This document shows positions 1 to 64,000 of a stretch of DNA of 64,000 nt, in pieces. The first letter of the stretch is position 1, and every line of letters starts with the position of its first letter. The stretch is from Chitinophaga barathri (GTDB taxonomy: Bacteria > Bacteroidota > Bacteroidia > Chitinophagales > Chitinophagaceae). Made by a program: the position numbers and the translations under genes. The notes below the pieces were generated by a model. That model did not search any database and was not told the origin of the DNA. It worked only from the letters and a program-made list of their open reading frames with translations. The stretch is taken from positions 1 to 64,000 of the forward strand of contig NZ_RMBX01000004.1 in assembly GCF_003807585.1 (NCBI RefSeq), read 5' to 3'.

Positions 1-63
1 CGCCACGGATATCTTAAAGGCATCTTCGTAAATGGGGGGCTTCCCCTGTCGCTTCTTTTTCAT
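1..63 (-). CDS. partial transposase-like ORF, N-terminus only
   Basis: An ATG at 61-63 on the minus strand opens 21 codons that run off the left edge of the window. The start is basic and Lys-rich (MKKKRQGKPP), followed by IYEDAFKISVA. This resembles the N-terminus of small helix-turn-helix proteins such as IS3-family OrfA, where a basic start precedes a Y-x-x-x-F-K segment. Two copies of GTAAAAGCGTTCAT lie just upstream and could mark the element's end. The family call rests on 21 residues and context only. A chromosomal HTH protein is the alternative. Confidence 0.35.
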   Translation of the reverse strand, partial: MKKKRQGKPPIYEDAFKISVA

Positions 64-128
64 ATTGGGTAGTTTGAATCTATATATTTTCTACCGCAAT
101 CTGTAAAGCTTATTTAGGAGGAGACATA

Positions 129-164
129 GTAAAAGCGTTCATGAAGCAGGGTAAAAGCGTTCAT
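129..164. repeat. pair of 14-bp direct repeats, possible IS end
   Basis: GTAAAAGCGTTCAT occurs at 129-142 and again at 151-164, exactly 22 bp apart. The pair lies 66-101 bp upstream of the minus-strand start at 63. Read on the minus strand they are ATGAACGCTTTTAC. They could be the terminal inverted repeat of an insertion sequence (with an internal copy) or tandem binding sites for its transposase. Confidence 0.4.
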
Positions 165-266
165 ATAGTAGTAGAGAAGCAGTCTCTAAGTAGCAGACAG
201 GCAGCGGATAAGTACCGGAAATCCACCTGTAATTAAAACTATCTTTAATGTGAGGGGCTGGTGCAT
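165..266. other. intergenic stretch, no gene seen
   Basis: No convincing coding frame. Minus-strand reading frames here have no family-like sequence, and the stretch ends at the terminator of the next gene. It probably holds the junction between the insertion sequence and the ordinary chromosome. Confidence 0.4.
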
Positions 267-293
267 AAAAAAAGCCGCGCATGGCGCAGCTTT
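267..293 (-). terminator. rho-independent terminator
   Basis: On the minus strand AAAGCTGCGC-CAT-GCGCGGCTTT forms a 10-bp stem (one G-U pair) and runs into seven T's. It sits 21 nt past the stop of the small membrane protein at 314-514 and terminates it. Confidence 0.8.
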
Positions 294-313
294 CATAATA
301 TCCTGATCTGTAA

Positions 314-514
314 TTATTTGTATTTCGGATCATACAGGGAGCTTTCCGGAACGGCCACTTTAGGCTTCCCTTTATAGCGGTGTGTAAAGAGCGCGTAGCT
401 GCCACCCACCACAAGCGCCAGAATACAGGCAAGTTTCAGATAAAACAGGAAACGGGAGGAGGCTACCCAATCGCGGGTAAAATCATTCGTATTTTCAACT
501 GTATGCTGGTCCAT
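314..514 (-). CDS. small single-pass membrane protein
   Basis: A 66-residue protein starting MDQHTVENTND. An acidic/polar N-terminus of about 20 residues is followed by a hydrophobic segment (FYLKLACILALVVGGSYALF, about residues 24-43) and a short basic tail (HRYKGKPK). An upstream ATG at 565 would add 17 residues, but the promoter at 535-566 lies inside that extension, so the start at 514 is preferred. It has its own promoter and terminator, so it is a one-gene unit. No family is recognised. The topology suggests an inner-membrane anchor or accessory protein. Confidence 0.6.
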   Translation of the reverse strand: MDQHTVENTNDFTRDWVASSRFLFYLKLACILALVVGGSYALFTHRYKGKPKVAVPESSLYDPKYK

Positions 515-534
515 ATTAGATTTTTTTCGCTCTG

Positions 535-566
535 CAAACTTACAAAGTAAATTTTCAAAGTCCAAA
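535..566 (-). promoter_or_regulatory. Bacteroidota sigma-A promoter
   Basis: On the minus strand TTTG (566-563), a 20-nt spacer and TAAGTTTG (542-535) match the phylum's TTTG / TAnnTTTG consensus. It would start transcription near 528, 14 nt before the small membrane protein's ATG at 514. Confidence 0.7.
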
Positions 567-574
567 TAAGAACG

Positions 575-1615
575 TTATTTCTTCTTGGGGTGCCAGAGGG
601 TGGAAAAGGTGCGTTTGTTGAGGAAATAATACCGCCAGATCATGATCCCGTGGAATACGCCGTTCAGGTCGTAGAGCCGCTTGCGGGGGATGGTGTCGAT
701 GATCTTTTTTTCTTCCGTCCTGCGCCAGCGGTAATAGTCGCGGTAAGCGCGGAAGATCGCCATCATGTCTTTCGGTTTCCCGGAAACAAGGCTTTTTACA
801 GCCGCCATCAGGTCCAGTACATGCCGCTGCGTAAGGATGATCCATTGTTCGCCGAAATGCAGGTTTTTGCAGAGCATGATGAGGTTATTCCGGAAGTTGA
901 GGTACAGTTTGCGGGGATTGCCCTGTGGCAAACTGCCGCCGCCTACGTGGTACACCACGGCGGAAGGGCAGAAACTGATGCGGTAACCGGCCCGTTGCAG
1001 CCGCCAGCAAAGGTCCACTTCTTCCATATGGGCAAAAAAGTAAGGGTCGAAGCCGCCTACTTCCCAGAAACAGGAAGAACGGATGAACAGGGCTGCTCCT
1101 GTGGCCCAGAAGATGTCCTGCGGGTTGTCGTATTGTCCTTTATCTACTTCGGTGTTGTAAAGAATGCGGCCCCGGCAGAAAGTGTAGCCGAGAATGTCCA
1201 TCCATCCGCCCGCGGCACCCGCGTATTCAAAACTTTCAGGTTCATGGAAAGCCCGCATTTTAGGCTGGCAGGCAGCAATGCGTTCATCGCTCTGCATCTG
1301 GGTTATTACCGGGGAGATCCAGTTGGGATCCACCTCCACGTCCTGGTTGAGCAGCACGTAGATATCGGCTTTCACATGCCGTAGGGCTTCGTTGTAACCG
1401 CCCGCAAACCCGCTGTTGGTAGCATTCCGGATGATCTTTACCTGTGGGAAAGCGGATTGAACAAAAGCCACACTGTCGTCCGAAGAGGCATTATCCGCCA
1501 GGTAAATTTCGAGATTGCCATACCGGGAAGCGCACACGGAGGGGAGAAAGCGTTCGAGAAAGGCTTTTCCGTTCCAGTTGAGAATAACTACCGCTACCGA
1601 GGGCAATACTGTCAA
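575..1615 (-). CDS. glycosyltransferase family 2
   Basis: A 346-residue GT2 enzyme transferring a sugar from a nucleotide-sugar donor, probably to a lipid or cell-surface glycan in the cytoplasm. The GT-A fold shows as VVILNWNGK (residues 9-17), the donor-site segment ADNASSDDS (40-48), NSGFAGGYNEAL (67-78) and a NQDVEVD segment (90-96) in the DxD position. A GGFDPYFFAHMEEVDLCWR motif (around 185-205) is typical of rhamnosyltransferase-like GT2 members such as WbbL. No membrane segment is obvious. It is transcribed alone, divergently from the histidine kinase. Donor and acceptor cannot be read from sequence. Confidence 0.9.
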   Translation of the reverse strand: MTVLPSVAVVILNWNGKAFLERFLPSVCASRYGNLEIYLADNASSDDSVAFVQSAFPQVKIIRNATNSGFAGGYNEALRHVKADIYVLLNQDVEVDPNWISPVITQMQSDERIAACQPKMRAFHEPESFEYAGAAGGWMDILGYTFCRGRILYNTEVDKGQYDNPQDIFWATGAALFIRSSCFWEVGGFDPYFFAHMEEVDLCWRLQRAGYRISFCPSAVVYHVGGGSLPQGNPRKLYLNFRNNLIMLCKNLHFGEQWIILTQRHVLDLMAAVKSLVSGKPKDMMAIFRAYRDYYRWRRTEEKKIIDTIPRKRLYDLNGVFHGIMIWRYYFLNKRTFSTLWHPKKK

Positions 1616-1652
1616 AAGTGTTCCGTTTAATCCGTGACGTAATAATTTTAGC

Positions 1653-1668
1653 GTTGCAAATATGCAAC
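1653..1668. promoter_or_regulatory. GTTGCA-N4-TGCAAC dyad, probable operator
   Basis: A perfect 6-bp inverted repeat with spacer AATA lies in the 125-bp divergent region between the glycosyltransferase (start 1615) and the histidine kinase (start 1741). Its geometry fits a dimeric Crp/Fnr-like regulator. It overlaps a weak minus-strand -7 element (CATATTTG, 1664-1657). Confidence 0.45.
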
Positions 1669-1740
1669 AAAGCCTCCAAATATTACTAAATTAGTTGATT
1701 GTTAACAGTCGGTAACGATTGTGATTTTATAAACTAACTG

Positions 1741-2883
1741 ATGTTTAAACAGTATATAGGCTGGAAGTTTACATTGGTGGCGGTAGCAGTAGTGATTATT
1801 GTAACCACCATCTGGTTTGTCAACAACCTGTCTGAGAAGATCCAGCACGAGGAAACAAAGAATGTGGCCACCTGGGTGGAAGCCAACCGCGAGGTGTTGC
1901 AGTCTCCCCCGGACGCGACCTTCAACCTGGCATCAGTGATTGTTACCACCAATACCACCATCCCGCTGATCCTTACAGACGATCACGGCAAGATCATAGA
2001 CGACCGGAATATGGATTCCGTAAAGGTGGCGAACGATCCGGGATATCTCAGCCGCCAGCTCGCTGCGTTTAAAAAGCAGCATCCCCCCTTTATTATGGCC
2101 ATAGATGCCAAAACGAATTATTATATCTATTACGGTGACTCACTGATCCTGAAGCAGGTGCGTTATTACCCATACATCCAGCTGCTGGTGGTGGCCTTGT
2201 TCATCGGTATCGTATTGTTTGCGCTGTCGTCTACAAACAGGGCCACGCAGAACCTGGTGTGGGTGGGCATGGCGAAGGAAACGGCCCATCAGCTGGGTAC
2301 CCCGCTGTCTTCCATGGAAGCCTGGCTGGAAATATTGAAAGACAAGGAAGAGAGCCTGGCTATTGCCACGGAACTGGGCAAGGACGTGGACCGGCTGAAA
2401 CTGATCAGCGAACGTTTTTCCAAGATCGGCAGTGTGCCCAGGCTGGAGGAGCACAACGTAGTGGCGCAGGTGGCCAATATGGTGGCTTATATCCGGAAAA
2501 GAGCCCCCCAGAAAGTACGGTTCACGCTGCAGACGGCGGAGCAGGAGGTGGTGGCGATGATTTCCCCCGCCCTGTTCGACTGGGTAGTGGAAAACCTGCT
2601 GAAAAACGCCCTGGACGCGATGGAAGGGAAGGGAGACATTACGGTGCTGATAGAAAATCACCTGACGCACATTACCATAGACATCACGGATACGGGCAAG
2701 GGCATTCCCAAAAGCCTGCAGGATAAAGTGTTTAATCCTGGTTTCAGTACCAAAAAAAGAGGCTGGGGGCTGGGTCTTTCACTGGCGAAGCGCATTATCC
2801 AGGACTACCACAAGGGCCGCCTGACGGTGAAATGGAGCGAAGTAAATAAGGGGACTACGTTCAGGATCCTGCTGCGGAAATAA
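1741..2883 (+). CDS. membrane sensor histidine kinase
   Basis: A 380-residue two-component kinase. Membrane segments lie at about residues 9-28 and 143-161, enclosing a sensor region of about 115 residues outside the cytoplasm. There is no HAMP domain. The dimerisation helix carries the phosphoacceptor in AKETAHQLGTPLSS (His183). The ATPase domain shows the N box VVENLLKNALDAM (282-294), the G1 box DTGKGIP (317-323) and the G2 region GWGLGLSLAK (341-350). The sequence HQLGTPLSSM instead of HELRTPL is typical of a Bacteroidota subgroup. No response regulator lies next to it, so it is an orphan here. The signal is unknown. Confidence 0.92.
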   Translation: MFKQYIGWKFTLVAVAVVIIVTTIWFVNNLSEKIQHEETKNVATWVEANREVLQSPPDATFNLASVIVTTNTTIPLILTDDHGKIIDDRNMDSVKVANDPGYLSRQLAAFKKQHPPFIMAIDAKTNYYIYYGDSLILKQVRYYPYIQLLVVALFIGIVLFALSSTNRATQNLVWVGMAKETAHQLGTPLSSMEAWLEILKDKEESLAIATELGKDVDRLKLISERFSKIGSVPRLEEHNVVAQVANMVAYIRKRAPQKVRFTLQTAEQEVVAMISPALFDWVVENLLKNALDAMEGKGDITVLIENHLTHITIDITDTGKGIPKSLQDKVFNPGFSTKKRGWGLGLSLAKRIIQDYHKGRLTVKWSEVNKGTTFRILLRK

Positions 2884-2888
2884 ATTTA

Positions 2889-2919
2889 TTTGCTTATTAT
2901 CAAAAAGGCTTTATTTTTG
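2889..2919 (+). promoter_or_regulatory. promoter of the tRNA-Leu gene
   Basis: TTTG at 2889-2892, a 19-nt spacer and TATTTTTG at 2912-2919 match the Bacteroidota TTTG / TAnnTTTG promoter. The predicted start, near 2926, is 10 nt before the mature 5' end of the tRNA. Confidence 0.75.
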
Positions 2920-2935
2920 CAACCCACAAACAAGC

Positions 2936-3019
2936 GCGGAGGTGGCGAAATTGGTAGACGCGCTACTTTGAGGTGGTAGTGCCTGAAAGGGCTTGGGAGT
3001 TCGAATCTCCTCCTCCGCA
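2936..3019 (+). tRNA. tRNA-Leu (anticodon GAG)
   Basis: A full cloverleaf can be drawn. The acceptor stem is GCGGAGG/CCTCCGC, the D arm GCG...CGC contains TTGGTAGA, and the anticodon stem CTACT/GGTAG encloses TTGAGGT (anticodon GAG, reads CUU/CUC). A long class II variable arm is closed by GCC/GGC, and the T arm GGGAG-TTCGAAT-CTCCT follows. The long variable arm confirms leucine. The discriminator is A3019. CCA is not encoded. The gene has its own promoter and terminator. Confidence 0.95.
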
Positions 3020-3044
3020 CCTAATGAGAATCTAACAGATTCGG

Positions 3045-3185
3045 TTATGGGCTGCTCGACAACGGGCAGCCCATTTTTATGACTTTAATATCTTCCCTGA
3101 CTTTTCTTTTGACATCGGTATTCAGATATTGCAACTCCTCCTGAAGCCTCGCTATTCCCGTTACCAAAATAAAAATGAGTACCAT
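3045..3185 (-). pseudogene. GreA/GreB-like N-terminal fragment
   Basis: A 46-codon minus-strand frame starting at 3185 contains GIARLQEELQYLNTDVKRK (residues 10-28) and then VREDIKVIK. This matches the start of the GreA/GreB coiled coil (E-G-L-x-x-L-x-E-E-L-x-x-L plus a basic region). After residue 37 the frame runs into MGCPLSSSP, which is merely the tRNA terminator read backwards. The rest of a Gre protein (about 120 residues) is absent. The frame stays open upstream of the ATG, so the original start is unclear. Most likely a remnant left by a deletion or insertion next to the tRNA gene. A short unrelated ORF is the alternative. Confidence 0.45.
3047..3079 (+). terminator. terminator of tRNA-Leu
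   Basis: ATGGGCTGC (3047-3055) pairs with GCAGCCCAT (3066-3074), a perfect 9-bp stem followed by TTTT, 27 nt downstream of the tRNA. Confidence 0.8.
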
Positions 3186-3242
3186 AAATTCCGACGCCTT
3201 TTCTGTTGACTTTAATTGGCGTGAAGTAACAGGAAGTGCAGC

Positions 3243-3638
3243 TTATTTACAGGGAACTTTAAAGAAGTCATCACCAGGCAAAAAGATAACCGCGGGAGAA
3301 GAAGAAGTCCCAATTTGGTATTTCTTCTTTTTGCCACTGGAGAATTTCAGGACAATGACGTCTGTTTTAAATGGAATGCTGTAAACCGATTTTATGCACC
3401 ACCTTCCTCGTAAAGTATCTGGTACAGTGGCAGTATTGTTTGCAGGCTTTATCCATTGAAATGTAAGGTCGGATTTTGTTACAAAGTTGCCGTCTGCCTT
3501 ATTGTTTGTTTGCCAGCAACCTGTGTAATAATCAATATAATACTGCTTGTTACTTGTATTCTGTGCCTTTGCTGTAGTGCTGCAAAAAAACAGTAGACAG
3601 CAGTAAAGTGTGGGACAATAGGCAACCAGTGGTTTCAT
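3243..3638 (-). CDS. small secreted protein of unknown function
   Basis: 131 residues. The N-terminus (KPLVAYCPTLYCCLLFFC, then STTAKAQ) is a signal peptide, probably cleaved after AKA-Q. The mature part of about 105 residues has YYTGCWQTNNKADGNF and LTFQWIKPANN, then a segment with WCIKSVYSIPFKTDVIVLKF. The W-x-x-N pattern followed by beta strands is reminiscent of lipocalin-like secreted proteins of this phylum, but no family is firmly recognised. Base composition is more AT-rich than the neighbours. It has its own promoter (TACATTTG at 3664-3657). Confidence 0.6.
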   Translation of the reverse strand: MKPLVAYCPTLYCCLLFFCSTTAKAQNTSNKQYYIDYYTGCWQTNNKADGNFVTKSDLTFQWIKPANNTATVPDTLRGRWCIKSVYSIPFKTDVIVLKFSSGKKKKYQIGTSSSPAVIFLPGDDFFKVPCK

Positions 3639-3656
3639 ACGAAAGAGGATTTAGCA

Positions 3657-3664
3657 CAAATGTA
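3657..3664 (-). promoter_or_regulatory. -7 promoter element of the secreted protein gene
   Basis: TACATTTG on the minus strand is a perfect TAnnTTTG. It lies 19 nt upstream of the ATG at 3638. No clear -33 TTTG is seen at the usual distance. Confidence 0.55.
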
Positions 3665-3759
3665 TAAACAATTCATCCTGCCTGCCTAAGAGCGGTTTCT
3701 CTGGAACAGCTCTTTTTTTGTTTAGTACGGGCATTGTATCGGGCGGCTTCGTCTGCTGA

Positions 3760-4146
3760 TTATATTAATTCCAGGTGTGTGAGTTCTTTGCCCAGGTCCT
3801 TTATACTGGACAAAATCCGGTTGACCTGTTTTTCGGAAGGTATTTTAATCCTGTTGGCATATTGGGAAAGCAACGACTGGCTGATCCCGATACGTTCTGC
3901 CAGCGCGGAAGAGTTGATCACTTTGTAGTATTCAAAGAACTGCGCCAGGTCCAGGCGGATCATCACATCTTTTTCAGAAACATCCGGTAATCCTTTTAAC
4001 TCCCTCCAGGTATTCATTGCATCGAGGATATTCTGTCTCAGTTCCGTCATGTTGGCCGCGGCTGTGCCTACAGGGAATTTATCATCTACTGCGTATGCGG
4101 AATAGCCGGTGCCGGTTTTCTCTACGATGAATACGATTTTTTTCAT
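3760..4146 (-). CDS. hicB: HicB-family antitoxin
   Basis: 128 residues. The N-terminal half (FIVEKTGTGYSAYAVDD, then the alanine-rich segment before LRQNILDAMNTW) is the partial RNase H-like fold of HicB, which binds and blocks the HicA toxin. The C-terminal half carries a Cro/XRE helix-turn-helix (SSALAERIGISQSLLSQYAN, about residues 79-98) that should bind the operator. It lies 30 nt downstream of hicA on the same strand, in the usual toxin-first order of hicAB. The antitoxin is expected to autoregulate the pair. Confidence 0.85.
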   Translation of the reverse strand: MKKIVFIVEKTGTGYSAYAVDDKFPVGTAAANMTELRQNILDAMNTWRELKGLPDVSEKDVMIRLDLAQFFEYYKVINSSALAERIGISQSLLSQYANRIKIPSEKQVNRILSSIKDLGKELTHLELI

Positions 4147-4171
4147 GTACTGTTTTTGAGGACAAAATTTG

Positions 4172-4183
4172 TATTACTAAATT
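4172..4183. repeat. TATTACTAAATT motif, copy at the hicA-hicB junction
   Basis: The 12-mer TATTACTAAATT occurs here between hicA and hicB, at 4399-4410 in the hicA promoter, and at 1681-1692 upstream of the histidine kinase. The two copies around hicA are candidates for HicB contact sites. AT-richness makes chance recurrence possible. Confidence 0.3.
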
Positions 4184-4371
4184 AAACCTGCCTGTTTCAG
4201 GTACTTCCTTTCCAGGCCTTTTCCTATTTCCCTGCTTCCATGATCGGAAAAGATGATTTCGGTACCAGGCTTGTCCGGATGGACAAGAATGATGTGACTT
4301 CCTTTCCCCTGCCTTAATACTCTCCATCCGGCTCTTTCCAGCCTTCGCAGTATTTCGGAGCATTTACTCAT
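4177..4371 (-). CDS. hicA: HicA-family mRNA interferase toxin
   Basis: 64 residues, the usual size of HicA. The fold is double-stranded-RNA-binding-like. MSKCSEILRRLERAGW forms helix 1, and the catalytic histidine lies in RQGKGSHIILVHPD (His26). The C-terminus carries the G-x-x-x-x-I-x-K motif (SREIGKGLERKYLKQAGL). HicA cleaves mRNA when HicB is degraded. It is the first gene of the hicAB pair, and a minus-strand -7-like TACCTTTA lies at 4391-4384. Only a few bases separate that element from the start, so the leader is very short. Confidence 0.88.
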   Translation of the reverse strand: MSKCSEILRRLERAGWRVLRQGKGSHIILVHPDKPGTEIIFSDHGSREIGKGLERKYLKQAGLI

Positions 4372-4383
4372 TTCCCCATGATT

Positions 4384-4410
4384 TAAAGGTAATATATTTA
4401 TTACTAAATT
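4384..4410 (-). promoter_or_regulatory. hicAB promoter with candidate operator
   Basis: TACCTTTA (4391-4384, minus strand) matches TAnnTTTG in 7 of 8 positions. Just upstream lies TATTACTAAATT (4399-4410), repeated between hicA and hicB. HicB contact at this site would cover the promoter. No clear -33 TTTG. Confidence 0.4.
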
Positions 4411-4433
4411 GTTGCTGAACGGTAATTATTTTA

Positions 4434-4461
4434 TTACTTTTTTTAACTCCTGATCTACTCT
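4434..4461. promoter_or_regulatory. A-tract operator-like motif upstream of hicA
   Basis: TTACTTTTTTTAAC (4434-4447), followed by CTCCTGATC and TACTCTTTAGG, matches the start of the array at 27973-28082 (GGTACTTTTTTAACTCCTGATC). It lies 63-90 bp upstream of hicA, in the same orientation relative to the gene as the other copies. Confidence 0.35.
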
Positions 4462-4471
4462 TTAGGGCAAG

Positions 4472-4505
4472 AAAAAACCCGCCAGGAAAAGCGGGTTGTT
4501 TTTAA
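4472..4505. terminator. possible bidirectional terminator
   Basis: AACCCGC (4476-4482) pairs with GCGGGTT (4491-4497), preceded by six A's and followed by GTTTTT, so it could act in both directions. No obvious gene ends here. It lies between divergent hicA and the DUF2130 gene. Confidence 0.45.
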
Positions 4506-4669
4506 GTTTTCCAATGCACTAGTTGAAGAAATGCACAATGTTTAGTTAATCCGGGTGTAGCCGTAGAAACAGTACCCGTATATCTGAGTTTCCCCAAAAT
4601 GAATCAGTAATTTAATTATCGCGACAGGCGGTGTGTAAAAACACTCCATTGTCCCGTTTCTTTGTTTCC

Positions 4670-4775
4670 AATTCCGATATTCCAAATGTAAATATGACGC
4701 TGATGAAATCACGAAAATGGAGGGCGAGAAATTCTCGGGATTTTAAGAGAATATCCCGGAATTTGGAATGAAGAA
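4670..4775. other. structured intergenic region of unknown role
   Basis: The 533-bp space between hicA (4371) and the DUF2130 gene (4905) holds nested inverted repeats. ATTCCAAAT (4679-4687) pairs with ATTTGGAAT (4761-4769). Inside are GAGAAATTCTC (4726-4736) and GGGAT/ATCCC (4738-4757). A 78-codon minus-strand frame (4612-4848) crosses it but resembles nothing known. It could be a small RNA, a leader, or a degenerate mobile-element end. Confidence 0.35.
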
Positions 4776-4904
4776 TGAATTTTGCAACACAGGTGCCGCC
4801 CGCCTCACCACGGAATACTGAAAAATCGTCTAACTTTACATAACGCACGCAGATACACTGCGTTTCGTCGCCGGAGCTTTAAACCGGCTATAATCATGTG
4901 AACT

Positions 4905-6254
4905 ATGGGAACTTCAATCACCTGCCCGAACTGTAAGCATCACTTCGTTATGGAAGATGCGCTTTCAGCCGACATTGAACGTGAAATGCGTAATAAAATG
5001 GCTACTGAATGGAATAAAAGGCTTGATGAGCTGAAAACTCAAAAGCAGGAAATAGAACAGCAGACGCTGACCGTTAAAAGCCAGATGGAGAAAGAACGCC
5101 AGCAAATTGCCCAGGACCGCCAACAGATCAGCCAGCAACGCCAGCAGCAGGAAGACGAATTGATCAAACGCCTGCAGGCCGAAAAAATAAAATTGCAGGA
5201 AAGCATGGCCGCTACCATCCGTAAAGATGTAGCCGCCGATTTTGAAAACCAGCTCCAGATGCTCCAGCAATCCCAGCGGGAAAACGAAGACAAACTTAAA
5301 GATGCCCGCATGCGCGAACTGGATTTCCTCAAAAAAGCCCAGGATCTGCAGAACCGCGAACAGGAACTGGAACTTTCTCTCCAGAAAAGGCTCATGGAAG
5401 AACGTGCCCAGCTCGTGGAACAGATCCGTAAAGACGAAGCCGACCGCAGCAACCTGAAAGACACCGAATACCAGATGCGCCTCAGGGAAATGGAAAAACA
5501 ACTGGAAGACCAGCGCCGCCTCGCGGAAGAAATGCGCCGCAAAGCGGAACAAGGTTCCATGCAGCTCCAGGGCGAAGTGCAGGAACTGGCGCTGGAAGAA
5601 ATGCTGCGGGCTACCTTTCCCTTCGACGCCATCAGCGAAGTAGGCAAAGGCGTGCGCGGCGCGGATTGTATCCAGACCGTGCGCAACCAGTACGGCCAGG
5701 AATGCGGCAAGATCATCTATGAAAGCAAACGCACCAAAGACTTCTCCCGCGACTGGATCGAAAAACTGAAAGCGGATATGCGCAGCCAGGGCGCGGATGT
5801 GGCCATCCTCGTTACCCAGACCATGCCCCGCGACATGGACAAGTTCGGTGAACGGGAAGGCATATGGGTTTGTACTTTTCATGAAGTAAAAAGCCTCACC
5901 TACGTGCTCCGCGATGCCATCATGAAGATTTACAATTCTGCCAAAAACCAGGAGAACAAAGGCGATAAAATGCACCTGCTGTACCATTACCTCACCAGCG
6001 GCGAATTTGCCGAACAATGGAGTGCCATCCGCGAAGGTTTCCGTGCGATGAAAGCCTCTATCCAGAAAGAACGCGAAGCCATGGAGAAACTCTGGAAAGC
6101 CCGGGAAAAACAACTGGAAAAAGTATTGCTCAACGCCGCCCACATCAAAGGTTCCATAGAAGGGATCGCCGGCAGCGACTCGGTGGACCTCCAGTTGCTG
6201 GACGAAGCGGCGGAAGCCCTGCTGTCCGGCGCCGGGCAGTCACCGGATGAATAG
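4905..6254 (+). CDS. DUF2130 (PDDEXK-like) coiled-coil protein
   Basis: 449 residues. It starts with a zinc-ribbon-like ITCPNCKHHF (5-14). A long charged coiled coil, rich in Q, E, K and R, runs from about 20 to 215. The DUF2130 domain (about 218-400) follows, containing FPFDAISEVGKGVRGADCIQ, then GKIIYESKRTKDFSRDWI (the E-x-K pattern of a PD-(D/E)xK nuclease fold) and DVAILVTQTMP. A second helical stretch closes the protein (AMKASIQKEREAMEKLWKAR). The family is described as nuclease-like but its cellular role is not established. The minus-strand frames that mirror this gene (4965-6143) are artefacts of its repetitive codons. Confidence 0.85.
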   Translation: MGTSITCPNCKHHFVMEDALSADIEREMRNKMATEWNKRLDELKTQKQEIEQQTLTVKSQMEKERQQIAQDRQQISQQRQQQEDELIKRLQAEKIKLQESMAATIRKDVAADFENQLQMLQQSQRENEDKLKDARMRELDFLKKAQDLQNREQELELSLQKRLMEERAQLVEQIRKDEADRSNLKDTEYQMRLREMEKQLEDQRRLAEEMRRKAEQGSMQLQGEVQELALEEMLRATFPFDAISEVGKGVRGADCIQTVRNQYGQECGKIIYESKRTKDFSRDWIEKLKADMRSQGADVAILVTQTMPRDMDKFGEREGIWVCTFHEVKSLTYVLRDAIMKIYNSAKNQENKGDKMHLLYHYLTSGEFAEQWSAIREGFRAMKASIQKEREAMEKLWKAREKQLEKVLLNAAHIKGSIEGIAGSDSVDLQLLDEAAEALLSGAGQSPDE

Positions 6255-6414
6255 ACCCGATATTTTAGAAAAAAAATTGATATAAAGCCTTGCATGGCAG
6301 CAAACCGTGCAATACATTTACTGTTGTGAAAACTGGTTCCATCCGGTAACATAAAAAACAGACCGGCGAAGGAGGTCCATCGGAGACAAAAATTAAAAGG
6401 TAAAGAACTACGAG

Positions 6415-7035
6415 ATGAAAAACCACGCTTACCATTCCATTATATTCGACCTGGGCGCAGTGCTCGTTGACTGGAACCCGCGTTACCTGTACAGCAAGAT
6501 ATTTACGACCCCGGAAGAAGTAGACCATTTCCTGCAGAACATCTGTACTTCAGACTGGAACGAAACCCAGGACGAAGGCCGCAGCCTGGAGGAAGGTACG
6601 GAGCTGCTGATCGCGGAGCATCCGCAATATGAAGCACAGATACGCGCTTTTTATGGAAGGTGGAAAGAAATGCTGGGCGGCCCCATTCCCGAAACTGTCC
6701 GGATACTGAAACAACTCAAAGACAGCGGCCGGTTTAAATTATACGCACTGACAAACTGGAGTAACGAAACATTTCCCATCGCGCTGATGGAATACCAGTT
6801 CCTGCAATGGTTCGATGGCATAGTAGTATCAGGCAAGGAAAAGATCCGCAAGCCGCAACCTGATTTTTATCAGTTATTACTCGACCGGTACAACGTAGAT
6901 AAATCCACTTCCATCTTTATTGATGATAATTTCAGGAATGTAAAAGCCGCGGAAGAGTTCGGTATCGAGTCCATTCATTTTCTGAATGCGGAACAATTGC
7001 AACAGGAGCTATCCACGCGCGGTATCCTGAATTGA
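6415..7035 (+). CDS. HAD-family phosphatase (YihX-like)
   Basis: A 206-residue haloacid dehalogenase hydrolase. Motif I is IIFDLGAVLVDWNP (8-21), with the nucleophilic Asp in FDLG. Motif II is LYALTNWS (116-123). Motif III is the lysine in SGKEKIRKPQPDFY (138-151), and motif IV is SIFIDDNFRNVKAAEEFG. The D-x-G form of motif I, the WNP extension and the helical cap match the YihX branch, which dephosphorylates sugar phosphates such as alpha-glucose-1-phosphate. The substrate here is not readable. Single gene with a terminator 75 nt downstream. Confidence 0.88.
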   Translation: MKNHAYHSIIFDLGAVLVDWNPRYLYSKIFTTPEEVDHFLQNICTSDWNETQDEGRSLEEGTELLIAEHPQYEAQIRAFYGRWKEMLGGPIPETVRILKQLKDSGRFKLYALTNWSNETFPIALMEYQFLQWFDGIVVSGKEKIRKPQPDFYQLLLDRYNVDKSTSIFIDDNFRNVKAAEEFGIESIHFLNAEQLQQELSTRGILN

Positions 7036-7108
7036 CCGGATTTCTCTTCTACATAACGTGAAAACATAACATTTATTTTCGAGAATATATATCGTTATTC
7101 CCCTATGC

Positions 7109-7130
7109 AAACCGCCTTCCGGGCGGTTTT
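7109..7130 (+). terminator. rho-independent terminator after the HAD gene
   Basis: AAACCGCC (7109-7116) pairs with GGCGGTTT (7122-7129) around TTCCG, followed by GCTTT. The rest of the 332-bp gap to 7368 shows no gene. Confidence 0.65.
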
Positions 7131-7367
7131 GCTTTAACATTTCTTTATAGCTATTTTAACTTTTCTACTGTAAACCAACAGTAACATTCGCCTGTCTATA
7201 GCGTTCAATAAAAGACAAGCCGGATGTGATGTTTGATATGGTGAATTGAAATGATGATGTTAGTCCGTTTATCAAATTGATAGTAATGCAGAGTAGGAGC
7301 AGGACAAGGGAGAGTTGAGAACGGACTGCATCACCGGCCATATAACAGCGATTAAATTGAAACACAT

Positions 7368-8009
7368 ATGAAAAGAACAGGATTGATTTTAAGTGTGGTG
7401 GCTGCCGGGGTAATGCTTGTAAGCAGTTGCAGGAAGGATCCGCTCAACGACATGACGGCTGAAGAATCCCGTATTTATGTTACGAATTACGATGAGCAAG
7501 CAAATTTCTCTTCTTACAAAACTTTCAGCATAGTAGATTCCGTTGCGGTCATCAGTAACCGTGAAGGCGCGGCAAAGGAACTGACCACCTACGATCAGAA
7601 CCTGCTGGCCACGCTAAAAGCTTCCATGCAGGCGCGCGGTTACACGCTGGTGGATAAAGGCGCAAAGCCGGACCTGGCCATGAACGTGAGCCGGATCGAT
7701 AATACCACCACTTCCGTAGGTTATGATCCCGGCTACTGGTCCGGCTGGCCCGGCTACTGGGATACCGGCTACTGGGGTTACCCCGGCTGGAATTACTGGT
7801 TCCCATCCTACTACACGGTATTCCGTTACAACGAAAAATCTGTTGCGGTAGACCTTGTAGACCTGAAAAATGCAGCCAGTCACGGCAACCAGCTTACCGC
7901 CATATGGAACGCGCAGCTGCGTGGTACCGGTGTTTGGACAGGCAGCAATATCGAGTCCATGCTCAAGACAGTATTTGAGCAGAGCCAGTATCTGAAAGCA
8001 TCTAACTGA
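7368..8009 (+). CDS. DUF4136 lipoprotein
   Basis: 213 residues. The lipoprotein signal peptide (KRTGLILSVVAAGVMLVSSC) ends in a lipobox with Cys21. The DUF4136 features follow: FSSYKTFSIVDSV, then TYDQNLLATLKASMQARGYT and KPDLAMNVSRI (about 55-115). After these comes a tract with repeated GYW/GYPGW units, typical of this family, and then a domain reading VDLVDLKN...LTAIWNAQLRG. The protein should be anchored in the outer membrane, facing the periplasm or the surface. It forms an operon with the barrel protein 26 bp downstream. Function of the family is unknown. Confidence 0.85.
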   Translation: MKRTGLILSVVAAGVMLVSSCRKDPLNDMTAEESRIYVTNYDEQANFSSYKTFSIVDSVAVISNREGAAKELTTYDQNLLATLKASMQARGYTLVDKGAKPDLAMNVSRIDNTTTSVGYDPGYWSGWPGYWDTGYWGYPGWNYWFPSYYTVFRYNEKSVAVDLVDLKNAASHGNQLTAIWNAQLRGTGVWTGSNIESMLKTVFEQSQYLKASN

Positions 8010-8035
8010 TTGGTGAAAGCTTAAAACGAAGAAAA

Positions 8036-8656
8036 ATGAAAAGTATCAAAACCATTATACTCGTACTGATCGGCTCGCTGGGCGTGAGCAGCGCTTTTGC
8101 CCAGAGCAGGCCGCCGGTATCCTTTAACGTGAATTATTCCATCGCGCAGCCGCTCGGCTCCCTCAGCGACTATGCCAAAAATACGAGCTTCCGCGGCTGG
8201 ACTGTCGGGTTCCAGTATGCGCTGAACGACCGCCTGAGCCTGGGTCTCAAAACAGGTTTCAACGATTTTTATGAAAGAGTGCCCCGCGCCGTTTATCCCG
8301 GTAAAGGTGAAGATGTAAGCGCCGTGCAGACGCGTACGCTGCAAACCATTCCTATCCTGGCCACCGTGCAGTATTCGCTGGCCCCCGCTGATGCAAGGGT
8401 GATCCCTTACGCAGGCCTGGGTGTGGGTACCGCCAACATGAACTACGAGAAGTACTGGGGTGAGTTCGTGGAACAGGAAAACAAATGGGCGTTCCAGGTG
8501 AGCCCGGAGCTGGGCGTCAACGTGCCTTTCGGGAAATATTCGCCTTTTATGCTGAACGCGAACGTGCAGTATAACTACGCGCCATTTAAAGTGAACGAGA
8601 TTTCAAATTTCAGCTCGATACAAGCAAACATTGGAGTGAAGTTCCATATCCAGTAA
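8036..8656 (+). CDS. outer-membrane beta-barrel protein
   Basis: 206 residues with a signal peptide (SIKTIILVLIGSLGVSSAFA, cleaved before QSRPP). The mature part alternates polar and hydrophobic residues in about eight strands, for example GWTVGFQYALNDRLSLGLKT and VIPYAGLGVGTANMNYEKYW, and ends in a strand FSSIQANIGVKFHIQ. This is the OmpA/OmpW-like small barrel typical of the phylum's outer-membrane beta-barrel families. It is encoded in an operon with the DUF4136 lipoprotein, suggesting that both act at the envelope. Confidence 0.85.
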   Translation: MKSIKTIILVLIGSLGVSSAFAQSRPPVSFNVNYSIAQPLGSLSDYAKNTSFRGWTVGFQYALNDRLSLGLKTGFNDFYERVPRAVYPGKGEDVSAVQTRTLQTIPILATVQYSLAPADARVIPYAGLGVGTANMNYEKYWGEFVEQENKWAFQVSPELGVNVPFGKYSPFMLNANVQYNYAPFKVNEISNFSSIQANIGVKFHIQ

Positions 8657-8685
8657 CCACAATTCAACGGAACATGTGAGAGTGA

Positions 8686-8715
8686 GGGGCCGCCGGGGGG
8701 CGGCCCCATTTTTTT
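8686..8715. terminator. strong terminator between convergent genes
   Basis: GGGGCCGCC (8686-8694) pairs with GGCGGCCCC (8699-8707) around GGGG and is followed by seven T's reading rightwards. It ends the barrel gene and overlaps the stop of the convergent apbE gene. Confidence 0.85.
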
Positions 8716-9694
8716 ACCGTTGTTCAAAGAATCCTTCGGAATATTTTTCACGTACCTGCCCGTCCGTATCCTTGTAGATGTACAGAGCGCCCAGTTTCAG
8801 TTTCGGGTGGTGGCGGATAAATTCTAGCCCTTTGTCCACCCCGAGCAATATCAGTGCGTTGTCATACGCATCCGCCGTCATGGCGTCCGGTGCGGTAACG
8901 GTTACGGTAATGATGTTGTTGTGAATGGCTTCGCCGGTACGGGGATTGATGGTATGCGCAAAGCGGGTGCCGCCTTCGTCGAAGAAACGCTGGTAATTGC
9001 CGCTGGTGGCCACCGCACCGCTGGTCATCATCAGCAGGGATTGTTTTCCCTCGCCCTGTTGCAGCCTTTCGATGCCAACGCTCCAGGGCAGTCCTTTTTC
9101 ATTATTCCCCAATGCCACCAGTTCTCCGCCCACATCCACGAGGTAGTTGGAAATACCGCGCGAAAGCAGGAACCTCGCAATCACGTCCGAGGTGTATCCC
9201 TGGGCAATGCCGTTGCAGTCTATCTCCACGCCCGGTTCTTTTTTGATCAGGTAACGGGAGCGCAGCGTGAGGTTTTGATAATCCACATGCCGGAGTGTAC
9301 GTTTGATCGCGTCTTCGGAAGGTTTCCCGTTGGTATGCCGCTCCACGCCAAAACCCCAGAGGTCCACCAATGGTTTTACCGTGATGTCGAACAGGCCGTC
9401 CGTGATGCGGGATACTTCCTGCGCTTTTTTTACCACGGCGCGCATATGATCGTCCATCATCACTTTATCCCCTTTATTGAACCGGTTGATCAGCGAGCTG
9501 GGCACGTACAGGGAAAGGGAACGGTCTATCTGTCTGAAGAGGCCATCTATTTCAGGTTGCAGGGAAGTGGTATCCCGGCTGAGATATTTAATTACATAAT
9601 AAGTGCCCTGTGCTTTGCCCGAAAGGGTAATGGCCTTTTGAGCGGAAGTGCTAACGGTGAAGCATATACTTAGCAGCAATAATAAACCCTTCAT
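8714..9694 (-). CDS. apbE: FAD:protein FMN transferase (ApbE)
   Basis: 326 residues with a signal peptide (KGLLLLLSICFTVSTSAQ), so periplasmic. ApbE transfers FMN from FAD to a threonine or serine of target flavoproteins such as Na+-NQR or Rnf subunits. Family motifs are GTYYVIKY near the start, SRITDGLFDITVKPL, the FAD-binding GVEIDCNGIAQGYTSDVIAR, the catalytic-loop region YLVDVGGELVALG, and the metal-site FAHTINPRTGE (the H-T-I-(D/N)-P-R motif). It follows the acyl-CoA dehydrogenase gene by 21 nt, so the two are probably co-transcribed. Confidence 0.93.
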   Translation of the reverse strand: MKGLLLLLSICFTVSTSAQKAITLSGKAQGTYYVIKYLSRDTTSLQPEIDGLFRQIDRSLSLYVPSSLINRFNKGDKVMMDDHMRAVVKKAQEVSRITDGLFDITVKPLVDLWGFGVERHTNGKPSEDAIKRTLRHVDYQNLTLRSRYLIKKEPGVEIDCNGIAQGYTSDVIARFLLSRGISNYLVDVGGELVALGNNEKGLPWSVGIERLQQGEGKQSLLMMTSGAVATSGNYQRFFDEGGTRFAHTINPRTGEAIHNNIITVTVTAPDAMTADAYDNALILLGVDKGLEFIRHHPKLKLGALYIYKDTDGQVREKYSEGFFEQR

Positions 9695-9715
9695 GCGTAC
9701 AATTTAGTAAAAACA

Positions 9716-10894
9716 TCAGGAAAATGCATTCTGCCCGGTAATATCCATACCGGTGATGAGGAGGTGTATTTCATGGGTACCTTCATAGGTGAGTACGCTT
9801 TCGAGGTTCATCATGTGGCGCATGATGGGATATTCGCCGGAAATGCCCATGGCTCCCAGTATCTGCCGGGCTTCGCGGGCAATGTGGGTGGCTGTTTCGC
9901 AGGCATTGCGTTTGGCCATGGATATTTGCTCGGGAGTGGCTGTATTGTTGTTTCTGAGCACGCCCAGCCGCCAGTTGAGCAGCTGCGCCTTGGTGATCTC
10001 GGTGATCATTTCGGCCAGTTTTTTCTGTATCAGCTGGAATCCGCCGATGGGCCGGCCGAACTGTACCCTTTCCCGCGAATAACGCAGGGCGGTGTCGTAA
10101 CAATCCATGGCCGCGCCGATGGCTCCCCAGGCGATGCCGTAGCGCGCGCTGGAAAGGCAGGAGAGAGGCGCCTTCAGCCCGAATGCCTCCGGCAATATAT
10201 TCGTTTTGGGTATCCGTACATTATCCATCACCAGTTCGCCGGTGGCGCTGGCGCGCAGGCTCCATTTATTGTGCGTCTCTGGCGTGGTAAATCCTTCCAT
10301 CCCCCGTTCCACGATCACCCCGCGCACTCTTCCTTCCGGGTCTTTAGCCCAAACGAGGGCAATATCCGCAAATGGCGCGTTGGAGATCCACATTTTGGAA
10401 CCGTTCAGCAGGATATGATCGCCGTCGTCATCAAAGTAAGTGAGCATTCCGGCGGGATTGGAGCCAAAGTCCGGCTCCGTGAGCCCAAAACATCCCATGA
10501 TCTCCCCGGTGGCCATTTTGGGCAGGAAACGGCTTTTCTGTTCCTCGCTGCCATAGGTAAAAATGGGGTGCATCACCAGGGAGCCCTGCACCGAGGCGGT
10601 GGACCTCACGCCGCTGTCTCCCCGTTCCAATTCCTGCATCATCAGGCCGTAGGAAATATAATCCAGGCCGCCTCCGCCGTATTCCACAGGGATAGTCGGG
10701 CCAAAACAGCCCTGCTCTCCAAGGCCCTGCAAAATATGGTTGGGGAACGCGGCCCGCTGGCAATAATCATCTATCACGGGGGTGACGGCTTTTTTTACCC
10801 ATTCCCGTACAGACGTGCGCACGAGTTTATGTTCTTCGGTAAGCAGCTCGTCCAGTTGGTAATAATCCGGCGATTGAAACAGGTCCTGGTGCAT
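9716..10894 (-). CDS. gcdH: glutaryl-CoA dehydrogenase-type acyl-CoA dehydrogenase
   Basis: 392 residues, the length of the FAD-dependent acyl-CoA dehydrogenases. Signatures are GCFGLTEPDFGSNPAGM (flavin contact), KMWISNAPFADIALVWA, the second signature around RQILGAMGISGEYPIMRHMM, and YEGTHEIHLLITGMDITG containing the catalytic base Glu. The start YYQLDELLTEEHKLVRTSVR and the E-Y-G-G-G-G-L-D-Y motif are those of glutaryl-CoA dehydrogenase, which oxidises and decarboxylates glutaryl-CoA to crotonyl-CoA in lysine and tryptophan breakdown. A general short-chain acyl-CoA dehydrogenase is the alternative. Confidence 0.88.
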   Translation of the reverse strand: MHQDLFQSPDYYQLDELLTEEHKLVRTSVREWVKKAVTPVIDDYCQRAAFPNHILQGLGEQGCFGPTIPVEYGGGGLDYISYGLMMQELERGDSGVRSTASVQGSLVMHPIFTYGSEEQKSRFLPKMATGEIMGCFGLTEPDFGSNPAGMLTYFDDDGDHILLNGSKMWISNAPFADIALVWAKDPEGRVRGVIVERGMEGFTTPETHNKWSLRASATGELVMDNVRIPKTNILPEAFGLKAPLSCLSSARYGIAWGAIGAAMDCYDTALRYSRERVQFGRPIGGFQLIQKKLAEMITEITKAQLLNWRLGVLRNNNTATPEQISMAKRNACETATHIAREARQILGAMGISGEYPIMRHMMNLESVLTYEGTHEIHLLITGMDITGQNAFS

Positions 10895-10973
10895 GGGTAA
10901 AGATTTTGTGTCTGCTCCTAATTTACGGAATTACACCAAAGTTGCTAACTTCGGCACAGCAAATCTGATCTGT

Positions 10974-11414
10974 ATGGCCAAACTGATGCCCGTCTTCCTG
11001 CTGGCGGTGTTCCTGACTTTTGTGATCGCCAGTTTTTCTTCCCGTTTTTCACGGATCAAATCATCTGAAACTGGTCATTCTGTTGCCGGTATAGACACGG
11101 AGGTGCAGGCGGAAGTAAAACAGTATTGGATGGTATTCCTCGAAACCGGCCCGAATCAGCAGCAGGATCCGGCCAGCACGGCGCTTATCCAGGAAAAACA
11201 TATTGCGGGCATCCGGAAACTGGCGGCTGACGGAAAGCTGCTGGCGGCGGGGCCTTTCAGGGGAGATGACAATCTCCGGGGGATCTTCATTATGGATTGT
11301 AAAGACAGCCTGGAGGCGGTTGCGCTCATCAATGCGGACACCGCCGTGATGACCGGCAGGCTGAAATACACGATCAAACCCTGGTGGACTGTGAAGAACT
11401 GCCTGTTCCGGTAG
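10974..11414 (+). CDS. YCII-domain protein with N-terminal membrane anchor
   Basis: 146 residues from the ATG at 10974. A longer frame back to 10893 overlaps the divergent dehydrogenase start and is not preferred. A hydrophobic segment (MPVFLLAVFLTFVIASF, residues 5-21) anchors or exports the protein. The YCII domain (about 45-140) shows YWMVFLETGPNQQQ, then QEKHIAGIRKLAADGKLLAA, GPFRGDDNLRGIFIMD and LKYTIKPWW. YCII domains are ferredoxin-like folds with a conserved His-Asp pair, and most have no known reaction. The membrane segment is unusual for the family. A -7-like TAACTTCG lies at 10945-10952. Confidence 0.75.
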   Translation: MAKLMPVFLLAVFLTFVIASFSSRFSRIKSSETGHSVAGIDTEVQAEVKQYWMVFLETGPNQQQDPASTALIQEKHIAGIRKLAADGKLLAAGPFRGDDNLRGIFIMDCKDSLEAVALINADTAVMTGRLKYTIKPWWTVKNCLFR

Positions 11415-11488
11415 TTTTTTTACCGCCAGGTGTCTATATTATTTTCATAAACCGTTTGTGGTAAAGCATTTACTCACCTTCCCGGCAT

Positions 11489-11517
11489 AAAAAAAGCGCC
11501 CTGTGTTACAGAGCGCT
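11489..11517 (-). terminator. pyrF terminator
   Basis: On the minus strand AGCGCTCTGT-AAC-ACAGGGCGCT makes a 10-bp stem (one G-U pair) followed by a T-run. It lies 30 nt past the pyrF stop and may also serve the convergent YCII gene. Confidence 0.85.
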
Positions 11518-11546
11518 CCTGGTATTCATTCAATCTTTTTTGTCCT

Positions 11547-12347
11547 TTACAGGTATCCCGCCATTTCTTTCTGCAATTGCAGGGCGGCGGCGTGTGCATC
11601 GTCCGCAAATCTTTCGTCGTTGCCGGCATAGATCACGGCGCGGCTGGCGTTTACCAGCAGGCCTGCTTCCTTGTTCATCCCTTTTTCAGAAATGTCTTTC
11701 AGGCTGCCGCCCTGCGCGCCCACGCCGGGTACGAGGAAGAAGTGGTCCGGTACGATCTTGCGGATATCCGCCACCACGTCCGCCTGTGTGGCGCCTACCA
11801 CGAACATCATATTGTCCGGTGAGCCCCAGGAAGCGCAGGTGCGTATTACCTTTTCGTAAAGTTTTTCATCTTTCAGCGGCTGCATCTGGAAATCAGCGCT
11901 GCCTACGTTGGAGGTGAGCCCGAGCACGATCGCCCATTTTTCGGGGAACCCGAGGAAGGGCTGCACGCTGTCATGCCCCATGTAAGGCGCCACCGTCACG
12001 GAATCGAAGCCGTATGTTTCGTAAAAGGTTTTGGCGTAATAAGAGGAGGTATTGCCGATGTCGCCGCGTTTGGCGTCCGCAATGGTGAAAATTTCCTTCG
12101 GTATGTATTCCACGGTGCGTTGCAGGCTTTCCCAGCCGCGGATGCCCTGGCATTCATAAAAAGCTGTGTTGATCTTATATGCAACGCAAAGGTCTTTTGT
12201 AGCGTCGATGATAGCCTTGTTGAAGGCGAACATCGGGTCGGGGTGGGATAACAGGTGTTTGGGAATCTTGTGAATGTCCGTATCGAGGCCGATACATAAA
12301 TAAGACCGCCTGTCCCTGATAAGCTGCACCAATTCCTGTCTATTCAT
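11547..12347 (-). CDS. pyrF: orotidine-5'-phosphate decarboxylase
   Basis: 266 residues, matching the longer subfamily 2 OMP decarboxylases. It converts OMP to UMP, the last step of pyrimidine synthesis. Visible motifs are LCIGLDTDIHKIP (substrate Asp), the catalytic Lys-Asp segment IADAKRGDIGNTSSYYAK, VTVAPYMGHDSVQPF and FLVPGVGAQGG near the phosphate site. Transcribed alone with its own terminator. No other pyr genes are nearby. Confidence 0.95.
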   Translation of the reverse strand: MNRQELVQLIRDRRSYLCIGLDTDIHKIPKHLLSHPDPMFAFNKAIIDATKDLCVAYKINTAFYECQGIRGWESLQRTVEYIPKEIFTIADAKRGDIGNTSSYYAKTFYETYGFDSVTVAPYMGHDSVQPFLGFPEKWAIVLGLTSNVGSADFQMQPLKDEKLYEKVIRTCASWGSPDNMMFVVGATQADVVADIRKIVPDHFFLVPGVGAQGGSLKDISEKGMNKEAGLLVNASRAVIYAGNDERFADDAHAAALQLQKEMAGYL

Positions 12348-12462
12348 AGTATAATTTGCAATTAGGAGCGAATTTCCGGCATTTTTACCAAATCCCCATT
12401 TTGATTTTCCGATTTAAGTGCTTATTTTTTGCTTCACCACGGTATGTAAAAACTAGATTCCC

Positions 12463-13326
12463 ATGAAATTAAGCGCGTTGTTTAGCCTGTTATTCGTTTC
12501 GGCTGTGTCTTTTCTGCAATCGAATGCGCAGGAGGTAAAACTACCACAGATAGGCGTTGCCACTTCTTTTGACAATGACAGCCTGCTCAGCAGCGCCGGT
12601 TTTGTTTATATCGAAGAATCCGCCCGCAAACTGCTGGCCCCCGGCGTGGAAGATTCCACCTACCGCCGCCAGCTGGCCAGCCTGAAAGCCATGAAGCTCG
12701 AAGTACGCTCCTGCAACCTGTTTTTACCCGGCACTATACGTCTCTTCGGCCCCGGAGCGGATGAAAAACAAATACTCGGGTATGTGGACACCCTGATGTT
12801 CCGCGCCAGGGAAGCCGGTATCAAACTCATCGTATTCGGCAGCGCCGGATCCCGCAAGCTGCTGGACGGCATGGACCCGCAGGTTTCCCTGAAAGAACTG
12901 ATCGCTATCTCCCGTAAAATGGCGGAAGTGGCTGCGAAATACGACAGGATCATCGCCATCGAAAACCTGAACAAATCCGAAGACAATTTTATCAACTCCC
13001 TGGAGATCGTCACCGAGATCGTAAAAGCCGTGAACCATCCCAATTTCAGGATCACCGCGGACATTTATCATATGAAAAAAGAAGGAGAAGACCCGGAACG
13101 GATTGTAAAAGCGGCGCCCTGGCTTGTGCATTGCCACATTGCCGAAAAAGAAGGCCGCCGCGCCCCGGGCACTTTGCCGGAAGATTTTACGCCATACCTC
13201 GCCGCCTTAAAAAGAGCCAACTTCAAAGGCCGTATTACCATGGAATGCAGCTGGAAAAACATAGCGGAAGAATGCAAGCCCGCCCTCGTTTACCTGCAAA
13301 AACAACTGGCGGAAGCATATAAATAA
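12463..13326 (+). CDS. secreted sugar phosphate isomerase/epimerase-like TIM barrel
   Basis: 287 residues with a signal peptide (LSALFSLLFVSAVSFLQSNA, cleaved before QEVKL). The rest is an AP endonuclease family 2 / xylose isomerase-like TIM barrel. Segments include LIVFGSAGSRKLLDG, IIAIENLNKSEDNFINSL (metal-binding Glu in IENLN), FRITADIYHMKKEGED (Asp and His) and HCHIAEKEGRRAPG. The secreted form is common in this phylum beside Gfo/Idh oxidoreductases, as here (50 bp to the next gene). The pair probably handles an oxidised or epimerised sugar outside the cytoplasm. The substrate is unknown. Confidence 0.82.
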   Translation: MKLSALFSLLFVSAVSFLQSNAQEVKLPQIGVATSFDNDSLLSSAGFVYIEESARKLLAPGVEDSTYRRQLASLKAMKLEVRSCNLFLPGTIRLFGPGADEKQILGYVDTLMFRAREAGIKLIVFGSAGSRKLLDGMDPQVSLKELIAISRKMAEVAAKYDRIIAIENLNKSEDNFINSLEIVTEIVKAVNHPNFRITADIYHMKKEGEDPERIVKAAPWLVHCHIAEKEGRRAPGTLPEDFTPYLAALKRANFKGRITMECSWKNIAEECKPALVYLQKQLAEAYK

Positions 13327-13376
13327 ACATAACAATAAGCACACATACACAGCACTCACAACAAAAAAAGATCCAT

Positions 13377-14747
13377 ATGACTGAAGTAAAAAAGGACCGC
13401 CGCGAATTCCTCAGGCTTTCCCTGATGGGGGGCGCAGGCGTTGCCCTGAGCGCAATGGGGATGCCGGCCAGCAGCTATGCACGCATCATGGGCGCGAACG
13501 ACAGGGTAAACGTAGGCGTGGTAGGGTTTTCCGACCGTTTCCGCCAGGCGCTCATGCCTTGCTTTATGAACAATCATAAAGAACTGAATTTCGATATCGT
13601 GGCCGTATCCGACATCTGGAACAGGAGAAGGGACGAAGGCAAAGCCATCCTCGAAAAACAACTGGGGCACAGCGTTCAGACCTGTGTGAACAATGACGAA
13701 CTGTATAAAATAAAAGACCTTGACGCTGTTATGATCGCCACGGCGGACTTCCAGCATGCCTTTCATACCACCGAAGCAGTCAACAACAAAAAGGATGTGT
13801 ACTGCGAAAAACCTTTCGCGGAAACCATGGCGGACGCCCGTATGGCCCTCAAAGCTGTAAAAGCATCCGGCAGGGTGTTCCAGGTGGGCACGCAGCGCAG
13901 GAGCGGCCCCAGCTATCATTCCGCCGCAAAGTTCATCCAGGACGGCAAATTTGGCCCCATCACCATGGTGGAAATGACCTGGAATGTAAACCAGCCCGGC
14001 CGCTGGCGCAGGCCGGACCTTACCGGCACCATCAAAGAATCCGATGTGGACTGGCAACGTTTCCTCTGCACCCGCCCCAAAGACAGCTGGGACCCGCGCA
14101 AATATCTTGAATTCCGCCTTTTCTGGCCTTATTCCTCCGGTATCTTCGGCCAGTGGATGACGCACCAGATAGATACTGTACACTGGTTCAGCGGCCTCAA
14201 ACACCCCCGCAGCGCAGTGGCAAACGGTGGCATCTACCAATGGAAAGACGGACGCTCCAATGCGGACACGCTCACCGCCGTATTCGACTACGGTCCTGAA
14301 AACGACCCCGCCACCGGCTTCCAGGTAGTGTATAGTTCCCGCTTCCACAACTCAGCCGGCGGCACAAAAGAACTTTATTACTCAAACGGCGGCATGATCG
14401 ATATGAGCACGAATAAGATCAGCCCCACCGGCGGCCTGAGGGAAAGAGAAGCCAAAGAAATGGGCATGAAAGCCAACCTCCTCCCCGACATGGACATAAG
14501 CATATCTGCTGCTGCCGTAGAAGCCGGCGCAAATACAGGCGGAGACGACACCACGAACGCACACGTGCGCAACTGGATGGAATGCGTAAGGAAACAGGAC
14601 GTTAAAACAAACGCACCGATAGAAGCCGCTTATTCCCATTCCATCGCGCTGATCATGGGCACAGCCGCTTACAGGACCGGTTTAAAAGCAACATTCGACG
14701 AAACCAAACAAGACGTAATCGTAGGAGGGAAGGTGTTTACACTATAA
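13377..14747 (+). CDS. Tat-exported Gfo/Idh/MocA-family oxidoreductase
   Basis: 456 residues. The N-terminus has a twin-arginine signal (KKDRREFLRLSLMGGAGVAL), indicating folded export with bound cofactor. The Rossmann domain (about 40-170) holds RVNVGVVGFSDRFRQ, the strand IVAVSDIW, and the family's signature DVYCEKPFAETMADA (EKP lysine, about 141-155). The second domain contains GHVFQVG-like VFQVGTQRRSGPSYH and the metal- or substrate-contacting GQWMTHQIDTVHWF. Secreted members act on sugars or glycans with tightly bound NAD(P). Operon partner of the TIM-barrel protein upstream. Element 1 of the hairpin family terminates it. Confidence 0.88.
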   Translation: MTEVKKDRREFLRLSLMGGAGVALSAMGMPASSYARIMGANDRVNVGVVGFSDRFRQALMPCFMNNHKELNFDIVAVSDIWNRRRDEGKAILEKQLGHSVQTCVNNDELYKIKDLDAVMIATADFQHAFHTTEAVNNKKDVYCEKPFAETMADARMALKAVKASGRVFQVGTQRRSGPSYHSAAKFIQDGKFGPITMVEMTWNVNQPGRWRRPDLTGTIKESDVDWQRFLCTRPKDSWDPRKYLEFRLFWPYSSGIFGQWMTHQIDTVHWFSGLKHPRSAVANGGIYQWKDGRSNADTLTAVFDYGPENDPATGFQVVYSSRFHNSAGGTKELYYSNGGMIDMSTNKISPTGGLREREAKEMGMKANLLPDMDISISAAAVEAGANTGGDDTTNAHVRNWMECVRKQDVKTNAPIEAAYSHSIALIMGTAAYRTGLKATFDETKQDVIVGGKVFTL

Positions 14748-14770
14748 TTTCCGCCTTTCCTCTCCATGGT

Positions 14771-14878
14771 GGGCTGGTTCAAATTGTATGTTTTAAGAAA
14801 ATAAACTGGGCGTTGTTTCTTTTGGGCAATGGGCACAGTATTTTCTTAAAACATACAATTTGAACCAGCCCTTCTTTT
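14771..14878 (+). repeat. variable-arm hairpin, element 1 (also terminator)
   Basis: Arms 14771-14803 and 14839-14871 are a perfect 33-bp inverted repeat (starting GGGCTGGTTC). The 35-nt spacer 14804-14838, read on the minus strand, begins CTGTGCCCATTGCC and ends GCCCAGTT, as in elements 2 and 3. The arms share nothing with theirs. TTCTTTTTTT follows the right arm, so it can terminate the oxidoreductase gene that ends at 14747. It has the opposite orientation to elements 2 and 3. Confidence 0.85.
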
Positions 14879-15011
14879 TTTGACTTCGTTGAAAGTTATA
14901 GTGTTTGGGTGGGGAGCAGGAGAAATTGGTTAATTAAGGTAGCGTTTTCCGCTTTTGCATGGGCGGGGGAGACTTCTTCCAGCAACAAACCCTCTCATTT
15001 CCCTGGATTAG

Positions 15012-15129
15012 AGGCCGTAGGAATTTAAAGAAATAATTTAAAATTTCGTAAAAAGCTGTGCCCACAGCCCTGAAGCCACAATGCCCAGTTCTTTTTAGGA
15101 AATTTTAAATTATTTCTTTAAATCTCCGC
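15012..15129 (+). repeat. variable-arm hairpin, element 2
   Basis: Arms 15023-15046 and 15100-15123 are a perfect 24-bp inverted repeat, extended by TAAAAAG (15049-15055) / CTTTTTA (15091-15097). The 35-nt loop 15056-15090 begins CTGTGCCCA and ends GCCCAGTT. Flanks AGGCCGTAGGA (15012-15022) and TCTCCGCTT (15123-15131 region) are shared with element 3. The right arm contains the last codons and the stop of the PaiB-like gene. Confidence 0.85.
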
Positions 15130-15739
15130 TTCGTTTGAGCATTTCGGCGGCGATTTCCTGTGACTGGGAGTTGGGATCGTTTTGCAGGTGTTGTACCACG
15201 CTGGCGTAGTCTTTTTCGTTTTTGTTCTGGCTTAGTTTGAAGCGGGTATCCACGCGGGTGATCGTGATCTCAAAACCGGTGATGGCTTTGAGATTGTTGT
15301 GCAGTTCTTTTTCGCCGATGTCTGAAATGCTTACGGGGTGGGCGCTTGCGGCTTCGTATTTGTTCATCAGGGCGGTGAGCGATTCGGTCAGTTCCTGTTC
15401 GCTCTGGATGCGCAGGGTGCCGTATATATGCACCGCAATATAATTCCAGGTGGGGATTTTGTCTTTTTCGTACCAGGAAGATGAAATATAAGCGTGCGGG
15501 TCTGAGAATACCGTCAGGAAGGTCTGGCCGCTGGTGAAGGTGGCGGACTGGGTATTTGCATTGGCAATATGCCCCCGCAGCACGTATTCTCCGGGCATTT
15601 TTTCCTCCAGCTCCACAGGCAGGTGCGTACCGACAGGCAGCCCGTCCTGTATGCTGATGAGTAGCGCGAAGCTATGTTTCCGGATAAATTCCGCGATGTT
15701 ATTCCAATCTGTTTCCTGGTGAAGGCGGGGAGCATACAT
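15110..15739 (-). CDS. PaiB-family FMN-binding protein
   Basis: 209 residues. PaiB-type proteins are dimeric split-barrel FMN binders, described in Bacillus as negative regulators of sporulation and protease genes. Motifs are MYAPRLHQETDW, then HSFALLISIQDGLPVGTHLP, GHIANANTQ, and the family core AYISSSWYEKDKIPTWNYIAVHIYG. The C-terminal tail ends SGDLKK, and these codons lie inside the right arm of hairpin element 2. The gene follows mrp on the same strand, 288 bp away, with element 3 between them. The regulatory role is by analogy. A heme or flavin-linked detoxification role is possible. Confidence 0.88.
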   Translation of the reverse strand: MYAPRLHQETDWNNIAEFIRKHSFALLISIQDGLPVGTHLPVELEEKMPGEYVLRGHIANANTQSATFTSGQTFLTVFSDPHAYISSSWYEKDKIPTWNYIAVHIYGTLRIQSEQELTESLTALMNKYEAASAHPVSISDIGEKELHNNLKAITGFEITITRVDTRFKLSQNKNEKDYASVVQHLQNDPNSQSQEIAAEMLKRSGDLKK

Positions 15740-15877
15740 AGGCTAAAATTTGAGTACTGGGGAAATAAATCAAGGCCAAGGAAAACAATCACAGAACGCA
15801 GTCAGGAAACACAATCACAGCCAGGGCTTGGATAATCCGGCATTTCAAAACAAACCTCATCCCCCCTTTGGGCTTAA

Positions 15878-15995
15878 AGGCCGTAGGAGTTCAAAAAGGT
15901 AAATTTAAATTCGTAAAAAGCTGTGCCCATTGCCTCAAAAAACAGCTGCCCAGTTCTTTTTATGAATTTAAATTTACCTTTTTGAATCTCCGCTT
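15878..15995 (+). repeat. variable-arm hairpin, element 3
   Basis: Arms 15890-15912 and 15964-15986 are a perfect 23-bp inverted repeat, extended by TAAAAAG (15914-15920) / CTTTTTA (15956-15962). The 35-nt loop 15921-15955 begins CTGTGCCCATTGCC and ends GCCCAGTT. The flanks AGGCCGTAGGA (15878-15888) and AATCTCCGCTT are the same as in element 2, with the same bulged C outside the stem. It lies between mrp and the PaiB-like gene. Confidence 0.85.
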
Positions 15996-16027
15996 TTAGA
16001 CAACTATCTCTACGATCTTTGTCGGCT

Positions 16028-17095
16028 CTATTTGTTGGCATTGCGCATAGCGATGCTGCGGGCGGTATTGCCTGCGAACTCCGCAAACGCTTCTTTGGTA
16101 ACGGCATCGTTTCCTGCTACAGCGGGCACGCCTTCGTCACCGCCTTCGCGGATGCTTTGTACCAGGGGTATCTGTCCCAGGAAGGGGATTTCCAGCTCTT
16201 CCGCCAGTCTTTTACCGCCTTCCTTGCCAAAGATGTAATATTTGTTCTGCGGCAGCTCAGCGGGCGTGAAATAAGCCATGTTTTCCACGAGGCCGATGAT
16301 CGGCACGCGGATCTGCGGGCTGCTGAACATGCTGATGCCTTTTTTGGCGTCAGCCAGGGCCACGTCCTGCGGGGTGGTTACGATCACCGCGCCGGTAACG
16401 GGCACGGTCTGCACCAATGTCAGGTGGATATCACCGGTGCCGGGAGGCATGTCGATGATCAGGTAATCCAGTTCTTCCCAGTACACATCGCTCACAAATT
16501 GTTTGAGGGCGCTGCTGGCCATGGGGCCACGCCACACGATGGCCTGTTTTTCATCCACCAGCAGGCCGATGGACATGAATTTGATACCGTATTTCTCCAT
16601 CGGCACGATCATGCCTTTGCCTTCCACGTTCACCATCATGGGTCTTTCGCCGCGTACGCCGAACATGATAGGAACGGAAGGACCGTAAATATCAGCGTCC
16701 ATCAGGCCTACCTTGGCGCCATCCTGCGCGAGAGCGAGTGCCAGGTTGGCCGCTACGGTGGATTTGCCTACGCCGCCTTTGCCGGAGGCCACCATGATGA
16801 TATTTTTAACGTTCGGCAGCAGGGATCTGCCGTCCTTACGGTTGGAGCTTACGTTTGCGGTCATTTTTACCTCTACTTCCGCCTCTTTGCTCACCAGGTG
16901 AATGATCGCGTTCACACAGGCGTTTTTTATCATTTCTTTCAGCGGGCAGGCCGGGGTGGTCAGTACTACCGTAAATTTTACTTTATTGCCGTCGATCTCA
17001 ATGTCCTTCACCATGTTAAGGGTCACCAAATCCTTACCCAGATCGGGTTCTTCCACATTTGACAGTGCCTCGAGGACCTTTTCTTTTGTGATCAT
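16028..17095 (-). CDS. Mrp/ApbC-family iron-sulfur carrier ATPase
   Basis: 355 residues. An N-terminal MIP18/DUF59 domain (about 1-90, with LVTLNMVKDIEIDGNKV and TTPACPLKEMIKNAC) precedes a deviant Walker A P-loop ASGKGGVGKSTVAANLAL (about 102-119) and switch motifs DADIYGPSVP and DYLIIDMPPGTGD. Mrp proteins carry and deliver Fe-S clusters in the cytoplasm. The usual C-terminal C-x-x-C is replaced: after VENMAYF comes TPAELPQNKYYIFG. So the bridging-cluster ligands of classical ApbC are absent. A minus-strand -7 box lies at 17132-17125. Confidence 0.93.
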   Translation of the reverse strand: MITKEKVLEALSNVEEPDLGKDLVTLNMVKDIEIDGNKVKFTVVLTTPACPLKEMIKNACVNAIIHLVSKEAEVEVKMTANVSSNRKDGRSLLPNVKNIIMVASGKGGVGKSTVAANLALALAQDGAKVGLMDADIYGPSVPIMFGVRGERPMMVNVEGKGMIVPMEKYGIKFMSIGLLVDEKQAIVWRGPMASSALKQFVSDVYWEELDYLIIDMPPGTGDIHLTLVQTVPVTGAVIVTTPQDVALADAKKGISMFSSPQIRVPIIGLVENMAYFTPAELPQNKYYIFGKEGGKRLAEELEIPFLGQIPLVQSIREGGDEGVPAVAGNDAVTKEAFAEFAGNTARSIAMRNANK

Positions 17096-17124
17096 AAATT
17101 GATGTTAAAATTGTTTCCGATCTG

Positions 17125-17132
17125 CAAAGTTA
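17125..17132 (-). promoter_or_regulatory. -7 element of the mrp promoter
   Basis: TAACTTTG on the minus strand is a perfect TAnnTTTG, 30 nt upstream of the mrp ATG. No TTTG at the -33 position. Confidence 0.5.
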
Positions 17133-17204
17133 ACCTAAAATGATGTTTAATTTGTTGGTTTTATATTCGTGTTTCCGGGTGGTAACATATATCTTAGTCC
17201 TTGC

Positions 17205-17843
17205 ATGCATAAGAAACTGATCATACTATTTTCCCTGCTGTTCCTGCCTTTTTTGCTCAAAGCACAACTGAAAGCATTCAAAGACAGCATTATACAGATT
17301 TCCGGTATCACCATGACCGCGGACAGCCTGCGCGCCATCCCGGCCGTGAGCATCCTTGTAAAGGGCCAGAACCGCGGTACTATTTCCAATAGCCAGGGCG
17401 TTTTTTCCATCGTGGCGTTCAAAGGGGATACCCTGCTTTTCAGCGCCATAGGTTTCCGCAGAAAAGACTATAAGATCCCCGTCGAACTGGTCGGTAACAG
17501 CTATTCCCTGATCCAGCTGATGACCGAGGACACGATGTACCTCGCCGAAACGGTTATCCATCCTTATCCAAACAAACGTGAATTTGAAAAGATGTTCGTG
17601 GATATGAACATCCCGAACGATATGTACGAAGTGGCCCGTAAAAACAATGAGCAGGCCAAACTACGCGCCATGGCCAGGTATATACCTGTGGACGGCGGCG
17701 GCGCCTACAACGTGTTTATGCAGAAACAGCAGCAATCCCTCTACTACGCCGGGCAGGTCCCGCCGCAGAATATCTTCAACCCGCTCGCCTGGGCACAATT
17801 CATCGAATCCTGGAAACGGGGGGACTTCAAACGGAAGGACTAA
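17205..17843 (+). CDS. secreted protein with carboxypeptidase-like regulatory domain
   Basis: 212 residues from the ATG at 17205. An in-frame start at 17169 would put polar residues before the signal peptide. The signal peptide is HKKLIILFSLLFLPFLLKAQ. A CarboxypepD_reg-like beta sandwich follows (about 30-105), with SILVKGQNRGTISNSQGVFS, then GDTLLFSAIGFRRKDYKIP. This is the plug-preceding domain also found in SusC/TonB receptors, but here it stands alone with a 100-residue C-terminal tail (YVEVARKNNEQAK-like region, GGGAYNVFMQKQQQ). Probably periplasmic or outer-membrane associated. Function unknown. Confidence 0.78.
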   Translation: MHKKLIILFSLLFLPFLLKAQLKAFKDSIIQISGITMTADSLRAIPAVSILVKGQNRGTISNSQGVFSIVAFKGDTLLFSAIGFRRKDYKIPVELVGNSYSLIQLMTEDTMYLAETVIHPYPNKREFEKMFVDMNIPNDMYEVARKNNEQAKLRAMARYIPVDGGGAYNVFMQKQQQSLYYAGQVPPQNIFNPLAWAQFIESWKRGDFKRKD

Positions 17844-18010
17844 ACGTTTTTCAAAGACTTCATAAAGATTTACGCACCTGAAAGGCCGGCAACTGTTTAA
17901 CAACCGGCTTTCCCATAACATCATCCCGTGCACCCGGTGGCTTCATGCGGCTTGGAACCCGTTTTTCCTTAAATTGCCGTTCATTGAACAATCACCAAAA
18001 TAAATCTTCT

Positions 18011-18898
18011 ATGCAGAAAGTAGCTGTGATCGGCGCCGGCACCATGGGCAACGGGATTGCCCACGTATTTGCCCAGCACGGGTTTTCCGTTCACCTAATC
18101 GATGTATCCCAGCAGGCGCTGGACAAAGCACTGGATACCATTGTCCGCAACCTCAACCGCCAGCTTTCCAAAGAAACCATCACAGAGGCGGACAAACAGC
18201 AGACCATTACGAATCTTCATACTTTTACCAGTCTCGCGGCGGGCGTGCAGGGCGTGGACCTCGTGGTGGAAGCCGCTACGGAAAACGTGGACCTGAAATT
18301 GAAAATATTCCGCGAGCTGGACGAACATACCGGCCCGGAAGTAATACTGGCCAGCAATACCTCCTCTATTTCCATCACAAAGATCGCGGCGGTCACAAAG
18401 AAGCCCGGCAAAGTGATCGGTATGCACTTTATGAACCCTGTGCCGGTCATGAAACTGGTGGAGATCATCAACGGTTATGCCACGGAAAAAAGCGTGACGG
18501 AATATATTACGGACCTTTCAAAACAACTGGGAAAAGTGCCCTGCGTGGCGAACGATTACCCCGGTTTTATTGCGAACCGCATCCTCATGCCGATGATCAA
18601 CGAAGCAGTCTATACTTTGTACGAAGGTGTAGGGGGCGTGGAAGAAATAGATACGGTGATGAAACTAGGCATGGCCCATCCCATGGGGCCTTTACAGCTG
18701 GCGGACTTTATCGGCCTGGACGTTTGCCTGTCCATCCTCCGTGTGTTGTACGACGGCTTCGGCAACCAGAAATACGCGCCCTGCCCGCTGCTGGTGAATA
18801 TGGTGACTGCCGGTTATCTCGGCGCCAAAAGCGGTGAAGGATTCTACAAATACACTGCCGGCAGCAAAGACCTGGTAGTGAGTGACCGTTTCCTCTAA
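18011..18898 (+). CDS. 3-hydroxybutyryl-CoA dehydrogenase
   Basis: 295 residues from MQKVAVIGAG at 18011. The open frame extends to 17945 but without family similarity. The NAD-binding Rossmann fold is AVIGAGTMGNGIAHVFAQHG (about 4-23). The catalytic region has DLVVEAATENVDLK, ILASNTSSISIT and VIGMHFMNPVPVMKLVEII, with the catalytic His in GMHFMNP. The C-terminal domain holds NDYPGFIANRILMP and MAHPMGPLQLADFIGLD. It reduces acetoacetyl-CoA or oxidises 3-hydroxybutyryl-CoA in fatty-acid and butyrate metabolism. It is a single gene, with no thiolase or crotonase beside it. Confidence 0.93.
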   Translation: MQKVAVIGAGTMGNGIAHVFAQHGFSVHLIDVSQQALDKALDTIVRNLNRQLSKETITEADKQQTITNLHTFTSLAAGVQGVDLVVEAATENVDLKLKIFRELDEHTGPEVILASNTSSISITKIAAVTKKPGKVIGMHFMNPVPVMKLVEIINGYATEKSVTEYITDLSKQLGKVPCVANDYPGFIANRILMPMINEAVYTLYEGVGGVEEIDTVMKLGMAHPMGPLQLADFIGLDVCLSILRVLYDGFGNQKYAPCPLLVNMVTAGYLGAKSGEGFYKYTAGSKDLVVSDRFL

Positions 18899-18904
18899 AA
18901 TGTT

Positions 18905-18936
18905 GTAACCCGCCGGCATACTGCCTGGCGGGTTAC
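18905..18936 (+). terminator. hairpin after the hydroxybutyryl-CoA dehydrogenase gene
   Basis: GTAACCCGCC (18905-18914) pairs with GGCGGGTTAC (18927-18936), a perfect 10-bp stem. No T-run follows, so it may be a weak terminator or an mRNA 3' end stabiliser. Confidence 0.45.
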
Positions 18937-19033
18937 GCTATCAAATCCCATATCAAATCACTATTTTTTATCCGCTTTGCAAACGCCGGGAAACTCCACC
19001 CGGCTTTAGTTTCATGAAGGATATCGTAAAAGT

Positions 19034-20026
19034 TTATTTCTTTGAAGAAGAACTATACAGGTTCAAGTTTAATTTTTCTGAGATATAATTGATCGCAGCC
19101 ATAGACCTCACGCTGTTGCCCACGGGGTCCAGCGGGGGAGAGAATGCCGCAATGGCCATCCTGCCCGGCACTACGGCTATCACACCGCCGCCTACGCCGC
19201 TTTTGCCCGGCAGTCCTACGTGGAACAGCCAGGTGCCCGAGGTCTGGTACAATCCTTCCATACTCATCACGGCCAGTATTTTAGGCACATACTTTTCATC
19301 AAGAATACGTTTTTTCGTAATAGGGTTCACGCCCCCATTGGCGAGTACGCCGGCCATCACAGCAAGGTCTTTGGCGGTTACACCTACGGAACATTGTTTG
19401 GTATAACTGTCACAGGCGTCTATCGGGTCCGCCCACATATGACCGTATGCGTCCAGCAGCATGGCGATGGCGCGGTTGTGCTGGTTGGTGGCGGCTTCTG
19501 ATTTATACAGTTCATCTAAGACTTTCAACGGCCTGCCCGCCATATCGCTGAGGTGGTTCAGCACGATCTGCCATTGTGCGTCTTTATTCGGGCCTTTGAT
19601 CATACTGTTCGTAGCCATGGCGCCTGCGTTCACAAGCGGGCTCACGGGCGAATAACCTTCCAGCTCTATCGCGATCACCGAATTAAAAGGCATGCCGGTG
19701 GCATTTACGCCGATGGCATGCGCGATGCTGTCCGGGCCTACTTCCATCATGGCTTTGCAAAGCACAAATGCTTTTGAAATAGATTCTATGCCGAACTCAT
19801 ATTTTGTATCGCCGGCCTCAAACACTTTGCCATCGGCTGTTACAATGGATATGCCAAAGAGATTGGAAGGCACATTGGCGAGGAAGGGGATGTAATCCGC
19901 GTTCGCTCCGCCGTTCAGGCCTTTGAACTTTTCATGGGTTTCTTTGAGCAGTTCGTTGTAGTTCTGTGCAAAGGAAGTGACCGTGATCAGCAGGGTAGAG
20001 AACAGGAGTATTGCTAAGCGTTTCAT
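19034..20026 (-). CDS. glsA: exported glutaminase A
   Basis: 330 residues. The core is the beta-lactamase-like glutaminase fold: FGIESISKAFVLCKAM (catalytic Ser-x-x-Lys), then INPITKKR, VNAGAMATNSMI and GLPGKSGVGGGVIAVVPGRM. It hydrolyses glutamine to glutamate and ammonia. Unlike cytoplasmic GlsA/YbaS it has a signal peptide (KRLAILLFSTLLITVTSFAQ), so ammonia would be released in the periplasm. It is the last gene of the gadB-gadC-porin-glsA unit, 21 nt after the porin gene, which ties it to glutamate-dependent acid resistance. Confidence 0.92.
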   Translation of the reverse strand: MKRLAILLFSTLLITVTSFAQNYNELLKETHEKFKGLNGGANADYIPFLANVPSNLFGISIVTADGKVFEAGDTKYEFGIESISKAFVLCKAMMEVGPDSIAHAIGVNATGMPFNSVIAIELEGYSPVSPLVNAGAMATNSMIKGPNKDAQWQIVLNHLSDMAGRPLKVLDELYKSEAATNQHNRAIAMLLDAYGHMWADPIDACDSYTKQCSVGVTAKDLAVMAGVLANGGVNPITKKRILDEKYVPKILAVMSMEGLYQTSGTWLFHVGLPGKSGVGGGVIAVVPGRMAIAAFSPPLDPVGNSVRSMAAINYISEKLNLNLYSSSSKK

Positions 20027-20047
20027 AGCAAATATTTTTTTGAGGGT

Positions 20048-21346
20048 TTAGAATTTGAACATCGTGGAGAATTGTATGCGGTGATTGTCCGCACTCATCC
20101 CATTGATATTTTTGCGGTATCCGTATAAGTATTCCAATCCTACTTTCATGAATGTATTGGGGTACCAAATGAGGTTCCCCACGCCGTACTGGCTCATGTT
20201 AAAATCCGTGCCCGGCTGGTATGATTTGGTTTTAAGGGTGAGGTATCCCCAGCCCACCGTTGTGCTCAGTTTGTCGCTCCACCAGTGATCGTAAAATCCC
20301 ATCAGGCCAAGGGCCGGCACGGTACGCAATTTTTGCGCGGGGCTTTGCCAGATGCCGTCGTACCCGTCTCCGCCGATGTCGTCAAAATAATTCGCAATGC
20401 CTTCGCCGTAGGCGGCCTGGTACACGAAATTGTCTTTGCTTTTTTCCAGCTGGAAAGTACCGGAAATATTCACCCCCCAGCCCGGGGTGCTTTTACGGTC
20501 TTTGTCCGGCATTTCGTAGGTGAGCGGGTGAAACACGCCTGCGATCTTTACATGATTTCCGCCCCAGTCGTGACGGATGCTCAGCACGGCGTCGGGTATC
20601 TGCGTAAGGCTGTTATAACCGGAATCGGTGGGGACGGTAATATTCCCGCTCGGGTTTTCCAGCGAGATGGCAATTTTGGTGTCTTTGCCGACGGGCTGTG
20701 TAAAACGGATCTGCACCTGCCGGGTGAACACCATGGCATTCGGCCCCCAGTAATCCAGGGTGTTGGGGAAAACGTCGATGTCCATGAAGTTGCTCCAGTA
20801 TTGCCCTGCGCCCAATCTTCCATACTCGCCCCAGGCATGCCGCAAGCGCGGTACTGAGCTGCCGTTGGGGTTAAACAGGTCGAACTCAAGGGTGGTTTTG
20901 AGCGTATGTTTTCCCAATGGCACCGAACCGATAAAATTAAAACGCGTTTGCCGGATGGTGTAGGATGTATTGGTTTTATGATCGTTTGGGATCACGATGG
21001 TACTGGGCTGAAATGCGTCGTGATTGGTGGTCTGGTGAAAATCATGAATAGCGTCGAACTGGACGTAGCCGCCAATTTCAAGCGACACGCCTTTATTGTC
21101 CGACACCACAAAACCGCCGTACCTGCCGGATTCTATGGCACTGCGCGTTTGCGAGCGCGCTTCGGGACTGTAGCGGCTGATGCGCAGTTCAAGACGGCGA
21201 AGGCGCGCGTCAAGGCTGTCCAGCCTGCTTTGTGTGGCGGGATCCTGCGCGTGCAGGGCCTGGCAGAGCAGGATGCAGGGCAGTAGCAAAACACCCCGTA
21301 TCAGGCCCGTGTATCGTTTTAAGAAGGATATTTTATACGGTTTCAT
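20048..21346 (-). CDS. DcaP-like outer-membrane porin
   Basis: 432 residues from the ATG at 21346. The open frame continues to 21586 but there it overlaps gadC and reads as out-of-frame gadC sequence. After a signal region (about residues 1-35) comes a short coiled coil TQSRLDSLDARLRRLELRI, typical of trimeric DcaP-type channels. The rest is beta barrel: EIGGYVQFDAIHDFHQ, then the mid-barrel ARYGQYWS-like RLGAGQYWSNFMD, and the terminal strand NHRIQFSTMFKF. DcaP relatives carry small anionic substrates. Position between gadC and glsA suggests uptake of glutamine or glutamate. Confidence 0.82.
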   Translation of the reverse strand: MKPYKISFLKRYTGLIRGVLLLPCILLCQALHAQDPATQSRLDSLDARLRRLELRISRYSPEARSQTRSAIESGRYGGFVVSDNKGVSLEIGGYVQFDAIHDFHQTTNHDAFQPSTIVIPNDHKTNTSYTIRQTRFNFIGSVPLGKHTLKTTLEFDLFNPNGSSVPRLRHAWGEYGRLGAGQYWSNFMDIDVFPNTLDYWGPNAMVFTRQVQIRFTQPVGKDTKIAISLENPSGNITVPTDSGYNSLTQIPDAVLSIRHDWGGNHVKIAGVFHPLTYEMPDKDRKSTPGWGVNISGTFQLEKSKDNFVYQAAYGEGIANYFDDIGGDGYDGIWQSPAQKLRTVPALGLMGFYDHWWSDKLSTTVGWGYLTLKTKSYQPGTDFNMSQYGVGNLIWYPNTFMKVGLEYLYGYRKNINGMSADNHRIQFSTMFKF

Positions 21347-21381
21347 AAGATCAAACTTTAGGGGTTGGAAGCCGTGCTCAG

Positions 21382-22842
21382 TTATGGTGTACTGCCCGTT
21401 TTCGCGGCCGGTTTCTTTTTTATGGAAGCGCTGATCACAAACGGCGCCGCCACGAATATGGCAGTACCAGCCATTACCACGCCCACATAAAACGCCGGGC
21501 TTCCCACGGGAAGCTGCGTAGGCGGGAAAAACGCGACTACAAACGCGAAGGCCACGGCCAGGAAACCCACGCCCGCGATGATCCACATACCCGTATTGCC
21601 GCCGGGCACTTTATAGGACCGGGCCAGGTCGGGCTGTGAATATCGCAGCTTGATACCGGCGGCATACATCATCATGTACATGATGAGATACAGACCGATC
21701 GTGAGTGCGCTGAGCAGGAAAAACGCCACGTTCACATCGTCCATCACGAAATACAACGAGGACAACACTGTTACGATACAACCCTGTACGATCAGGATAT
21801 GACTTTGCACGCCGTTTTTGTTCGTATAGGCCAGGAAAGTGGGCAGCTGCCCGTCTTTGGCCGTCCACAGCAAACCGCGGCTGGGCCCAGATATCCACGA
21901 CATTACACCCGCCATTACGCCGAATGCGGTGAGCGCCCCCATGACATTGGTGATCCAGGGCACGCCCAGTCTTGCGAATGCCTGGTCGAAAGCCACCAGC
22001 AGACCGCCCTGCAGGTCGATCTTATCGTACGGCAGCATGGCCGCCATGCTGAGTGAACCGAGTGTGAACAATGCAAAGGAGATCAGCGCGGCAAGAAAGA
22101 TGGCCGCCGGGAATTGTGATTGCGGTTTATCCAGCTCCTGCGCGTGTACCGCGTGCACTTCCACGCCCGCGAACAATAGCAGGATACCCGCCAGGAAGGC
22201 GATATCGCCCATACCCTGGATGCCCGGTATCAGCCGGGGATGGATGCGCCCGCTCACTTCGTGCACTAATGTGGTTTGTTCAGACGGTACGTTGAGGAAT
22301 TCCACCGGGTTGCCCTGCGCCACCCAGATGGCCGCCAGCACGATCACGGTGACGCCGGGGAGCACGGTGCCGATCAGGAAACCCTGGCTGGAAATTTTCG
22401 AGATCACTTCCGTTCCTTTAAAAGTGATCCAGGTGGCGAACCAATAGATGGCAATGGAGAATGCGCCTACGAACTTGCCATTCAGCGCCAGTTCCGGCTT
22501 GCCGATCATATACGCGATGCCTGCCGCGGCAAACGCCAGCACAGTAGGGTACCATACCACGTTCTGTATCCATTGCAGGAATATCGCGAGGAAGCCGAGC
22601 TTTTGATTAAACGCTTCCTTGATCCAGGTGTACACGCCGCCGCCTTTGCTGGCGAAGGCTCCGCCAAGCTCCGCGCCTACCAGCGCCGCGGGGATGAGGA
22701 AGAGAAAAGTAGCGAAGCCGATATAGAAGAACATGGTAAGCTCTTCTTTTGCCATCATGGGCAGGCCCCGCAGGGAGATCACCGCGGCAGCCGTCATTAA
22801 AGCCAGCTGCGCCGTGGTGATCCTTGATTTTTCAGATGCCAT
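21382..22842 (-). CDS. gadC: glutamate:GABA antiporter
   Basis: 486 residues, APC superfamily, about 12 membrane helices. Signatures of the GadC branch are MTAAAVISLRGLPMMA near the start, the unwound-helix GAELGGAFASKGGGVYTWIK, and FAGVEVHAVHAQELDKPQSQ. It exchanges external glutamate for internal GABA, expelling one proton per turnover. gadB lies 34 nt upstream on the same strand. The C-terminal tail is shorter than the pH plug of E. coli GadC, ending KKKPAAKTGSTP. Confidence 0.92.
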   Translation of the reverse strand: MASEKSRITTAQLALMTAAAVISLRGLPMMAKEELTMFFYIGFATFLFLIPAALVGAELGGAFASKGGGVYTWIKEAFNQKLGFLAIFLQWIQNVVWYPTVLAFAAAGIAYMIGKPELALNGKFVGAFSIAIYWFATWITFKGTEVISKISSQGFLIGTVLPGVTVIVLAAIWVAQGNPVEFLNVPSEQTTLVHEVSGRIHPRLIPGIQGMGDIAFLAGILLLFAGVEVHAVHAQELDKPQSQFPAAIFLAALISFALFTLGSLSMAAMLPYDKIDLQGGLLVAFDQAFARLGVPWITNVMGALTAFGVMAGVMSWISGPSRGLLWTAKDGQLPTFLAYTNKNGVQSHILIVQGCIVTVLSSLYFVMDDVNVAFFLLSALTIGLYLIMYMMMYAAGIKLRYSQPDLARSYKVPGGNTGMWIIAGVGFLAVAFAFVVAFFPPTQLPVGSPAFYVGVVMAGTAIFVAAPFVISASIKKKPAAKTGSTP

Positions 22843-22876
22843 ATCAATCAGTTAGATAAAGTAATGGATTTGCCGC

Positions 22877-24274
22877 CTAGTGGTGATAACCGCCGGATTC
22901 TTTTTGTGTGGACGGTGAAGACACCGGGTGGTTTTTGAAATAATCCACGCTGCGCTTCAGGTCCGCGATCAGCAGCGAAGCCATATCCCTGCTGAAGCCA
23001 TGGCGTACCAGCACGCGTTGTATCACGATCTTGTTCAGGTTTGCAGGCAGCGGATATGCGGGTACCTGCCATCCGCGCATACGCAGGCGGTCCGCCAGGT
23101 CGTACAGCGTAAAGCCGGGGTTTACACCTTCCCTGATGCGCCAGCTGGCGCCGGGCAGGCCGCCTTTTCCGTCATAGAACAACTCGAATATTTCCATTTT
23201 CCTGATCTCGTCCGCAATGTATTGGGCATGGCCCAGGCAGGCTTCCATCACCTTTTTGTAGCCTTCGCGGCCGAGGCGCAGGAAGTTGTAATACTGGGTG
23301 ATGATCTGGCCGCCGGGGCGGGAGAAGTTGAGGGCAAACGTGGGCATGTTGCCGCCGAGATAATCCACCTGGAACACAAGTTCTTCCGGAAGGTCTTCCG
23401 CGTCGCGCCAGATCACCCAGCCCACGCCTAAAGGAGACAGGCCGTATTTGTGACCGGACGCGTTGATGGACTTAACACGCGGCAAACGGAAATCCCATAC
23501 CAGGTCCGGCTGTATAAAGGGCGCGATAAACGCGCCGCTGGCGGCATCCACATGTATACCAATGTCCCAGCCTTTTTCTTTGTTGAGTTTATCCAGCGCT
23601 TCGCTGATGGCTTTTACATTTTCAAAAAGACAGGTGAAGGTAATGCCCAGTGTAGGCACCACACCGATCGTATTTTCATCACAGGCCGCAATCACATCGT
23701 CGGCCGAGAGGGTGAGTTTGTCTGCTGTAACCGGTATCTGGCGCAGTTCCACATCAAAATAACGGGCAAATTTATGCCAGCATATCTGTACGGCGCCGCA
23801 GATGAGATTGGGTTTGCTGGTGTCCTGCCCGGCTTTCTGGCGGCGTTTGCGCCATTGCCATTTCAATGCAAGACCGCCCAGCATAGCGGCTTCGGAGGAT
23901 CCTGTGGTGGAGCAGCCGATGGTATTGGCGGCATCGGGTGAGTTCCAGAGATCGGCAAGCATATGCACGCAGCGTCTTTCTACTTCAGCCGTCTGGGGGT
24001 ATTCATCCTTGTCGATCATGTTTTTGTCGATCGTAAGGTCCATGATCTGGTGCACTTCCGGCTCCACCCATGTCTGGCAGAAAGTAGCCAGGTTCTGGCG
24101 GGCGTTACCATCCAGCAGCATTTCGTCTGATACGATGGCATACGCATGCCGTGGGTCGGTTTCCGCTTTTGGAAATTGGTACTTTGGAGCAGATACAGTC
24201 AGGTCTGAGGAAGCATATACCGCTTCTTTAAAAAATCCCCGCACCGTGTTTTTGTCATGTAAGGGCATAAACAA
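22877..24274 (-). CDS. gadB: glutamate decarboxylase (PLP)
   Basis: 465 residues, as in E. coli GadA/B. Landmarks are [20 protein letters not shown] near the N-terminus, [16 protein letters not shown] (PLP phosphate site), [14 protein letters not shown] (Asp on the pyridine N), and the Schiff-base lysine in [18 protein letters not shown]. The C-terminal [16 protein letters not shown] and a His-rich end (QKESGGYHH) are also present, the latter like the tail that closes the active site at neutral pH. It converts glutamate to GABA and CO2, consuming a proton. Start at 24274 or 24268. First gene of the acid-resistance unit. Confidence 0.95.
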
Positions 24275-24556
24275 ATATTTAGGATGGTTAAATACACAGT
24301 TTCTTTAAGCATGGCGGTGCTGCGATCTTTTATGTTATGCATTTGCGGCGCCTTTTCATGATCCGGGAAAAGGCTTAACCGCAGATGTCTGGAGTCGTTG
24401 TAAATGCCCTGCTGTGCCCCTGGTATGCATGGCCATTCCGCATACCGTTCAGGCACGACAATGCAGGTTTCATTCACATGAAATCAGTTAAAGGAATGCT
24501 GATTGTTGCTTAGAAAGGGTTATTATGATTGATTAACAGGTTTCTGTGGTTTTTGT
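24275..24556. promoter_or_regulatory. gadB upstream region with inverted repeat
   Basis: This 282-bp gap holds no gene. GGTATGC (24422-24428) and GCATACC (24440-24446) form a perfect 7-bp dyad with an 11-bp spacer, about 150 bp upstream of gadB. It is a candidate operator, for example for the GlxA-type regulator encoded next door. No clear TAnnTTTG promoter. Confidence 0.35.
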
Positions 24557-25522
24557 TCAACCTGCATATTTTTCCCGGTACTCTTTAGGGGAGAGGCCTA
24601 CTATTTTCCGGAAGAGCTGGCGGAAAGCTTTTGCGTCTTCATAACCGGTCTGCATCATAACGCCGGTGATGTTTTCCTGTTTTTGTTCGAGCATTCTTTT
24701 GGCGGCTTCTATGCGTATCCGCTGTAGATATTCGATAGGGGTAACGCCGGTGGCGATCTTGAACCTGCGGATAAAATTACGGCGGCTGACGGGCAGGCCG
24801 CGTATCACTTCTTCCACCGTCAGGCGGTCGCGGAAGCGGTCTTCCATCCTTTGCTGCGCTTCGCATACCAGCTCGTCCTGGTGCTCGCGGGAGGGGGACC
24901 AGTTGGCAAAATAGGACTGCTGTGCGCGGTCCATGTCTATCGCGAAGGTTTTAGCGGTATGGATCGCCGTTTTCCGGTTGCAGTATTTTTCCAGGATGTG
25001 TAATAACAGGTGAAAGGTGGACGTAGCGCCCCCGCTGGTATAAATGCCATTGTCGTCCGTCACGACCACATCGGGGTCCACGATGACGTCCGGGTAGGCG
25101 CGGGCCAGCTCTTTAACAGCCGTAACATGGGAAGTGGCCCTTTTATTCCGCAGCAGCCCTGTGGCCGCCAGTAAAAAAGCGCCTGTGCAGCAGCTGGCCA
25201 CTTCGGCCCCTTTGTCCGCCTGCTGGCGGATCCAGGAGATAAAACCGGCGTTTTCGCGCACATACGCGGAAATGTCCCCGCTCATAAAAGCGGGTATCAC
25301 CACCAGGTCCGACTGCGCTACTTCCCCCATGGGCACGGGTACATACGTTTCGTGGAAAGAAGGGGCCTGGTCGCGGCTTTCCAGGGCTACCAGCCTGATC
25401 TCAAAGAAGGGGAGGCCGGTCTGTTCCTGGTAATAAATATTCACGGTCTGAAAAACGTCCAGGATGGCTGCAATGCTGATAGGACGGTAATGCTGGCTGA
25501 GGATTACAGAAAGCTTTTTCAT
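24557..25522 (-). CDS. GlxA-family AraC-type regulator with DJ-1/PfpI domain
   Basis: 321 residues. The N-terminal DJ-1/PfpI amidotransferase-like domain (about 1-190) contains DLVVIPAFMSGD, the nucleophile-elbow-like VASCCTGAFLLAATGLL and IYTSGGATSTFHLLLHILE. The C-terminal AraC/XylS domain (about 215-321) has two helix-turn-helix motifs: LTVEEVIRGLPVSRRNFIRR and ENITGVMMQTGYEDAKAFRQ. GlxA-type proteins are cytoplasmic activators, and many respond to nitrogen compounds. It lies upstream of gadB on the same strand and could control the gad unit, but the 282-bp gap suggests separate transcription. Confidence 0.9.
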   Translation of the reverse strand: MKKLSVILSQHYRPISIAAILDVFQTVNIYYQEQTGLPFFEIRLVALESRDQAPSFHETYVPVPMGEVAQSDLVVIPAFMSGDISAYVRENAGFISWIRQQADKGAEVASCCTGAFLLAATGLLRNKRATSHVTAVKELARAYPDVIVDPDVVVTDDNGIYTSGGATSTFHLLLHILEKYCNRKTAIHTAKTFAIDMDRAQQSYFANWSPSREHQDELVCEAQQRMEDRFRDRLTVEEVIRGLPVSRRNFIRRFKIATGVTPIEYLQRIRIEAAKRMLEQKQENITGVMMQTGYEDAKAFRQLFRKIVGLSPKEYREKYAG

Positions 25523-25645
25523 AATTAGGCGAAATGGCTCTTCAAGATACTAAAAATTTTGGCATAAATGACCCGGTAAATTGACCCTTCCGCCCTCATG
25601 GTTATCTTGTATCCCTTTGTAAATTAGCAGTAAATACCACCAGAT

Positions 25646-26017
25646 ATGGATAAAAAACCCGGCACCCTCATTGGCTTGGACCTGACGGTGAACGATGCGG
25701 AAACTGTAAGCCAGTTTTATCACAAAGTGATAGGCTGGGAAATAGGCGCACAAAAAATGGGCGATTATGAAGATTATTTCATGAAAAACCCAGATACCGG
25801 CGATATCATAGCCGGAATATGCCATGCACGCGGTGGCAATAAAGACCTTCCGCCCGTTTGGCTCGCGTATATCCAGGTAGCGGACCTGGACGCAAGCCTG
25901 GCCCAGGTTGAAAAGCTGGGCGGCAAGATCATGAGCGAAAAAAAGAAAGCCGGAGAGATGGGAAGTTATGTGCTGGTGCAGGACCCTGCAGGGGCTTTTT
26001 TTATGTTATGGGGATAG
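25646..26017 (+). CDS. VOC (glyoxalase/bleomycin-resistance-like) protein
   Basis: 123 residues, one vicinal-oxygen-chelate module pair. The first beta-alpha-beta unit is GLDLTVNDAETVSQFYHKVI with GWEIG. The second is LAYIQVADLDASLAQVEKLG with GGKIMSEKKK, and it ends SYVLVQDPAGAFFMLWG. Several acid residues at the expected metal positions are present. The family covers dioxygenases, isomerases and antibiotic sequestration. Specific function is not readable. A single gene, divergent from the GlxA-type regulator. Confidence 0.82.
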   Translation: MDKKPGTLIGLDLTVNDAETVSQFYHKVIGWEIGAQKMGDYEDYFMKNPDTGDIIAGICHARGGNKDLPPVWLAYIQVADLDASLAQVEKLGGKIMSEKKKAGEMGSYVLVQDPAGAFFMLWG

Positions 26018-26039
26018 AACCGCCGTACTATAATCTGTA

Positions 26040-26075
26040 AACAGGGCCGTGGATTCCGCGGCCCTGTTCTATTTA
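26040..26075. terminator. terminator between convergent VOC and beta-propeller genes
   Basis: AACAGGGCCG (26040-26049) pairs with CGGCCCTGTT (26059-26068), a perfect 10-bp stem followed by CTATTT. It probably acts in both directions. Confidence 0.75.
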
Positions 26076-26084
26076 GCGGGTGTA

Positions 26085-26945
26085 TCAGCGCGATGCGCAA
26101 TGAAGGATATCTCCCGTCATCATAGCCGGTACAATTATATCGCCTTTGGCATCCAGCGTAAAGTCCGCCGGCCCCGCGATCTTCTCTTTATTCAGTACGG
26201 CGCTGCTGCCGTCGCTCAGCTTCACTTTAATGATCTCCCCGCTTTTTTCAAACGCCACCCAGTCGGACACCAGCAGGTATCCATCCAGCAGCGCGATGCC
26301 GTCATACCGGCCCGGGCGGCCGCTCACACGCGTAAAGGCGGGATTGGGTTCTTTCAGGCTGATGTAGCCGATCTCCCCGTCGGACTTTTCCATGGAGCCG
26401 AAAGTGCAGATATACAGGCGGCCGGAGGAGTTGTCTACAAACAAACCGTTCAGCCCCTGCAGCTTGCCGGTTACCGGCACGGCTTCTATGGCGGACTGCT
26501 GCGAAAGCCGGATCCGGAAAAGTTTGTTGATGTCCATCGCGGAAACATACAGCGTGTTGTTATCCTGTACGGCAAGATCGTTCAGGAAGGAAGTGTTCTC
26601 CGCTGTAAAATCGATGTTATACAGTTCCTTCCCGGTAGCCAGGTCGTAACCTTTCACCCGGTCGATGTCCGTTACAAAAAGGATCTTGCCGGCGATCACG
26701 GCGCCTTTGGGAGCGTGCAGGCCTTCGGCGAAACGTTCCGCTTTATTGCCGCTGAGGTCCGTACGCCAGATGATGCCATTGGTGTCTTTGGCGGTAGGGT
26801 TGCCTCCTTTGCCTACGTCCGCGATGTAAAGGTATTTGCCGTCTGTGGCGATGCTTTCGGGGTTGGAAAGGAATGTGCTGCTGTTCATCTTATGCTGCGC
26901 GAGGGCAGGCGTGGCCAGTAGTAATAATGCCAATAGCGTTCTCAT
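26085..26945 (-). CDS. secreted SMP-30/NHL-type beta-propeller protein
   Basis: 286 residues with a signal peptide (RTLLALLLLATPALAQ). The mature protein is a six-bladed propeller: FLSNPESIATDGKYLYIADV, then GIIWRTDLSGNKAERFAEG, NDLAVQDNNTLYVSAMDINK, and the last blade AGPADFTLDAKGDIIVPAMM. SMP-30/gluconolactonase relatives hydrolyse lactones in a calcium-dependent way. Several catalytic acids are not identifiable here, so it may only bind a ligand. Minus-strand -7 box TAGCTTTG at 26969-26962. Confidence 0.8.
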   Translation of the reverse strand: MRTLLALLLLATPALAQHKMNSSTFLSNPESIATDGKYLYIADVGKGGNPTAKDTNGIIWRTDLSGNKAERFAEGLHAPKGAVIAGKILFVTDIDRVKGYDLATGKELYNIDFTAENTSFLNDLAVQDNNTLYVSAMDINKLFRIRLSQQSAIEAVPVTGKLQGLNGLFVDNSSGRLYICTFGSMEKSDGEIGYISLKEPNPAFTRVSGRPGRYDGIALLDGYLLVSDWVAFEKSGEIIKVKLSDGSSAVLNKEKIAGPADFTLDAKGDIIVPAMMTGDILHCASR

Positions 26946-26961
26946 TGTTTTTAATTTTCAA

Positions 26962-26969
26962 CAAAGCTA
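26962..26969 (-). promoter_or_regulatory. -7 element of the beta-propeller gene
   Basis: TAGCTTTG on the minus strand matches TAnnTTTG exactly, 17 nt upstream of the ATG at 26945. Confidence 0.5.
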
Positions 26970-27004
26970 TGGCCGCATGGGCAAAGGGCTATAACAGATT
27001 CCGC

Positions 27005-27877
27005 TCAAAAAGTAGCAATTTTAGCCCGCTGCGCATTTTTGGGTGTGGCGCCATATTTCCCTTTATAACATTTGATGAAATAAGACACGTTTTCAAACCC
27101 GCATGCATCGGCGATTTCATTGATGTTCATGTCTGTCGTCCGCAACAGTTGGTCCGCATGTTTAAGTCTTTCGTCGTTGATCCATTTTTTGGGAGCGGCA
27201 TTAAAGAGGCGGGCAAATTCGCGTTTGAACCCGGAGAGGCTAAGGCCGCAGATCTTTGCGTAATCTTCCAGGCTGAGGGGTTTCAGCAGGTTCGATTGGA
27301 TCGTGAGCGTAATGGCGGCGGCGCTGGTGTCGAACAATTGGTGGAGGAATGACAGCAGCTGTGGCCGGTATGGGCTGGCGAGCATGAGCAGGAACAGTTC
27401 CTCCAGTTTCAGCTCCAGCAGCGGCGACGTATGTTCGTTCGGGTGATGCATGTAATCCAGGATGGTATCGCGTACGCTGAGGATGTTCAGGCTGCACTGC
27501 ACTACCAGCGGTTCGTTCTTCCGGGCTTTGCGTACTTCTTCCACGGCGCCGTGGCGGTTGAGGAAGGCGCGCATAAAACTATCGTCCATGGCCAGCATGA
27601 GCGCCTGGAAATCTTCCTGGTCCGTCATATAGGCGCTCATAAAATACACGCCGCGTTTCAGCAGCACGAGGTCACCTGTTTTGGCGTCGATGACCTCTTC
27701 ACCGAAATGGAAACGTTTGATGCCTTTGATGACAAATACGAGGCAGGTGTCTGTAAGGAAACCTTCATTGCGGCCGGGCTCTTCGGCGAGCCTGAACCAG
27801 GCGAGCACCGATTTACCGGTGTATGCCATTTTAACGCCCGGATCATAAGCCATGGCTTCGGGGAAGCGTAATAACAT
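27005..27877 (-). CDS. AraC-family transcriptional regulator
   Basis: 290 residues. The N-terminal 170 residues are a cupin-like effector domain (LVFVIKGIKRFHFGEEVIDA, AKTGDLVLLKRGVYFMSAY). The C-terminal AraC domain (about 190-290) has the first HTH LEDYAKICGLSLSGFKREFA, then NAAPKKWINDERLKHADQLL, and the second HTH NINEIADACGFENVSYFIKC. The strong second HTH matches the AraC/XylS signature. Regulated target unknown. The neighbouring beta-propeller gene lies 59 bp downstream on the same strand. Its promoter is preceded by a 99-bp array of 11-bp repeats. Confidence 0.9.
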   Translation of the reverse strand: MLLRFPEAMAYDPGVKMAYTGKSVLAWFRLAEEPGRNEGFLTDTCLVFVIKGIKRFHFGEEVIDAKTGDLVLLKRGVYFMSAYMTDQEDFQALMLAMDDSFMRAFLNRHGAVEEVRKARKNEPLVVQCSLNILSVRDTILDYMHHPNEHTSPLLELKLEELFLLMLASPYRPQLLSFLHQLFDTSAAAITLTIQSNLLKPLSLEDYAKICGLSLSGFKREFARLFNAAPKKWINDERLKHADQLLRTTDMNINEIADACGFENVSYFIKCYKGKYGATPKNAQRAKIATF

Positions 27878-27897
27878 GGTGCTGGATTTTCTGTTTT

Positions 27898-27905
27898 CAA
27901 AGATA
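27898..27905 (-). promoter_or_regulatory. -7 element of the AraC regulator gene
   Basis: TATCTTTG on the minus strand fits TAnnTTTG perfectly and lies 20 nt upstream of the ATG at 27877. The phased repeat array begins about 70 bp further upstream. Confidence 0.6.
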
Positions 27906-27972
27906 GGGCTTCCAGCGATGTGTTGTTTTTCTATGACCGGAACCCGCCACTGTCGGGCAGTTGCTGGTGTGT

Positions 27973-28082
27973 GGTACTTTTTTAACTCCTGATCAAGTCC
28001 GTCTCATCTCCGCGTCATCTCCGCCTATCCTCCGGCTGTCCTATATCTTTCCTATAACCACCCTGTAAGCACCCTGCTGTTA
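27973..28082 (-). repeat. A-tract motif plus nine phased 11-bp repeats
   Basis: GGTACTTTTTTAAC (27973-27986) is followed by nine 11-bp units from 27984 to 28082: AACTCCTGATC, AAGTCCGTCTC, ATCTCCGCGTC, ATCTCCGCCTA, TCCTCCGGCTG, TCCTATATCTT, TCCTATAACCA, CCCTGTAAGCA, CCCTGCTGTTA. Position 4 is T in every unit, and positions 3 and 5 are nearly fixed. The period is close to one DNA helical turn. It lies 96-205 bp upstream of the AraC-type gene. The rest of the gap up to 28168 shows nothing. Confidence 0.6.
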
Positions 28083-28168
28083 ATATAGTGTAATACGGTT
28101 TCGCTGGTCCGCCATGGGAGCGGGTTTTCAATTTCGCCGAAATTGTCATACCGCACATTTTTAATCAA

Positions 28169-28198
28169 AAAAGGCCGGTCTTTTCAGATCGGCCTTTT
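28169..28198 (-). terminator. terminator of the zinc-ribbon gene
   Basis: AAAAGGCCG (28169-28177) pairs with CGGCCTTTT (28190-28198), extended inside by GTC/GAT, with T-rich sequence on the minus strand after it. It directly abuts the stop at 28202. Confidence 0.75.
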
Positions 28199-28201
28199 CA
28201 T

Positions 28202-28396
28202 TTATGTTTCCGGTGGTTTGGTAAATTCATGCCCGCAATATGCGCAATGCGTCAACCCCGCCTGTTTCCCGCTTTTCGCCCCGCAGGCCGGGCAATTCCG
28301 GTTCGGAGGCGGTGGTGATTGGCCGGAAGGCGGTTCCAGCTTTAGCTTATCAATGATATCCAGCGGTTTGCTGTTTTCTTCTGTCATACCGTACAT
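28202..28396 (-). CDS. small zinc-ribbon protein
   Basis: 64 residues (61 if started at the second ATG). A flexible proline-rich N-terminus (SGQSPPPPNRN) leads to a rubredoxin-like or treble-clef zinc ribbon: CPACGAKSGK (about 35-44) and CAYCGHEF (about 53-60), two CxxC pairs 15 residues apart. The size, the terminator and the clean CxxC pair argue for a real gene. No partner is evident. It may be a nucleic-acid or protein-binding adaptor. Confidence 0.6.
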   Translation of the reverse strand: MYGMTEENSKPLDIIDKLKLEPPSGQSPPPPNRNCPACGAKSGKQAGLTHCAYCGHEFTKPPET

Positions 28397-28586
28397 TTTC
28401 TATTGTTTCTTAAATTCTGCTGTGCTTATATAATCTGCTTATGGGAACTGCCGCTTGAATTAACAGATATAAATATAATAAAAACACTTAAAATGAAAAC
28501 ATTCATGGATGAGCGGTAATTCATCTATCGGACCCGTAAAAAAAGATTTTAATCCGTACATTTATAACCCATGCCAAGAGGCTGAA

Positions 28587-30929
28587 ATGGATTTCATGCT
28601 GAAAAAGACATTGCTATACCTGCTGCTGGTTTTTGCGACCCGCGCTGAAGCCCAAAACTGCACCGCTCTCGGACAAAACCCGTCCACCGCATTCCCCGTT
28701 TGCGGTGACCAGAAATTTATTCAGCATTCCGTTCCCATCTGCGGCAACCGCGTTATTCCAGGGCCTACCTGTAATACTTTCGGAGACGGGCCTCACAACG
28801 ATAAAAATCCTTACTGGTATAAATTCACCTGTTACAAAGCCGGCACACTGGGCTTCCAGATCACACCGCTTACACTCGCGGAAGATTATGACTGGCAATT
28901 GTTTGACATCACGGGCAAAAACCCGGATAACGTGTATACGGACAGGAGCATGTACGTAGCCATGAACTGGACCGCTGAATTCGGCGTTACCGGTGCTTCT
29001 TCCGCGGGCACCAGCCTGGATGTATGCGGCGGCCCGCGCCAGCCTTTGTTCAGCAAAATGCCGGAACTGATCGTGGGGCATGAATACCTGCTGCTGATCA
29101 GCCACTTCAGTAATTCGCAGAGCGGGTATGAGCTGTCTTTCGGTGGCGGTACCGCCGAGATCATCGATCCGGTATTACCGGAGATCACTTCCCTGAAATA
29201 CGATTGCGCGTCTTATTCCATCGGTATCAAACTGAGTAAAAAAGTATTGTGCAGCAGCCTTGCCGTGGACGGCAGCGATTTTGTCCTTTCCGCCGGCGCG
29301 CCCGCTATTCTTTCAGCAAGGGGCGTCACCTGCAGCAATGGTTTCGACCTGGATTCCGTCACGTTATTCCTGGCCGGCCCCCCCGCGCCCGGCACACATG
29401 TGGTGACCGTGCGCAACGGCAGCGATGCCAATACTTTGCTCAACGTATGTAATAAACAAATGCTGGCCGGAGGGAACATGGGTTTCTCCGTGCCGGTATA
29501 TCCCGCCCCGCGCATGGCCACTCTGAAGGCATTGCCCTGTGGTCCGGACGAAGTGGTGCTTGAATTCCCGGACCCCATCCGTTGCAGCTCCGTAGCCGCG
29601 GACGGCAGCGATTTTACGATCACCGGCCCCGCCGGCGTCACGATCGTATCCGCCACTACTGTCTGTGCCGCAAATGATCTTACCAATACCGTCACACTGA
29701 AACTAAGCGGTCACATCATCACCGCGGGAAATTATACCCTGAGCCTGACGGGCAGCGTGCTGAGCGAATGCCACATTCCCAGCCTGCCGGGCGGCCAGGC
29801 CGTATTTAGTATTCCCCCGCAACCGCCTGTATTGCTGCGCGGTATTCCCTTGCAGGGATGCGAGCCAGTGGCGGTAAAGATCGGGCTGAGCATACCGGTG
29901 CGTTGCAGCTCCATTGCGGCGGACGGCAGCGATTTCACGATCAGGGGAGCGAGGCCGGTGACCATCTCAGGCGCTACCGGCATCTGTAATGCGGCCGGCC
30001 TGGCGGATTCGGTGGAGCTGCGGTTTAATGCGCCGGTACAGACGGGAGGGAGGTACGAAGTACTCACCGCTTTGGGAACAGACGGCAATACTTTACTGAG
30101 CGAATGCTGGCAGCCCGCCGCTATAGGGCAGATCACCGCTTTTAATGCGGCGGATACCGTCAATGCGGATTTTACTTTTGATCTCGCTTTTAACTGTAAA
30201 CTGACCACCGCCAGTTTCCACCATCATGGCCGCAACAACGTCAATACCTGGAGCTGGCTGATGGATGGGGCAGATCCTTTTAACATACAGCATCCCGTAA
30301 AAATATACGACAGTTTTGGCGCCAAAGCCGTCACCCTCGTAGTGAGCAATGGTGTATGTTCCGCCCGGAAAGACACCACTATCACCATCACCAGCGAGCT
30401 GTCGGCGGACTTCAGCGTGGACTATGGCCCGTATTGCCCGCTGGAGGCGGTACATCCCGTGGATCACAGCACGGGCAATATCGTCCGCTGGACCTGGGAT
30501 TATGGGAACAACGCCGTCGCGTCCGGCAAGGAGGCCGTGCCCATGCGTTATTTCCCGCAGTTCCGCGACCAGGATTATACCATCCGCCTGATCGTGGAGA
30601 ATGACAAGAATTGCCGCGATACCGCGGAACATAAGATCAAAGCGGCACGCAGCTGTTACGTGGAGATACCTTCTGCTTTTTCGCCGAACAACGACGGCGT
30701 CAACGATTATTTCTACCCCATCAACGCCTATAAAGTAACAAACCTCCGCCTGGCGGTGTACACCCGCTCCGGCCAGCTCATATTCGAAACGTACAACTGG
30801 CAGAAACGCTGGGACGGCAAGATCAACGGCTCTCCCGCCGATGTAGGCACCTATGCCTGGATGCTGGAATACACGGACCAGCTGGGTGAAAAAGTACAGA
30901 AAAAAGGAACGGTCGTACTGGTGAGGTAA
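28587..30929 (+). CDS. large secreted protein with T9SS type B sorting domain
   Basis: 780 residues from the ATG at 28587 (28596 also possible). The signal peptide is KKTLLYLLLVFATRAEAQ. Next comes a cysteine-rich domain (about 20-200, with WYKFTCYKAGTLGFQITP and DYDWQLFDITG). Three Ig-like repeats of about 110 residues follow, each beginning CSS(L/V/I)A(V/A)DGSDF and ending in a conserved Cys. Then a PKD domain (AFNCKLTTASFHHHGRN; STGNIVRWTWDYGN) and the gliding-motility-associated C-terminal domain (IPSAFSPNNDGVNDYF; WDGKINGSPADVGTYAW). It should cross the outer membrane by the type IX system and stay surface-bound or adhesive. Confidence 0.9.
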   Translation: MDFMLKKTLLYLLLVFATRAEAQNCTALGQNPSTAFPVCGDQKFIQHSVPICGNRVIPGPTCNTFGDGPHNDKNPYWYKFTCYKAGTLGFQITPLTLAEDYDWQLFDITGKNPDNVYTDRSMYVAMNWTAEFGVTGASSAGTSLDVCGGPRQPLFSKMPELIVGHEYLLLISHFSNSQSGYELSFGGGTAEIIDPVLPEITSLKYDCASYSIGIKLSKKVLCSSLAVDGSDFVLSAGAPAILSARGVTCSNGFDLDSVTLFLAGPPAPGTHVVTVRNGSDANTLLNVCNKQMLAGGNMGFSVPVYPAPRMATLKALPCGPDEVVLEFPDPIRCSSVAADGSDFTITGPAGVTIVSATTVCAANDLTNTVTLKLSGHIITAGNYTLSLTGSVLSECHIPSLPGGQAVFSIPPQPPVLLRGIPLQGCEPVAVKIGLSIPVRCSSIAADGSDFTIRGARPVTISGATGICNAAGLADSVELRFNAPVQTGGRYEVLTALGTDGNTLLSECWQPAAIGQITAFNAADTVNADFTFDLAFNCKLTTASFHHHGRNNVNTWSWLMDGADPFNIQHPVKIYDSFGAKAVTLVVSNGVCSARKDTTITITSELSADFSVDYGPYCPLEAVHPVDHSTGNIVRWTWDYGNNAVASGKEAVPMRYFPQFRDQDYTIRLIVENDKNCRDTAEHKIKAARSCYVEIPSAFSPNNDGVNDYFYPINAYKVTNLRLAVYTRSGQLIFETYNWQKRWDGKINGSPADVGTYAWMLEYTDQLGEKVQKKGTVVLVR

Positions 30930-30953
30930 TTATAGGTATTAAAGCATTGAACG

Positions 30954-31256
30954 ATGATAATAGATGTTAATAAACAAGACCTAAGTGCGCTTTACGATAA
31001 GGCGAAAGAAAAATACAAAGAATGTATTAATAATAAGGAGAATGAGTTTTTGCAGAAAGAGGTTGGTGCCTCCCTGAAGTCTGTTATGTCAAAAGAGAAA
31101 AGTATAAAAATTGTTTTTTCTCCGGAATTTACCGGGAAGTATCTGGTTGAGATATGCCTGGCACTATCAGATAAAGATGATAGCCTCCTCGGGGAGTACA
31201 TGTATGTTGAGAATGAAAAGGGCGATATTATTGATGATAGTTTAGTTTTTTGGTAG
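30954..31256 (+). CDS. small AT-rich hypothetical protein
   Basis: 100 residues, mostly polar and charged: VNKQDLSALYDKAKEKYKEC, then IKIVFSPEFTGKYLVEICLA and YMYVENEKGDIIDDSLVFW. It has no signal peptide or membrane segment. Base composition is far more AT-rich than its neighbours, suggesting recent acquisition. Small size, acidity, and a position 24 nt after a large secreted protein recall immunity proteins of polymorphic toxins, but the upstream protein shows no toxin domain. No family recognised. Confidence 0.6.
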   Translation: MIIDVNKQDLSALYDKAKEKYKECINNKENEFLQKEVGASLKSVMSKEKSIKIVFSPEFTGKYLVEICLALSDKDDSLLGEYMYVENEKGDIIDDSLVFW

Positions 31257-31277
31257 TGATACTGATAACATATTCGT

Positions 31278-32702
31278 TTAGATGCCTTTGGCGGTACGGT
31301 CTTTCACCGTTTCCAGCAGGCGGTCTAAATAATTACGGTCCATCCATTTCCCTTTGCTCACTACGCCATAGATCTTTTGTGTATTGGAAATGTCGGTCAG
31401 GGGGTTGGCATCCAGCAGGAGTATATCCGCTTTGTTGCCGGCTTTTAACGCGCCGTATCCTTCCTGGTGAAGGAATTTCGGGGCGTTGATCACAGATGCC
31501 CGCAGCGCCTGCAACGGCGTGAGGCCATGTTTCACCATCAGCGCCAGTTCTTCATGGAGGCCGATGCCGGGATAGGTAAAGGAATTAAGATACCCCGCGT
31601 CTGTGCCCGCCAGTATCATCACGCCCGCTTTTTGCAGATCGGGCAGTACAGCCGCGGACTTTTCATACGAGGCTTTTCTGAATGCGATCGCTTCCGCATC
31701 ATGTTTCTTCACATTATTCACTCTGCCGGTATAGGTGCCTTGTATGCCTTTGCCGATGTATTGCAGGTAAGGATCGTTCTGATGATCGTCCTGGTCAAAA
31801 TAAGCGAGGATATGACCGAGGCTGAGCGTGGGCGTTACGGCCGTGCCTTTTTTTGCCATGTAGCTGAACATCTTGTGGGCGGAAGCGGGGTCGTACGTTT
31901 CCATCACTTTGACGGTGAGGTCGCGTCCTTTCAGCGTCCCGGCCTTCACCTGCGCGGATATTTCAGTTTCTTCCCTGGAGCCTGCTTTCAGCAGGTAAGT
32001 AATATGTTCGATGGACGAGATGCCCGCATCCACGATCTCTTTCATGGGAATGGCGTAGGGCACATGGCCGGAGATCACCCAGCCTCTTTTGCGCGCTTCG
32101 CGGATGCTTTCCAGGTAAAGGTCCGGCTGAAGGGTATTGTCGGTGATCTTGATGAAATCCACGTTCAGGCCTTTCAGGGAATCGAGCGCGTGATGCAGTT
32201 CTTCTTTGGTGCCTATTTCAATATCCCCTTTCCAAACGGATTTGTAGCCTTCCAGTTTGGGGCCGGAGGTAAAGATATTGGGGCCTTCCAGTTGGCCGTT
32301 GCGGATGGAGTCGCGCCACTGAAGCACGTAGTGGCTGATGTCCGCCGCGCAGTCGCGCACGGAAGTGATGCCGTATGCGAGGAAGAGGGGGAGGAAGTTC
32401 TTGTTCTCATGCGCCAGCGTGTCACCGCCGCCAAAGTGCATATGCGCGTCCCAGAGGCCGGGCATGGCGATCTTCCCTTTTGCGTCCACGGTTTGCGGAG
32501 CGTCGTACTTTGATAACTGGCGCTGGTCAAAAACGGCGATCACTTTATCATCCTTTACCGCAATGGCTTTGCCGGTAATAAGTTTGCCGGTTGCCACATC
32601 AAGGATAGATGCGGAATGAATGATAAGATCGGCCCTGGTCTGCTGTGCGGAGGAAATGATGCCCGGGGCCAGGGCAAACAATAAGAGTAGCACTTTTTTC
32701 AT
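31278..32702 (-). CDS. secreted amidohydrolase (imidazolonepropionase-like)
   Basis: 474 residues with a signal peptide (KKVLLLLFALAPGIISSAQ). The amidohydrolase TIM barrel shows the metal-binding HxH in GLWDAHMHFGGGD (about 92-104), then VISGHVPYAIPM, the His of SSIEHITYLLKAG and the C-terminal ILAGTDAGYLNSFTYPG. The final beta sandwich GALKAGNKADILLLDANP is typical. Relatives are peptidases or cyclic-amide hydrolases. The substrate is not determined. Its promoter region carries a GGTACTTTTTGTAAC motif. Confidence 0.88.
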   Translation of the reverse strand: MKKVLLLLFALAPGIISSAQQTRADLIIHSASILDVATGKLITGKAIAVKDDKVIAVFDQRQLSKYDAPQTVDAKGKIAMPGLWDAHMHFGGGDTLAHENKNFLPLFLAYGITSVRDCAADISHYVLQWRDSIRNGQLEGPNIFTSGPKLEGYKSVWKGDIEIGTKEELHHALDSLKGLNVDFIKITDNTLQPDLYLESIREARKRGWVISGHVPYAIPMKEIVDAGISSIEHITYLLKAGSREETEISAQVKAGTLKGRDLTVKVMETYDPASAHKMFSYMAKKGTAVTPTLSLGHILAYFDQDDHQNDPYLQYIGKGIQGTYTGRVNNVKKHDAEAIAFRKASYEKSAAVLPDLQKAGVMILAGTDAGYLNSFTYPGIGLHEELALMVKHGLTPLQALRASVINAPKFLHQEGYGALKAGNKADILLLDANPLTDISNTQKIYGVVSKGKWMDRNYLDRLLETVKDRTAKGI

Positions 32703-32736
32703 CGCGTGAAGGTAAGCGATGCACCCGCCCGGGAAT

Positions 32737-32751
32737 GGTACTTTTTGTAAC
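32737..32751. promoter_or_regulatory. GTTAC-A5-GTACC operator-like motif
   Basis: On the minus strand GTTACAAAAAGTACC lies 35 bp upstream of the amidohydrolase start, within its 116-bp divergent region with the GH20 gene. It belongs to the same motif family as 27973, 45386 and 4434. Confidence 0.4.
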
Positions 32752-32818
32752 TATCCGGGTGTTTTTGGTAAAAGGGTAGGGATAACAGGCGGGAAAAGTT
32801 AATTTCACGCGGTTAAAA

Positions 32819-34363
32819 TTGAATACAGGTATGATGAAGCGAATTTTCGGCGTGATGATGTGCGCCGCTATAGGCCTTTCCGCGCAGGCACAAAGGATGA
32901 ATATTATCCCGAAACCGATGGAGATAATAGAAAAGACCGGGGAGTTTGTAATAAAACCATCCACGGTAGTGTATGCGGATGCAGCGTTCCGTGAAGTGGC
33001 GGGTTTGTTTTCCGAAGAGACCGGCATCCCTGTTTCCGCCAAGTCCAGGCAGCATAATGCTATTGCGATTGTGAAAGCCATGAAAGGCGGCATTCTTGAT
33101 TCAAATACCTACGCGCTGAGCATCCATGAAAATTATATCGAAATACAGGCATCCGGCAGGGCGGGAGCTTTGTACGGCATGCAGACGCTGCGGCAGCTGA
33201 TGGCCACGCAGCCTGACGGGAATAAGATCCCCGCGGTCACGATCGTGGACCGTCCGCGTTTTGCGTACCGGGGCATGCACCTGGACGTATCCCGGAACTT
33301 TTTTCCCCTGAGTTTCGTCAAAAAGTTCATCGACCTGATGGCTTTGTACAAAATGAATACCTTTCACTGGCACCTGACGGATGGCGCGGGCTGGCGGCTG
33401 GAGATCAAAAAGTATCCCGCCCTCACGCAGCAGGCCGCATGGCGCACGCATGGCGCCTGGACGGACTGGCAGGCCAACGGCCGCCGTTATCTCCAGGAAG
33501 GCAGCCCCAACGCCTATGGAGGATATTACACGCAGCAGGAAGCCAAAGATATTGTAGCCTACGCCGCACGCCGCGGCATCACCGTGATCCCCGAGATCGA
33601 AATGCCCGGCCACTCGGAAGAAGTACTGGCTGTATACCCGCATTTGTCCTGCTCGGGCCTGCCCTATAAAAACTCGGAATTCTGCCTGGGGAACGACAGC
33701 ACCTTCACTTTCCTCGAAGACGTGCTGGACGAAGTACGCGAAATATTCCCTTCAACATACATCCACATCGGCGGCGATGAAGCGGATAAAAAAGCCTGGA
33801 AGACCTGTCCTAAATGCCAGCAGCGCATCCGGACGGAAAAACTGAAGGACGAAGAAGAACTGCAAAGTTATGCCGTGCGACGTATGGAGCGTTACCTGGT
33901 GGGCCACGGCCGCAAGCTGCTGGGCTGGGACGAGATACTGGAAGGCGGCCTCGCGCCTGAAGCCACGGTGATGAGCTGGAGAGGCGAAAAAGGAGGCATC
34001 ACCGCCGCTACCGAAGGCCACGACGTGATCATGACGCCCGGCGGGTATGTTTATTTCGACAGCTACCAGGCGGACCCCGCCACCGAACCGCAAGCTATCG
34101 GCGGTTTCCTGCCCCTGTCCAAAGTATATTCCTACGAGCCCGTACCGGCGGAGCTGGATGCAACCAAAGCCAAACATGTACTGGGCGCGCAAGCCAATCT
34201 CTGGACGGAATACATGCCCACTACCTACCAGGTGGAATACATGACCTTCCCGAGGATGCTGGCGCTGGCCGAAGTAGTATGGTCACCAAAGGAAAGCAGG
34301 AACTGGGATGATTTTAAAGTACGCCTGCAACAACATTACCGCCTGCTGCAAAAAAACAGGTGA
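32819..34363 (+). CDS. beta-N-acetylhexosaminidase GH20, catalytic part
   Basis: 514 residues. Signal peptide MKRIFGVMMCAAIGLSAQAQ. The GH20b domain (about 20-140) precedes the catalytic TIM barrel, with PRFAYRGMHLDVSRNFFP, FHWHLTDGAGWRLEIKKYP, VIPEIEMPGHSEEVLAVYPH and the catalytic Asp-Glu pair in YIHIGGDEADKKAW. It removes terminal GlcNAc or GalNAc from glycans outside the cytoplasm. The frame stops at TGA (34361-34363) immediately after CTG CAA AAA AAC AGG, while the family's C-terminal domains continue in the -1 frame (next entry). The annotated start at 32819 is a TTG; the ATG at 32831 gives a better signal peptide and is preferred. Confidence 0.92.
   Translation: MNTGMMKRIFGVMMCAAIGLSAQAQRMNIIPKPMEIIEKTGEFVIKPSTVVYADAAFREVAGLFSEETGIPVSAKSRQHNAIAIVKAMKGGILDSNTYALSIHENYIEIQASGRAGALYGMQTLRQLMATQPDGNKIPAVTIVDRPRFAYRGMHLDVSRNFFPLSFVKKFIDLMALYKMNTFHWHLTDGAGWRLEIKKYPALTQQAAWRTHGAWTDWQANGRRYLQEGSPNAYGGYYTQQEAKDIVAYAARRGITVIPEIEMPGHSEEVLAVYPHLSCSGLPYKNSEFCLGNDSTFTFLEDVLDEVREIFPSTYIHIGGDEADKKAWKTCPKCQQRIRTEKLKDEEELQSYAVRRMERYLVGHGRKLLGWDEILEGGLAPEATVMSWRGEKGGITAATEGHDVIMTPGGYVYFDSYQADPATEPQAIGGFLPLSKVYSYEPVPAELDATKAKHVLGAQANLWTEYMPTTYQVEYMTFPRMLALAEVVWSPKESRNWDDFKVRLQQHYRLLQKNR
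34348..34363 (+). other. A AAA AAC slippery heptamer at a GH20 frame change
   Basis: In the GH20 frame the codons are CAA AAA AAC AGG TGA, so A-AAA-AAC is in the phase required for -1 slippage. A -1 shift reads AAA AAA CAG GTG AAC and joins residue-for-residue to the downstream frame (VNYYRPSYQ). The T of the stop overlaps the GTG of the next ORF. No strong downstream stem-loop is apparent by eye. Confidence 0.6.
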
Positions 34364-35055
34364 ACTATTACCGACCTTCTTACCAGTTGCAGATCAAAAC
34401 AAAAATAGACCAGCAAAAACAGATCACCACCGTGAGCTTCGACAGCGAACAATACCAGCCGGTGATCCGCTATACGCTGGACGGAACCACGCCCTCCATG
34501 ACTTCCACGCTTTACAGCGGCCCTTTCGAAATCAAAGGCTCCGCAAAAGTACAGGCCGCCATCTTCCGTGATACTTTGCTGATGGGCCGCCCCGCCAGCC
34601 TGCCCGTGGATTATCATAAAGCGATCGGTAAAAAAGTGACCTACAACGAACCCTACAACAAAGGATACCAGGCACAGAAAGACAGTACGCTCACGAATGG
34701 TTACCGTGGCTCTCTTACCTACGGAGACGGCCAGTGGCAGGGCTTCCTGAACAAAGGCCTGGACGTTACCATCGACCTGGAGAACGTTACGGCGCTCAGC
34801 AGCCTGTCCGTCGGTTTTATGCAGCTCACAGGCCCCGGCGTGTACATGCCGCCTTATGTGGAAGTGTCGCTTTCCGTTGATGGCAAACAATTCACCGCAT
34901 TGCCGCAGTTGCAGAACGATATTTCCCCCAACCACAACAAACTCATCTTTAAAGATTTTGTATTTGACCTCAAAGGTAAAGAAGCGCGGTACATCCGTGT
35001 GAAAGCGCCTACACAGAAGGGTTTTATTTTCACGGACGAGATTATCGTATATTAG
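34360..35055 (+). CDS. C-terminal domains of the GH20 hexosaminidase, separate frame
   Basis: 231 codons opening with a GTG that overlaps the upstream TGA (GTGA). It contains the CHB_HEX_C-type beta domain (TLDGTTPSMTSTLYSGPFEI; about 30-75) and a discoidin/F5-8-like domain (about 95-231: GYRGSLTYGDGQWQGFLNKG, then ARYIRVKAPTQKG). In Bacteroidota GH20 enzymes these domains follow the catalytic barrel in one polypeptide. Here no signal peptide precedes them, so the piece is meaningful only if fused. It is made by slippage, by reinitiation at GTG, or the split is a one-base A-run difference. Confidence 0.75.
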   Translation: MNYYRPSYQLQIKTKIDQQKQITTVSFDSEQYQPVIRYTLDGTTPSMTSTLYSGPFEIKGSAKVQAAIFRDTLLMGRPASLPVDYHKAIGKKVTYNEPYNKGYQAQKDSTLTNGYRGSLTYGDGQWQGFLNKGLDVTIDLENVTALSSLSVGFMQLTGPGVYMPPYVEVSLSVDGKQFTALPQLQNDISPNHNKLIFKDFVFDLKGKEARYIRVKAPTQKGFIFTDEIIVY

Positions 35056-35059
35056 AAGT

Positions 35060-35950
35060 ATGAAGTATCATACACTGGGACGATCTGCATTAAGGGTAAG
35101 CGAAGTGGCCTTTGGTTGTATGTCCCTCGGCATGGATGACGCGGCCAATGCAAAACTCATTCACCGCGCATTGAACGAAGGCATCAACTTTTTTGACACG
35201 GCGGACCTTTACGATAAAGGGTTCAACGAATCCTCGCTGGGCAAAGCGCTCAAAGGTAAAAGGGAAGAAGCGGTGATAGCCACGAAAGTAGGCAACCAGT
35301 GGCGGGAAGACGGCTCTGGTTGGGACTGGAACCCCAGGAAGGATTACATCATCGCCTCCGTTGAAAAGAGCCTGCAAAGGCTTCAGACCGACCGTATCGA
35401 TCTTTACCAGCTGCACGGCGGTACGATAGAAGACCCCATCGATGAAACCATCGAGGCGTTTGAGTTGCTGCAGCAGCAGGGGAAGATCCTTTATTACGGC
35501 ATCTCTTCCATCCGGCCGAATGTGATCCGCGAATATGCAAAACGTTCGAACATCGCCACTGTCATGATGCAGTACAGCCTGCTGGACCGGCGGCCTGAAG
35601 TATCCTGCTTCGGCGTATTGCAGCATCACGGCATAGGAGTGCTGGCGCGTGGCAGCCTGGCAAAGGGCCTGCTGGTGAACAAACCGGCTGTGCCTTACCT
35701 CGATTACAACGAAGCTGAAGTACAACACGCGAAAGAAGCCATAGAAGCCATTTCAGGGGACGAGCGCAGCCTGGCGCAGACGGCGCTGAAATATGCGCTT
35801 ATGCATCCCGTGGTATCCAGCGCGGTGGTGGGTATCAGGACGATGGAGCAGCTGCTGGAACTGGCAGAAGAAGCACCGCGGCTGAACGAAATGGAGTATG
35901 AACAACTTACCGCCGCCGTGCCGGTGAAAGATTACACACAACATGTGTGA
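35060..35950 (+). CDS. aldo/keto reductase
   Basis: 296 residues, (beta/alpha)8 NADPH-dependent reductase. The catalytic tetrad shows as DTADLYDKGFNESSLGKAL (Asp, Tyr), VIATKVGNQW (Lys) and IDLYQLHGG (His). The NADP site is near the C-terminus (SSAVVGIRTMEQLLELAE). Closest in style to the YccK/GsJ-like or Gre3-type AKR11/12 branches. The substrate is unknown. The gene begins 4 nt after the GH20 C-terminal frame, so it is translationally coupled and may act on the released sugar. Confidence 0.9.
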   Translation: MKYHTLGRSALRVSEVAFGCMSLGMDDAANAKLIHRALNEGINFFDTADLYDKGFNESSLGKALKGKREEAVIATKVGNQWREDGSGWDWNPRKDYIIASVEKSLQRLQTDRIDLYQLHGGTIEDPIDETIEAFELLQQQGKILYYGISSIRPNVIREYAKRSNIATVMMQYSLLDRRPEVSCFGVLQHHGIGVLARGSLAKGLLVNKPAVPYLDYNEAEVQHAKEAIEAISGDERSLAQTALKYALMHPVVSSAVVGIRTMEQLLELAEEAPRLNEMEYEQLTAAVPVKDYTQHV

Positions 35951-36002
35951 CAGCCTCACGGCGCACATGATTACAGAAACAGACTTACCTGCCCATTTAT
36001 AA

Positions 36003-36035
36003 AAAAAGGCTGACCATTTCCCGGTCAGCCTTTTT
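36003..36035. terminator. strong bidirectional terminator
   Basis: AAAAAGGCTGACC (36003-36015) pairs with GGTCAGCCTTTTT (36023-36035), a 13-bp perfect stem with A/T runs at both ends. It lies between the convergent aldo/keto reductase and lipoprotein genes. Confidence 0.85.
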
Positions 36036-36049
36036 ATTGCGGCAGGTAT

Positions 36050-36682
36050 CTATTTTTTCAGTATCCCCTGGTTTTGCAGCTCATTCACCAGCGCCACGGT
36101 ATAACTCTTTGAAAAGTCGTCTATGCCGTTTGGATTGACGGTGGAGGATTGCACGGAGAAAAGCAGCGCTTCCGTCTGTGCGTCGTACAGGTTGCTTTCC
36201 ATGTAATAGGTTTTGTCCGTGGTATAATACCCGGGATCGTACATCATGGGGCTCCAGTAGTTGTAATATCCCCAGAAATTGCCGTACCAGCCATAGGCAG
36301 GATAAGGGCGGTAAGGCCCTGAGCCCGGTACATAGCGGGTTTCGGAGGTTTTGTCTACAAGGGCGATGGTAAAGATCGCATCACATCCCAGTTCTTTTAC
36401 TTTATTGAGGATGGCCTCTTTGCCGGGAACGTTGTCGCGGGTAAAGTTCGGCGGGAATACATCCCCGCTTTTGATGGCCTTGTAACCCTTAGCCTGCGCG
36501 GCATTGGCTACGTTCGTCTCGATGGAGTTCTTGGCATTTACATTATGCACCAGGGCGGCAATAAAAATGGATTGGTAAGTTTTCTGCGGGGCTTCCGCGC
36601 TTTTCCAGAAGTTCGTAACGCGCGTGGGGGTGCTGCATGACAGGATGCATGCAATCAGCATCAGCCAGTATGTTTTTCTCAT
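36050..36682 (-). CDS. lipoprotein, DUF4136-like
   Basis: 210 residues. The lipoprotein signal is KTYWLMLIACILSC, with lipobox ILSC at Cys16. The body has VTNFWKSAEAPQKTYQSIFI and AAQAKGYKAIKSGDVFPP, then LVDKTSETRYVPGSG. A Tyr/Pro/Gly-rich tract (YPAYGWYGNFWGYYNYWSP) follows, then YMESNLYDAQTEALLFSVQS. The layout (ABC-type alpha/beta fold, GY-rich loop) mirrors the DUF4136 lipoprotein at 7368, but with weaker similarity. Expected in the outer membrane. Function unknown. Confidence 0.78.
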   Translation of the reverse strand: MRKTYWLMLIACILSCSTPTRVTNFWKSAEAPQKTYQSIFIAALVHNVNAKNSIETNVANAAQAKGYKAIKSGDVFPPNFTRDNVPGKEAILNKVKELGCDAIFTIALVDKTSETRYVPGSGPYRPYPAYGWYGNFWGYYNYWSPMMYDPGYYTTDKTYYMESNLYDAQTEALLFSVQSSTVNPNGIDDFSKSYTVALVNELQNQGILKK

Positions 36683-36754
36683 AACATTGATGGTTTAGAT
36701 AAAAACTAAACAAGGGCCGGGCGTAAAAAGTTGCCATGCAGGTGTTCATTATCG

Positions 36755-36858
36755 GACAGTGACTGTCGCATTTCCGGACAGTTCCCAGCTGGATAGGTTT
36801 GTATATTATTGAAAATCAATACACATTCCGCTGGTATTTAATTTGACTGTTTCCGGAC
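36755..36858 (+). promoter_or_regulatory. dyads and possible sigma-54-like promoter before the permease
   Basis: GACAGT-G-ACTGTC (36755-36767) is a perfect palindrome. TTTCCGGACA occurs at 36771-36780 and TTTCCGGACAT at 36850-36860. TGGTATTTAATTTGA (36832-36846) keeps the TGG-N8-TTG spacing of -24/-12 promoters but lacks the usual GC at -12. Together this suggests an activator-dependent promoter, with weak evidence for the sigma factor. Confidence 0.35.
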
Positions 36859-39270
36859 ATGCTAACCAACTATCTGAAAATCGCCTGGAGGAACCTGTTG
36901 AAAAACAAAACCTTCTCAATAATCAATATTATTGGACTGGCCATCGGGATGGCTACGTGCATAATGATCCTGCTGTTCGTTTCGTACGAAAAGAACTTCG
37001 ACGGGATGCATAAAAAAAATATCTACCGTCTTTGCGAAGTGCAGAAGCCGGAGGGACTGGTAGCACCGCAGAATGTGGCGCTCAGCATGTACCCGATGGC
37101 CACGGCACTGAAGCTGGAATACCCCGAGGTGAAGAACTTCGTGCGTATCAACGACGGGCAGGACCTGGGGCTTACATACAAAGACAAACACCTTTATCTC
37201 AAAAAAATGAACTGGGTGGATTCCACCTTCTTCCAGATATTCGATTTCCCGCTGTTGGAAGGTGACCGCAATTCCGCGCTGATGAAGCCCGGGAGCATGG
37301 TGATCACTACGGAAACGGCGAAGAAGCTGTTCGGCAATGAAAACCCGATGGGTAAAACGGTCACGCGTTACCCGGGGGATACAGTTGCTTTAACCATTAC
37401 GGGTGTAATGGAGATGCCCGCCAATTCGCACCTCCAATTTGAAGCGCTGATATCCATGAGTACCGTGTACAATCCGAGATGGGAGCAGAACTGGGGCGGC
37501 AACTGGCTGGTGACCTACCTGGAGCTGGATGAAAAAGCCAATATAGCGGGGCTGGAAAGCAAGTTCCCGGCATTTTGCAGAAAATACCTCGCGGAGGAAG
37601 ACAGGTGGAAAAATTATGAGCTTTTCCTTCAACCGCTCGCAGACGTTCACGCCGCGTCCAACACTATCACACATGACTATAACAACTTTCAGAAATTCGA
37701 CCGCCGCTATACTTACATTTTTTCTTTTATAGCAATACTGATACTGGTGATCGCCTGTATCAACTTCGTGAACCTTTCCACCGCCCGATCTGCCGAAAGA
37801 GCCAGGGAAGTAGGTATCCGCAAGTCGATGGGTGCGCACCGCTCGCAGCTTGCCTGGCAGTTTATGGGCGAATCCGTTATGTTGTCGCTGATCGCGCTGG
37901 TGTTTGCCGTAGCCATTGTAAAGATCAGCCTGCCATGGGTGAACGATTTCGCGGGACGGCCGCTGTCGCTGCCTATTTTCAGCAACTTTATTTTACTCAT
38001 TGGAATTATAACAGGGACCGTGCTGGTAGGGATCCTGGCGGGGCTTTATCCCGCCGGATACCTTTCTTCTTTCCAGCCGGTGAAAGTGTTGAAGGGTTCT
38101 GTGATGACCGGGAAAAACAAAAGCCTGCTGCGGAATGCGCTGGTAATAGGCCAGTTCACCGGCGCGGTGTTCCTCATCATCGCCACCGTGTTTGCATTAA
38201 AACAGCTAAAGTACATGCAGACGAAAGACCGTGGTTTTAATGGCGACCAGGTATTGCTGGTGCCGCTGGACAACGAAGCGAATACCAATTACGCGGCCAT
38301 GAAGCAGGAGCTGCTGGGCAGCTCGCTCATCAGCGGCGTGAGCGGCTCGCAGCAGCGGCTGGGGAACAACCTGCACCAAACCTCCGTCGTTTATCACGGC
38401 GAAGGCCCGGCGAGAGAACTGGTCACTTCACAGGTGGTAGTGGATAAGGATTTTATGTCCCTGTACAAAATACCCATGGCCGCGGGCAGCAATTTTTCGA
38501 AAGAGATCACCGCGTCCAACGGCAGGGAGTACATCATCAACGAAACGCTGGCGCGTGAGCTGCTGAAGAATGAAAGAATGGGTGGTTCGCTGGAATCGCT
38601 GGTGGGCAAGATGTTCGGATTTATGGGTATGGACAGCACGGGCCGTATCGTAGGCGTGGCGCGGGACTTCAACTTTAATTCTTTGCATCACAAAATAGAA
38701 ACGCTGCTGATGCTGAACCAGTCGGAGTGGGGTTTTTCGGAAATGTCCGTCCGCATCAGCGGGGGCAGGACCAAGGAGGCCGTTGCATTGGTGGAGTCTG
38801 TCTGGAAAAAACATGTTACCAAACACCCGTTCACCTACAGTTTCCTGGACGAACATTTTGCACAGATATATCGTTCGGACTCACAGGTGAGCAGTATTGT
38901 AACGATACTGGCCGTGCTGGCGATCATTGTAAGCTGCCTGGGTTTATTCGGCCTGGCGTCTTATTCGGCGGAAAGAAGAGTGAAAGAGATCGGGATCAGG
39001 AAAGTGCTGGGCGCAACGGTGGAGAACATTGTTACCATGCTTAGTAAAGACTTCGTGAAACTGGTGATCATTGCAAACCTGATCGCCTGGCCCATTGCCT
39101 TTTTCGCGGTGCGCCTCTGGCTGCAGGACTTTGCTTACCGGGTGGACATCAGCTGGTGGATATTCGCCGCGGCTGGCATTATCGCGATCTTTATTGCGCT
39201 GTTCACCGTCAGCTTCCAGGCCTTACGCGCCGCGCGCAGCAACCCTATGCAGAGCCTGAAAATAGATTAA
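36859..39270 (+). CDS. MacB/FtsX-type ABC permease with two FtsX modules
   Basis: 803 residues. N-terminal transmembrane helix (NKTFSIINIIGLAIGMATCI; about 15-40), a large extracytoplasmic MacB_PCD domain, then three helices of the first FtsX domain (around 290-400: FIAILILVIACINFVNLSTA and the EVGIRKSMGAHRSQL coupling region). A second MacB_PCD follows, and a final FtsX domain (about 680-800: VLAIIVSCLGLFGLASYSAE and EIGIRKVLGATVENI). Such permeases are numerous in this phylum and act with a separate ATPase that is not next to it here. Mechanotransmission or lipoprotein/peptide export is likely. Substrate unknown. Confidence 0.9.
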   Translation: MLTNYLKIAWRNLLKNKTFSIINIIGLAIGMATCIMILLFVSYEKNFDGMHKKNIYRLCEVQKPEGLVAPQNVALSMYPMATALKLEYPEVKNFVRINDGQDLGLTYKDKHLYLKKMNWVDSTFFQIFDFPLLEGDRNSALMKPGSMVITTETAKKLFGNENPMGKTVTRYPGDTVALTITGVMEMPANSHLQFEALISMSTVYNPRWEQNWGGNWLVTYLELDEKANIAGLESKFPAFCRKYLAEEDRWKNYELFLQPLADVHAASNTITHDYNNFQKFDRRYTYIFSFIAILILVIACINFVNLSTARSAERAREVGIRKSMGAHRSQLAWQFMGESVMLSLIALVFAVAIVKISLPWVNDFAGRPLSLPIFSNFILLIGIITGTVLVGILAGLYPAGYLSSFQPVKVLKGSVMTGKNKSLLRNALVIGQFTGAVFLIIATVFALKQLKYMQTKDRGFNGDQVLLVPLDNEANTNYAAMKQELLGSSLISGVSGSQQRLGNNLHQTSVVYHGEGPARELVTSQVVVDKDFMSLYKIPMAAGSNFSKEITASNGREYIINETLARELLKNERMGGSLESLVGKMFGFMGMDSTGRIVGVARDFNFNSLHHKIETLLMLNQSEWGFSEMSVRISGGRTKEAVALVESVWKKHVTKHPFTYSFLDEHFAQIYRSDSQVSSIVTILAVLAIIVSCLGLFGLASYSAERRVKEIGIRKVLGATVENIVTMLSKDFVKLVIIANLIAWPIAFFAVRLWLQDFAYRVDISWWIFAAAGIIAIFIALFTVSFQALRAARSNPMQSLKID

Positions 39271-39329
39271 CCTTTTTTCTTTATAGCAAGCAACCATCGC
39301 AATGCCGTTGATAAGCCCGAAGGGGCCGG

Positions 39330-40316
39330 TCAGCGGCATTGCCATAATACGTCCGTGAACCAGCGTTTGCTGTCATAGAAAAACTCCACCGGCCTGAACC
39401 CGCTGCGGGAAGCCAGTTCGTTGATCTCTTCCACGGTGTATTTCTGGGATATCTCCATGAATATGGGCTCATTGGCGCCAAAGCGCACCGTTTGCCCGGC
39501 AATCTCCACCGCCTGCTCTTTCTGGCTGATGAGAAAACTTTTGCAGGCGCCGGTGAGCGGATCGTAAGTAGGGTAATGTTCAAATTGTGATACGTCAAAA
39601 TTCCCGTCCAGCTCGCGGTTGATCCTTTCCAGCAGGTTCAGGTTAAAGGCGCGGGTAATGCCGGCCTTATCGTTGTAGGCGTCCAGGATGGTCTTCGGGT
39701 TTTTGCGCAGATCGAAGCCGATCATGAGCATATCCCCCGGCTGCAATTGCTGGCGCAGTTTGGCGCAGAACTGTACGGCTTCCGCGGGCGTGAAGTTCCC
39801 AATGCTGGAGCCCATGAACATTACTACTTTTTGCCTTCCCGTAATTTGCCCGGCAGCCTGGAGCATGTCCATGTATTCCCCGTTCAGCCCCGTTACCTGG
39901 AGGCCGGGGAGTTTTACCGGCAGCGACTGTTGCAGCTGCGCGATAATGTTACGCGAAATATCGATGGGGAAATAAGTGTCTATGGCGCCGGTGCGGAGCA
40001 GTTCTTTCAGCAGGTAAAAAGACTTGGAAGCGTCTCCTGCGCCCAGCTCCACGAGATCGAACACAGGGGCCTGGCGGCGTATGGCCCGTACTATCTGCTC
40101 GGTTTGTCCGCGCAGTATGTCCATCTCGCAGCGGGTGAGGTAATATTCCTGGCAGTGCATGATCTGCTGGAATAAAGCATCGCCGGTGGCGTCGTAGAAA
40201 TATTTGGAATGAAGGCGCTTGGGCACTTCCCGCAAGCCTTCCAGTACGTCTTTTTCAAATACGAGCAGTTGTTTTTCAACAATGGTGGTGTTGTGATATG
40301 CCAATGCTGTTCTCAT
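39330..40316 (-). CDS. egtD: L-histidine N-alpha-methyltransferase EgtD
   Basis: 328 residues. EgtD adds three methyl groups from S-adenosylmethionine to histidine, giving hercynine, the first step of ergothioneine synthesis. The family start shows as LRTVPKRLHSKYFYD-like REVPKRLHSKYFYDATGDAL. The SAM motif is FDLVELGAGDASKSFYLL. Further motifs are YFPIDISRNII, VVMFMGSSIGNFTPAEA and DMLMIGFDLRKNP, and the C-terminal histidine-site QKYTVEEINELASRSGFRP. It is the last gene of the egt operon, 24 nt after egtB. Confidence 0.93.
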   Translation of the reverse strand: MRTALAYHNTTIVEKQLLVFEKDVLEGLREVPKRLHSKYFYDATGDALFQQIMHCQEYYLTRCEMDILRGQTEQIVRAIRRQAPVFDLVELGAGDASKSFYLLKELLRTGAIDTYFPIDISRNIIAQLQQSLPVKLPGLQVTGLNGEYMDMLQAAGQITGRQKVVMFMGSSIGNFTPAEAVQFCAKLRQQLQPGDMLMIGFDLRKNPKTILDAYNDKAGITRAFNLNLLERINRELDGNFDVSQFEHYPTYDPLTGACKSFLISQKEQAVEIAGQTVRFGANEPIFMEISQKYTVEEINELASRSGFRPVEFFYDSKRWFTDVLWQCR

Positions 40317-40340
40317 CCTGGTGGTTTTTAATGATGTACT

Positions 40341-41516
40341 TTAAATAGTTTTTGCCAGCCTGATGCCTGTGAGCTGCCAGCGCATCGGTGCATGGAAAAA
40401 GTTCCGGTAAGTGGGCCGGCTGTGGCCTTTGGGCGTGTAGTCCGAAGCGCCGCGCAGCACTTTCTGGTTCACCATGAATTTGCCGTTGTATTCGCCCACG
40501 GGCCCGGCTACGCGTTCAAACCCGGGATAGGGGAGATAGGCGCTCTCCGTCCATTCCCAGCCGCGGCCCCAGTTGAATTTGTCAGCCGCTGCTTCCCATT
40601 CAAATTCCGTGGGCAGGCGCAAACCTTTCCAGGCAGCGTAGGCGGAGGCTTCGTAAAAACTGGTATGCTGCACGGGATCTTCCGGGCGGACCGGTTGCAG
40701 GCCGTTCAGGGTGTAATGGTGCCACTGGCCGTCTATGTTGTGCCAGTAAAGCGGCGCCTGTATATCATTGTTTTTTACCCAATCCCAACCTTCGGCATGC
40801 CAGTATGAAAATTCCCTGTAACCGCCCCCGCGCATAAATTCCAGGTATTCGCCGTTGGTGACAAACCCGTTTGCGATAGCATATGGTTGGAGGTAAACTT
40901 TATGACGGCCCAGTTCATTATCGTAGCAGAACCCGGGACGGGAGAAACCTGTTTCATACACGCCTTCGGGCATTTTCGTAAAACCTTTTTCCTGCTGCCC
41001 TTCTTTCTCATTGCCATTCTCGTCCGAATACGCGGGGAACAGCGGGTTGTGGCCCAGTATGTATTTAATGTCGTACCATAGCAGTTCCTGGTGCTGCTGC
41101 TCATGGTGGCAGCCCAGTACCAGGATGGTTTCCGCATCGGGGGGCAGGGGCGTTTCCAGCAGTTGTTCCATCGCGGAATCCACGTAAGCGCGGTAACGGT
41201 AGATCTCATCCACTGTGGGCCTGCTCAGGTTGCCGCGTTGTGTGCGGATCACGCGGGCGCCGAGACTTTCGTAATAGCTGTTAAACACGAAATTAAAATT
41301 CGGGTCGTATTCGGTGTAACCGGGTAAAAAAGGTTTGAGGACCAATGTTTCAAAAAACCAGGTGGAATGGCCGAGATGCCATTTCGGAGGGCTTACAAAG
41401 TCCACAGGTTGTACCACATAATCCTCTTTCTGTAGCGGGCGGCAAATGTCTTCCGTCCATTTGCGTACGCTCCTGTACTGCTGTAGCAGTGGCGTCACGG
41501 TGGTGGTAGTGATCAT
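40341..41516 (-). CDS. egtB: ergothioneine sulfoxide synthase EgtB
   Basis: 391 residues. Non-haem iron enzyme joining hercynine to a thiol donor. The N-terminal DinB-like domain has PPKWHLGHSTWFFETLVLKP and the iron-binding HHEQQHQELLWYDIKY (H-x3-H-x-E). The C-terminal formylglycine-generating-enzyme fold has VTNGEYLEFMRGGGY, then GLRLPTEFEWEAAAD, and ends KGHSRPTYRNFFHAPMRWQL. No egtA (gamma-glutamylcysteine) or egtC gene lies nearby. That suggests an EgtB using cysteine directly, as in some thermophiles, or thiol supply from elsewhere. Start 1 nt after the transporter's stop. Confidence 0.93.
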   Translation of the reverse strand: MITTTTVTPLLQQYRSVRKWTEDICRPLQKEDYVVQPVDFVSPPKWHLGHSTWFFETLVLKPFLPGYTEYDPNFNFVFNSYYESLGARVIRTQRGNLSRPTVDEIYRYRAYVDSAMEQLLETPLPPDAETILVLGCHHEQQHQELLWYDIKYILGHNPLFPAYSDENGNEKEGQQEKGFTKMPEGVYETGFSRPGFCYDNELGRHKVYLQPYAIANGFVTNGEYLEFMRGGGYREFSYWHAEGWDWVKNNDIQAPLYWHNIDGQWHHYTLNGLQPVRPEDPVQHTSFYEASAYAAWKGLRLPTEFEWEAAADKFNWGRGWEWTESAYLPYPGFERVAGPVGEYNGKFMVNQKVLRGASDYTPKGHSRPTYRNFFHAPMRWQLTGIRLAKTI

Positions 41517-41517
41517 T

Positions 41518-43065
41518 TCAGTCTTTTTGCGTATTCAACAATTGCGTAAGGTCAGTGATCGTGCGGAGCTTCAGTTCCTCCGCCTTTCCCCTCCTCATCA
41601 TCAGTGCGTAGGCGTTGTTAAAGCCGATGGGCTTCAGCCAGCTGAGCTTGTAGCGTTCGCTGAACTGCTGTTGCACAAAGGCGTAAACACTGTCTTTATT
41701 CCTCAGCTGCTCCGTGAGCGGCGATTGTAATATGACCAGCAGGCCCGTGCCCGTATATTCGGGATAAAGGTCTATCTGGTTGTTCGTCAATGCATCAAAA
41801 CAAATTTTCGTGCCACCTAATCCGGTTTTGGAATCCACACCCAGATCCGTGTGGCCGCGGATGAGCATTTTGTACATTTCGCAGAGGATGTATTGTTCCG
41901 TAAATATCTTGCTCCCGATGCGGATCACGCCTTTGTTCCCGGCGCGTGGCGGCAGCAGCAGCCGCTGTTCCTTCAAAAATGTCCTGGCTGCCTGTTCGGG
42001 ACTTTGTTTGAGATAATCCACCTGGTAGTTCAGGTAAGTCATCACGGAGTCATTGATCCGCCCGGCCAGCAGGTTGAGGGCATCGCCCAGTTCGGGGTAT
42101 TGTTCCAGTACGGACTGGCGTACCACTGGTGCCGCGTAATATGGCGGGAAGATGAATTTGTCATCTTCGAGGATAACAAGGTCGTATGCGCGGATGCGCC
42201 CGTCCGTGCTATATCCGCTTACCACATCCAGTTTGTTCTCATGCAGCGCCTGGTACATCACCGCGTCGTTGATCACCACGGTGGGGATGCGCAGTTTGTA
42301 GATACTTTTCAGGCCGAGATAACCGTCCTGCCGGCCCATGAACTCCGGGGTAAAACCGGCCAGCAATTTCCCTTTTGTGGCGGCGGGCAGCATGGCAAAA
42401 CAAAGTATGGCAATGCCGGCGCCGCTGAGCAGGAGTTTATATTTCCGCCAGTTGATCTTCTGGATGCGTGACAGCAGGAAGTCGAACAGCAGGGCGAGCA
42501 GCGCGGCGGGAATAGCGCCCGCGAGGATCATATTGGTATTATTCAGCGCGATGCCGCCGAAAATAAATTCCCCCAGTCCCCCGGCCGCAATGTAAGCCGC
42601 CAGGGTAGCCACGCCTACGTTGATCACCGCGGCGGTGCGGATGCCTGCTATCAGCACCGGCATGGCGAGCGGCAGCTCCACTTTAAAAAGCACCTGCCAG
42701 GGCGTCATGCCCATGCCTTTGGCGGCTTCTTTTACGTAGGCGTCCACACCGGTGATGCCGGTGTAGGTATTGCGGATGATGGGTAGTAATGCGTAGAGGA
42801 ACAATGCGAAGATGGCGGGTTTGGGTCCGATGCCCAGGAGCGGTATGAGAAATCCGAGCAAGGCGATGCTGGGGATGGTTTGCAGCACGCCCGCAAATCC
42901 CAGCACGGTGCCCGCCAGTTTTAATCTTTTGGCGATGAGGATGCCCAGCGGTACGCCCACTGCAATGGCAATGCCCACGCTCACCAGGGTGAGGCTGATG
43001 TGCGTAAGCGTTTGCTGCAGCAGCTTGTCGGACTGCGAGGCCAGGAATTCAAAAAATCCGTTCAT
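41518..43065 (-). CDS. fused OpuB-type permease and substrate-binding domain
   Basis: 515 residues. Residues 1-200 are an ABC permease (ISLTLVSVGIAIAVGVPLG; LQTIPSIALLGFLIPLLGIG; EAA loop VKEAAKGMGMTPWQVLFKV). After a helix at 212-230 comes a type-II (OpuAC) binding domain. Its halves are in swapped order. The usual second half is at 241-370 (EFMGRQDGY, STDGRIRAYDLVILEDDK, FPPYYAAPVVR). The usual first half is at 381-505 (IRIGSKIFTEQ, LGGTKICFDAL, DLYPEYTGT, GFNNAYAL). Betaine/choline and the ergothioneine transporter EgtU share this architecture in unswapped form. The egtBD genes downstream favour ergothioneine. Confidence 0.88.
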   Translation of the reverse strand: MNGFFEFLASQSDKLLQQTLTHISLTLVSVGIAIAVGVPLGILIAKRLKLAGTVLGFAGVLQTIPSIALLGFLIPLLGIGPKPAIFALFLYALLPIIRNTYTGITGVDAYVKEAAKGMGMTPWQVLFKVELPLAMPVLIAGIRTAAVINVGVATLAAYIAAGGLGEFIFGGIALNNTNMILAGAIPAALLALLFDFLLSRIQKINWRKYKLLLSGAGIAILCFAMLPAATKGKLLAGFTPEFMGRQDGYLGLKSIYKLRIPTVVINDAVMYQALHENKLDVVSGYSTDGRIRAYDLVILEDDKFIFPPYYAAPVVRQSVLEQYPELGDALNLLAGRINDSVMTYLNYQVDYLKQSPEQAARTFLKEQRLLLPPRAGNKGVIRIGSKIFTEQYILCEMYKMLIRGHTDLGVDSKTGLGGTKICFDALTNNQIDLYPEYTGTGLLVILQSPLTEQLRNKDSVYAFVQQQFSERYKLSWLKPIGFNNAYALMMRRGKAEELKLRTITDLTQLLNTQKD

Positions 43066-43793
43066 TGCGGTTCATATTGTCCTTTCAGGAAGTTGCTTAC
43101 AAATTCATTCACAGGCTGGTCGCGGAGTTCTTCCGGAGTACCCAGCTGCACGATCTTTCCTTTGTCCATCAGGCAGATGCGGTCGCCGAGGGCAAAAGCG
43201 TCCTGTATATCATGGGTCACCATGATGATGGTTTTTTCCCGGAACTCATCCAGCTCCGCGAATTCCTTGCGGATGCGGTGGCGGGTGACGGGGTCCAGGG
43301 CGCCGAAAGGTTCGTCCATGAGAAGCACCGGCGGGTTCGCTGCGAGGGCGCGCGCAAGGCCTACTCTTTGCTGCTGGCCGCCACTCAGCTCGTGCGGGAA
43401 CATATGTGCGTGGGTATCCCGGCTGAGGCCGAGTTTGGTGAGCAGCGTATCCGTTCTTTCATGAATGCGCTGTTTGTCCCATTGTTCCAGCTTTGGCACC
43501 ACGGCGATATTTTCTTCCACGGTGTAGTGGGGGAACAGGCCGGTTTGCTGCAATACATAACCCATCTGCCGGCGGAGCATTTCAGGCTGGAGGTCGCGGG
43601 TGTTCGTACCGCGGAAAAACACTTCGCCGCCGTCAGGCTCCAGCAGGCGGTTGATCATGCGCAGGGTGGTGGTTTTGCCGCAGCCGCTGGTACCTAGCAG
43701 GATGAGGTTCTCGCCTTCCGCAACGGTAAAGGAGACGTCCTGCACGGCGGGCTTTCCGCCGAAATTTTTCCGGAGATGCCGTACTTCAATCAT
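43062..43793 (-). CDS. OpuBA/EgtV-type ABC ATPase
   Basis: 243 residues. Walker A LLGTSGCGKTTTLRMI (about 32-47), Q-loop VLQQTGLFPHYTV, signature ELSGGQQQRVGLARAL, Walker B PVLLMDEPFGALDPV, and H-loop MVTHDIQ. No C-terminal CBS domains, unlike osmoregulated ProV or OpuAA, which supports a non-osmotic substrate. It overlaps the permease start by 4 nt (ATGA-type) and the reductase stop by 8 nt, so all three are translationally coupled. It energises the fused permease. Confidence 0.92.
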   Translation of the reverse strand: MIEVRHLRKNFGGKPAVQDVSFTVAEGENLILLGTSGCGKTTTLRMINRLLEPDGGEVFFRGTNTRDLQPEMLRRQMGYVLQQTGLFPHYTVEENIAVVPKLEQWDKQRIHERTDTLLTKLGLSRDTHAHMFPHELSGGQQQRVGLARALAANPPVLLMDEPFGALDPVTRHRIRKEFAELDEFREKTIIMVTHDIQDAFALGDRICLMDKGKIVQLGTPEELRDQPVNEFVSNFLKGQYEPQ

Positions 43794-45159
43794 TATCGAG
43801 CGAAAGGAAAAGATTATTTAAGGATTCAGAAAATGTGGGATGCGCAAATGCGGTATCCCGCAGTTGTTCATATGTGATGTTGCCCGTCATGGCCATTTGC
43901 AGTACACTCATGATCTCGCCGCCGCTGACGGACAAAATGGCCGCGCCCAGTATCTGTTTGTTCTCCGTATTGATCACCGCTTTCATCAGCCCGCGGGTAT
44001 CGCCCGTTTCAATACCCCTGGCCACCCGGCTGAGGGGTAGCGTCGCTACTTTGATCTTAAAGCCCTGTTTAAGGGCTTCTTTTTCAGTCAAACCTACACG
44101 ACCAAGTTCCGGGTCGGTGAACATACAATAGGGTATCATACGGTCTTTAATGCTCAGGTTCTGTTTGTCAATAATATTATGGGCCACAATAAGGTGATCG
44201 TTATAGGAAATGTGCGTAAAAGCGGGGCCTCCTTTCACGTCTCCCATCGCGTAAATACCGGGAGCGGAGGTTTCCAGCCTGTCATTCACTTCAATGTAAC
44301 CGTGCGGGCCTGTTTTGACGCCGGCCAGCGAAAGGTTCAGCTCTTCCGTATTCGGCGCCCTTCCCGCGGCTACCAGCAGGTGGCTGCAGGTGATGCGTTT
44401 TTCCTCACTGTGCTGCATCAACGTCAGCTCCGTTTGTCCGTCTAAATTACGGGATACTTTGTTAACCGCGGCATTTGTCAGAAAGGTAACATTATCTTCT
44501 TCAAGTATCTGCCGGATGCAGGCCGCAACGTCATCGTCTTCCTTCTCCAGCGGGGCGGCATTACGCTCCAGGATGGTCACGCGGCTGCCAAAGCGGGCGT
44601 ACATCTGCCCCAGTTCCATCGCGATGTAACCGCTGCCAATGATGGCCAGGTGTTCCGGTATTTTGTCGAGATCGAGGATGGTGGTGGAGGTGAGATAAGG
44701 AATGTCCGCAAGACCGGGGATTGCCGGAATCATGGGCCTTGCGCCGGTATTGATGAAGATATGTTCCGCGCTCAGGGTTTCTCCGTTCACACTCAAAGTA
44801 TCAGGCCCGGTGAAGGAGGCCGTGCCTGAAAACATCTCAAGGTTTTTGATGTCTTTTACACCTTTTTCAAGGCCGGAACGGAAGCGGTTCACCACCTCAT
44901 TTTTCCTGTCCAGGACAGCGGAAAGGTTCAGCTGCGAAGGATCGGAAGGAATACCGAAGGCCTGCGCCTTTCGGGAGAGATAGCTTAGCCGGGCCACGGC
45001 TATCATGGTTTTGGTGGGAGTACAGCCGTCGTTCACGCAGGTGCCGCCGAGAAAACGTTTTTCGATGAGTGCGGTACGGCGGCCAGCCGCGGCGAGTTTT
45101 TTGGCAAGCGGGATCCCCGCCTGGCCGGCACCGATAACAATTGCGTCAAATTTGTTCAT
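43786..45159 (-). CDS. FAD-dependent disulfide reductase, mercuric-reductase-like
   Basis: 457 residues, class I pyridine nucleotide-disulfide oxidoreductase. FAD fold at the N-terminus (IVIGAGQAGIPLAKKLAAAG), the redox pair in GGTCVNDGCTPTKTMIA (C-x4-C, about 38-54), NAD(P) fold LAIIGSGYIAMELGQMYARF, FAD motif GIYAMGDVKGGPAF and the C-terminal dimer domain with AHPTFSESLNN, which brings the catalytic His. It lacks a mercury-binding HMA domain. As the first gene of the egt operon it may reduce the ergothioneine disulfide. Glutathione, lipoamide or another disulfide remain possible. Confidence 0.9.
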   Translation of the reverse strand: MNKFDAIVIGAGQAGIPLAKKLAAAGRRTALIEKRFLGGTCVNDGCTPTKTMIAVARLSYLSRKAQAFGIPSDPSQLNLSAVLDRKNEVVNRFRSGLEKGVKDIKNLEMFSGTASFTGPDTLSVNGETLSAEHIFINTGARPMIPAIPGLADIPYLTSTTILDLDKIPEHLAIIGSGYIAMELGQMYARFGSRVTILERNAAPLEKEDDDVAACIRQILEEDNVTFLTNAAVNKVSRNLDGQTELTLMQHSEEKRITCSHLLVAAGRAPNTEELNLSLAGVKTGPHGYIEVNDRLETSAPGIYAMGDVKGGPAFTHISYNDHLIVAHNIIDKQNLSIKDRMIPYCMFTDPELGRVGLTEKEALKQGFKIKVATLPLSRVARGIETGDTRGLMKAVINTENKQILGAAILSVSGGEIMSVLQMAMTGNITYEQLRDTAFAHPTFSESLNNLFLSLDND

Positions 45160-45180
45160 GTCTCAGTTTTACAGGGCTTG

Positions 45181-45188
45181 TAAAGCTA
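45181..45188 (-). promoter_or_regulatory. -7 element of the egt operon
   Basis: TAGCTTTA (minus strand) matches TAnnTTTG in 7 of 8 positions, 21 nt upstream of the reductase ATG at 45159. Confidence 0.4.
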
Positions 45189-45324
45189 GTATAACAGGTG
45201 CAGGCAGTGCAATGTTCATACCATGGTTTGCGTGGTGGGAAAGGTGAGGGCTGGAATATACCGGATGACCGGAGCAATATTCCGTTTGGGAAAGACCGGA
45301 GCATAGCATGTAAACCCCAATCCC

Positions 45325-45403
45325 ATCATATACGATCGGTATAGGATCGCTATAAGATCGCTATAGGGTCGCTATAGGATAAGATTTGGTAAAAAAGTAC
45401 CAA
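45325..45403 (+). repeat. five phased 11-bp repeats plus TTGGTA-A6-type dyad
   Basis: Read on the minus strand, 45379-45325 gives TCCTATAGCGA, CCCTATAGCGA, TCTTATAGCGA, TCCTATACCGA, TCGTATATGAT, five units of 11 bp. Next to it TTGGTAAAAAAGTACCAA (45386-45403) is an inverted repeat TTGGTA-N6-TACCAA, ending 13 bp before the TauE-like gene. Both parts match the array at 27973-28082. It lies in the 257-bp divergent space between the egt operon and the TauE-like gene. Confidence 0.6.
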
Positions 45404-45416
45404 TGAACTGAAGAGA

Positions 45417-46169
45417 ATGCCATATTTTGTACAGATGATCCTCGAACTCTGCCTGATATTTTTTCTCATAGCGCTGGTGTATTCCTCCGCCGGTTTTGGT
45501 GGGGGCTCCAGTTATCTTGCCTTGCTGGCATTGTACGGCATCGGTTTCCAGCTCGTGAAATCCACCGCGTTGATCTGTAATGTGGCCGTGGTAGCGGGCG
45601 GGGTGTGGCAATTTCACGCCAGCGGGCAGCTGCCGTGGAAAAAGGCCATGCAGCTGAGTGTTTTTAGTGTCCCGATGGCTTTTATTGGCAGTTATATGCC
45701 ATTGAAACAGGAAGCATTTTTCCTGCTGCTGGGTATTGCGCTGGTGCTGGCGGCTGTATTGATGGGTGTGAAGCTGGTGAAGGAAAAACAATACACGGTA
45801 AAGGGACAGCGGGGGTGGCAGTTTACGGCGGTGGGAGGAGGGATCGGTTTTTTGTCCGGTATCACGGGCATTGGCGGGGGTATTTACCTGGCGCCGGTTT
45901 TAAGGTTGGGCCGTTATGATACCCCCAAACATATTGCAGGATTGTGCAGCTTTTTTATTTTGGTGAATTCATTGGCGGGGCTGCTGGGGCAGTGGGCCAA
46001 AAATGCGGTGGTGTTCCGTGCGGAGGTGACGCTGCCATTGCTGGCGGCGGTGATAGTGGGCGGGCAGATCGGTTCGAGGCTGAGCGCCGCCATATTGAAG
46101 CCACGCTGGGTGGAAGTGGCTACGGCCGTGCTGATCCTGTATGCGGGCGTAAGGATGCTGCTGAAATAA
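45417..46169 (+). CDS. TauE/SafE-family sulfite exporter-like permease
   Basis: 250 residues with about eight membrane helices in the two-repeat TauE/SafE layout: IFFLIALVYSSAGFGGGSSY (first repeat, motif G-x-G-G-G) and GIGFLSGITGIGGGIYLAPV (second repeat, motif G-x-G-G-G). Family members export sulfite, sulfoacetate or related organosulfur compounds. The start at 45417 follows AAGAGA. Divergent from the egt operon, a sulfur pathway, which may be coincidence. Regulated through the phased repeat region upstream, by position. Confidence 0.85.
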   Translation: MPYFVQMILELCLIFFLIALVYSSAGFGGGSSYLALLALYGIGFQLVKSTALICNVAVVAGGVWQFHASGQLPWKKAMQLSVFSVPMAFIGSYMPLKQEAFFLLLGIALVLAAVLMGVKLVKEKQYTVKGQRGWQFTAVGGGIGFLSGITGIGGGIYLAPVLRLGRYDTPKHIAGLCSFFILVNSLAGLLGQWAKNAVVFRAEVTLPLLAAVIVGGQIGSRLSAAILKPRWVEVATAVLILYAGVRMLLK

Positions 46170-46175
46170 ACGCTC

Positions 46176-47144
46176 TTATCCACCAATCACGGACATACTT
46201 TCCAGGACTTTCCCCGCATTCGCGCGTTCTGCTTCAAAGCCGTTCACATACTTGCCGGCAACGGCTGATCTGATCTCATGCATCAGCAGGTCATCCGGCA
46301 TTCCTTCTCTCATCAGGTCGCGCACATTCAGCGTATCGTGCCCATACAAACAGGTTTTCATTCCGCCGGTGGGCGTAATGCGCAGGCGGTTGCAGCTGCC
46401 GCAAAATGTTCTGCTGAAAGCGGGGATCACGCCAATATTCCCGGTATGCCCGGGGATGTGATAACTGAGGGAAGTGCTGCCCGGCGGGTCGGGAAGTTTA
46501 TGCAGGTCAAATTCGCGGCCGATGTGATCCAGTATACGCCGGTAATGCCATTGTATGCCTGAAAAACCGTTGCCCTGGCCGTTGAAAGGCATTTCTTCAA
46601 TGAACCGTACGGAGATGGCCTGGTGCCGGGTTAAAGCGGTGAACGCCGTAAGTTCATCCGTATTTACCTCATTCATTACCACCATATTGATCTTCACTTC
46701 CATGTCATATTCCAGCAGGGTTTGCAGTGTATGCGTCACGGCGTTGAGTTGGTCGCGGCGGGTGATCTGTTGGAAACGGTCCGGGTGCAGTGTATCCAGG
46801 CTGAGGTTTATTTTACGGATGCCGAGCCTGTGCAGTGCGGGAATAAACGGAGCGGTGAGCACGCCGTTAGTAGTGACGGACACTTCGCAATGAGCGGAAA
46901 GTATCTCCAGCAGCGAAAGCAGGTCTTTACGCAGGAAAGGTTCTCCGCCGGTGATGCGCACTCTTTGAACGCCTTCAGCAGCCAGCAGCTGTACCAGCCG
47001 GGTGATCTCCTCGTAAGAAAGGAGCGACGCGCGGTCCATGAACTGCATCTTTTCCGGCATACAATAAGTACAGCGGAGATTGCAGCGGTCGGTTACAGCC
47101 AGGCGGAGGTAACTTACCTGCCGGCCGTGTTGGTCCATCAGCAT
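46176..47144 (-). CDS. moaA: GTP 3',8-cyclase MoaA
   Basis: 322 residues from the ATG at 47144. The frame extends to 47201 but there it overlaps the previous gene. Radical SAM motif DRCNLRCTYCMPEKMQF (C-x3-C-x2-C). The second cluster is in FCGSCNRLRITPTGGMKTCL (C-x2-C-x13-C). The C-terminus ends VIGG, the double glycine needed for activity. It turns GTP into 3',8-cyclo-GTP, first step of molybdenum cofactor synthesis. Its ATG is 1 nt after the stop of the upstream gene (TGATATG), so translation is coupled. Confidence 0.95.
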   Translation of the reverse strand: MLMDQHGRQVSYLRLAVTDRCNLRCTYCMPEKMQFMDRASLLSYEEITRLVQLLAAEGVQRVRITGGEPFLRKDLLSLLEILSAHCEVSVTTNGVLTAPFIPALHRLGIRKINLSLDTLHPDRFQQITRRDQLNAVTHTLQTLLEYDMEVKINMVVMNEVNTDELTAFTALTRHQAISVRFIEEMPFNGQGNGFSGIQWHYRRILDHIGREFDLHKLPDPPGSTSLSYHIPGHTGNIGVIPAFSRTFCGSCNRLRITPTGGMKTCLYGHDTLNVRDLMREGMPDDLLMHEIRSAVAGKYVNGFEAERANAGKVLESMSVIGG

Positions 47145-47145
47145 A

Positions 47146-47520
47146 TCAGCAGGTTTTCCCGGCATTCGGATTCTCGAAAGCCTGGCTGTCATCCTCATCA
47201 CGAACGGTCAGGCATTTAAAATCTTTTTCCACCAATATTTTCAGTTCTGAACCATCGGGATTTTTGAGGCTGAAATCCAGGCTGGTTTCATCAGTGTCCA
47301 GCATCTGGCTGAAATAAGGCGCGGGTATGCCCAGGTGCACGCCCCAGCCTTCCAGCTTGACGGCCGGCGCAAAAAGATTCTCACGCGAGCGTATGCAAAA
47401 GTGCAGTGCATGCGCGCCAATCCAGGTGTGTTCTTCCACTTTGCCCGTTTCCCTGATCCTGGCAACGTCTGCCTGATCGAGCCGGTAGCGGATGCTGTTT
47501 CCCCTGATCCTGATTTTCAT
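47146..47520 (-). CDS. Moco-cluster protein of unknown function (DUF7009-like)
   Basis: 124 residues: KIRIRGNSIRYRLDQADVAR, then FCIRSRENLFAPAVKLEGWG, YFSQMLDTDETSLDFSL and ILVEKDFKCLTVRDEDDS. It ends in GKTC. Conserved in position with moaA in Bacteroidota Moco clusters as I recall the family, but with no reported activity. All-beta character with several charged pairs. The overlap with moaA translation suggests a stoichiometric partner. It is the first gene of the moaA unit, with a -7-like TAACTTTA at 47555-47548. Confidence 0.7.
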   Translation of the reverse strand: MKIRIRGNSIRYRLDQADVARIRETGKVEEHTWIGAHALHFCIRSRENLFAPAVKLEGWGVHLGIPAPYFSQMLDTDETSLDFSLKNPDGSELKILVEKDFKCLTVRDEDDSQAFENPNAGKTC

Positions 47521-47562
47521 AATGAGATATTTTATGTTAGGTCTTTTTAAAGTTAACGAATT

Positions 47563-47594
47563 ATGACGGTGTTATTGTAGCTTTATACCGTCAT
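47563..47594. promoter_or_regulatory. ATGACGGT-N16-ACCGTCAT dyad between moaA and moaD units
   Basis: A perfect 8-bp inverted repeat (47563-47570 and 47587-47594) lies in the 72-bp divergent region. It brackets TAGCTTTA (47578-47585), the likely -7 box of moaD, and overlaps the moaD ATG. A dimeric repressor here could switch both Moco units off. Confidence 0.45.
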
Positions 47595-47826
47595 GAAGAT
47601 TATGTTTTTCGGGATCGCCAAAGAGCTGGCCGGCGGCGCTACGCTGGAAATAACGGAAAAACCGGGAACGGTAGGCCAGTTCCGTGAATGGCTGATCCGG
47701 CAATATCCCGCCATGCGGGAATTGCGGAAAGTGATGATCGCCGTGAACAAAACATACGCCACCGATGAGCAAACTATTGCTGATGACGACGAAATAGCCG
47801 TTATTCCTCCCCTGAGCGGCGGGTAA
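47593..47826 (+). CDS. moaD: molybdopterin synthase sulfur carrier subunit MoaD
   Basis: 77 residues, ubiquitin-like fold. The C-terminus is IPPLSGG, the diglycine that carries the thiocarboxylate. Motifs KIMFFGIAKELAGG and VMIAVNKTYATDEQTIADDD fit the family. It donates sulfur to the MoaE subunit. moaE begins 12 nt downstream. The -7-like box places transcription start within a few bases of the ATG, so the mRNA may be leaderless. Confidence 0.93.
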   Translation: MKIMFFGIAKELAGGATLEITEKPGTVGQFREWLIRQYPAMRELRKVMIAVNKTYATDEQTIADDDEIAVIPPLSGG

Positions 47827-47837
47827 AAAATTACAAG

Positions 47838-48254
47838 ATGGAATCACTGATCAAAATTGTTTCAGACATACAAACTGAGGAAGCCATCCGTTTCGTTGAA
47901 TCTCCCGGAAGCGGCGGGGTGGTGACTTTCATCGGTACCGTGCGCAACCAGACGAAGGGCAAACCCGTGCTGAAATTGTTCTTTGAAAGCTACGAGCCCA
48001 TGGCAATTCTTGAAATGGAAAAGATCGCGCAGCAGGCGTTTGAACAATGGGATGTGCAGCGTATCGCCATCATTCACGCCATCGGTGAAAAACTGCCCGG
48101 CGAAGAAGTAGTGGTAATAGCTGTAGCCGCCCCGCATCGCGGAGCCGCTTTTTCCGCCTGCCAGTATGCGATAGATACCCTCAAAGAGACCGTCCCCATC
48201 TGGAAACAGGAATTCTTTGAAGACGGCGCCGTATGGGTGGCGGCGCATCCCTGA
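47838..48254 (+). CDS. moaE: molybdopterin synthase catalytic subunit MoaE
   Basis: 138 residues, as expected. Motifs are PGSGGVVTFIGTVRNQTKGK, LFFESYEPMAILEM, and IAVAAPHRGAAFSACQYAID followed by ETVPIWKQEFFEDG (catalytic lysine in PIWKQE). With MoaD it converts cyclic pyranopterin monophosphate to molybdopterin by adding two sulfurs. Two-gene operon with moaD. Convergent with mobA, 23 nt between the stops. Confidence 0.94.
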   Translation: MESLIKIVSDIQTEEAIRFVESPGSGGVVTFIGTVRNQTKGKPVLKLFFESYEPMAILEMEKIAQQAFEQWDVQRIAIIHAIGEKLPGEEVVVIAVAAPHRGAAFSACQYAIDTLKETVPIWKQEFFEDGAVWVAAHP

Positions 48255-48277
48255 CAATTCCATATCATATCCTTCCA

Positions 48278-48847
48278 TCATTTCAGTTTCTCCTTCGCAT
48301 TTTCCATCTCCTCCGGTGTATTGGCATTGTATTGCTCACGCCTGTACGGGTTCTCTATCAGCGCCACTTCCATGCCGGATAGTGTTTTACGCGGACAGGT
48401 CTTCCCTTCCCTGAAATCGTTTGCCAGCTGTTCCAGCGCGGCAGGCTCCCATATCGCGATGAGCGGTTCGGGCTGCTCGTTGAACGGGCTGATGAAAGAA
48501 GTAGCCGCCAGCCGGGGCTGGCGTTTTTCCAGCAGCAGCGAAATGCTTTGCGCGCTGATCAGCGGCAGGTCGCAGGCGAGTACCAGCCATGACGCGGCCG
48601 GGTCATGGGCATATGCGCTCAGCAGCCCGGCAGACGGGCCTGCGCCTTCCACACTGTCGTGGATGATATTCCCGCAGCCGGGGAACTCCTGGCCTTCGCG
48701 GGCGGAGAGCCATACCTCCGGTACAAATTCTTTCAGCAAGTTGTACAGGTATTGCCACTGGGGCAACCCGTGATAGGAGATGGTGCTTTTGTCCTGCTGC
48801 ATTCGCAGGCTTTTGCCGCCGCACAATACCAGTCCTTTAAGCGCCAT
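48278..48847 (-). CDS. mobA: molybdenum cofactor guanylyltransferase MobA-like
   Basis: 189 residues from the ATG at 48847. The frame runs to 48883 inside moaC. The nucleotide-binding signature is LVLCGGKSLRMQQDKSTI (about 5-22, G-G-x-S-x-R-M), then DSVEGAGPSAGLLSAYA and LVLACDLPLISAQS. It attaches GMP (or a nucleotide) to molybdopterin, giving the bis-MGD form used by DMSO-reductase-family enzymes such as the nitrate reductase below. Its ATG lies 11 nt inside moaC and its ribosome site GGGAGG is in moaC codons: translational coupling. Confidence 0.9.
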   Translation of the reverse strand: MALKGLVLCGGKSLRMQQDKSTISYHGLPQWQYLYNLLKEFVPEVWLSAREGQEFPGCGNIIHDSVEGAGPSAGLLSAYAHDPAASWLVLACDLPLISAQSISLLLEKRQPRLAATSFISPFNEQPEPLIAIWEPAALEQLANDFREGKTCPRKTLSGMEVALIENPYRREQYNANTPEEMENAKEKLK

Positions 48848-49316
48848 GTTTACCTCCCGTTTTTGTAATGAGTTTTGTACCATTGATCACCATTTCCATG
48901 GAAAGGGCTTTGCACATATCGTATACTGTCAGCGCGGCCACGCTTGCGCCGGTGAGGGCTTCCATTTCCACGCCCGTTTTGCCAAAGGTTTTCACGGTGC
49001 AGCGGATCACGGCTTCTTCTCCTTCCAGTTTGATGTCCACGCTGCAATGGTTTAACAGTAAAGTATGACAGAGTGGGATCAGTTCCGGCGTTTTTTTAGC
49101 GGCCATAATACCCGCGATGATCGCGGTCTGGAATACCGCGCCTTTTTTGGTGACAAGCTCCTGCCCGCTGATGCAGCTGCGCACGGCCGGGGGCAGGTAC
49201 ACACGGCTTTGCGCCACGGCTGTTCTTTCCGTATCGGCCTTGCCGCCCACGTCCACCATCTGCGGCCGGTCCTGTTCATCCAGGTGGGTAAAGGCCGTAT
49301 TTGACGCATTGCTCAT
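48837..49316 (-). CDS. moaC: cyclic pyranopterin monophosphate synthase MoaC
   Basis: 159 residues. Family signatures are PQMVDVGGKADTERTAVAQS, then AAKKTPELIPLCHTLLLNH, and VEMEALTGASVAALTVYDMC followed by KALSMEMVI. It rearranges the MoaA product into cPMP. Overlaps mobA by 11 nt. Its start is only 38 bp from the divergent moeA start, so the two promoters must overlap. Confidence 0.95.
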   Translation of the reverse strand: MSNASNTAFTHLDEQDRPQMVDVGGKADTERTAVAQSRVYLPPAVRSCISGQELVTKKGAVFQTAIIAGIMAAKKTPELIPLCHTLLLNHCSVDIKLEGEEAVIRCTVKTFGKTGVEMEALTGASVAALTVYDMCKALSMEMVINGTKLITKTGGKHGA

Positions 49317-49354
49317 AATTGAATAAATTTATCGTAACAAAAAAGTGTTTGCTT

Positions 49355-50560
49355 ATGATGCCTGTTCCGGATGCTTTTAAGGCAGTAATGGCCACCGTGA
49401 AAGACGCGGGGATTACCACCGTATTGCTGGAAGCCGCGGCAGGGCGCATCCTGCGCGAGCAGGTGATTGCGGACCGGCCGTTCCCGCCGTACGACCGTGT
49501 GGCGATGGATGGAATTGCCATTGCGTTTGACAGTTATGCGCGTGGGCAGCGGGTATTCGGGCTGGAAGATGTGCAGGCCGCCGGCATGCCGCGTATGCAG
49601 CTGGCAAACCTGGCGGATTGTATGGAAGTGATGACGGGCGCTATCCTCCCCGAGCTGACGGACGCGGTGATCCCGTACGAACATACTGAAGCGGAAGAAC
49701 ACGAAGGGTTCAAACGTTTTACGGTTGTAAAGGATGTGGTGGCCGGGCAGCACATTCACCGGCAAGGCAGCGACGTGCCGGCAGGTAAGATCCTGCTGGG
49801 CCCCGGCGTACGTATTGCCGCCCCCGAAGTGGGTGTGCTGGCCAGTGTGGGAAAAGCTGAAGTGAAAGTAAGCGCCCATCCGCGTATCTGCCTGGTAGCT
49901 ACCGGTGACGAACTGGTGGAGATCCGCTCCGCGCCTGAACAGCACCAGGTAAGGATGTCCAACGTATACAGTATCGCGGCGGCTTTGCATACACTGGGCA
50001 TTCCCGCGGAGATTGTACACCTCCGCGACGAGCCGCACAGCATGGAACAACAGCTCCGGCCGCTGCTTTCCAAAGCGGATGTGCTGATATGTACGGGTGC
50101 CGTTTCTGCCGGTAAGTTCGATCATTTGCCACAAGTATTGGAACGCTGCGGTATGCAGCGTGTGTTTCATAAAATCAGCCAGAAACCGGGTAAACCTTTC
50201 CTGTTTGGTACAGTTCCCGGTGGCCCTGTGATATTTGCACTGCCGGGCAACCCCGTATCCGTGCAGCTTTGTTATTTCCGTTATATCCAGCCCTGGTTGC
50301 TGGCTTCCATGCATCATATGCCGGAAGAACAGTTGTTCGCGGCGCTGGAAACGGAAGTGAAGTTTGATAAACCCCTCACGTATTTCCTGCCGGTACAGCT
50401 GCAATGCGCGCCCGGCGCCCGCCTCACGGCCCGGCCCGTCACCTACGGCGGCTCCGGCGATATGGCTTCGCTGCTGCACGCGGACGCTTTTATGGAACTG
50501 CCGCCTGAGCCGGATGTATTCCCCGAAGGAGCGGTGTTTCCGGTTTGGAAGTTCAGGTAA
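49355..50560 (+). CDS. moeA: molybdopterin molybdenumtransferase MoeA
   Basis: 401 residues from the ATG at 49355 (49358 also possible). A TTG at 49319 gives a longer frame without family similarity. Domains: the N-terminal region with PVPDAFKAVMATVKDAGI, RPFPPYDRVAMDGIA (family hallmark), the linker AVIPYEHTEAEEHEG, then the MogA-like core CLVATGDELVE and CTGAVSAGKFDHLPQ (cofactor-binding G-x-S-x-G-x-x-D), and ALPGNPVSVQLCYFRYI. It inserts molybdate into adenylated molybdopterin. Convergent with the next gene, with an 8-bp overlap of the 3' ends. Confidence 0.93.
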   Translation: MMPVPDAFKAVMATVKDAGITTVLLEAAAGRILREQVIADRPFPPYDRVAMDGIAIAFDSYARGQRVFGLEDVQAAGMPRMQLANLADCMEVMTGAILPELTDAVIPYEHTEAEEHEGFKRFTVVKDVVAGQHIHRQGSDVPAGKILLGPGVRIAAPEVGVLASVGKAEVKVSAHPRICLVATGDELVEIRSAPEQHQVRMSNVYSIAAALHTLGIPAEIVHLRDEPHSMEQQLRPLLSKADVLICTGAVSAGKFDHLPQVLERCGMQRVFHKISQKPGKPFLFGTVPGGPVIFALPGNPVSVQLCYFRYIQPWLLASMHHMPEEQLFAALETEVKFDKPLTYFLPVQLQCAPGARLTARPVTYGGSGDMASLLHADAFMELPPEPDVFPEGAVFPVWKFR

Positions 50561-52010
50561 GCGGCGCCGCCAATGCGGATAACGTGACCGGGATAAATTC
50601 TTTCCCCGGCGTTTCACAGATGTAACAGGTATAATCAGCCGGCAGCGCGGAGGCGGGAGTGCCGGCCGCCACACCACGTTCGGGATCTCCTGTTGTGTCA
50701 TCATACACCGTCAGGCACGACGGGCATTGGTGCACGGTTTTCTCCCGGCTGATATCCACCGTTACTGCTTTCTGTCCTGAAACGTACTCCTGCAACACAT
50801 TCCATTCCGTTCCTTTTTCATAGTACTGCCTGCACAACGATGCGATGTACGGCCCCAGGTGTTCCTTCAGCACTTCGCTGCGGTAAGGGATCAGCTGGTG
50901 CGTGTTCGGATTAAAATCCGGGGTGTACAGGATATCGTAGCGTTGGAGGTATTTGAGTTTGCTGCGGTGTTTGTTTTCCTGCCGCCTGATCACGATGGAA
51001 CCGAAATGATGTTTCCCCGCATCCAGGCTGATGTTGAAACAAAGACCGTAAGTACGCACATCCGCGGTGTCGAAATGCCGGATGATGTGCCGCTTGAGGA
51101 TAAGACTGTCTTCGCAATGGTCCGCCACCTGCCAGTTCAGCTCATTGGCTGCGTGCCTTACATTAATACCGTGTTTGCCGAGTACATAATCCCAGAGTTT
51201 ACGATGCGCGGGCTCGATGTTTTTGATGATGACGGATTTCCAGGGTGTGGCATAAAACTGCCCGATGCCGGTTTCAAGACATACGGAACACATGTCTTTC
51301 AGAAAACTCACATCAAATATTTCGTCGCGGCGGTATATGCCCAGCCAGTACTGGTTGTTGTGCCGGTTAAAACCTTCGTAGTAAGGAAGATGGAAGGCGG
51401 GCAGTTCCAGTTCCCTGTCGATGTCGCGGCTGATGCAGTCCAGCGGTGTGCTGAGCAGGGAGGCGGGTTCCCGGTGATCAATAACGGGCGTTTCCAGCGC
51501 GGCGCTTACCGCCGGTATGCTGTTGGTGTAGATCAGCCGGGGCCAGCGCCAGCTTTCGGTCTGGCCGGGATAACGAATGTACAGGTGCCAGTAATGCGGA
51601 TGCTGCGAGGCAACCCAGTTGATGTGCCCGCTGAAAAGCGGCACAAAGGTCTGGCGGCTGTCGCAGATATTGATCTTCAGTTTGGGCGAAGGCGCCAGGG
51701 TGTCGAAAATATCTTTGTAAATGCCTTCCGTGAGCCAGGAATCGGTGATAAAAATACCCGACGCGGGGTAGGAGCTGGTGATGTTTGGCGTTGCCTGATC
51801 CAGTTGGAATGCCACTTCCCGCTCACGGCAGGCTTGCTCGAATGTATCGAATTCTTTATAGGGTACCTCCAGGAAAAGCTGTTGCCGGAGGCCAAACCTT
51901 ACGTCCTTCACCCGCGCAGCTTCGGCTGCTTCCAGTACCTGGAGCAGGTAGCCGGGAGAGATGATGCCCCCGGTGAAATTAAACCGTACCAGATGTGATT
52001 GTTTGGCCAT
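50553..52010 (-). CDS. nitrite/sulfite reductase-like protein with C-terminal rubredoxin
   Basis: 485 residues. The first 400 follow the ferredoxin-like half-domain layout of assimilatory nitrite/sulfite reductases (LVRFNFTGGIISPGYLLQVL, KDVRFGLRQQLFLEVP, GIYRRDEIFDVSFLKDMC). The two C-x5-C / C-x3-C pairs that hold 4Fe-4S and siroheme are not seen. A rubredoxin follows (CPSC at about 430 and CYIC near 464, with TVYDDTTGDPERGVAAGT between). It overlaps the nitrate reductase gene by 32 nt in another frame. A dedicated electron-transfer or docking partner of that enzyme is the best guess. Confidence 0.72.
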   Translation of the reverse strand: MAKQSHLVRFNFTGGIISPGYLLQVLEAAEAARVKDVRFGLRQQLFLEVPYKEFDTFEQACREREVAFQLDQATPNITSSYPASGIFITDSWLTEGIYKDIFDTLAPSPKLKINICDSRQTFVPLFSGHINWVASQHPHYWHLYIRYPGQTESWRWPRLIYTNSIPAVSAALETPVIDHREPASLLSTPLDCISRDIDRELELPAFHLPYYEGFNRHNNQYWLGIYRRDEIFDVSFLKDMCSVCLETGIGQFYATPWKSVIIKNIEPAHRKLWDYVLGKHGINVRHAANELNWQVADHCEDSLILKRHIIRHFDTADVRTYGLCFNISLDAGKHHFGSIVIRRQENKHRSKLKYLQRYDILYTPDFNPNTHQLIPYRSEVLKEHLGPYIASLCRQYYEKGTEWNVLQEYVSGQKAVTVDISREKTVHQCPSCLTVYDDTTGDPERGVAAGTPASALPADYTCYICETPGKEFIPVTLSALAAPLT

Positions 52011-55000
52011 GATGGGTGGTTTTGATAGAAGGAAGCGCCTGCTCCAGCAGTCTTAATACTTCGGGGCGGCAGCTGCCGCAGCCCATGCCCGCGCCGCTGG
52101 CGCGACAGATACCGTCCAGGTCCGTATGCCCGTCCCGGATGGTTTCTTTGATATTACCATCGCCCACGTTGCCGCAGGAGCAGACGAGTTTCCCGATCAC
52201 CGGCGCGCCTTTTTTGCCGGAACGCAACAGCTCCAGCCGCTTGCCGGACAATTCGGTTTTCTGGCGGATCAGGTCGCGGAATTCCGCCAACTCGCTTTTA
52301 TCGCCGATGAGGATGGCGCCTACCAGTTTATCCTGGTGGATGATGCATTTTTTATAATAACGTTTCGCTTTGTCTATGAACACTACTTCTTCGTAAGCGG
52401 GATCGCCGGGCGTTTCCACCATACCGAGGGAGCAGAGGTCCATGCCCTGTACCTTGAGGATGTTGATAAACAGCGAGCCTTCGTAATACCCCGCAATATC
52501 TCCATTAAGATAACGGGCCACCACCGCGGCCTGCTGCTCCGCGGCAGCGGTAATACCGTACAGGATGTTTTCAAACGCCGCGATCTCGCCGATGGCAAAG
52601 ATGGACGGGTCGCTGGTTTGCAGGTATGGATCAACCACCACGCCACGGTTGCAATCCAGTTTGGCGGCCTGCGCCAGTTCTATGTTCGGGATGGTGCCGA
52701 TGGAAAATACCACGGCCTGGCAGTCTATGTGGCGGCCGCTTTTCAGGCGGATGCCTTCTACCTGTTTCGTGCCGGAGAATTGTTCTATTTCATCGTTGAA
52801 AAATATTTCAATATCCCTTTCCCGCAGTTCTTCACTGAGCAGCTGCGCCCCCAGCGCATCCAGCTGGCGGTCCATCAGCCGTGAGGTGCGTTGTATCACC
52901 GCCACGCTGATGTTCATTTCACGGAGCGAAGCGGCCAGCTCTATGCCCAGCAGCCCGCCGCCGGCGATCACCACCCGGCCTTTGCCGGGTGAAATATGTT
53001 GCATGAAATCATCCGCGTTTTTGCGGGTGCGCATGGTGAAGATGCCTTCCATGGCCGGTACGTCTTTGAGGGTGGCAGCCCTGCTGCCAGTGGCGAGAAT
53101 GAGCACATCGTAATCGTGTATGAGTCCATTGCTGTCCGTCACCTGTTTGGTTTCACGGTCAATCTTTTCAATGCTCACACCTCGGTGCAGCGTGATGTTT
53201 AAGGTGGCTTCCTCCGCGTCGGACATCTTCACCAGCTGCGCCCATTGCTGAGCGCCGCTGATGTAGTCCGGAAGCATAACGCGGTTGTAAAAAGGCAAAT
53301 CTTCCTTGCTGAATACGGTAATGGCATCGGTCCTGTTTAATGCGCGGTAGGAACGTACAAAGCCGCAGGCCCCGGCGCCCGCGCCTATCACAATGATCTT
53401 CTGTGATGGTTTCCGGTACTTCGTTACTTCCACGGTGGCAAACTTCAGGTCCGGCTGCCGCGATATGGGATCGGTGAGATTGTTCGTAAGATTGTTCGCC
53501 CTGTTCAGGTCGTTCTGCAATATTTTGCCCCAGTGCATGGGGAGAAATACCACACCCGGTTTGATGTCTGTACTGATCTTTGTTTTTACGCGTACCTGCC
53601 CGCGCGGGCTGCTCACCACCACCAGGTCGTCCTGCCGGAGATGCCGCGCTTCCGCATCCCGCGGATGGATCTCCAGGAAAGAGGATGCAATGTGCTGTTT
53701 CAGTTTGCTGACCTTTCCTGTTTTGCTCATGGTATGCCACTGGTCGCGGATGCGGCCGGTGGTGAGGATGAGCGGGAAATCTTCATTGTGCGCTTCGGAG
53801 GTATTTTCGTCGCCGACGGTGTGGATGACGGCTTTTTGATGTTTGGTGTAAAACAGGTGGTCTGTGAAAAGGCGCGCTGTGCCCTGGCCGTTTTTGTAAG
53901 GCCATTGGATGCTCCGGCACTCCTGTAATATTTTATAGGAGAGACTGCTGATGTCTATGCGGGTGCCCGCGGTGAGGCGGCAATGTTCATCATAGATCTC
54001 GCCCGCGTGCGCATAATCAAATCCTTTATAGCCCATCTTCTGTGCGAAGCGACAGATGATCTCCGCATCGGGCAGCGCTTCGCCGGGCGCTTCTGTGATC
54101 TTTGAAAGATAACTGATGCGGCGTTCTGCATTGGTCATGGTGCCTTCCTTTTCCGCCCATGCGGCGGCGGGGAGTACCACGTCCGCGTATTTTAATGTTT
54201 CGGGTTTGGAGGATATTTCCTGCACTACTACAAAACTGGCTTTCTGCAAAGCCGCTTCCATGGCCCGTGCGTCAGGGAGGGACACGAGCGGGTTAGAACC
54301 CATGATCCAGATGGCTTTCAGGCTGCCGCTCTGCAAAGCGGAGAACATATCCGTGGCGGTAAGGCCGGGTTTGTCCGAAATAGTAGTGCCGCCCCAGAAA
54401 GCCTGCACTTCCGCGCGGTGTGTTGGGTCATCCAGCAGGCGGTGCGCGGGGAGCAGGTTGGCCAATCCGCCGGTTTCCCTTCCGCCCATGGCATTGGGCT
54501 GACCGGTGAGCGAAAAAGGCCCGTTGCCAGGTTGGCCGATCTTACCGGTAATAAGGTGGAGATTGATGAGGCTGAGATTCTTGGAAACCCCTACTGCACT
54601 TTGGTTCAGCCCCATCGTCCACATCGTCATAAATCCTTTGGATGGGCCGATCAATGCGGCCGCTTCATAAAGCTGCTGCTCCGGGATGCCGCAGATAATA
54701 GCCGCTTCGGCAATGCTGCGTTGCATCACGGCGTCCCGGTAACGCGTAAAACCTTCGGTGTGCTGGTGTATAAAATCTTTATCCGTAAAACCCTGCTCTA
54801 TGAGCAAACGGCCGATGGCATGATGTAATACGATATCCGTTCCGGGATTGAGCTGGAGATGCAGATCTGCTGATGCGCAGCTCTGCGTAACCCTCGGGTC
54901 GCTCACAATAATACGCAGCGCGGGATTGGCCGCTTTGGCCGCTTCTATCCTGCGCCAGAGGATGGGATGGCACCAGGCTGGATTGGCGCCGGCCACAAAA

Positions 55001-55500
55001 ATGCAATCCGCCAGTTCAATGTCATCGTAAGTGCCCGGCACCGCATCTTCTCCCAGCGACATTTTGTAAGCGGCTACCGCGCTGCTCATGCAAAGGCGTG
55101 AATTGGTATCGATGTTGTTGCTGCCGATAAAACCTTTGATGAGTTTATTGACCACATAATATTCTTCGGTAAGGCACTGGCCGGAAGCATAAAACGCCAC
55201 CGCGTCAGGGCCGTACCTGTTGATGATGCTTCTGAACACCGCCGCCGTCCTGTCCAGCGCCTGCTCCCACGAAACCCGCATCCGGGGTGCGTTGCGATGA
55301 TAACGCATTTCCGGGTGCAATAACCTGTCGCTGGTGTCCATGACGGTGTAGTGCAGGTTCATGCCTTTGGAACAAAGCATGCCCCTGTTCACGGGATGGT
55401 CTTTATCGCCTTCCAGGCTGAGTTTTCCCTGCCTGTCCCGGTGAACGACTATTCCGCATCCTACGCCGCAATAGCAGCAGGTGGTTTTGAAGCTGGACAT
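51979..55500 (-). CDS. nasC: assimilatory nitrate reductase fused to NirB-like FAD and BFD domains
   Basis: 1173 residues from MSSFKTTCCYCGVGCG at 55500. The frame extends to 55584 inside the transporter gene. Domains: MopB catalytic part with an N-terminal 4Fe-4S (CCYCGVGC ... GMLCSKGM), DTNSRLCMSS, FSLTGQPNAMGGRETGG and the C-terminal molydopterin-binding barrel (to about 705). Then a NAD(P)H/FAD reductase (about 710-1060: KIIVIGAGAGACGFVRSYRA, VVIAGGGLLGIELAASLRE), and a BFD-like 2Fe-2S domain (about 1105-1160: VCSCGNVGDG ... GMGCGSCRPEV). The fusion supplies its own electron path. Reduces nitrate to nitrite in the cytoplasm. Confidence 0.92.
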   Translation of the reverse strand: MSSFKTTCCYCGVGCGIVVHRDRQGKLSLEGDKDHPVNRGMLCSKGMNLHYTVMDTSDRLLHPEMRYHRNAPRMRVSWEQALDRTAAVFRSIINRYGPDAVAFYASGQCLTEEYYVVNKLIKGFIGSNNIDTNSRLCMSSAVAAYKMSLGEDAVPGTYDDIELADCIFVAGANPAWCHPILWRRIEAAKAANPALRIIVSDPRVTQSCASADLHLQLNPGTDIVLHHAIGRLLIEQGFTDKDFIHQHTEGFTRYRDAVMQRSIAEAAIICGIPEQQLYEAAALIGPSKGFMTMWTMGLNQSAVGVSKNLSLINLHLITGKIGQPGNGPFSLTGQPNAMGGRETGGLANLLPAHRLLDDPTHRAEVQAFWGGTTISDKPGLTATDMFSALQSGSLKAIWIMGSNPLVSLPDARAMEAALQKASFVVVQEISSKPETLKYADVVLPAAAWAEKEGTMTNAERRISYLSKITEAPGEALPDAEIICRFAQKMGYKGFDYAHAGEIYDEHCRLTAGTRIDISSLSYKILQECRSIQWPYKNGQGTARLFTDHLFYTKHQKAVIHTVGDENTSEAHNEDFPLILTTGRIRDQWHTMSKTGKVSKLKQHIASSFLEIHPRDAEARHLRQDDLVVVSSPRGQVRVKTKISTDIKPGVVFLPMHWGKILQNDLNRANNLTNNLTDPISRQPDLKFATVEVTKYRKPSQKIIVIGAGAGACGFVRSYRALNRTDAITVFSKEDLPFYNRVMLPDYISGAQQWAQLVKMSDAEEATLNITLHRGVSIEKIDRETKQVTDSNGLIHDYDVLILATGSRAATLKDVPAMEGIFTMRTRKNADDFMQHISPGKGRVVIAGGGLLGIELAASLREMNISVAVIQRTSRLMDRQLDALGAQLLSEELRERDIEIFFNDEIEQFSGTKQVEGIRLKSGRHIDCQAVVFSIGTIPNIELAQAAKLDCNRGVVVDPYLQTSDPSIFAIGEIAAFENILYGITAAAEQQAAVVARYLNGDIAGYYEGSLFINILKVQGMDLCSLGMVETPGDPAYEEVVFIDKAKRYYKKCIIHQDKLVGAILIGDKSELAEFRDLIRQKTELSGKRLELLRSGKKGAPVIGKLVCSCGNVGDGNIKETIRDGHTDLDGICRASGAGMGCGSCRPEVLRLLEQALPSIKTTHHGQTITSGTV

Positions 55501-55501
55501 A

Positions 55502-56794
55502 TTATTGCGTAATAAGGTTTGGAACCCTCCTTTCGGCCGGTTCTTTGGAAAATCCCGTGAACAGTACGATGCAGCCGGTAGCAATCACCGCGTAAGCGAT
55601 GTAGGTGAAAGCCTGTTCGTACGAGATATTTTCTGCTTTGAATAAAAAACCGAACAACATACCGCCCACGTTGCCGCCAGCGCCTACAATGCCGCTCACC
55701 AGTCCTACATTCCGGGGATTGATAAAAGGTACAATGCCGTAAGTGGCGCCGTTCGCCATTTTCAGGAACAAAGCAAAGCCGATCATGGCGATAATGGCTA
55801 ATTGCAGATTTGCCGCACCCGCAAAGAGGAGCAGCCCGCCGCCTTCGGCGAGCAGTACGAGCGCCAGCAAAATGCCTTTCCCTTTCAGCCCTTGTTTTAA
55901 TCCTATCCGGTCCGAAACAAAGCCGCCGAGCGCGCGGGCAAACAGGTTCATCAACCCGAATATGCCCGCCCAGAATCCCGCACTGCTTTGGGAAAGACCG
56001 TAAGTATCCACGAAGTGGAGAGAAGCTACATTGTCAAAAGTGATCTCCATGCCGAAACACATCGCATAAGCAAGCATCAATGCCCATATGCGCCAGTCTT
56101 TTAACACAGACCAGTCGGTGCTGCTCCGTTCCCCTTCACGGGGTATCTCGTCATAATTGCCTGCCGGCGTGTCTTTGGTGTATTTATGATAAAGAAAAGC
56201 AACGCCGAGCATCATGACTCCGGGCACGATCATGGCCAGCCGCCAGGATGCCCCGGCTGTATATCCGAAACCGAGGATAGCCGTGAATATCAGCGGCATT
56301 ACGATATTGGTCACGCCGCCGCCCAGGTTGCCCCATCCGCCGGTAATGGCGTTTGCCGTGCCTTTGATGGCCGGTGCGAACATCATGGAGGTATGGAACT
56401 GGGTAATGACGAAGGAAGCGCCGATGGTGCCGATGGCGAGGCGGAATAATAGGAAGGTGGTGTAGTCTTGCGCCAGGCCGACAAAAAACACCGGGATGGA
56501 ACCAACCAATAGCAGCCGCACGGCTGTTTTGCGCGGCCCCCAGGTATCGCAGAGCCGGCCGATGATCAGCCGGGCAATGATAGTGCCGGATACGGACGCG
56601 ATCATGATATTGCCTACCTGTGATTTGGTGAGGCCAAGGTCCTGCCGGATGGTGGGCATCAGCGGCGCCAGGCCAAACCAGCCGAAGAAACAGACGAAAA
56701 ACATCAGCCAGGTGATATGAAAGGTGCGCATCTGCACACTGCTGAGGCTGAAAAGGGAGAGTTTCCGCAGGGGTTCAGGGAATGGATTTTTCAT
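55502..56794 (-). CDS. nitrate/nitrite transporter, NarK family (MFS)
   Basis: 430 residues from the ATG at 56794, about 12 membrane helices. NNP signatures are TNAITGGWGNLGGGVTN (nitrate signature 1, about 142-158) and GLVSGIVGAGGNVGGMLFG (signature 2, near 350), plus MPTIRQDLGLTKSQVGN near the start. It imports nitrate and perhaps exports nitrite. It begins 82 nt after nirD and ends 1 nt before nasC starts, in one minus-strand operon. Confidence 0.93.
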   Translation of the reverse strand: MKNPFPEPLRKLSLFSLSSVQMRTFHITWLMFFVCFFGWFGLAPLMPTIRQDLGLTKSQVGNIMIASVSGTIIARLIIGRLCDTWGPRKTAVRLLLVGSIPVFFVGLAQDYTTFLLFRLAIGTIGASFVITQFHTSMMFAPAIKGTANAITGGWGNLGGGVTNIVMPLIFTAILGFGYTAGASWRLAMIVPGVMMLGVAFLYHKYTKDTPAGNYDEIPREGERSSTDWSVLKDWRIWALMLAYAMCFGMEITFDNVASLHFVDTYGLSQSSAGFWAGIFGLMNLFARALGGFVSDRIGLKQGLKGKGILLALVLLAEGGGLLLFAGAANLQLAIIAMIGFALFLKMANGATYGIVPFINPRNVGLVSGIVGAGGNVGGMLFGFLFKAENISYEQAFTYIAYAVIATGCIVLFTGFSKEPAERRVPNLITQ

Positions 56795-56876
56795 GTAAAT
56801 TTGAGAAATTTTATGTGAGCCAATCATATTAAAATTCAGAAGCCCGGACAGTCTGCAAACTGCCGGGTTTCGCTTT

Positions 56877-57272
56877 TTACAAAGTTTCTACAGTTACCTG
56901 CATATCCGCTTCCACGCCCGTTTGTACGCCAATGTACACGCGGTCGTCCTCCAGTCTTACAGGGTAAACCGTAAGGGAACATTCGGACTCGTCGCTGATG
57001 CAGCGCCCGTCCGCCAGGGAAAATGTCTTTTTGTGAAAGGGGCAGGCTACTTTCGGTTCGCCCTGGTGAGTGCCCGTCATGCCACGGCTAAGCGCCATCT
57101 GCCGGCGGTGAGGGCAGAGGTTTTGGGTGGCATACCAGCTGTTGCTGCGCGAAAAGTAAAACAGCGCGATCTGTTCGTCCCTGTATTTGATACAAACGCC
57201 GCCGTTGTGCGGTACATCGGTCGTTTTACAGGCAAAGAACCAGGTGATGGCGGTGGAGCTGATGGTTGACAT
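56877..57272 (-). CDS. nirD: nitrite reductase small subunit NirD (Rieske-like)
   Basis: 131 residues. The Rieske fold has NLCPHRRQMAL (C-x-H) and ACPFHKKTFSLADGRCI (C-x-x-H), so both Cys-His pairs are present. E. coli NirD lost these ligands, whereas here a 2Fe-2S cluster is likely. It works with NirB in reducing nitrite to ammonium. It starts 15 nt after the nirB stop, in one operon. Confidence 0.92.
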   Translation of the reverse strand: MSTISSTAITWFFACKTTDVPHNGGVCIKYRDEQIALFYFSRSNSWYATQNLCPHRRQMALSRGMTGTHQGEPKVACPFHKKTFSLADGRCISDESECSLTVYPVRLEDDRVYIGVQTGVEADMQVTVETL

Positions 57273-57287
57273 AATGTATGAGTTTGG

Positions 57288-59804
57288 TTATTTCCAGTCC
57301 GCGGCTTTTTTCTGCTCGCGGAGCGTTTCGAATTTTACGGTCGGGTCTTTTTCTTCCGGCGCATTGATGAAGTGAGAGAATTTTTTCCGCAGCTCGGGGC
57401 TTTCCACTACTTCTTTCCATTCACATTTGTAACTATCCACGAGGGACTGCATTTCTGTTTCCAGTGATTCGGCAATGCCCAGGCTGTCGTTCACCACTAC
57501 GTTGCGCAGATAGTCAATGCCGCCTTCCAGCTTGTTCAGCCAGGTGGCGGTGCGGGTGAGCGGGTCCGCGGTTTTGATGTAAAACATCAGGAAACGGTCG
57601 ATGTACCGGATGCAGGTTTCGCTGTCCAGGTCCTGTGCCAGCAGCAGCGCGTGTTGCGGTTTGGAGCCGCCGTTGCCGCATACGTAGAGGTTCCATCCTT
57701 TTTCCGTGGCGATGATGCCAAAGTCTTTGGACTGCGCTTCCGCGCATTCCCTGATACAGCCGGATACCGCGCTTTTGATCTTGTGCGGCGCTCTCAGGCC
57801 ACGATACCTTTCTTCGATGCGGATGGCGTAGCTCACGCTGTCGTGCAGGCCAAAGCGGCACCAGGTGGAGCCTACGCAGCTTTTGACGGTCCTCAGCGCT
57901 TTGCCGTATGCATGGCCGCTTTCAAAACCGGCTGCTATCAGTGCTTCCCAGATGGCGGGCAGATCCCCGAGATGCGCGCCGAACATATCTATACGCTGGC
58001 CGCCGGTGATCTTCGTGTATAAATTATATTCTTTGGCGATAGTGCCGATAACGATCAGTTTCTCCGGTGTGATCTCTCCGCCGGGGATGCGGGGCACGAT
58101 GGAATAAGTGCCGCCTTTCTGGATGTTCGCAAGGTAACGGTCGTTGCTGTCCTGCGCGGTATCGTTGCCTTTGGCGAGGATCATGTCGTTCCAGAGGCTG
58201 GCCAGTATGGAGCTGATCACGGGTTTGCACACTTCGCAGCCTTCGCCGTGACCGTAATGGTCCAGCGCTTCGTCGAAAGAGCGGAGGGATTTTACTTTGA
58301 TGAGGTCCAGCAGTTCCTGGCGGGAATAATCAAAGTGCTCGCACACGACGTTGCGGATATATTTGCCCTGCGCTTTCATGGTGGCGGTGATGAGGTCTTT
58401 TACCATCGGAGTGCAGCCCCCGCAGCAGGTGCCGGCTTTGGTGCATTTTTTTACCGCGTCCAGGGTTTCGTGGCCTGCTTCCACTGCCTGGCAGATGGCG
58501 GCTTTGCTGATGCTTTCGCAGCTGCAGATCACCGCTTCGTCAGGAAGTGCATCCACGCCTGCGCCGGAGGGTGCACCGCCGTTACGCGGGCCCAGCAGTA
58601 CATCCGCTGGATTGGCGGGCAGAGGGATGTTGTTTTTACAGGTTTGCAGCAGCATATTATAAGCGTCCGCATTGCCGATGAGAATGCCGCCGAGCAGGTA
58701 TTTCCCGTCCTGCGATACATTTATGCGCTGATAGACGCCGCTGACGCTGTCTTCCATGACAATGCTATGGCTCTGGTCCGGCGGGGTGAATGGGTTGCCG
58801 AAGCTGGCCACGTCCACACCGATCAGTTTCAGTTTGGTGCTCATGTCGAAGCCGGTGAATGATTTTACCGGTTCTTTCTCTGTATAGGATGCAATGATAT
58901 GTGTGGCGGCTACTTCCGCCATTTCATAGCCGGGCGCCACCAGGCCGTAGATCATACCATTATATAAGGCGCACTCGCCCACGGCGTATATGGATGGGTC
59001 GCTGGACTGCAACAGGTCGTTTACCACAATGCCGCCGCGCGGGCCGGTTTCCAGGCCGCAGGCTGCCGCCAGTTCGTCCCGGGGTTTGATGCCGGCGGAG
59101 ATTACCAGCATGTCCGTATCCAGGGAGGTGCCGTCTGAGAAAGCAAGACCGGTAATGGTTTCTTCACCGAGGATGGCGGAGGTATTTTTGCCGGTTAATA
59201 CCTGTAAGCCGAGACTCTGCAATTTATGCTGCAATACAAAAGATCCTTTGTCGTCTATCTGCCTGGGCATCAGCCTGGGCGCGAACTCGATCACGCTGGT
59301 TCGGGAAATGCCAAGATCCAGCAGGGCTTTGGCCGCTTCAAGGCCCAGCAGGCCGCCGCCAATTACGGTGCCGCGGCTGGCGCGGGGAGCGTAACTTTTC
59401 ATCAGCTCCAGGTCTTCGATCGTGCGGTAAATAAATACCCCCTTTTTGTCGGTTCCTGCTATATTGGGTACAAAAGCGGCGGAGCCGGTGGCCATTACCA
59501 GGAAATCGTAGGTTTCGGTAATACCTTTCAGGGAAGTGACGGTTTTTTGTTGCCGGTCTATTATATGGACAGGATCGCCAAGGTAAAGGGTGATGCCTTG
59601 CGAAGCGTACCAGTCCACGGGAGCAAGGGAGAGGTCTTCGGCGGTTTTGCCGGCAAAGTATTCGCTAAGGTGAACGCGGTCGTATGCAGGGAGGGTTTCT
59701 TCGCCAAAAATGACGATCCGGGCAGTGTTTGTGCCAAGCTTTTGTGTGATTTTCTCACAGAATTTATGGCCGACCATGCCATTACCAATTACTACGATCT
59801 TCAT
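57288..59804 (-). CDS. nirB: NAD(P)H-dependent nitrite reductase large subunit
   Basis: 838 residues. N-terminal FAD/NAD(P) reductase (KIVVIGNGMVGHKFCEKI; GGGLLGLEAAKALLDLG; about 1-300), a BFD 2Fe-2S domain (VICSCESISKAAICQAVEAG ... TKAGTCCGGCTPMV; about 425-480), and the siroheme-4Fe-4S domain (TVKSCVGSTWCRFGLHDS and SGCIRECAEAQSKDFGI; about 640-700, both cysteine pairs present). It reduces nitrite to ammonium. The start is 168 bp from cobA, which supplies the siroheme precursor. A -7-like TACGTTTT lies at 59858-59851. Confidence 0.95.
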   Translation of the reverse strand: MKIVVIGNGMVGHKFCEKITQKLGTNTARIVIFGEETLPAYDRVHLSEYFAGKTAEDLSLAPVDWYASQGITLYLGDPVHIIDRQQKTVTSLKGITETYDFLVMATGSAAFVPNIAGTDKKGVFIYRTIEDLELMKSYAPRASRGTVIGGGLLGLEAAKALLDLGISRTSVIEFAPRLMPRQIDDKGSFVLQHKLQSLGLQVLTGKNTSAILGEETITGLAFSDGTSLDTDMLVISAGIKPRDELAAACGLETGPRGGIVVNDLLQSSDPSIYAVGECALYNGMIYGLVAPGYEMAEVAATHIIASYTEKEPVKSFTGFDMSTKLKLIGVDVASFGNPFTPPDQSHSIVMEDSVSGVYQRINVSQDGKYLLGGILIGNADAYNMLLQTCKNNIPLPANPADVLLGPRNGGAPSGAGVDALPDEAVICSCESISKAAICQAVEAGHETLDAVKKCTKAGTCCGGCTPMVKDLITATMKAQGKYIRNVVCEHFDYSRQELLDLIKVKSLRSFDEALDHYGHGEGCEVCKPVISSILASLWNDMILAKGNDTAQDSNDRYLANIQKGGTYSIVPRIPGGEITPEKLIVIGTIAKEYNLYTKITGGQRIDMFGAHLGDLPAIWEALIAAGFESGHAYGKALRTVKSCVGSTWCRFGLHDSVSYAIRIEERYRGLRAPHKIKSAVSGCIRECAEAQSKDFGIIATEKGWNLYVCGNGGSKPQHALLLAQDLDSETCIRYIDRFLMFYIKTADPLTRTATWLNKLEGGIDYLRNVVVNDSLGIAESLETEMQSLVDSYKCEWKEVVESPELRKKFSHFINAPEEKDPTVKFETLREQKKAADWK

Positions 59805-59850
59805 AAGTTGATATATTAATAAATAATTAATATAATTGTTATCAGCTTTA

Positions 59851-59858
59851 AAAACGTA
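59851..59858 (-). promoter_or_regulatory. -7 element of the nirB operon
   Basis: TACGTTTT (minus strand) fits TAnnTTTG in 7 of 8 positions. The start site would be near 59844, about 38-41 bp from the centre of the dyad at 59875-59890, the spacing of a class II Crp/Fnr activation site. Confidence 0.45.
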
Positions 59859-59874
59859 GAAATTGAATCAGGTG

Positions 59875-59890
59875 TATGATCTATATCATA
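59875..59890. promoter_or_regulatory. Fnr-like dyad TATGAT-CTAT-ATCATA
   Basis: A perfect 6-bp inverted repeat with a 4-bp spacer, close to the Fnr/Crp box TTGAT-N4-ATCAA, lies in the 167-bp region between nirB and cobA. It is centred about 40 bp from a predicted start on each side: minus-strand -7 box at 59851-59858, plus-strand TAATTTTA at 59910-59917. The cognate regulator is probably the Crp/Fnr protein at 60732. Confidence 0.6.
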
Positions 59891-59909
59891 AATTTAAGGC
59901 AAAATGTTT

Positions 59910-59917
59910 TAATTTTA
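59910..59917 (+). promoter_or_regulatory. -7 element of cobA
   Basis: TAATTTTA matches TAnnTTTG in 7 of 8 positions, 54 nt upstream of the cobA ATG. The start would be near 59924, about 41 bp from the dyad centre. Confidence 0.35.
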
Positions 59918-59971
59918 TGCATGTTAAGCCTAATATTGATTATATAAATTTTATTATAATATATTTAAAGT

Positions 59972-60745
59972 ATGCCTAAAGCCGCTTTATCTTTAATCGG
60001 GGCAGGGCCGGGAGACCCGGAAATGATCACCCTGAAAGCCATTCGCATCCTCGGTACCGCCGATGTAGTATTGTATGATGCGCTCGTGAACCCTCAATTG
60101 CTGGAATACGCTCCAAAAAATGCTGTTCTGCAATTCGTGGGTAAACGTTTTGGCTGCCATTCCCTCTCGCAGGACGAGATCAATGAACTGATTATCAGCT
60201 CCGCGCGTCAATATGGCCATGTGGTGAGGCTGAAAGGCGGCGATCCGTTCGTATTCGGCCGGGCAGTGGAAGAAATCGAAGCGGCTTCCCGGGCAGGCAT
60301 ACCGGTGAGCGTGGTGCCCGGTATTTCAAGCGCACTATCCGTACCGGCCATGCAGATGATCCCGCTTACCAGCCGCGGCGTGGCGGAAAGTTTTTGGGTG
60401 ACCACCGGCACCACCCGCAGCGGGGATATCTCCGGGGACGTACACCTGGCTGCCCAATCCACCGCCACCGTGGTGATCCTGATGGCCATGAGCCGCATTG
60501 GCGGTATCATGGATATTTTCAAAGAAGCAGGCAAAGCGGACATGCCGGTGGCTGTGATCCAGGATGGTACTACGGACAAAGAGCGCATCGTGACCGGCAC
60601 CGTTTCGGATATTGCGGCGGTGACGGCTGCGCATGGCATTGAAAATCCTGCTATTATTGTGATCGGGGAAGTGGTGAAATGGCGGGAACAGTTGGCAGGC
60701 ATTATTGCCAACGCGGAAAGTCAGTATATATATGAAGAAAGATAA
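59972..60745 (+). CDS. cobA: uroporphyrinogen-III C-methyltransferase
   Basis: 257 residues. Signature ALSLIGAGPGDPEMITLKAI near the start, DVVLYDALVNPQLL, HVVRLKGGDPFVFGRAVEE (SAM site), VVPGISSALSVPAM and LTSRGVAESFWVTTGT. It methylates uroporphyrinogen III twice to precorrin-2, the precursor of the siroheme in NirB. It is a single-domain form without the CysG dehydrogenase/ferrochelatase module, so those steps are encoded elsewhere. It overlaps the regulator gene by 14 nt. Confidence 0.94.
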   Translation: MPKAALSLIGAGPGDPEMITLKAIRILGTADVVLYDALVNPQLLEYAPKNAVLQFVGKRFGCHSLSQDEINELIISSARQYGHVVRLKGGDPFVFGRAVEEIEAASRAGIPVSVVPGISSALSVPAMQMIPLTSRGVAESFWVTTGTTRSGDISGDVHLAAQSTATVVILMAMSRIGGIMDIFKEAGKADMPVAVIQDGTTDKERIVTGTVSDIAAVTAAHGIENPAIIVIGEVVKWREQLAGIIANAESQYIYEER

Positions 60746-61430
60746 ACAAGGCTGCGATACGCAAACCTGCATGGTATGCCGCTTGTGCATGAAAGAATGG
60801 CTGCCCGCCGTGGAAGCCGGCAGCCAGCATTTTACCTACCGGAAAGGGCAGGAGCTGTTCAAAGAAGGCGACGCCGTGGAAGGCATTTTTTTTATTTACA
60901 AAGGCAGTGTGAAAGTGCATAAACACTGGGATGGGGAAAAAGAACTGATCATCCGCTTCGCAAAAAAAGGGGATATCGTGGGTCATCGCGGCATCGGTAC
61001 GGAGGCCGTGTATCCTGTTACTGCCACTGCTTTGGAGCAGGTGACGGTTTGTTATTTTGATATAACCTTCTGGGAGGCTTCGCTGAAAGTGAACCACCAG
61101 TTGTTATACGAACTGATGCTTTTCTACGCCAGGGAATTACAGGAGTCGGAAAGGAAAATGCGTAACCTGGCCCACATGCCAGTGAAAGGAAGGATCGCGC
61201 AGGCGCTTCTTTCGCTGGAGAAAAAATTCGGGCGGAACGAAAACGGGTTTATTGATTTCGCCTTATCCCGCCAGGACCTTGCGTCTTATATCGGCGCTAC
61301 TTATGAAACCACGTTCAGGATGCTCCAGGAGATGATCCAGGAACATCTCATCGTGATGTCCGGCAAGGAGATTGCCGTGGCGGACGAAACGAAGCTCCTA
61401 CGTTTGTGTGAGCTGCCGGCAAACAAGTGA
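60732..61430 (+). CDS. Crp/Fnr-family regulator with N-terminal cysteine cluster
   Basis: 232 residues from the ATG at 60732. The frame runs back to 60705 inside cobA. An N-terminal cysteine block (GCDTQTCMVCRLCMKEW: Cys 8, 13, 16, 19) plus Cys107 in EQVTVCYFD could bind a 4Fe-4S cluster, though with different spacing from E. coli FNR. The cyclic-nucleotide-binding-like barrel follows (about 33-125), then the dimerisation helix, and the winged HTH LSRQDLASYIGATYETTFRM (Glu and Arg of the recognition helix conserved with FNR). It probably senses oxygen, NO or nitrite and acts at the dyad between nirB and cobA. Confidence 0.85.
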   Translation: MKKDKQGCDTQTCMVCRLCMKEWLPAVEAGSQHFTYRKGQELFKEGDAVEGIFFIYKGSVKVHKHWDGEKELIIRFAKKGDIVGHRGIGTEAVYPVTATALEQVTVCYFDITFWEASLKVNHQLLYELMLFYARELQESERKMRNLAHMPVKGRIAQALLSLEKKFGRNENGFIDFALSRQDLASYIGATYETTFRMLQEMIQEHLIVMSGKEIAVADETKLLRLCELPANK

Positions 61431-61551
61431 TGAATTACATCGATGTAGCCGCGAATTATAACAACCATTTCATTTTTTTTCAGATATTGCCGCCGTTAAT
61501 AAAAATTCCACGGGGCCGGAAGGCCCGATGCTAAACTCTTTGCACATGTCA

Positions 61552-62712
61552 ATGGAACAAACAATGCGTTGGTTCGGACCCAACGATCCTGTCAGCTTAT
61601 GGGACATCCGGCAGGCAGGCTGCTCAGGCGTTGTTACGGCTCTTCATCACATTCCCCCCGGTGAAATCTGGACCGTCACGGAGATCAACCGCCGCAAAGC
61701 TATGATAGAATCCGCCGGTATGCGCTGGTCCGTCGTGGAAAGCCTGCCGGTGCATGAAGACATCAAACGGCAAACCGGGGACTTTGCCCGCTTCATCGAA
61801 AATTACAAAACCAGCCTTCAGAACCTTGCCAGGTGCGGCATTACCGTTATCACGTACAACTTCATGCCGGTGATGGACTGGATGCGGACGGACATTGCTT
61901 ATGTAATGCCCGATGGCAGCCGCGCTTTGTATTACGAACGGAATGCGTTCATCGCATTTGACCTGTACCTGCTCAAAAGGCCCGGTGCTGAAAAAGATTA
62001 TACCGCTGAAGAAATTGAAGCGGCAGAGGATCGGCTGAATGAAATGAGCGATACTAAAAAAGAAACACTTTTTCACAACGCATTGCTGGGCCTGCCCGGC
62101 AGCGACGACCGGTTTACACCCGAAGCGGTACTGGCGGCGCTCAACAAATATGCCCATATCGATGCTGATAAACTCCGGGAACATTTGTTCCACTTCCTCC
62201 GCGAAGTAGTGCCAGTTGCGGAATCCCTGGGCCTGAGCCTCGCCATCCACCCGGACGATCCGCCGTATCCTTTGCTGGGACTGCCCCGCATCGTGAGCAC
62301 GGAAGCGGATCTGGAGCAGATACTGCAAGCCGCTCCTTCGCCGGCGAATGGGTTGTGTTATTGCACCGGCTCGCTGGGCGTGCGCGCGGACAACGATCTG
62401 CCCGGCATCATCCGCCGCCATGGTGACCGAATCCATTTCATTCACCTCCGCAATATCCGCCGCGATGAAAACGGTAATTTCTACGAAGCGGACCACCTCG
62501 ATGGTAATGTGGACATGTACGCCGTAGTGTCCGAGCTGACCGAGTTGATGCGGCGAAGAAACATTTCCCTGCCCATGCGCCCCGATCACGGTCACCAGAT
62601 GCTGGATGACCTGCAGAAACAAACGTACCCCGGATACAGCGCCATCGGGCGTTTGAAGGGGTTGGCGGAGATACGCGGGCTGGAGTACGGCATACTGCGG
62701 CAACCGCGTTAA
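61552..62712 (+). CDS. uxuA: mannonate dehydratase
   Basis: 386 residues from [16 protein letters not shown] at 61552. In-frame ATGs at 61528 and 61546 exist, and the family start matches the third. The TIM barrel has [24 protein letters not shown]-like [32 protein letters not shown] (metal ligands) and [10 protein letters not shown]-like [14 protein letters not shown]. It dehydrates D-mannonate to 2-keto-3-deoxygluconate in hexuronate breakdown. No uxaC or kdg genes are next to it. It is about as long as the E. coli enzyme. Confidence 0.95.
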
Positions 62713-62737
62713 CTATACATGAATCAATTAATTCTAT

Positions 62738-62792
62738 GTTTCAAAGCCGGAATTTCTGCTGATCTTTGCGGAAATCTGACCGGCTTTGAAAC
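62738..62792 (+). promoter_or_regulatory. 13-bp inverted repeat enclosing the exporter start
   Basis: GTTTCAAAGCCGG (62738-62750) and CCGGCTTTGAAAC (62780-62792) pair perfectly. Inside, ATTTC (62752-62756) and GAAAT (62771-62775) extend the stem. The TTG start codon (62786-62788) and a GGAAAT ribosome-site candidate (62770-62775) are both in paired sequence. In RNA this would hide the start. It also lies 25 nt past uxuA, without a T-run. Confidence 0.55.
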
Positions 62793-63994
62793 GTTCGACC
62801 TACTTTTTCCTGATCCTCATACTCGGAAGCCTTACTGCCCTCGGCCCTTTTACGATAGACATGTATCTGCCCGGCTTCCGCGCCATTGCTGAAGATCTCC
62901 ATACGGATGTATCCAGCGTAGGCCTCACTTTATCCAGTTATTTTATCGGCATCTCAGCGGGCCAGCTGCTATACGGCCCGCTGCTGGACAAATACGGCCG
63001 TAAAAAGCCGCTTTACCTTGGCCTGCTGCTGTACATCCTGGCTTCCATCGGCTGTGTGGTGACACAGAATATCGATCATTTTATCGTGCTGCGTTTTTTC
63101 CAGGCCATCGGCAGTTGCGCTGCTACAGTAGCTTCCATGGCTATGGTGCGCGACCTGTTCCCGGTGAGTGAGAACGCGAAAGTGTTTTCCCTGCTGATGC
63201 TGGTAGTGGGCGCATCGCCGATGATCGCTCCTACGGTGGGCGGTTATGTGACCAGCTCCGTTGGCTGGCACGCGGTGTTTATCATTCTCACGGTAATGGG
63301 TATACTGATGTTGCTGGCAACCATCTTCTGGCTGCCCAACAGTTTTAAACCGGATACTTCACTTTCGCTAAAGCCCGGCCCTATCATCCGTAATTTCTGG
63401 AAGGTGGCCATGGAGCCGCAGTTTTACACGTATACACTCACCGGGGCTATTGCTTTCTCGGCTTTGTTCGCTTATGTATCCGCTTCTCCCAAGGTATTTA
63501 TGGATGTGTATCATGTGAACGATAAAACGTACGGGTGGATATTTGCTGCTCTGTCTGTAGGTTTTATCGGTTCCAGCCAGGTGAATACCTTGTTGCTGAG
63601 GAAGTTCACCAGCGTACAGATATTGCCGGTGGCGCTGGCAGTCCAGTCTGTGGTGGGTTTGTTTTTTGTGTTGGGTGCTATGAACGGCTGGCTGGGCCTT
63701 TGGGCTACGCTGGTGTTATTGTTTGTACTGCTGTGCTGCCTTGGTTTTGTAAACCCTAACACTGCCGCGCTGGCGCTGGCGCCGTTTGAAAGGAACGCGG
63801 GCAGCGCTTCTTCTCTGCTGGGTGCTTTGCAGATGGGCGTCGGGGCACTGGCTTCGGTGTTCGTAAGCCTCGATGAAACGAACAGCGCTTTGCCGCTAGC
63901 TTTGGTGATGACGGCGGCGGCTGTTATTGCATTGGGCGTATTGCTGGTATGCCGGAGGGCTATCGGCCGCGTGAAACCTGCTGAAGCGGCCTGA
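62786..63994 (+). CDS. Bcr/CflA-family multidrug efflux transporter (MFS)
   Basis: 402 residues, 12 predicted membrane helices. Motifs are LTALGPFTIDMYLPGFRAIA (Bcr/CflA hallmark), DKYGRKKPLYLGL (motif A) and VASMAMVRDLFPV, with VVGASPMIAPTVGGYV (motif C, antiporter). The only start before the first helix is TTG at 62786, just after an in-frame TGA, and it lies within the hairpin at 62738-62792. Substrates of the family include bicyclomycin, chloramphenicol and sulfonamides, so drug resistance or metabolite export. The stop lies 7 nt before the window end. Confidence 0.92.
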   Translation: MKRSTYFFLILILGSLTALGPFTIDMYLPGFRAIAEDLHTDVSSVGLTLSSYFIGISAGQLLYGPLLDKYGRKKPLYLGLLLYILASIGCVVTQNIDHFIVLRFFQAIGSCAATVASMAMVRDLFPVSENAKVFSLLMLVVGASPMIAPTVGGYVTSSVGWHAVFIILTVMGILMLLATIFWLPNSFKPDTSLSLKPGPIIRNFWKVAMEPQFYTYTLTGAIAFSALFAYVSASPKVFMDVYHVNDKTYGWIFAALSVGFIGSSQVNTLLLRKFTSVQILPVALAVQSVVGLFFVLGAMNGWLGLWATLVLLFVLLCCLGFVNPNTAALALAPFERNAGSASSLLGALQMGVGALASVFVSLDETNSALPLALVMTAAAVIALGVLLVCRRAIGRVKPAEAA

Positions 63995-64000
63995 GCCCGT

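Follow-up and report, generated by a model that had tools for sequence, protein, structure and literature searches.

The window, a stretch of Chitinophaga barathri DNA of 64,000 nt analysed at its full length, contains three hairpins which share a loop and differ in their arms, each lying at the 3' end of a gene. How such hairpins arise, and by which process their two arms remain paired, is the question raised by this locus. The first hairpin, E1 (14771..14871, reverse strand), is made of perfect 33-bp arms around a loop at 14804-14838 and is separated by 23 nt from the stop codon of a GFO/IDH/MocA-family oxidoreductase gene (13377..14747, forward strand); the base of its stem is G+C-rich and is followed by TTCTTTTTTT on the forward strand. 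E2 (15023..15123, forward strand) has 33-bp arms with one G-G mismatch close to the loop (15056-15090), and its right arm covers the final codons and the stop of a convergent FMN_bind_2 gene (15110..15739, reverse strand), presumably PaiB-like. E3 (15890..15986, forward strand), with 31-bp arms, one G-T wobble and a loop at 15921-15955, is found at the 3' end of a gene for a NUBPL/Mrp-type P-loop NTPase, which we take to be Mrp (16028..17095, reverse strand). This gene ends about 10 residues earlier in the window than in relatives (16028-16070), a small length difference shifting the frame ahead of the usual stop, directly before E3; a sequencing error may be the source of this early end.

The three loop-sharing hairpins are real. 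The sequence-only reading had located the loops exactly, at 35 nt each, and had described arms of 33, 24 and 23 bp, all perfect and unrelated to one another. The first of these lengths was recovered, whereas the other two correspond approximately to the perfect outer portions of stems that extend further, to the mismatch-containing 33 bp of E2 and the wobble-containing 31 bp of E3. The arms of E2 and E3 turned out to be related, with both sides changed at 6 of 31 aligned pairs. The flanks said to be common to E2 and E3, AGGCCGTAGGA and TCTCCGCTT, were found again, the former on the left of both hairpins (15012..15022 and 15878..15888) and the latter on the right of E3 (15987..15995), its counterpart at E2 being CTCCGCTT inside the FMN_bind_2 gene (15124..15131; all forward strand). 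The loop pattern CTGTGCCCA-N{10,30}-GCCCAGTT matched three times in the window, as compared with a maximum of 0 in 100 shuffles. Folding of the three hairpins gave z values of -13.0, -8.2 and -9.8 relative to shuffled sequences (0/200 shuffles for each), and only five hairpins of the 64-kb window scored 13 or more, namely the three elements (33, 29 and 27) and two others, both at 13.

To describe the family, the genome of the window is designated G000 and the other carriers G006, G025, G027 and G056, the set searched comprising 79 Chitinophaga genomes. The dispersed family that had been anticipated, with its middle conserved, was indeed recovered: at least 46 copies (11 + 11 + 14 + 7 + 3) in 5 of these 79 genomes, with differing, almost perfectly matched arms. 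An exact search for the loop pattern gave three matches in G000 and, across the genus, matches in 11 of the 79 genomes, with arms at those of G000 and G006 only. The further copies came from covariance models and from DNA similarity. The first model (R1), derived from five copies, three from the window and two from G006, gave strong matches in G000 (11), G006 (11) and G027 (2), including one G006 copy outside the model; the weak matches obtained in eight other genomes of the genus (E 1e-4 to 0.1) were taken as chance. A second model (R2), built from 28 copies and used on the genus with 60 candidates scored per genome, added copies in G027, G056 and G025, and a DNA similarity search with one G027 copy recovered eleven that R2 had missed, six more in G027 and five more in G025. 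Because 60 candidates per genome (genus) or 12 (family) were scored and R2 missed these eleven, the copy counts are lower bounds. Two candidates were left out of the count, an R2 match in G047 (L339) corresponding to a different hairpin with a long loop, and a 26-nt piece in G025.

Outside the genus, R2 found no copy at E<=1e-4 among the best 12 candidates per genome in 384 genomes of other genera, and in the 394-genome family sample, of which ten are listed as Chitinophaga, only G000 matched under the same conditions. Exact-pattern scans of public collections listed at least 120 stretches each, which contained 241 matches. Among these listed matches, arms were present only at two, both from Chitinophaga chungangae (L052), and no other arm score exceeded 6; the bare loop pattern is therefore a chance motif among the matches listed. 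The element itself measures about 95-120 bp, with arms of mostly 27-33 bp, a loop of about 34-38 nt (22 in one copy) and short G+C-rich flanks. Rfam 15 gave no match at the gathering score for loci L290-L301 and window positions 14000-17000, the sub-threshold matches being mostly with microRNA-precursor models, and no description of this repeat family was found in the literature listings examined.

Most copies examined are located at gene 3' ends with one loop orientation. Fifteen of the 22 copies of G000 and G006 abut a gene 3' end, the distance from stop codon to arm ranging from -14 to +41 nt (14 measured), and the loop reads AACTRG... in the direction of the gene at 28 of 29 3'-end copies, a set which comprises the 15 from G000 and G006 and 14 of 15 further loci, includes non-independent orthologs and leaves other G027 and G056 copies outside the count. 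The other seven consist of an ortholog pair touching the start codon of a sigma-70-type gene (L290 1464-1559, L297 1211-1305), one copy per species in the interval separating an amylase-type gene from its neighbour, and three copies in the region from which a MATE and a DUF3822 gene (the latter assigned by Pfam) diverge, so that a pure terminator role does not cover all of them. By eye, E1 has a G+C-rich hairpin and a T-run at the gene 3' end; E2 and E3 have no U-run behind the stem. A terminator consensus scan, which allows loops of 3-8 nt only, detected none at E1-E3. The element-free relatives examined have no hairpin or a simple one at the ends of the GFO/IDH gene (30 of 69 loci examined) and of the Mrp-type gene, with one exception, G078 (L323), where a 6-nt loop flanked by perfectly palindromic arms of 60 bp or more is seen behind the GFO/IDH gene. 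Judging from position and orientation alone, the hairpin would act as RNA, forming or protecting the 3' end of the upstream transcript as a terminator or a barrier to RNases; such a role would explain the position and orientation of the copies.

Copies stay at orthologous places between two species, which allowed the evolution of the arms to be followed. Flank comparison of the 11 G000 copies with those of G006 gave nine one-to-one matches, that of 61210 resting on the gene side alone; 359504 is matched by a hairpin pair of G006, and E3 has no G006 ortholog. In the nine ortholog pairs, 52 of 258 stem pairs were changed on both sides (23 transitions and 29 transversions), and a mismatch or wobble in either species was found at 3 of the 258 positions. 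Several insertions or deletions in the arms were likewise mirrored on both sides. When 28 copies were aligned, the arm helix of 22 pairs consisted of standard pairs in 98.7% of its cells, and double changes were observed at 22/22 arm pairs, a count that leans towards the helix since the alignment was fitted to that structure. In the 28 hairpins of the family, wobbles were seen at 13 of 843 paired positions. For comparison, a script selected 26 simple terminators at 31 gene ends of the genus, and there wobbles accounted for 59 of 314 positions; this control is rough and inflates wobbles because G-T pairs with the T-run were counted and a few picks are doubtful. One loop has been reversed relative to both flanks between orthologs (678990 in G000 and 640713 in G006), in the 3' hairpin of the amylase-type gene, which is presumably GlgB-like.

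Pairing is less complete in a few copies, which counts against this pattern. Home copy 359504 has four and its G006 relative 1050026 has six, the other G006 relative having none, and some were also present in the G056 and G025 copies at the GFO/IDH locus. The 359504 hairpin (L294 1005-1082, MATE/DUF3822) resembles a fusion between the two outermost arms of the G006 pair (L299), and this putative fusion retains several mismatches.

Template switching between the arms of inverted repeats leads to homogenization of the arms and inversion of the spacer, and bacterial data favouring transversions are cited in the same paper (PMC8604942). The pattern seen here, with arms changed together, few intermediates and an inverted spacer, carries both signatures. 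It strongly indicates that the arms would be kept complementary through copying of one arm onto the other by DNA template switching, a process which would explain the inversion of the loop as well.

Two other origins of the paired arms have to be weighed against this copying. The hairpins could be RNA elements only, with selection on a duplex in the 3' UTR, ordinary compensatory mutations and a loop used as a protein- or RNA-binding site, an explanation that accounts for the 3'-end position and single loop sense, for the double changes along the whole arm helix and for the conserved loop nucleotides. However, wobbles are almost absent, the 29 transversions among the double changes cannot pass through G-U, and one loop is inverted between orthologs; we regard this explanation as rather unlikely. 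The sequence-only reading had instead proposed that an inserted cassette copies one local flank as an inverted duplicate, so that arms would be templated from local sequence and empty sites would hold one arm. Arms do differ among most copies of the home genome and, at some sites, the outer arm end extends into the last codons of the neighbouring gene, which makes limited outward growth of arms into local sequence possible. Against local templating, the 29-nt arms of 14 of 15 G027 and G025 copies are identical but for a few substitutions or a small deletion, and these 14 copies also share the flanks CCAGCGGA / GGGAGCGG and a loop close to 37 nt long; the fifteenth (L406) has a second arm type, also present in G027 (L347). 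For eight G027 copies, the 3' end of the neighbouring gene was located in G056 (8/8, one stretch reaching the contig end), G006 (7/8) and G024 (7/8), and the element was absent from all orthologous stretches shown. The longest match to the subfamily arm in these 22 orthologous loci was 8-13 of 29 nt, as compared with 7-10 in shuffled controls, a result that applies to the G027/G025 subfamily, empty sites of G000 having been viewed at the GFO/IDH and Mrp-type loci only. Since the arms of 14 loci are nearly constant and no arm was present in the empty sites checked, the arms were not copied from the insertion site; they descend with the element. Moreover, orthologous arms of two species can be aligned as one arm with paired substitutions, and the E2 and E3 arms are related. 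Local templating is thus already contradicted for the G027/G025 subfamily, and we consider it very improbable for the family.

When orthologs were aligned pairwise, 63 of 305 loop positions differed, a rate about that of the arms; in a joint alignment, the mean difference between ortholog loops was 0.270, above the 0.201 of the arms. In this joint alignment, loop differences were 0.271 between G000 paralogs, 0.328 within G006 and 0.320 between G000/G006 non-orthologs, and arm differences rose from 0.201 between orthologs to 0.332 between non-orthologs. When ortholog assignments were shuffled in 20,000 trials, means as low as those observed were obtained in 0.9% (loops) and 0.03% (arms). For seven of the nine home loops, the distance to a home paralog was smaller than that to the ortholog; one was tied and one was nearest to its ortholog. 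The likeness of the loops probably reflects constraint by a factor reading the loop, or loops being exchanged among copies; the distances fit constraint with saturation and loop exchange alike and do not separate the two. Tentatively, and with rather low confidence, the family could be regarded as a new class of 3'-end element whose identity resides in the loop only, a factor reading the loop, loops being exchanged between copies and the arms, with no limit on their sequence, being continually rewritten one from the other.

Some copies have been duplicated to new places, in agreement with the mobility proposed earlier. E3 appears to be a copy of E2 that includes about 10 nt of flank on each side and has related arms. 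Its flank starts immediately behind the position of the stop codon of the Mrp-type gene in relatives, and no family hairpin was seen behind this gene in any of the nine relatives examined. The gene found next in G006, G025, G027, G056, G008 and G010 (by eye), which we take to be RDD-like, is missing there in G000, as it is in G002, G024 and G026. In G027, the GFO/IDH-FMN_bind_2 pair has been copied to a place behind a zinc-type dehydrogenase gene, and the copy includes both arm types and about 20 nt from the tail of the GFO/IDH gene. At all eight G027 loci searched, the G056 ortholog was devoid of the element, and at six of these eight loci the hairpin follows an ordinary terminator with its T-run and has the same orientation. 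T-rich sequence was noticed by eye on both sides of several G027 and G025 copies, with no clean target-site duplication. Another short repeat (around GCCGCGCAGCAAAGGGCGG) is present behind G056 terminators where G027 has the hairpin (L407, L416, L422), which suggests that places behind terminators are a general hot spot.

Could a known type of mobile DNA account for this dispersal? In favour of REP or REPIN-type repeats mobilised by a RAYT (Y1) transposase, the hairpins are palindromic, intergenic, located downstream of genes and often in inverted pairs, as described for REPs (PMC3733652), and E2 and E3 have GTAG beside the arm. However, PF01797 gave no match at E<=1e-8 in any of the five carriers, although 14 of the 79 genus genomes have one, the G027/G025 subfamily has neither GTAG nor CGTC directly beside the hairpin, and REPs measure 20-40 bp (PMC3733652), as compared with about 100 here; a REP origin is accordingly a poor candidate. 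The hairpin could also be one end of a larger, decayed transposon or of a MITE of an unrecognised insertion sequence. Three G025 copies at unlinked places (L388, L392, L394) have about 180-190 bp upstream of the hairpin in common, which indicates that larger units spread too, and in G000, G006 and G027 the two hairpins of a pair lie about 110-285 bp apart. Yet, by eye, nothing clear is common between paired hairpins across loci except in the copied G027 pair, the arms, which would be the expected target of a transposase, are the variable part in G000 and G006, and a parent element was not seen in the stretches examined; we hold this origin to be just as improbable as a REP one. The flank scores of 44-83 between unrelated loci, which could have indicated conserved sequence between paired hairpins, apparently come from the loop of the partner hairpin.

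The upstream module of the G025 copies starts with repeated ATAGGCT motifs, which are also present in L401, L347 and L338, and sequence related to this module was found in L397 and L399. Reverse transcriptase was not detected in G006 and G056 (no RVT_1 match at E<=1e-8), in disagreement with a group II-like retroelement movement, which needs this enzyme in the carrier; RVT_1 matches are present in G000, G025 and G027. RAYT and reverse-transcriptase movers were set aside since the presence tests fail or are uninformative, and an attC-like integron reading was set aside on attC anatomy. The repeat is, as far as seen, non-autonomous.

Among described systems, the MITE-like sequences YPAL/RU-2, ERIC/RU-1, RUP and NEMIS are also non-autonomous, intergenic and about 100-200 bp long, and their transcripts fold into long stem-loops (PMC2229807), as expected of this family. 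YPAL targets span or adjoin dyad symmetries (PMC2229807), and six of eight G027 copies are behind terminators. Their inverted repeats contain 4-24 contiguous Watson-Crick pairs, with mispairs in the longer stems (PMC2229807), whereas most copies here have 27-33 almost perfect pairs, copy-specific arms and alike loops. The family has dispersed copies with filled and empty orthologous sites, as MITE-like sequences do, but not conserved terminal inverted repeats, the arms being near-constant only within the G027/G025 subfamily. REP/BIME sequences are similarly palindromic and located downstream of genes, between convergent genes and often in opposite orientation (PMC3733652); the present family differs from them by longer stems, by carriers in which the Y1 transposase was not found and by a subfamily, G027/G025, devoid of the tag. 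In our best reading, the family works like YPAL, ERIC and RUP, and departs from REPs by tag and transposase and from MITEs by the lack of conserved ends.

Template-switch homogenization, in which arms are made identical and spacers inverted as here, is a mutational process and not an element family, and its inverted spacers are of a few bp (PMC8604942), as compared with 34 in this case. Perfect inverted repeats surveyed across genomes are, in bacteria, enriched just behind stop codons as these hairpins are, but mostly have spacers of 4-5 bp with more substitutions than the arms (PMC13155455), in contrast with the long, alike loop of this family. The GC42 clusters of yeast mitochondria are short, mobile, hairpin-forming DNA too, with conserved stems and variable loops (PMC4478555), the reverse of what is seen here between non-orthologous copies. 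Intrinsic (rho-independent) terminators also occupy gene 3' ends and, like E1, have a G+C-rich stem base and a T-run; the stem of the present hairpins is two to three times longer and the large conserved loop belongs to a repeat family. At six of eight G027 loci, the element is located behind an ordinary terminator.

Taken together, we favour, with a probability of about 0.62, a lineage-specific, non-autonomous palindromic repeat that would provide genes with a 3'-end hairpin and whose arms would drift in concert by DNA template switching. A palindromic repeat with a conserved loop would disperse to new places, mostly gene 3' ends, and, after insertion, one arm would be copied onto the other by template switching, so that the arm sequence could drift freely while both arms change together. 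The same template switching would occasionally invert the loop, and the transcribed hairpin would form or protect the 3' end of the upstream transcript. The interpretation proposed at the outset is thus partly supported, in its mobile family with a constant middle and not in its locally templated arms.

Orthologous hairpins of this family, in which 52 double changes stand beside three intermediates, allow arm-to-arm copying in bacterial palindromes to be counted in a natural setting. They also carry a warning that covariation in long stems need not reflect selection on RNA. Finally, whether a mobile palindrome is able to take the place of ordinary terminators at several genes, with only its loop remaining alike, is a question made tractable by this family.
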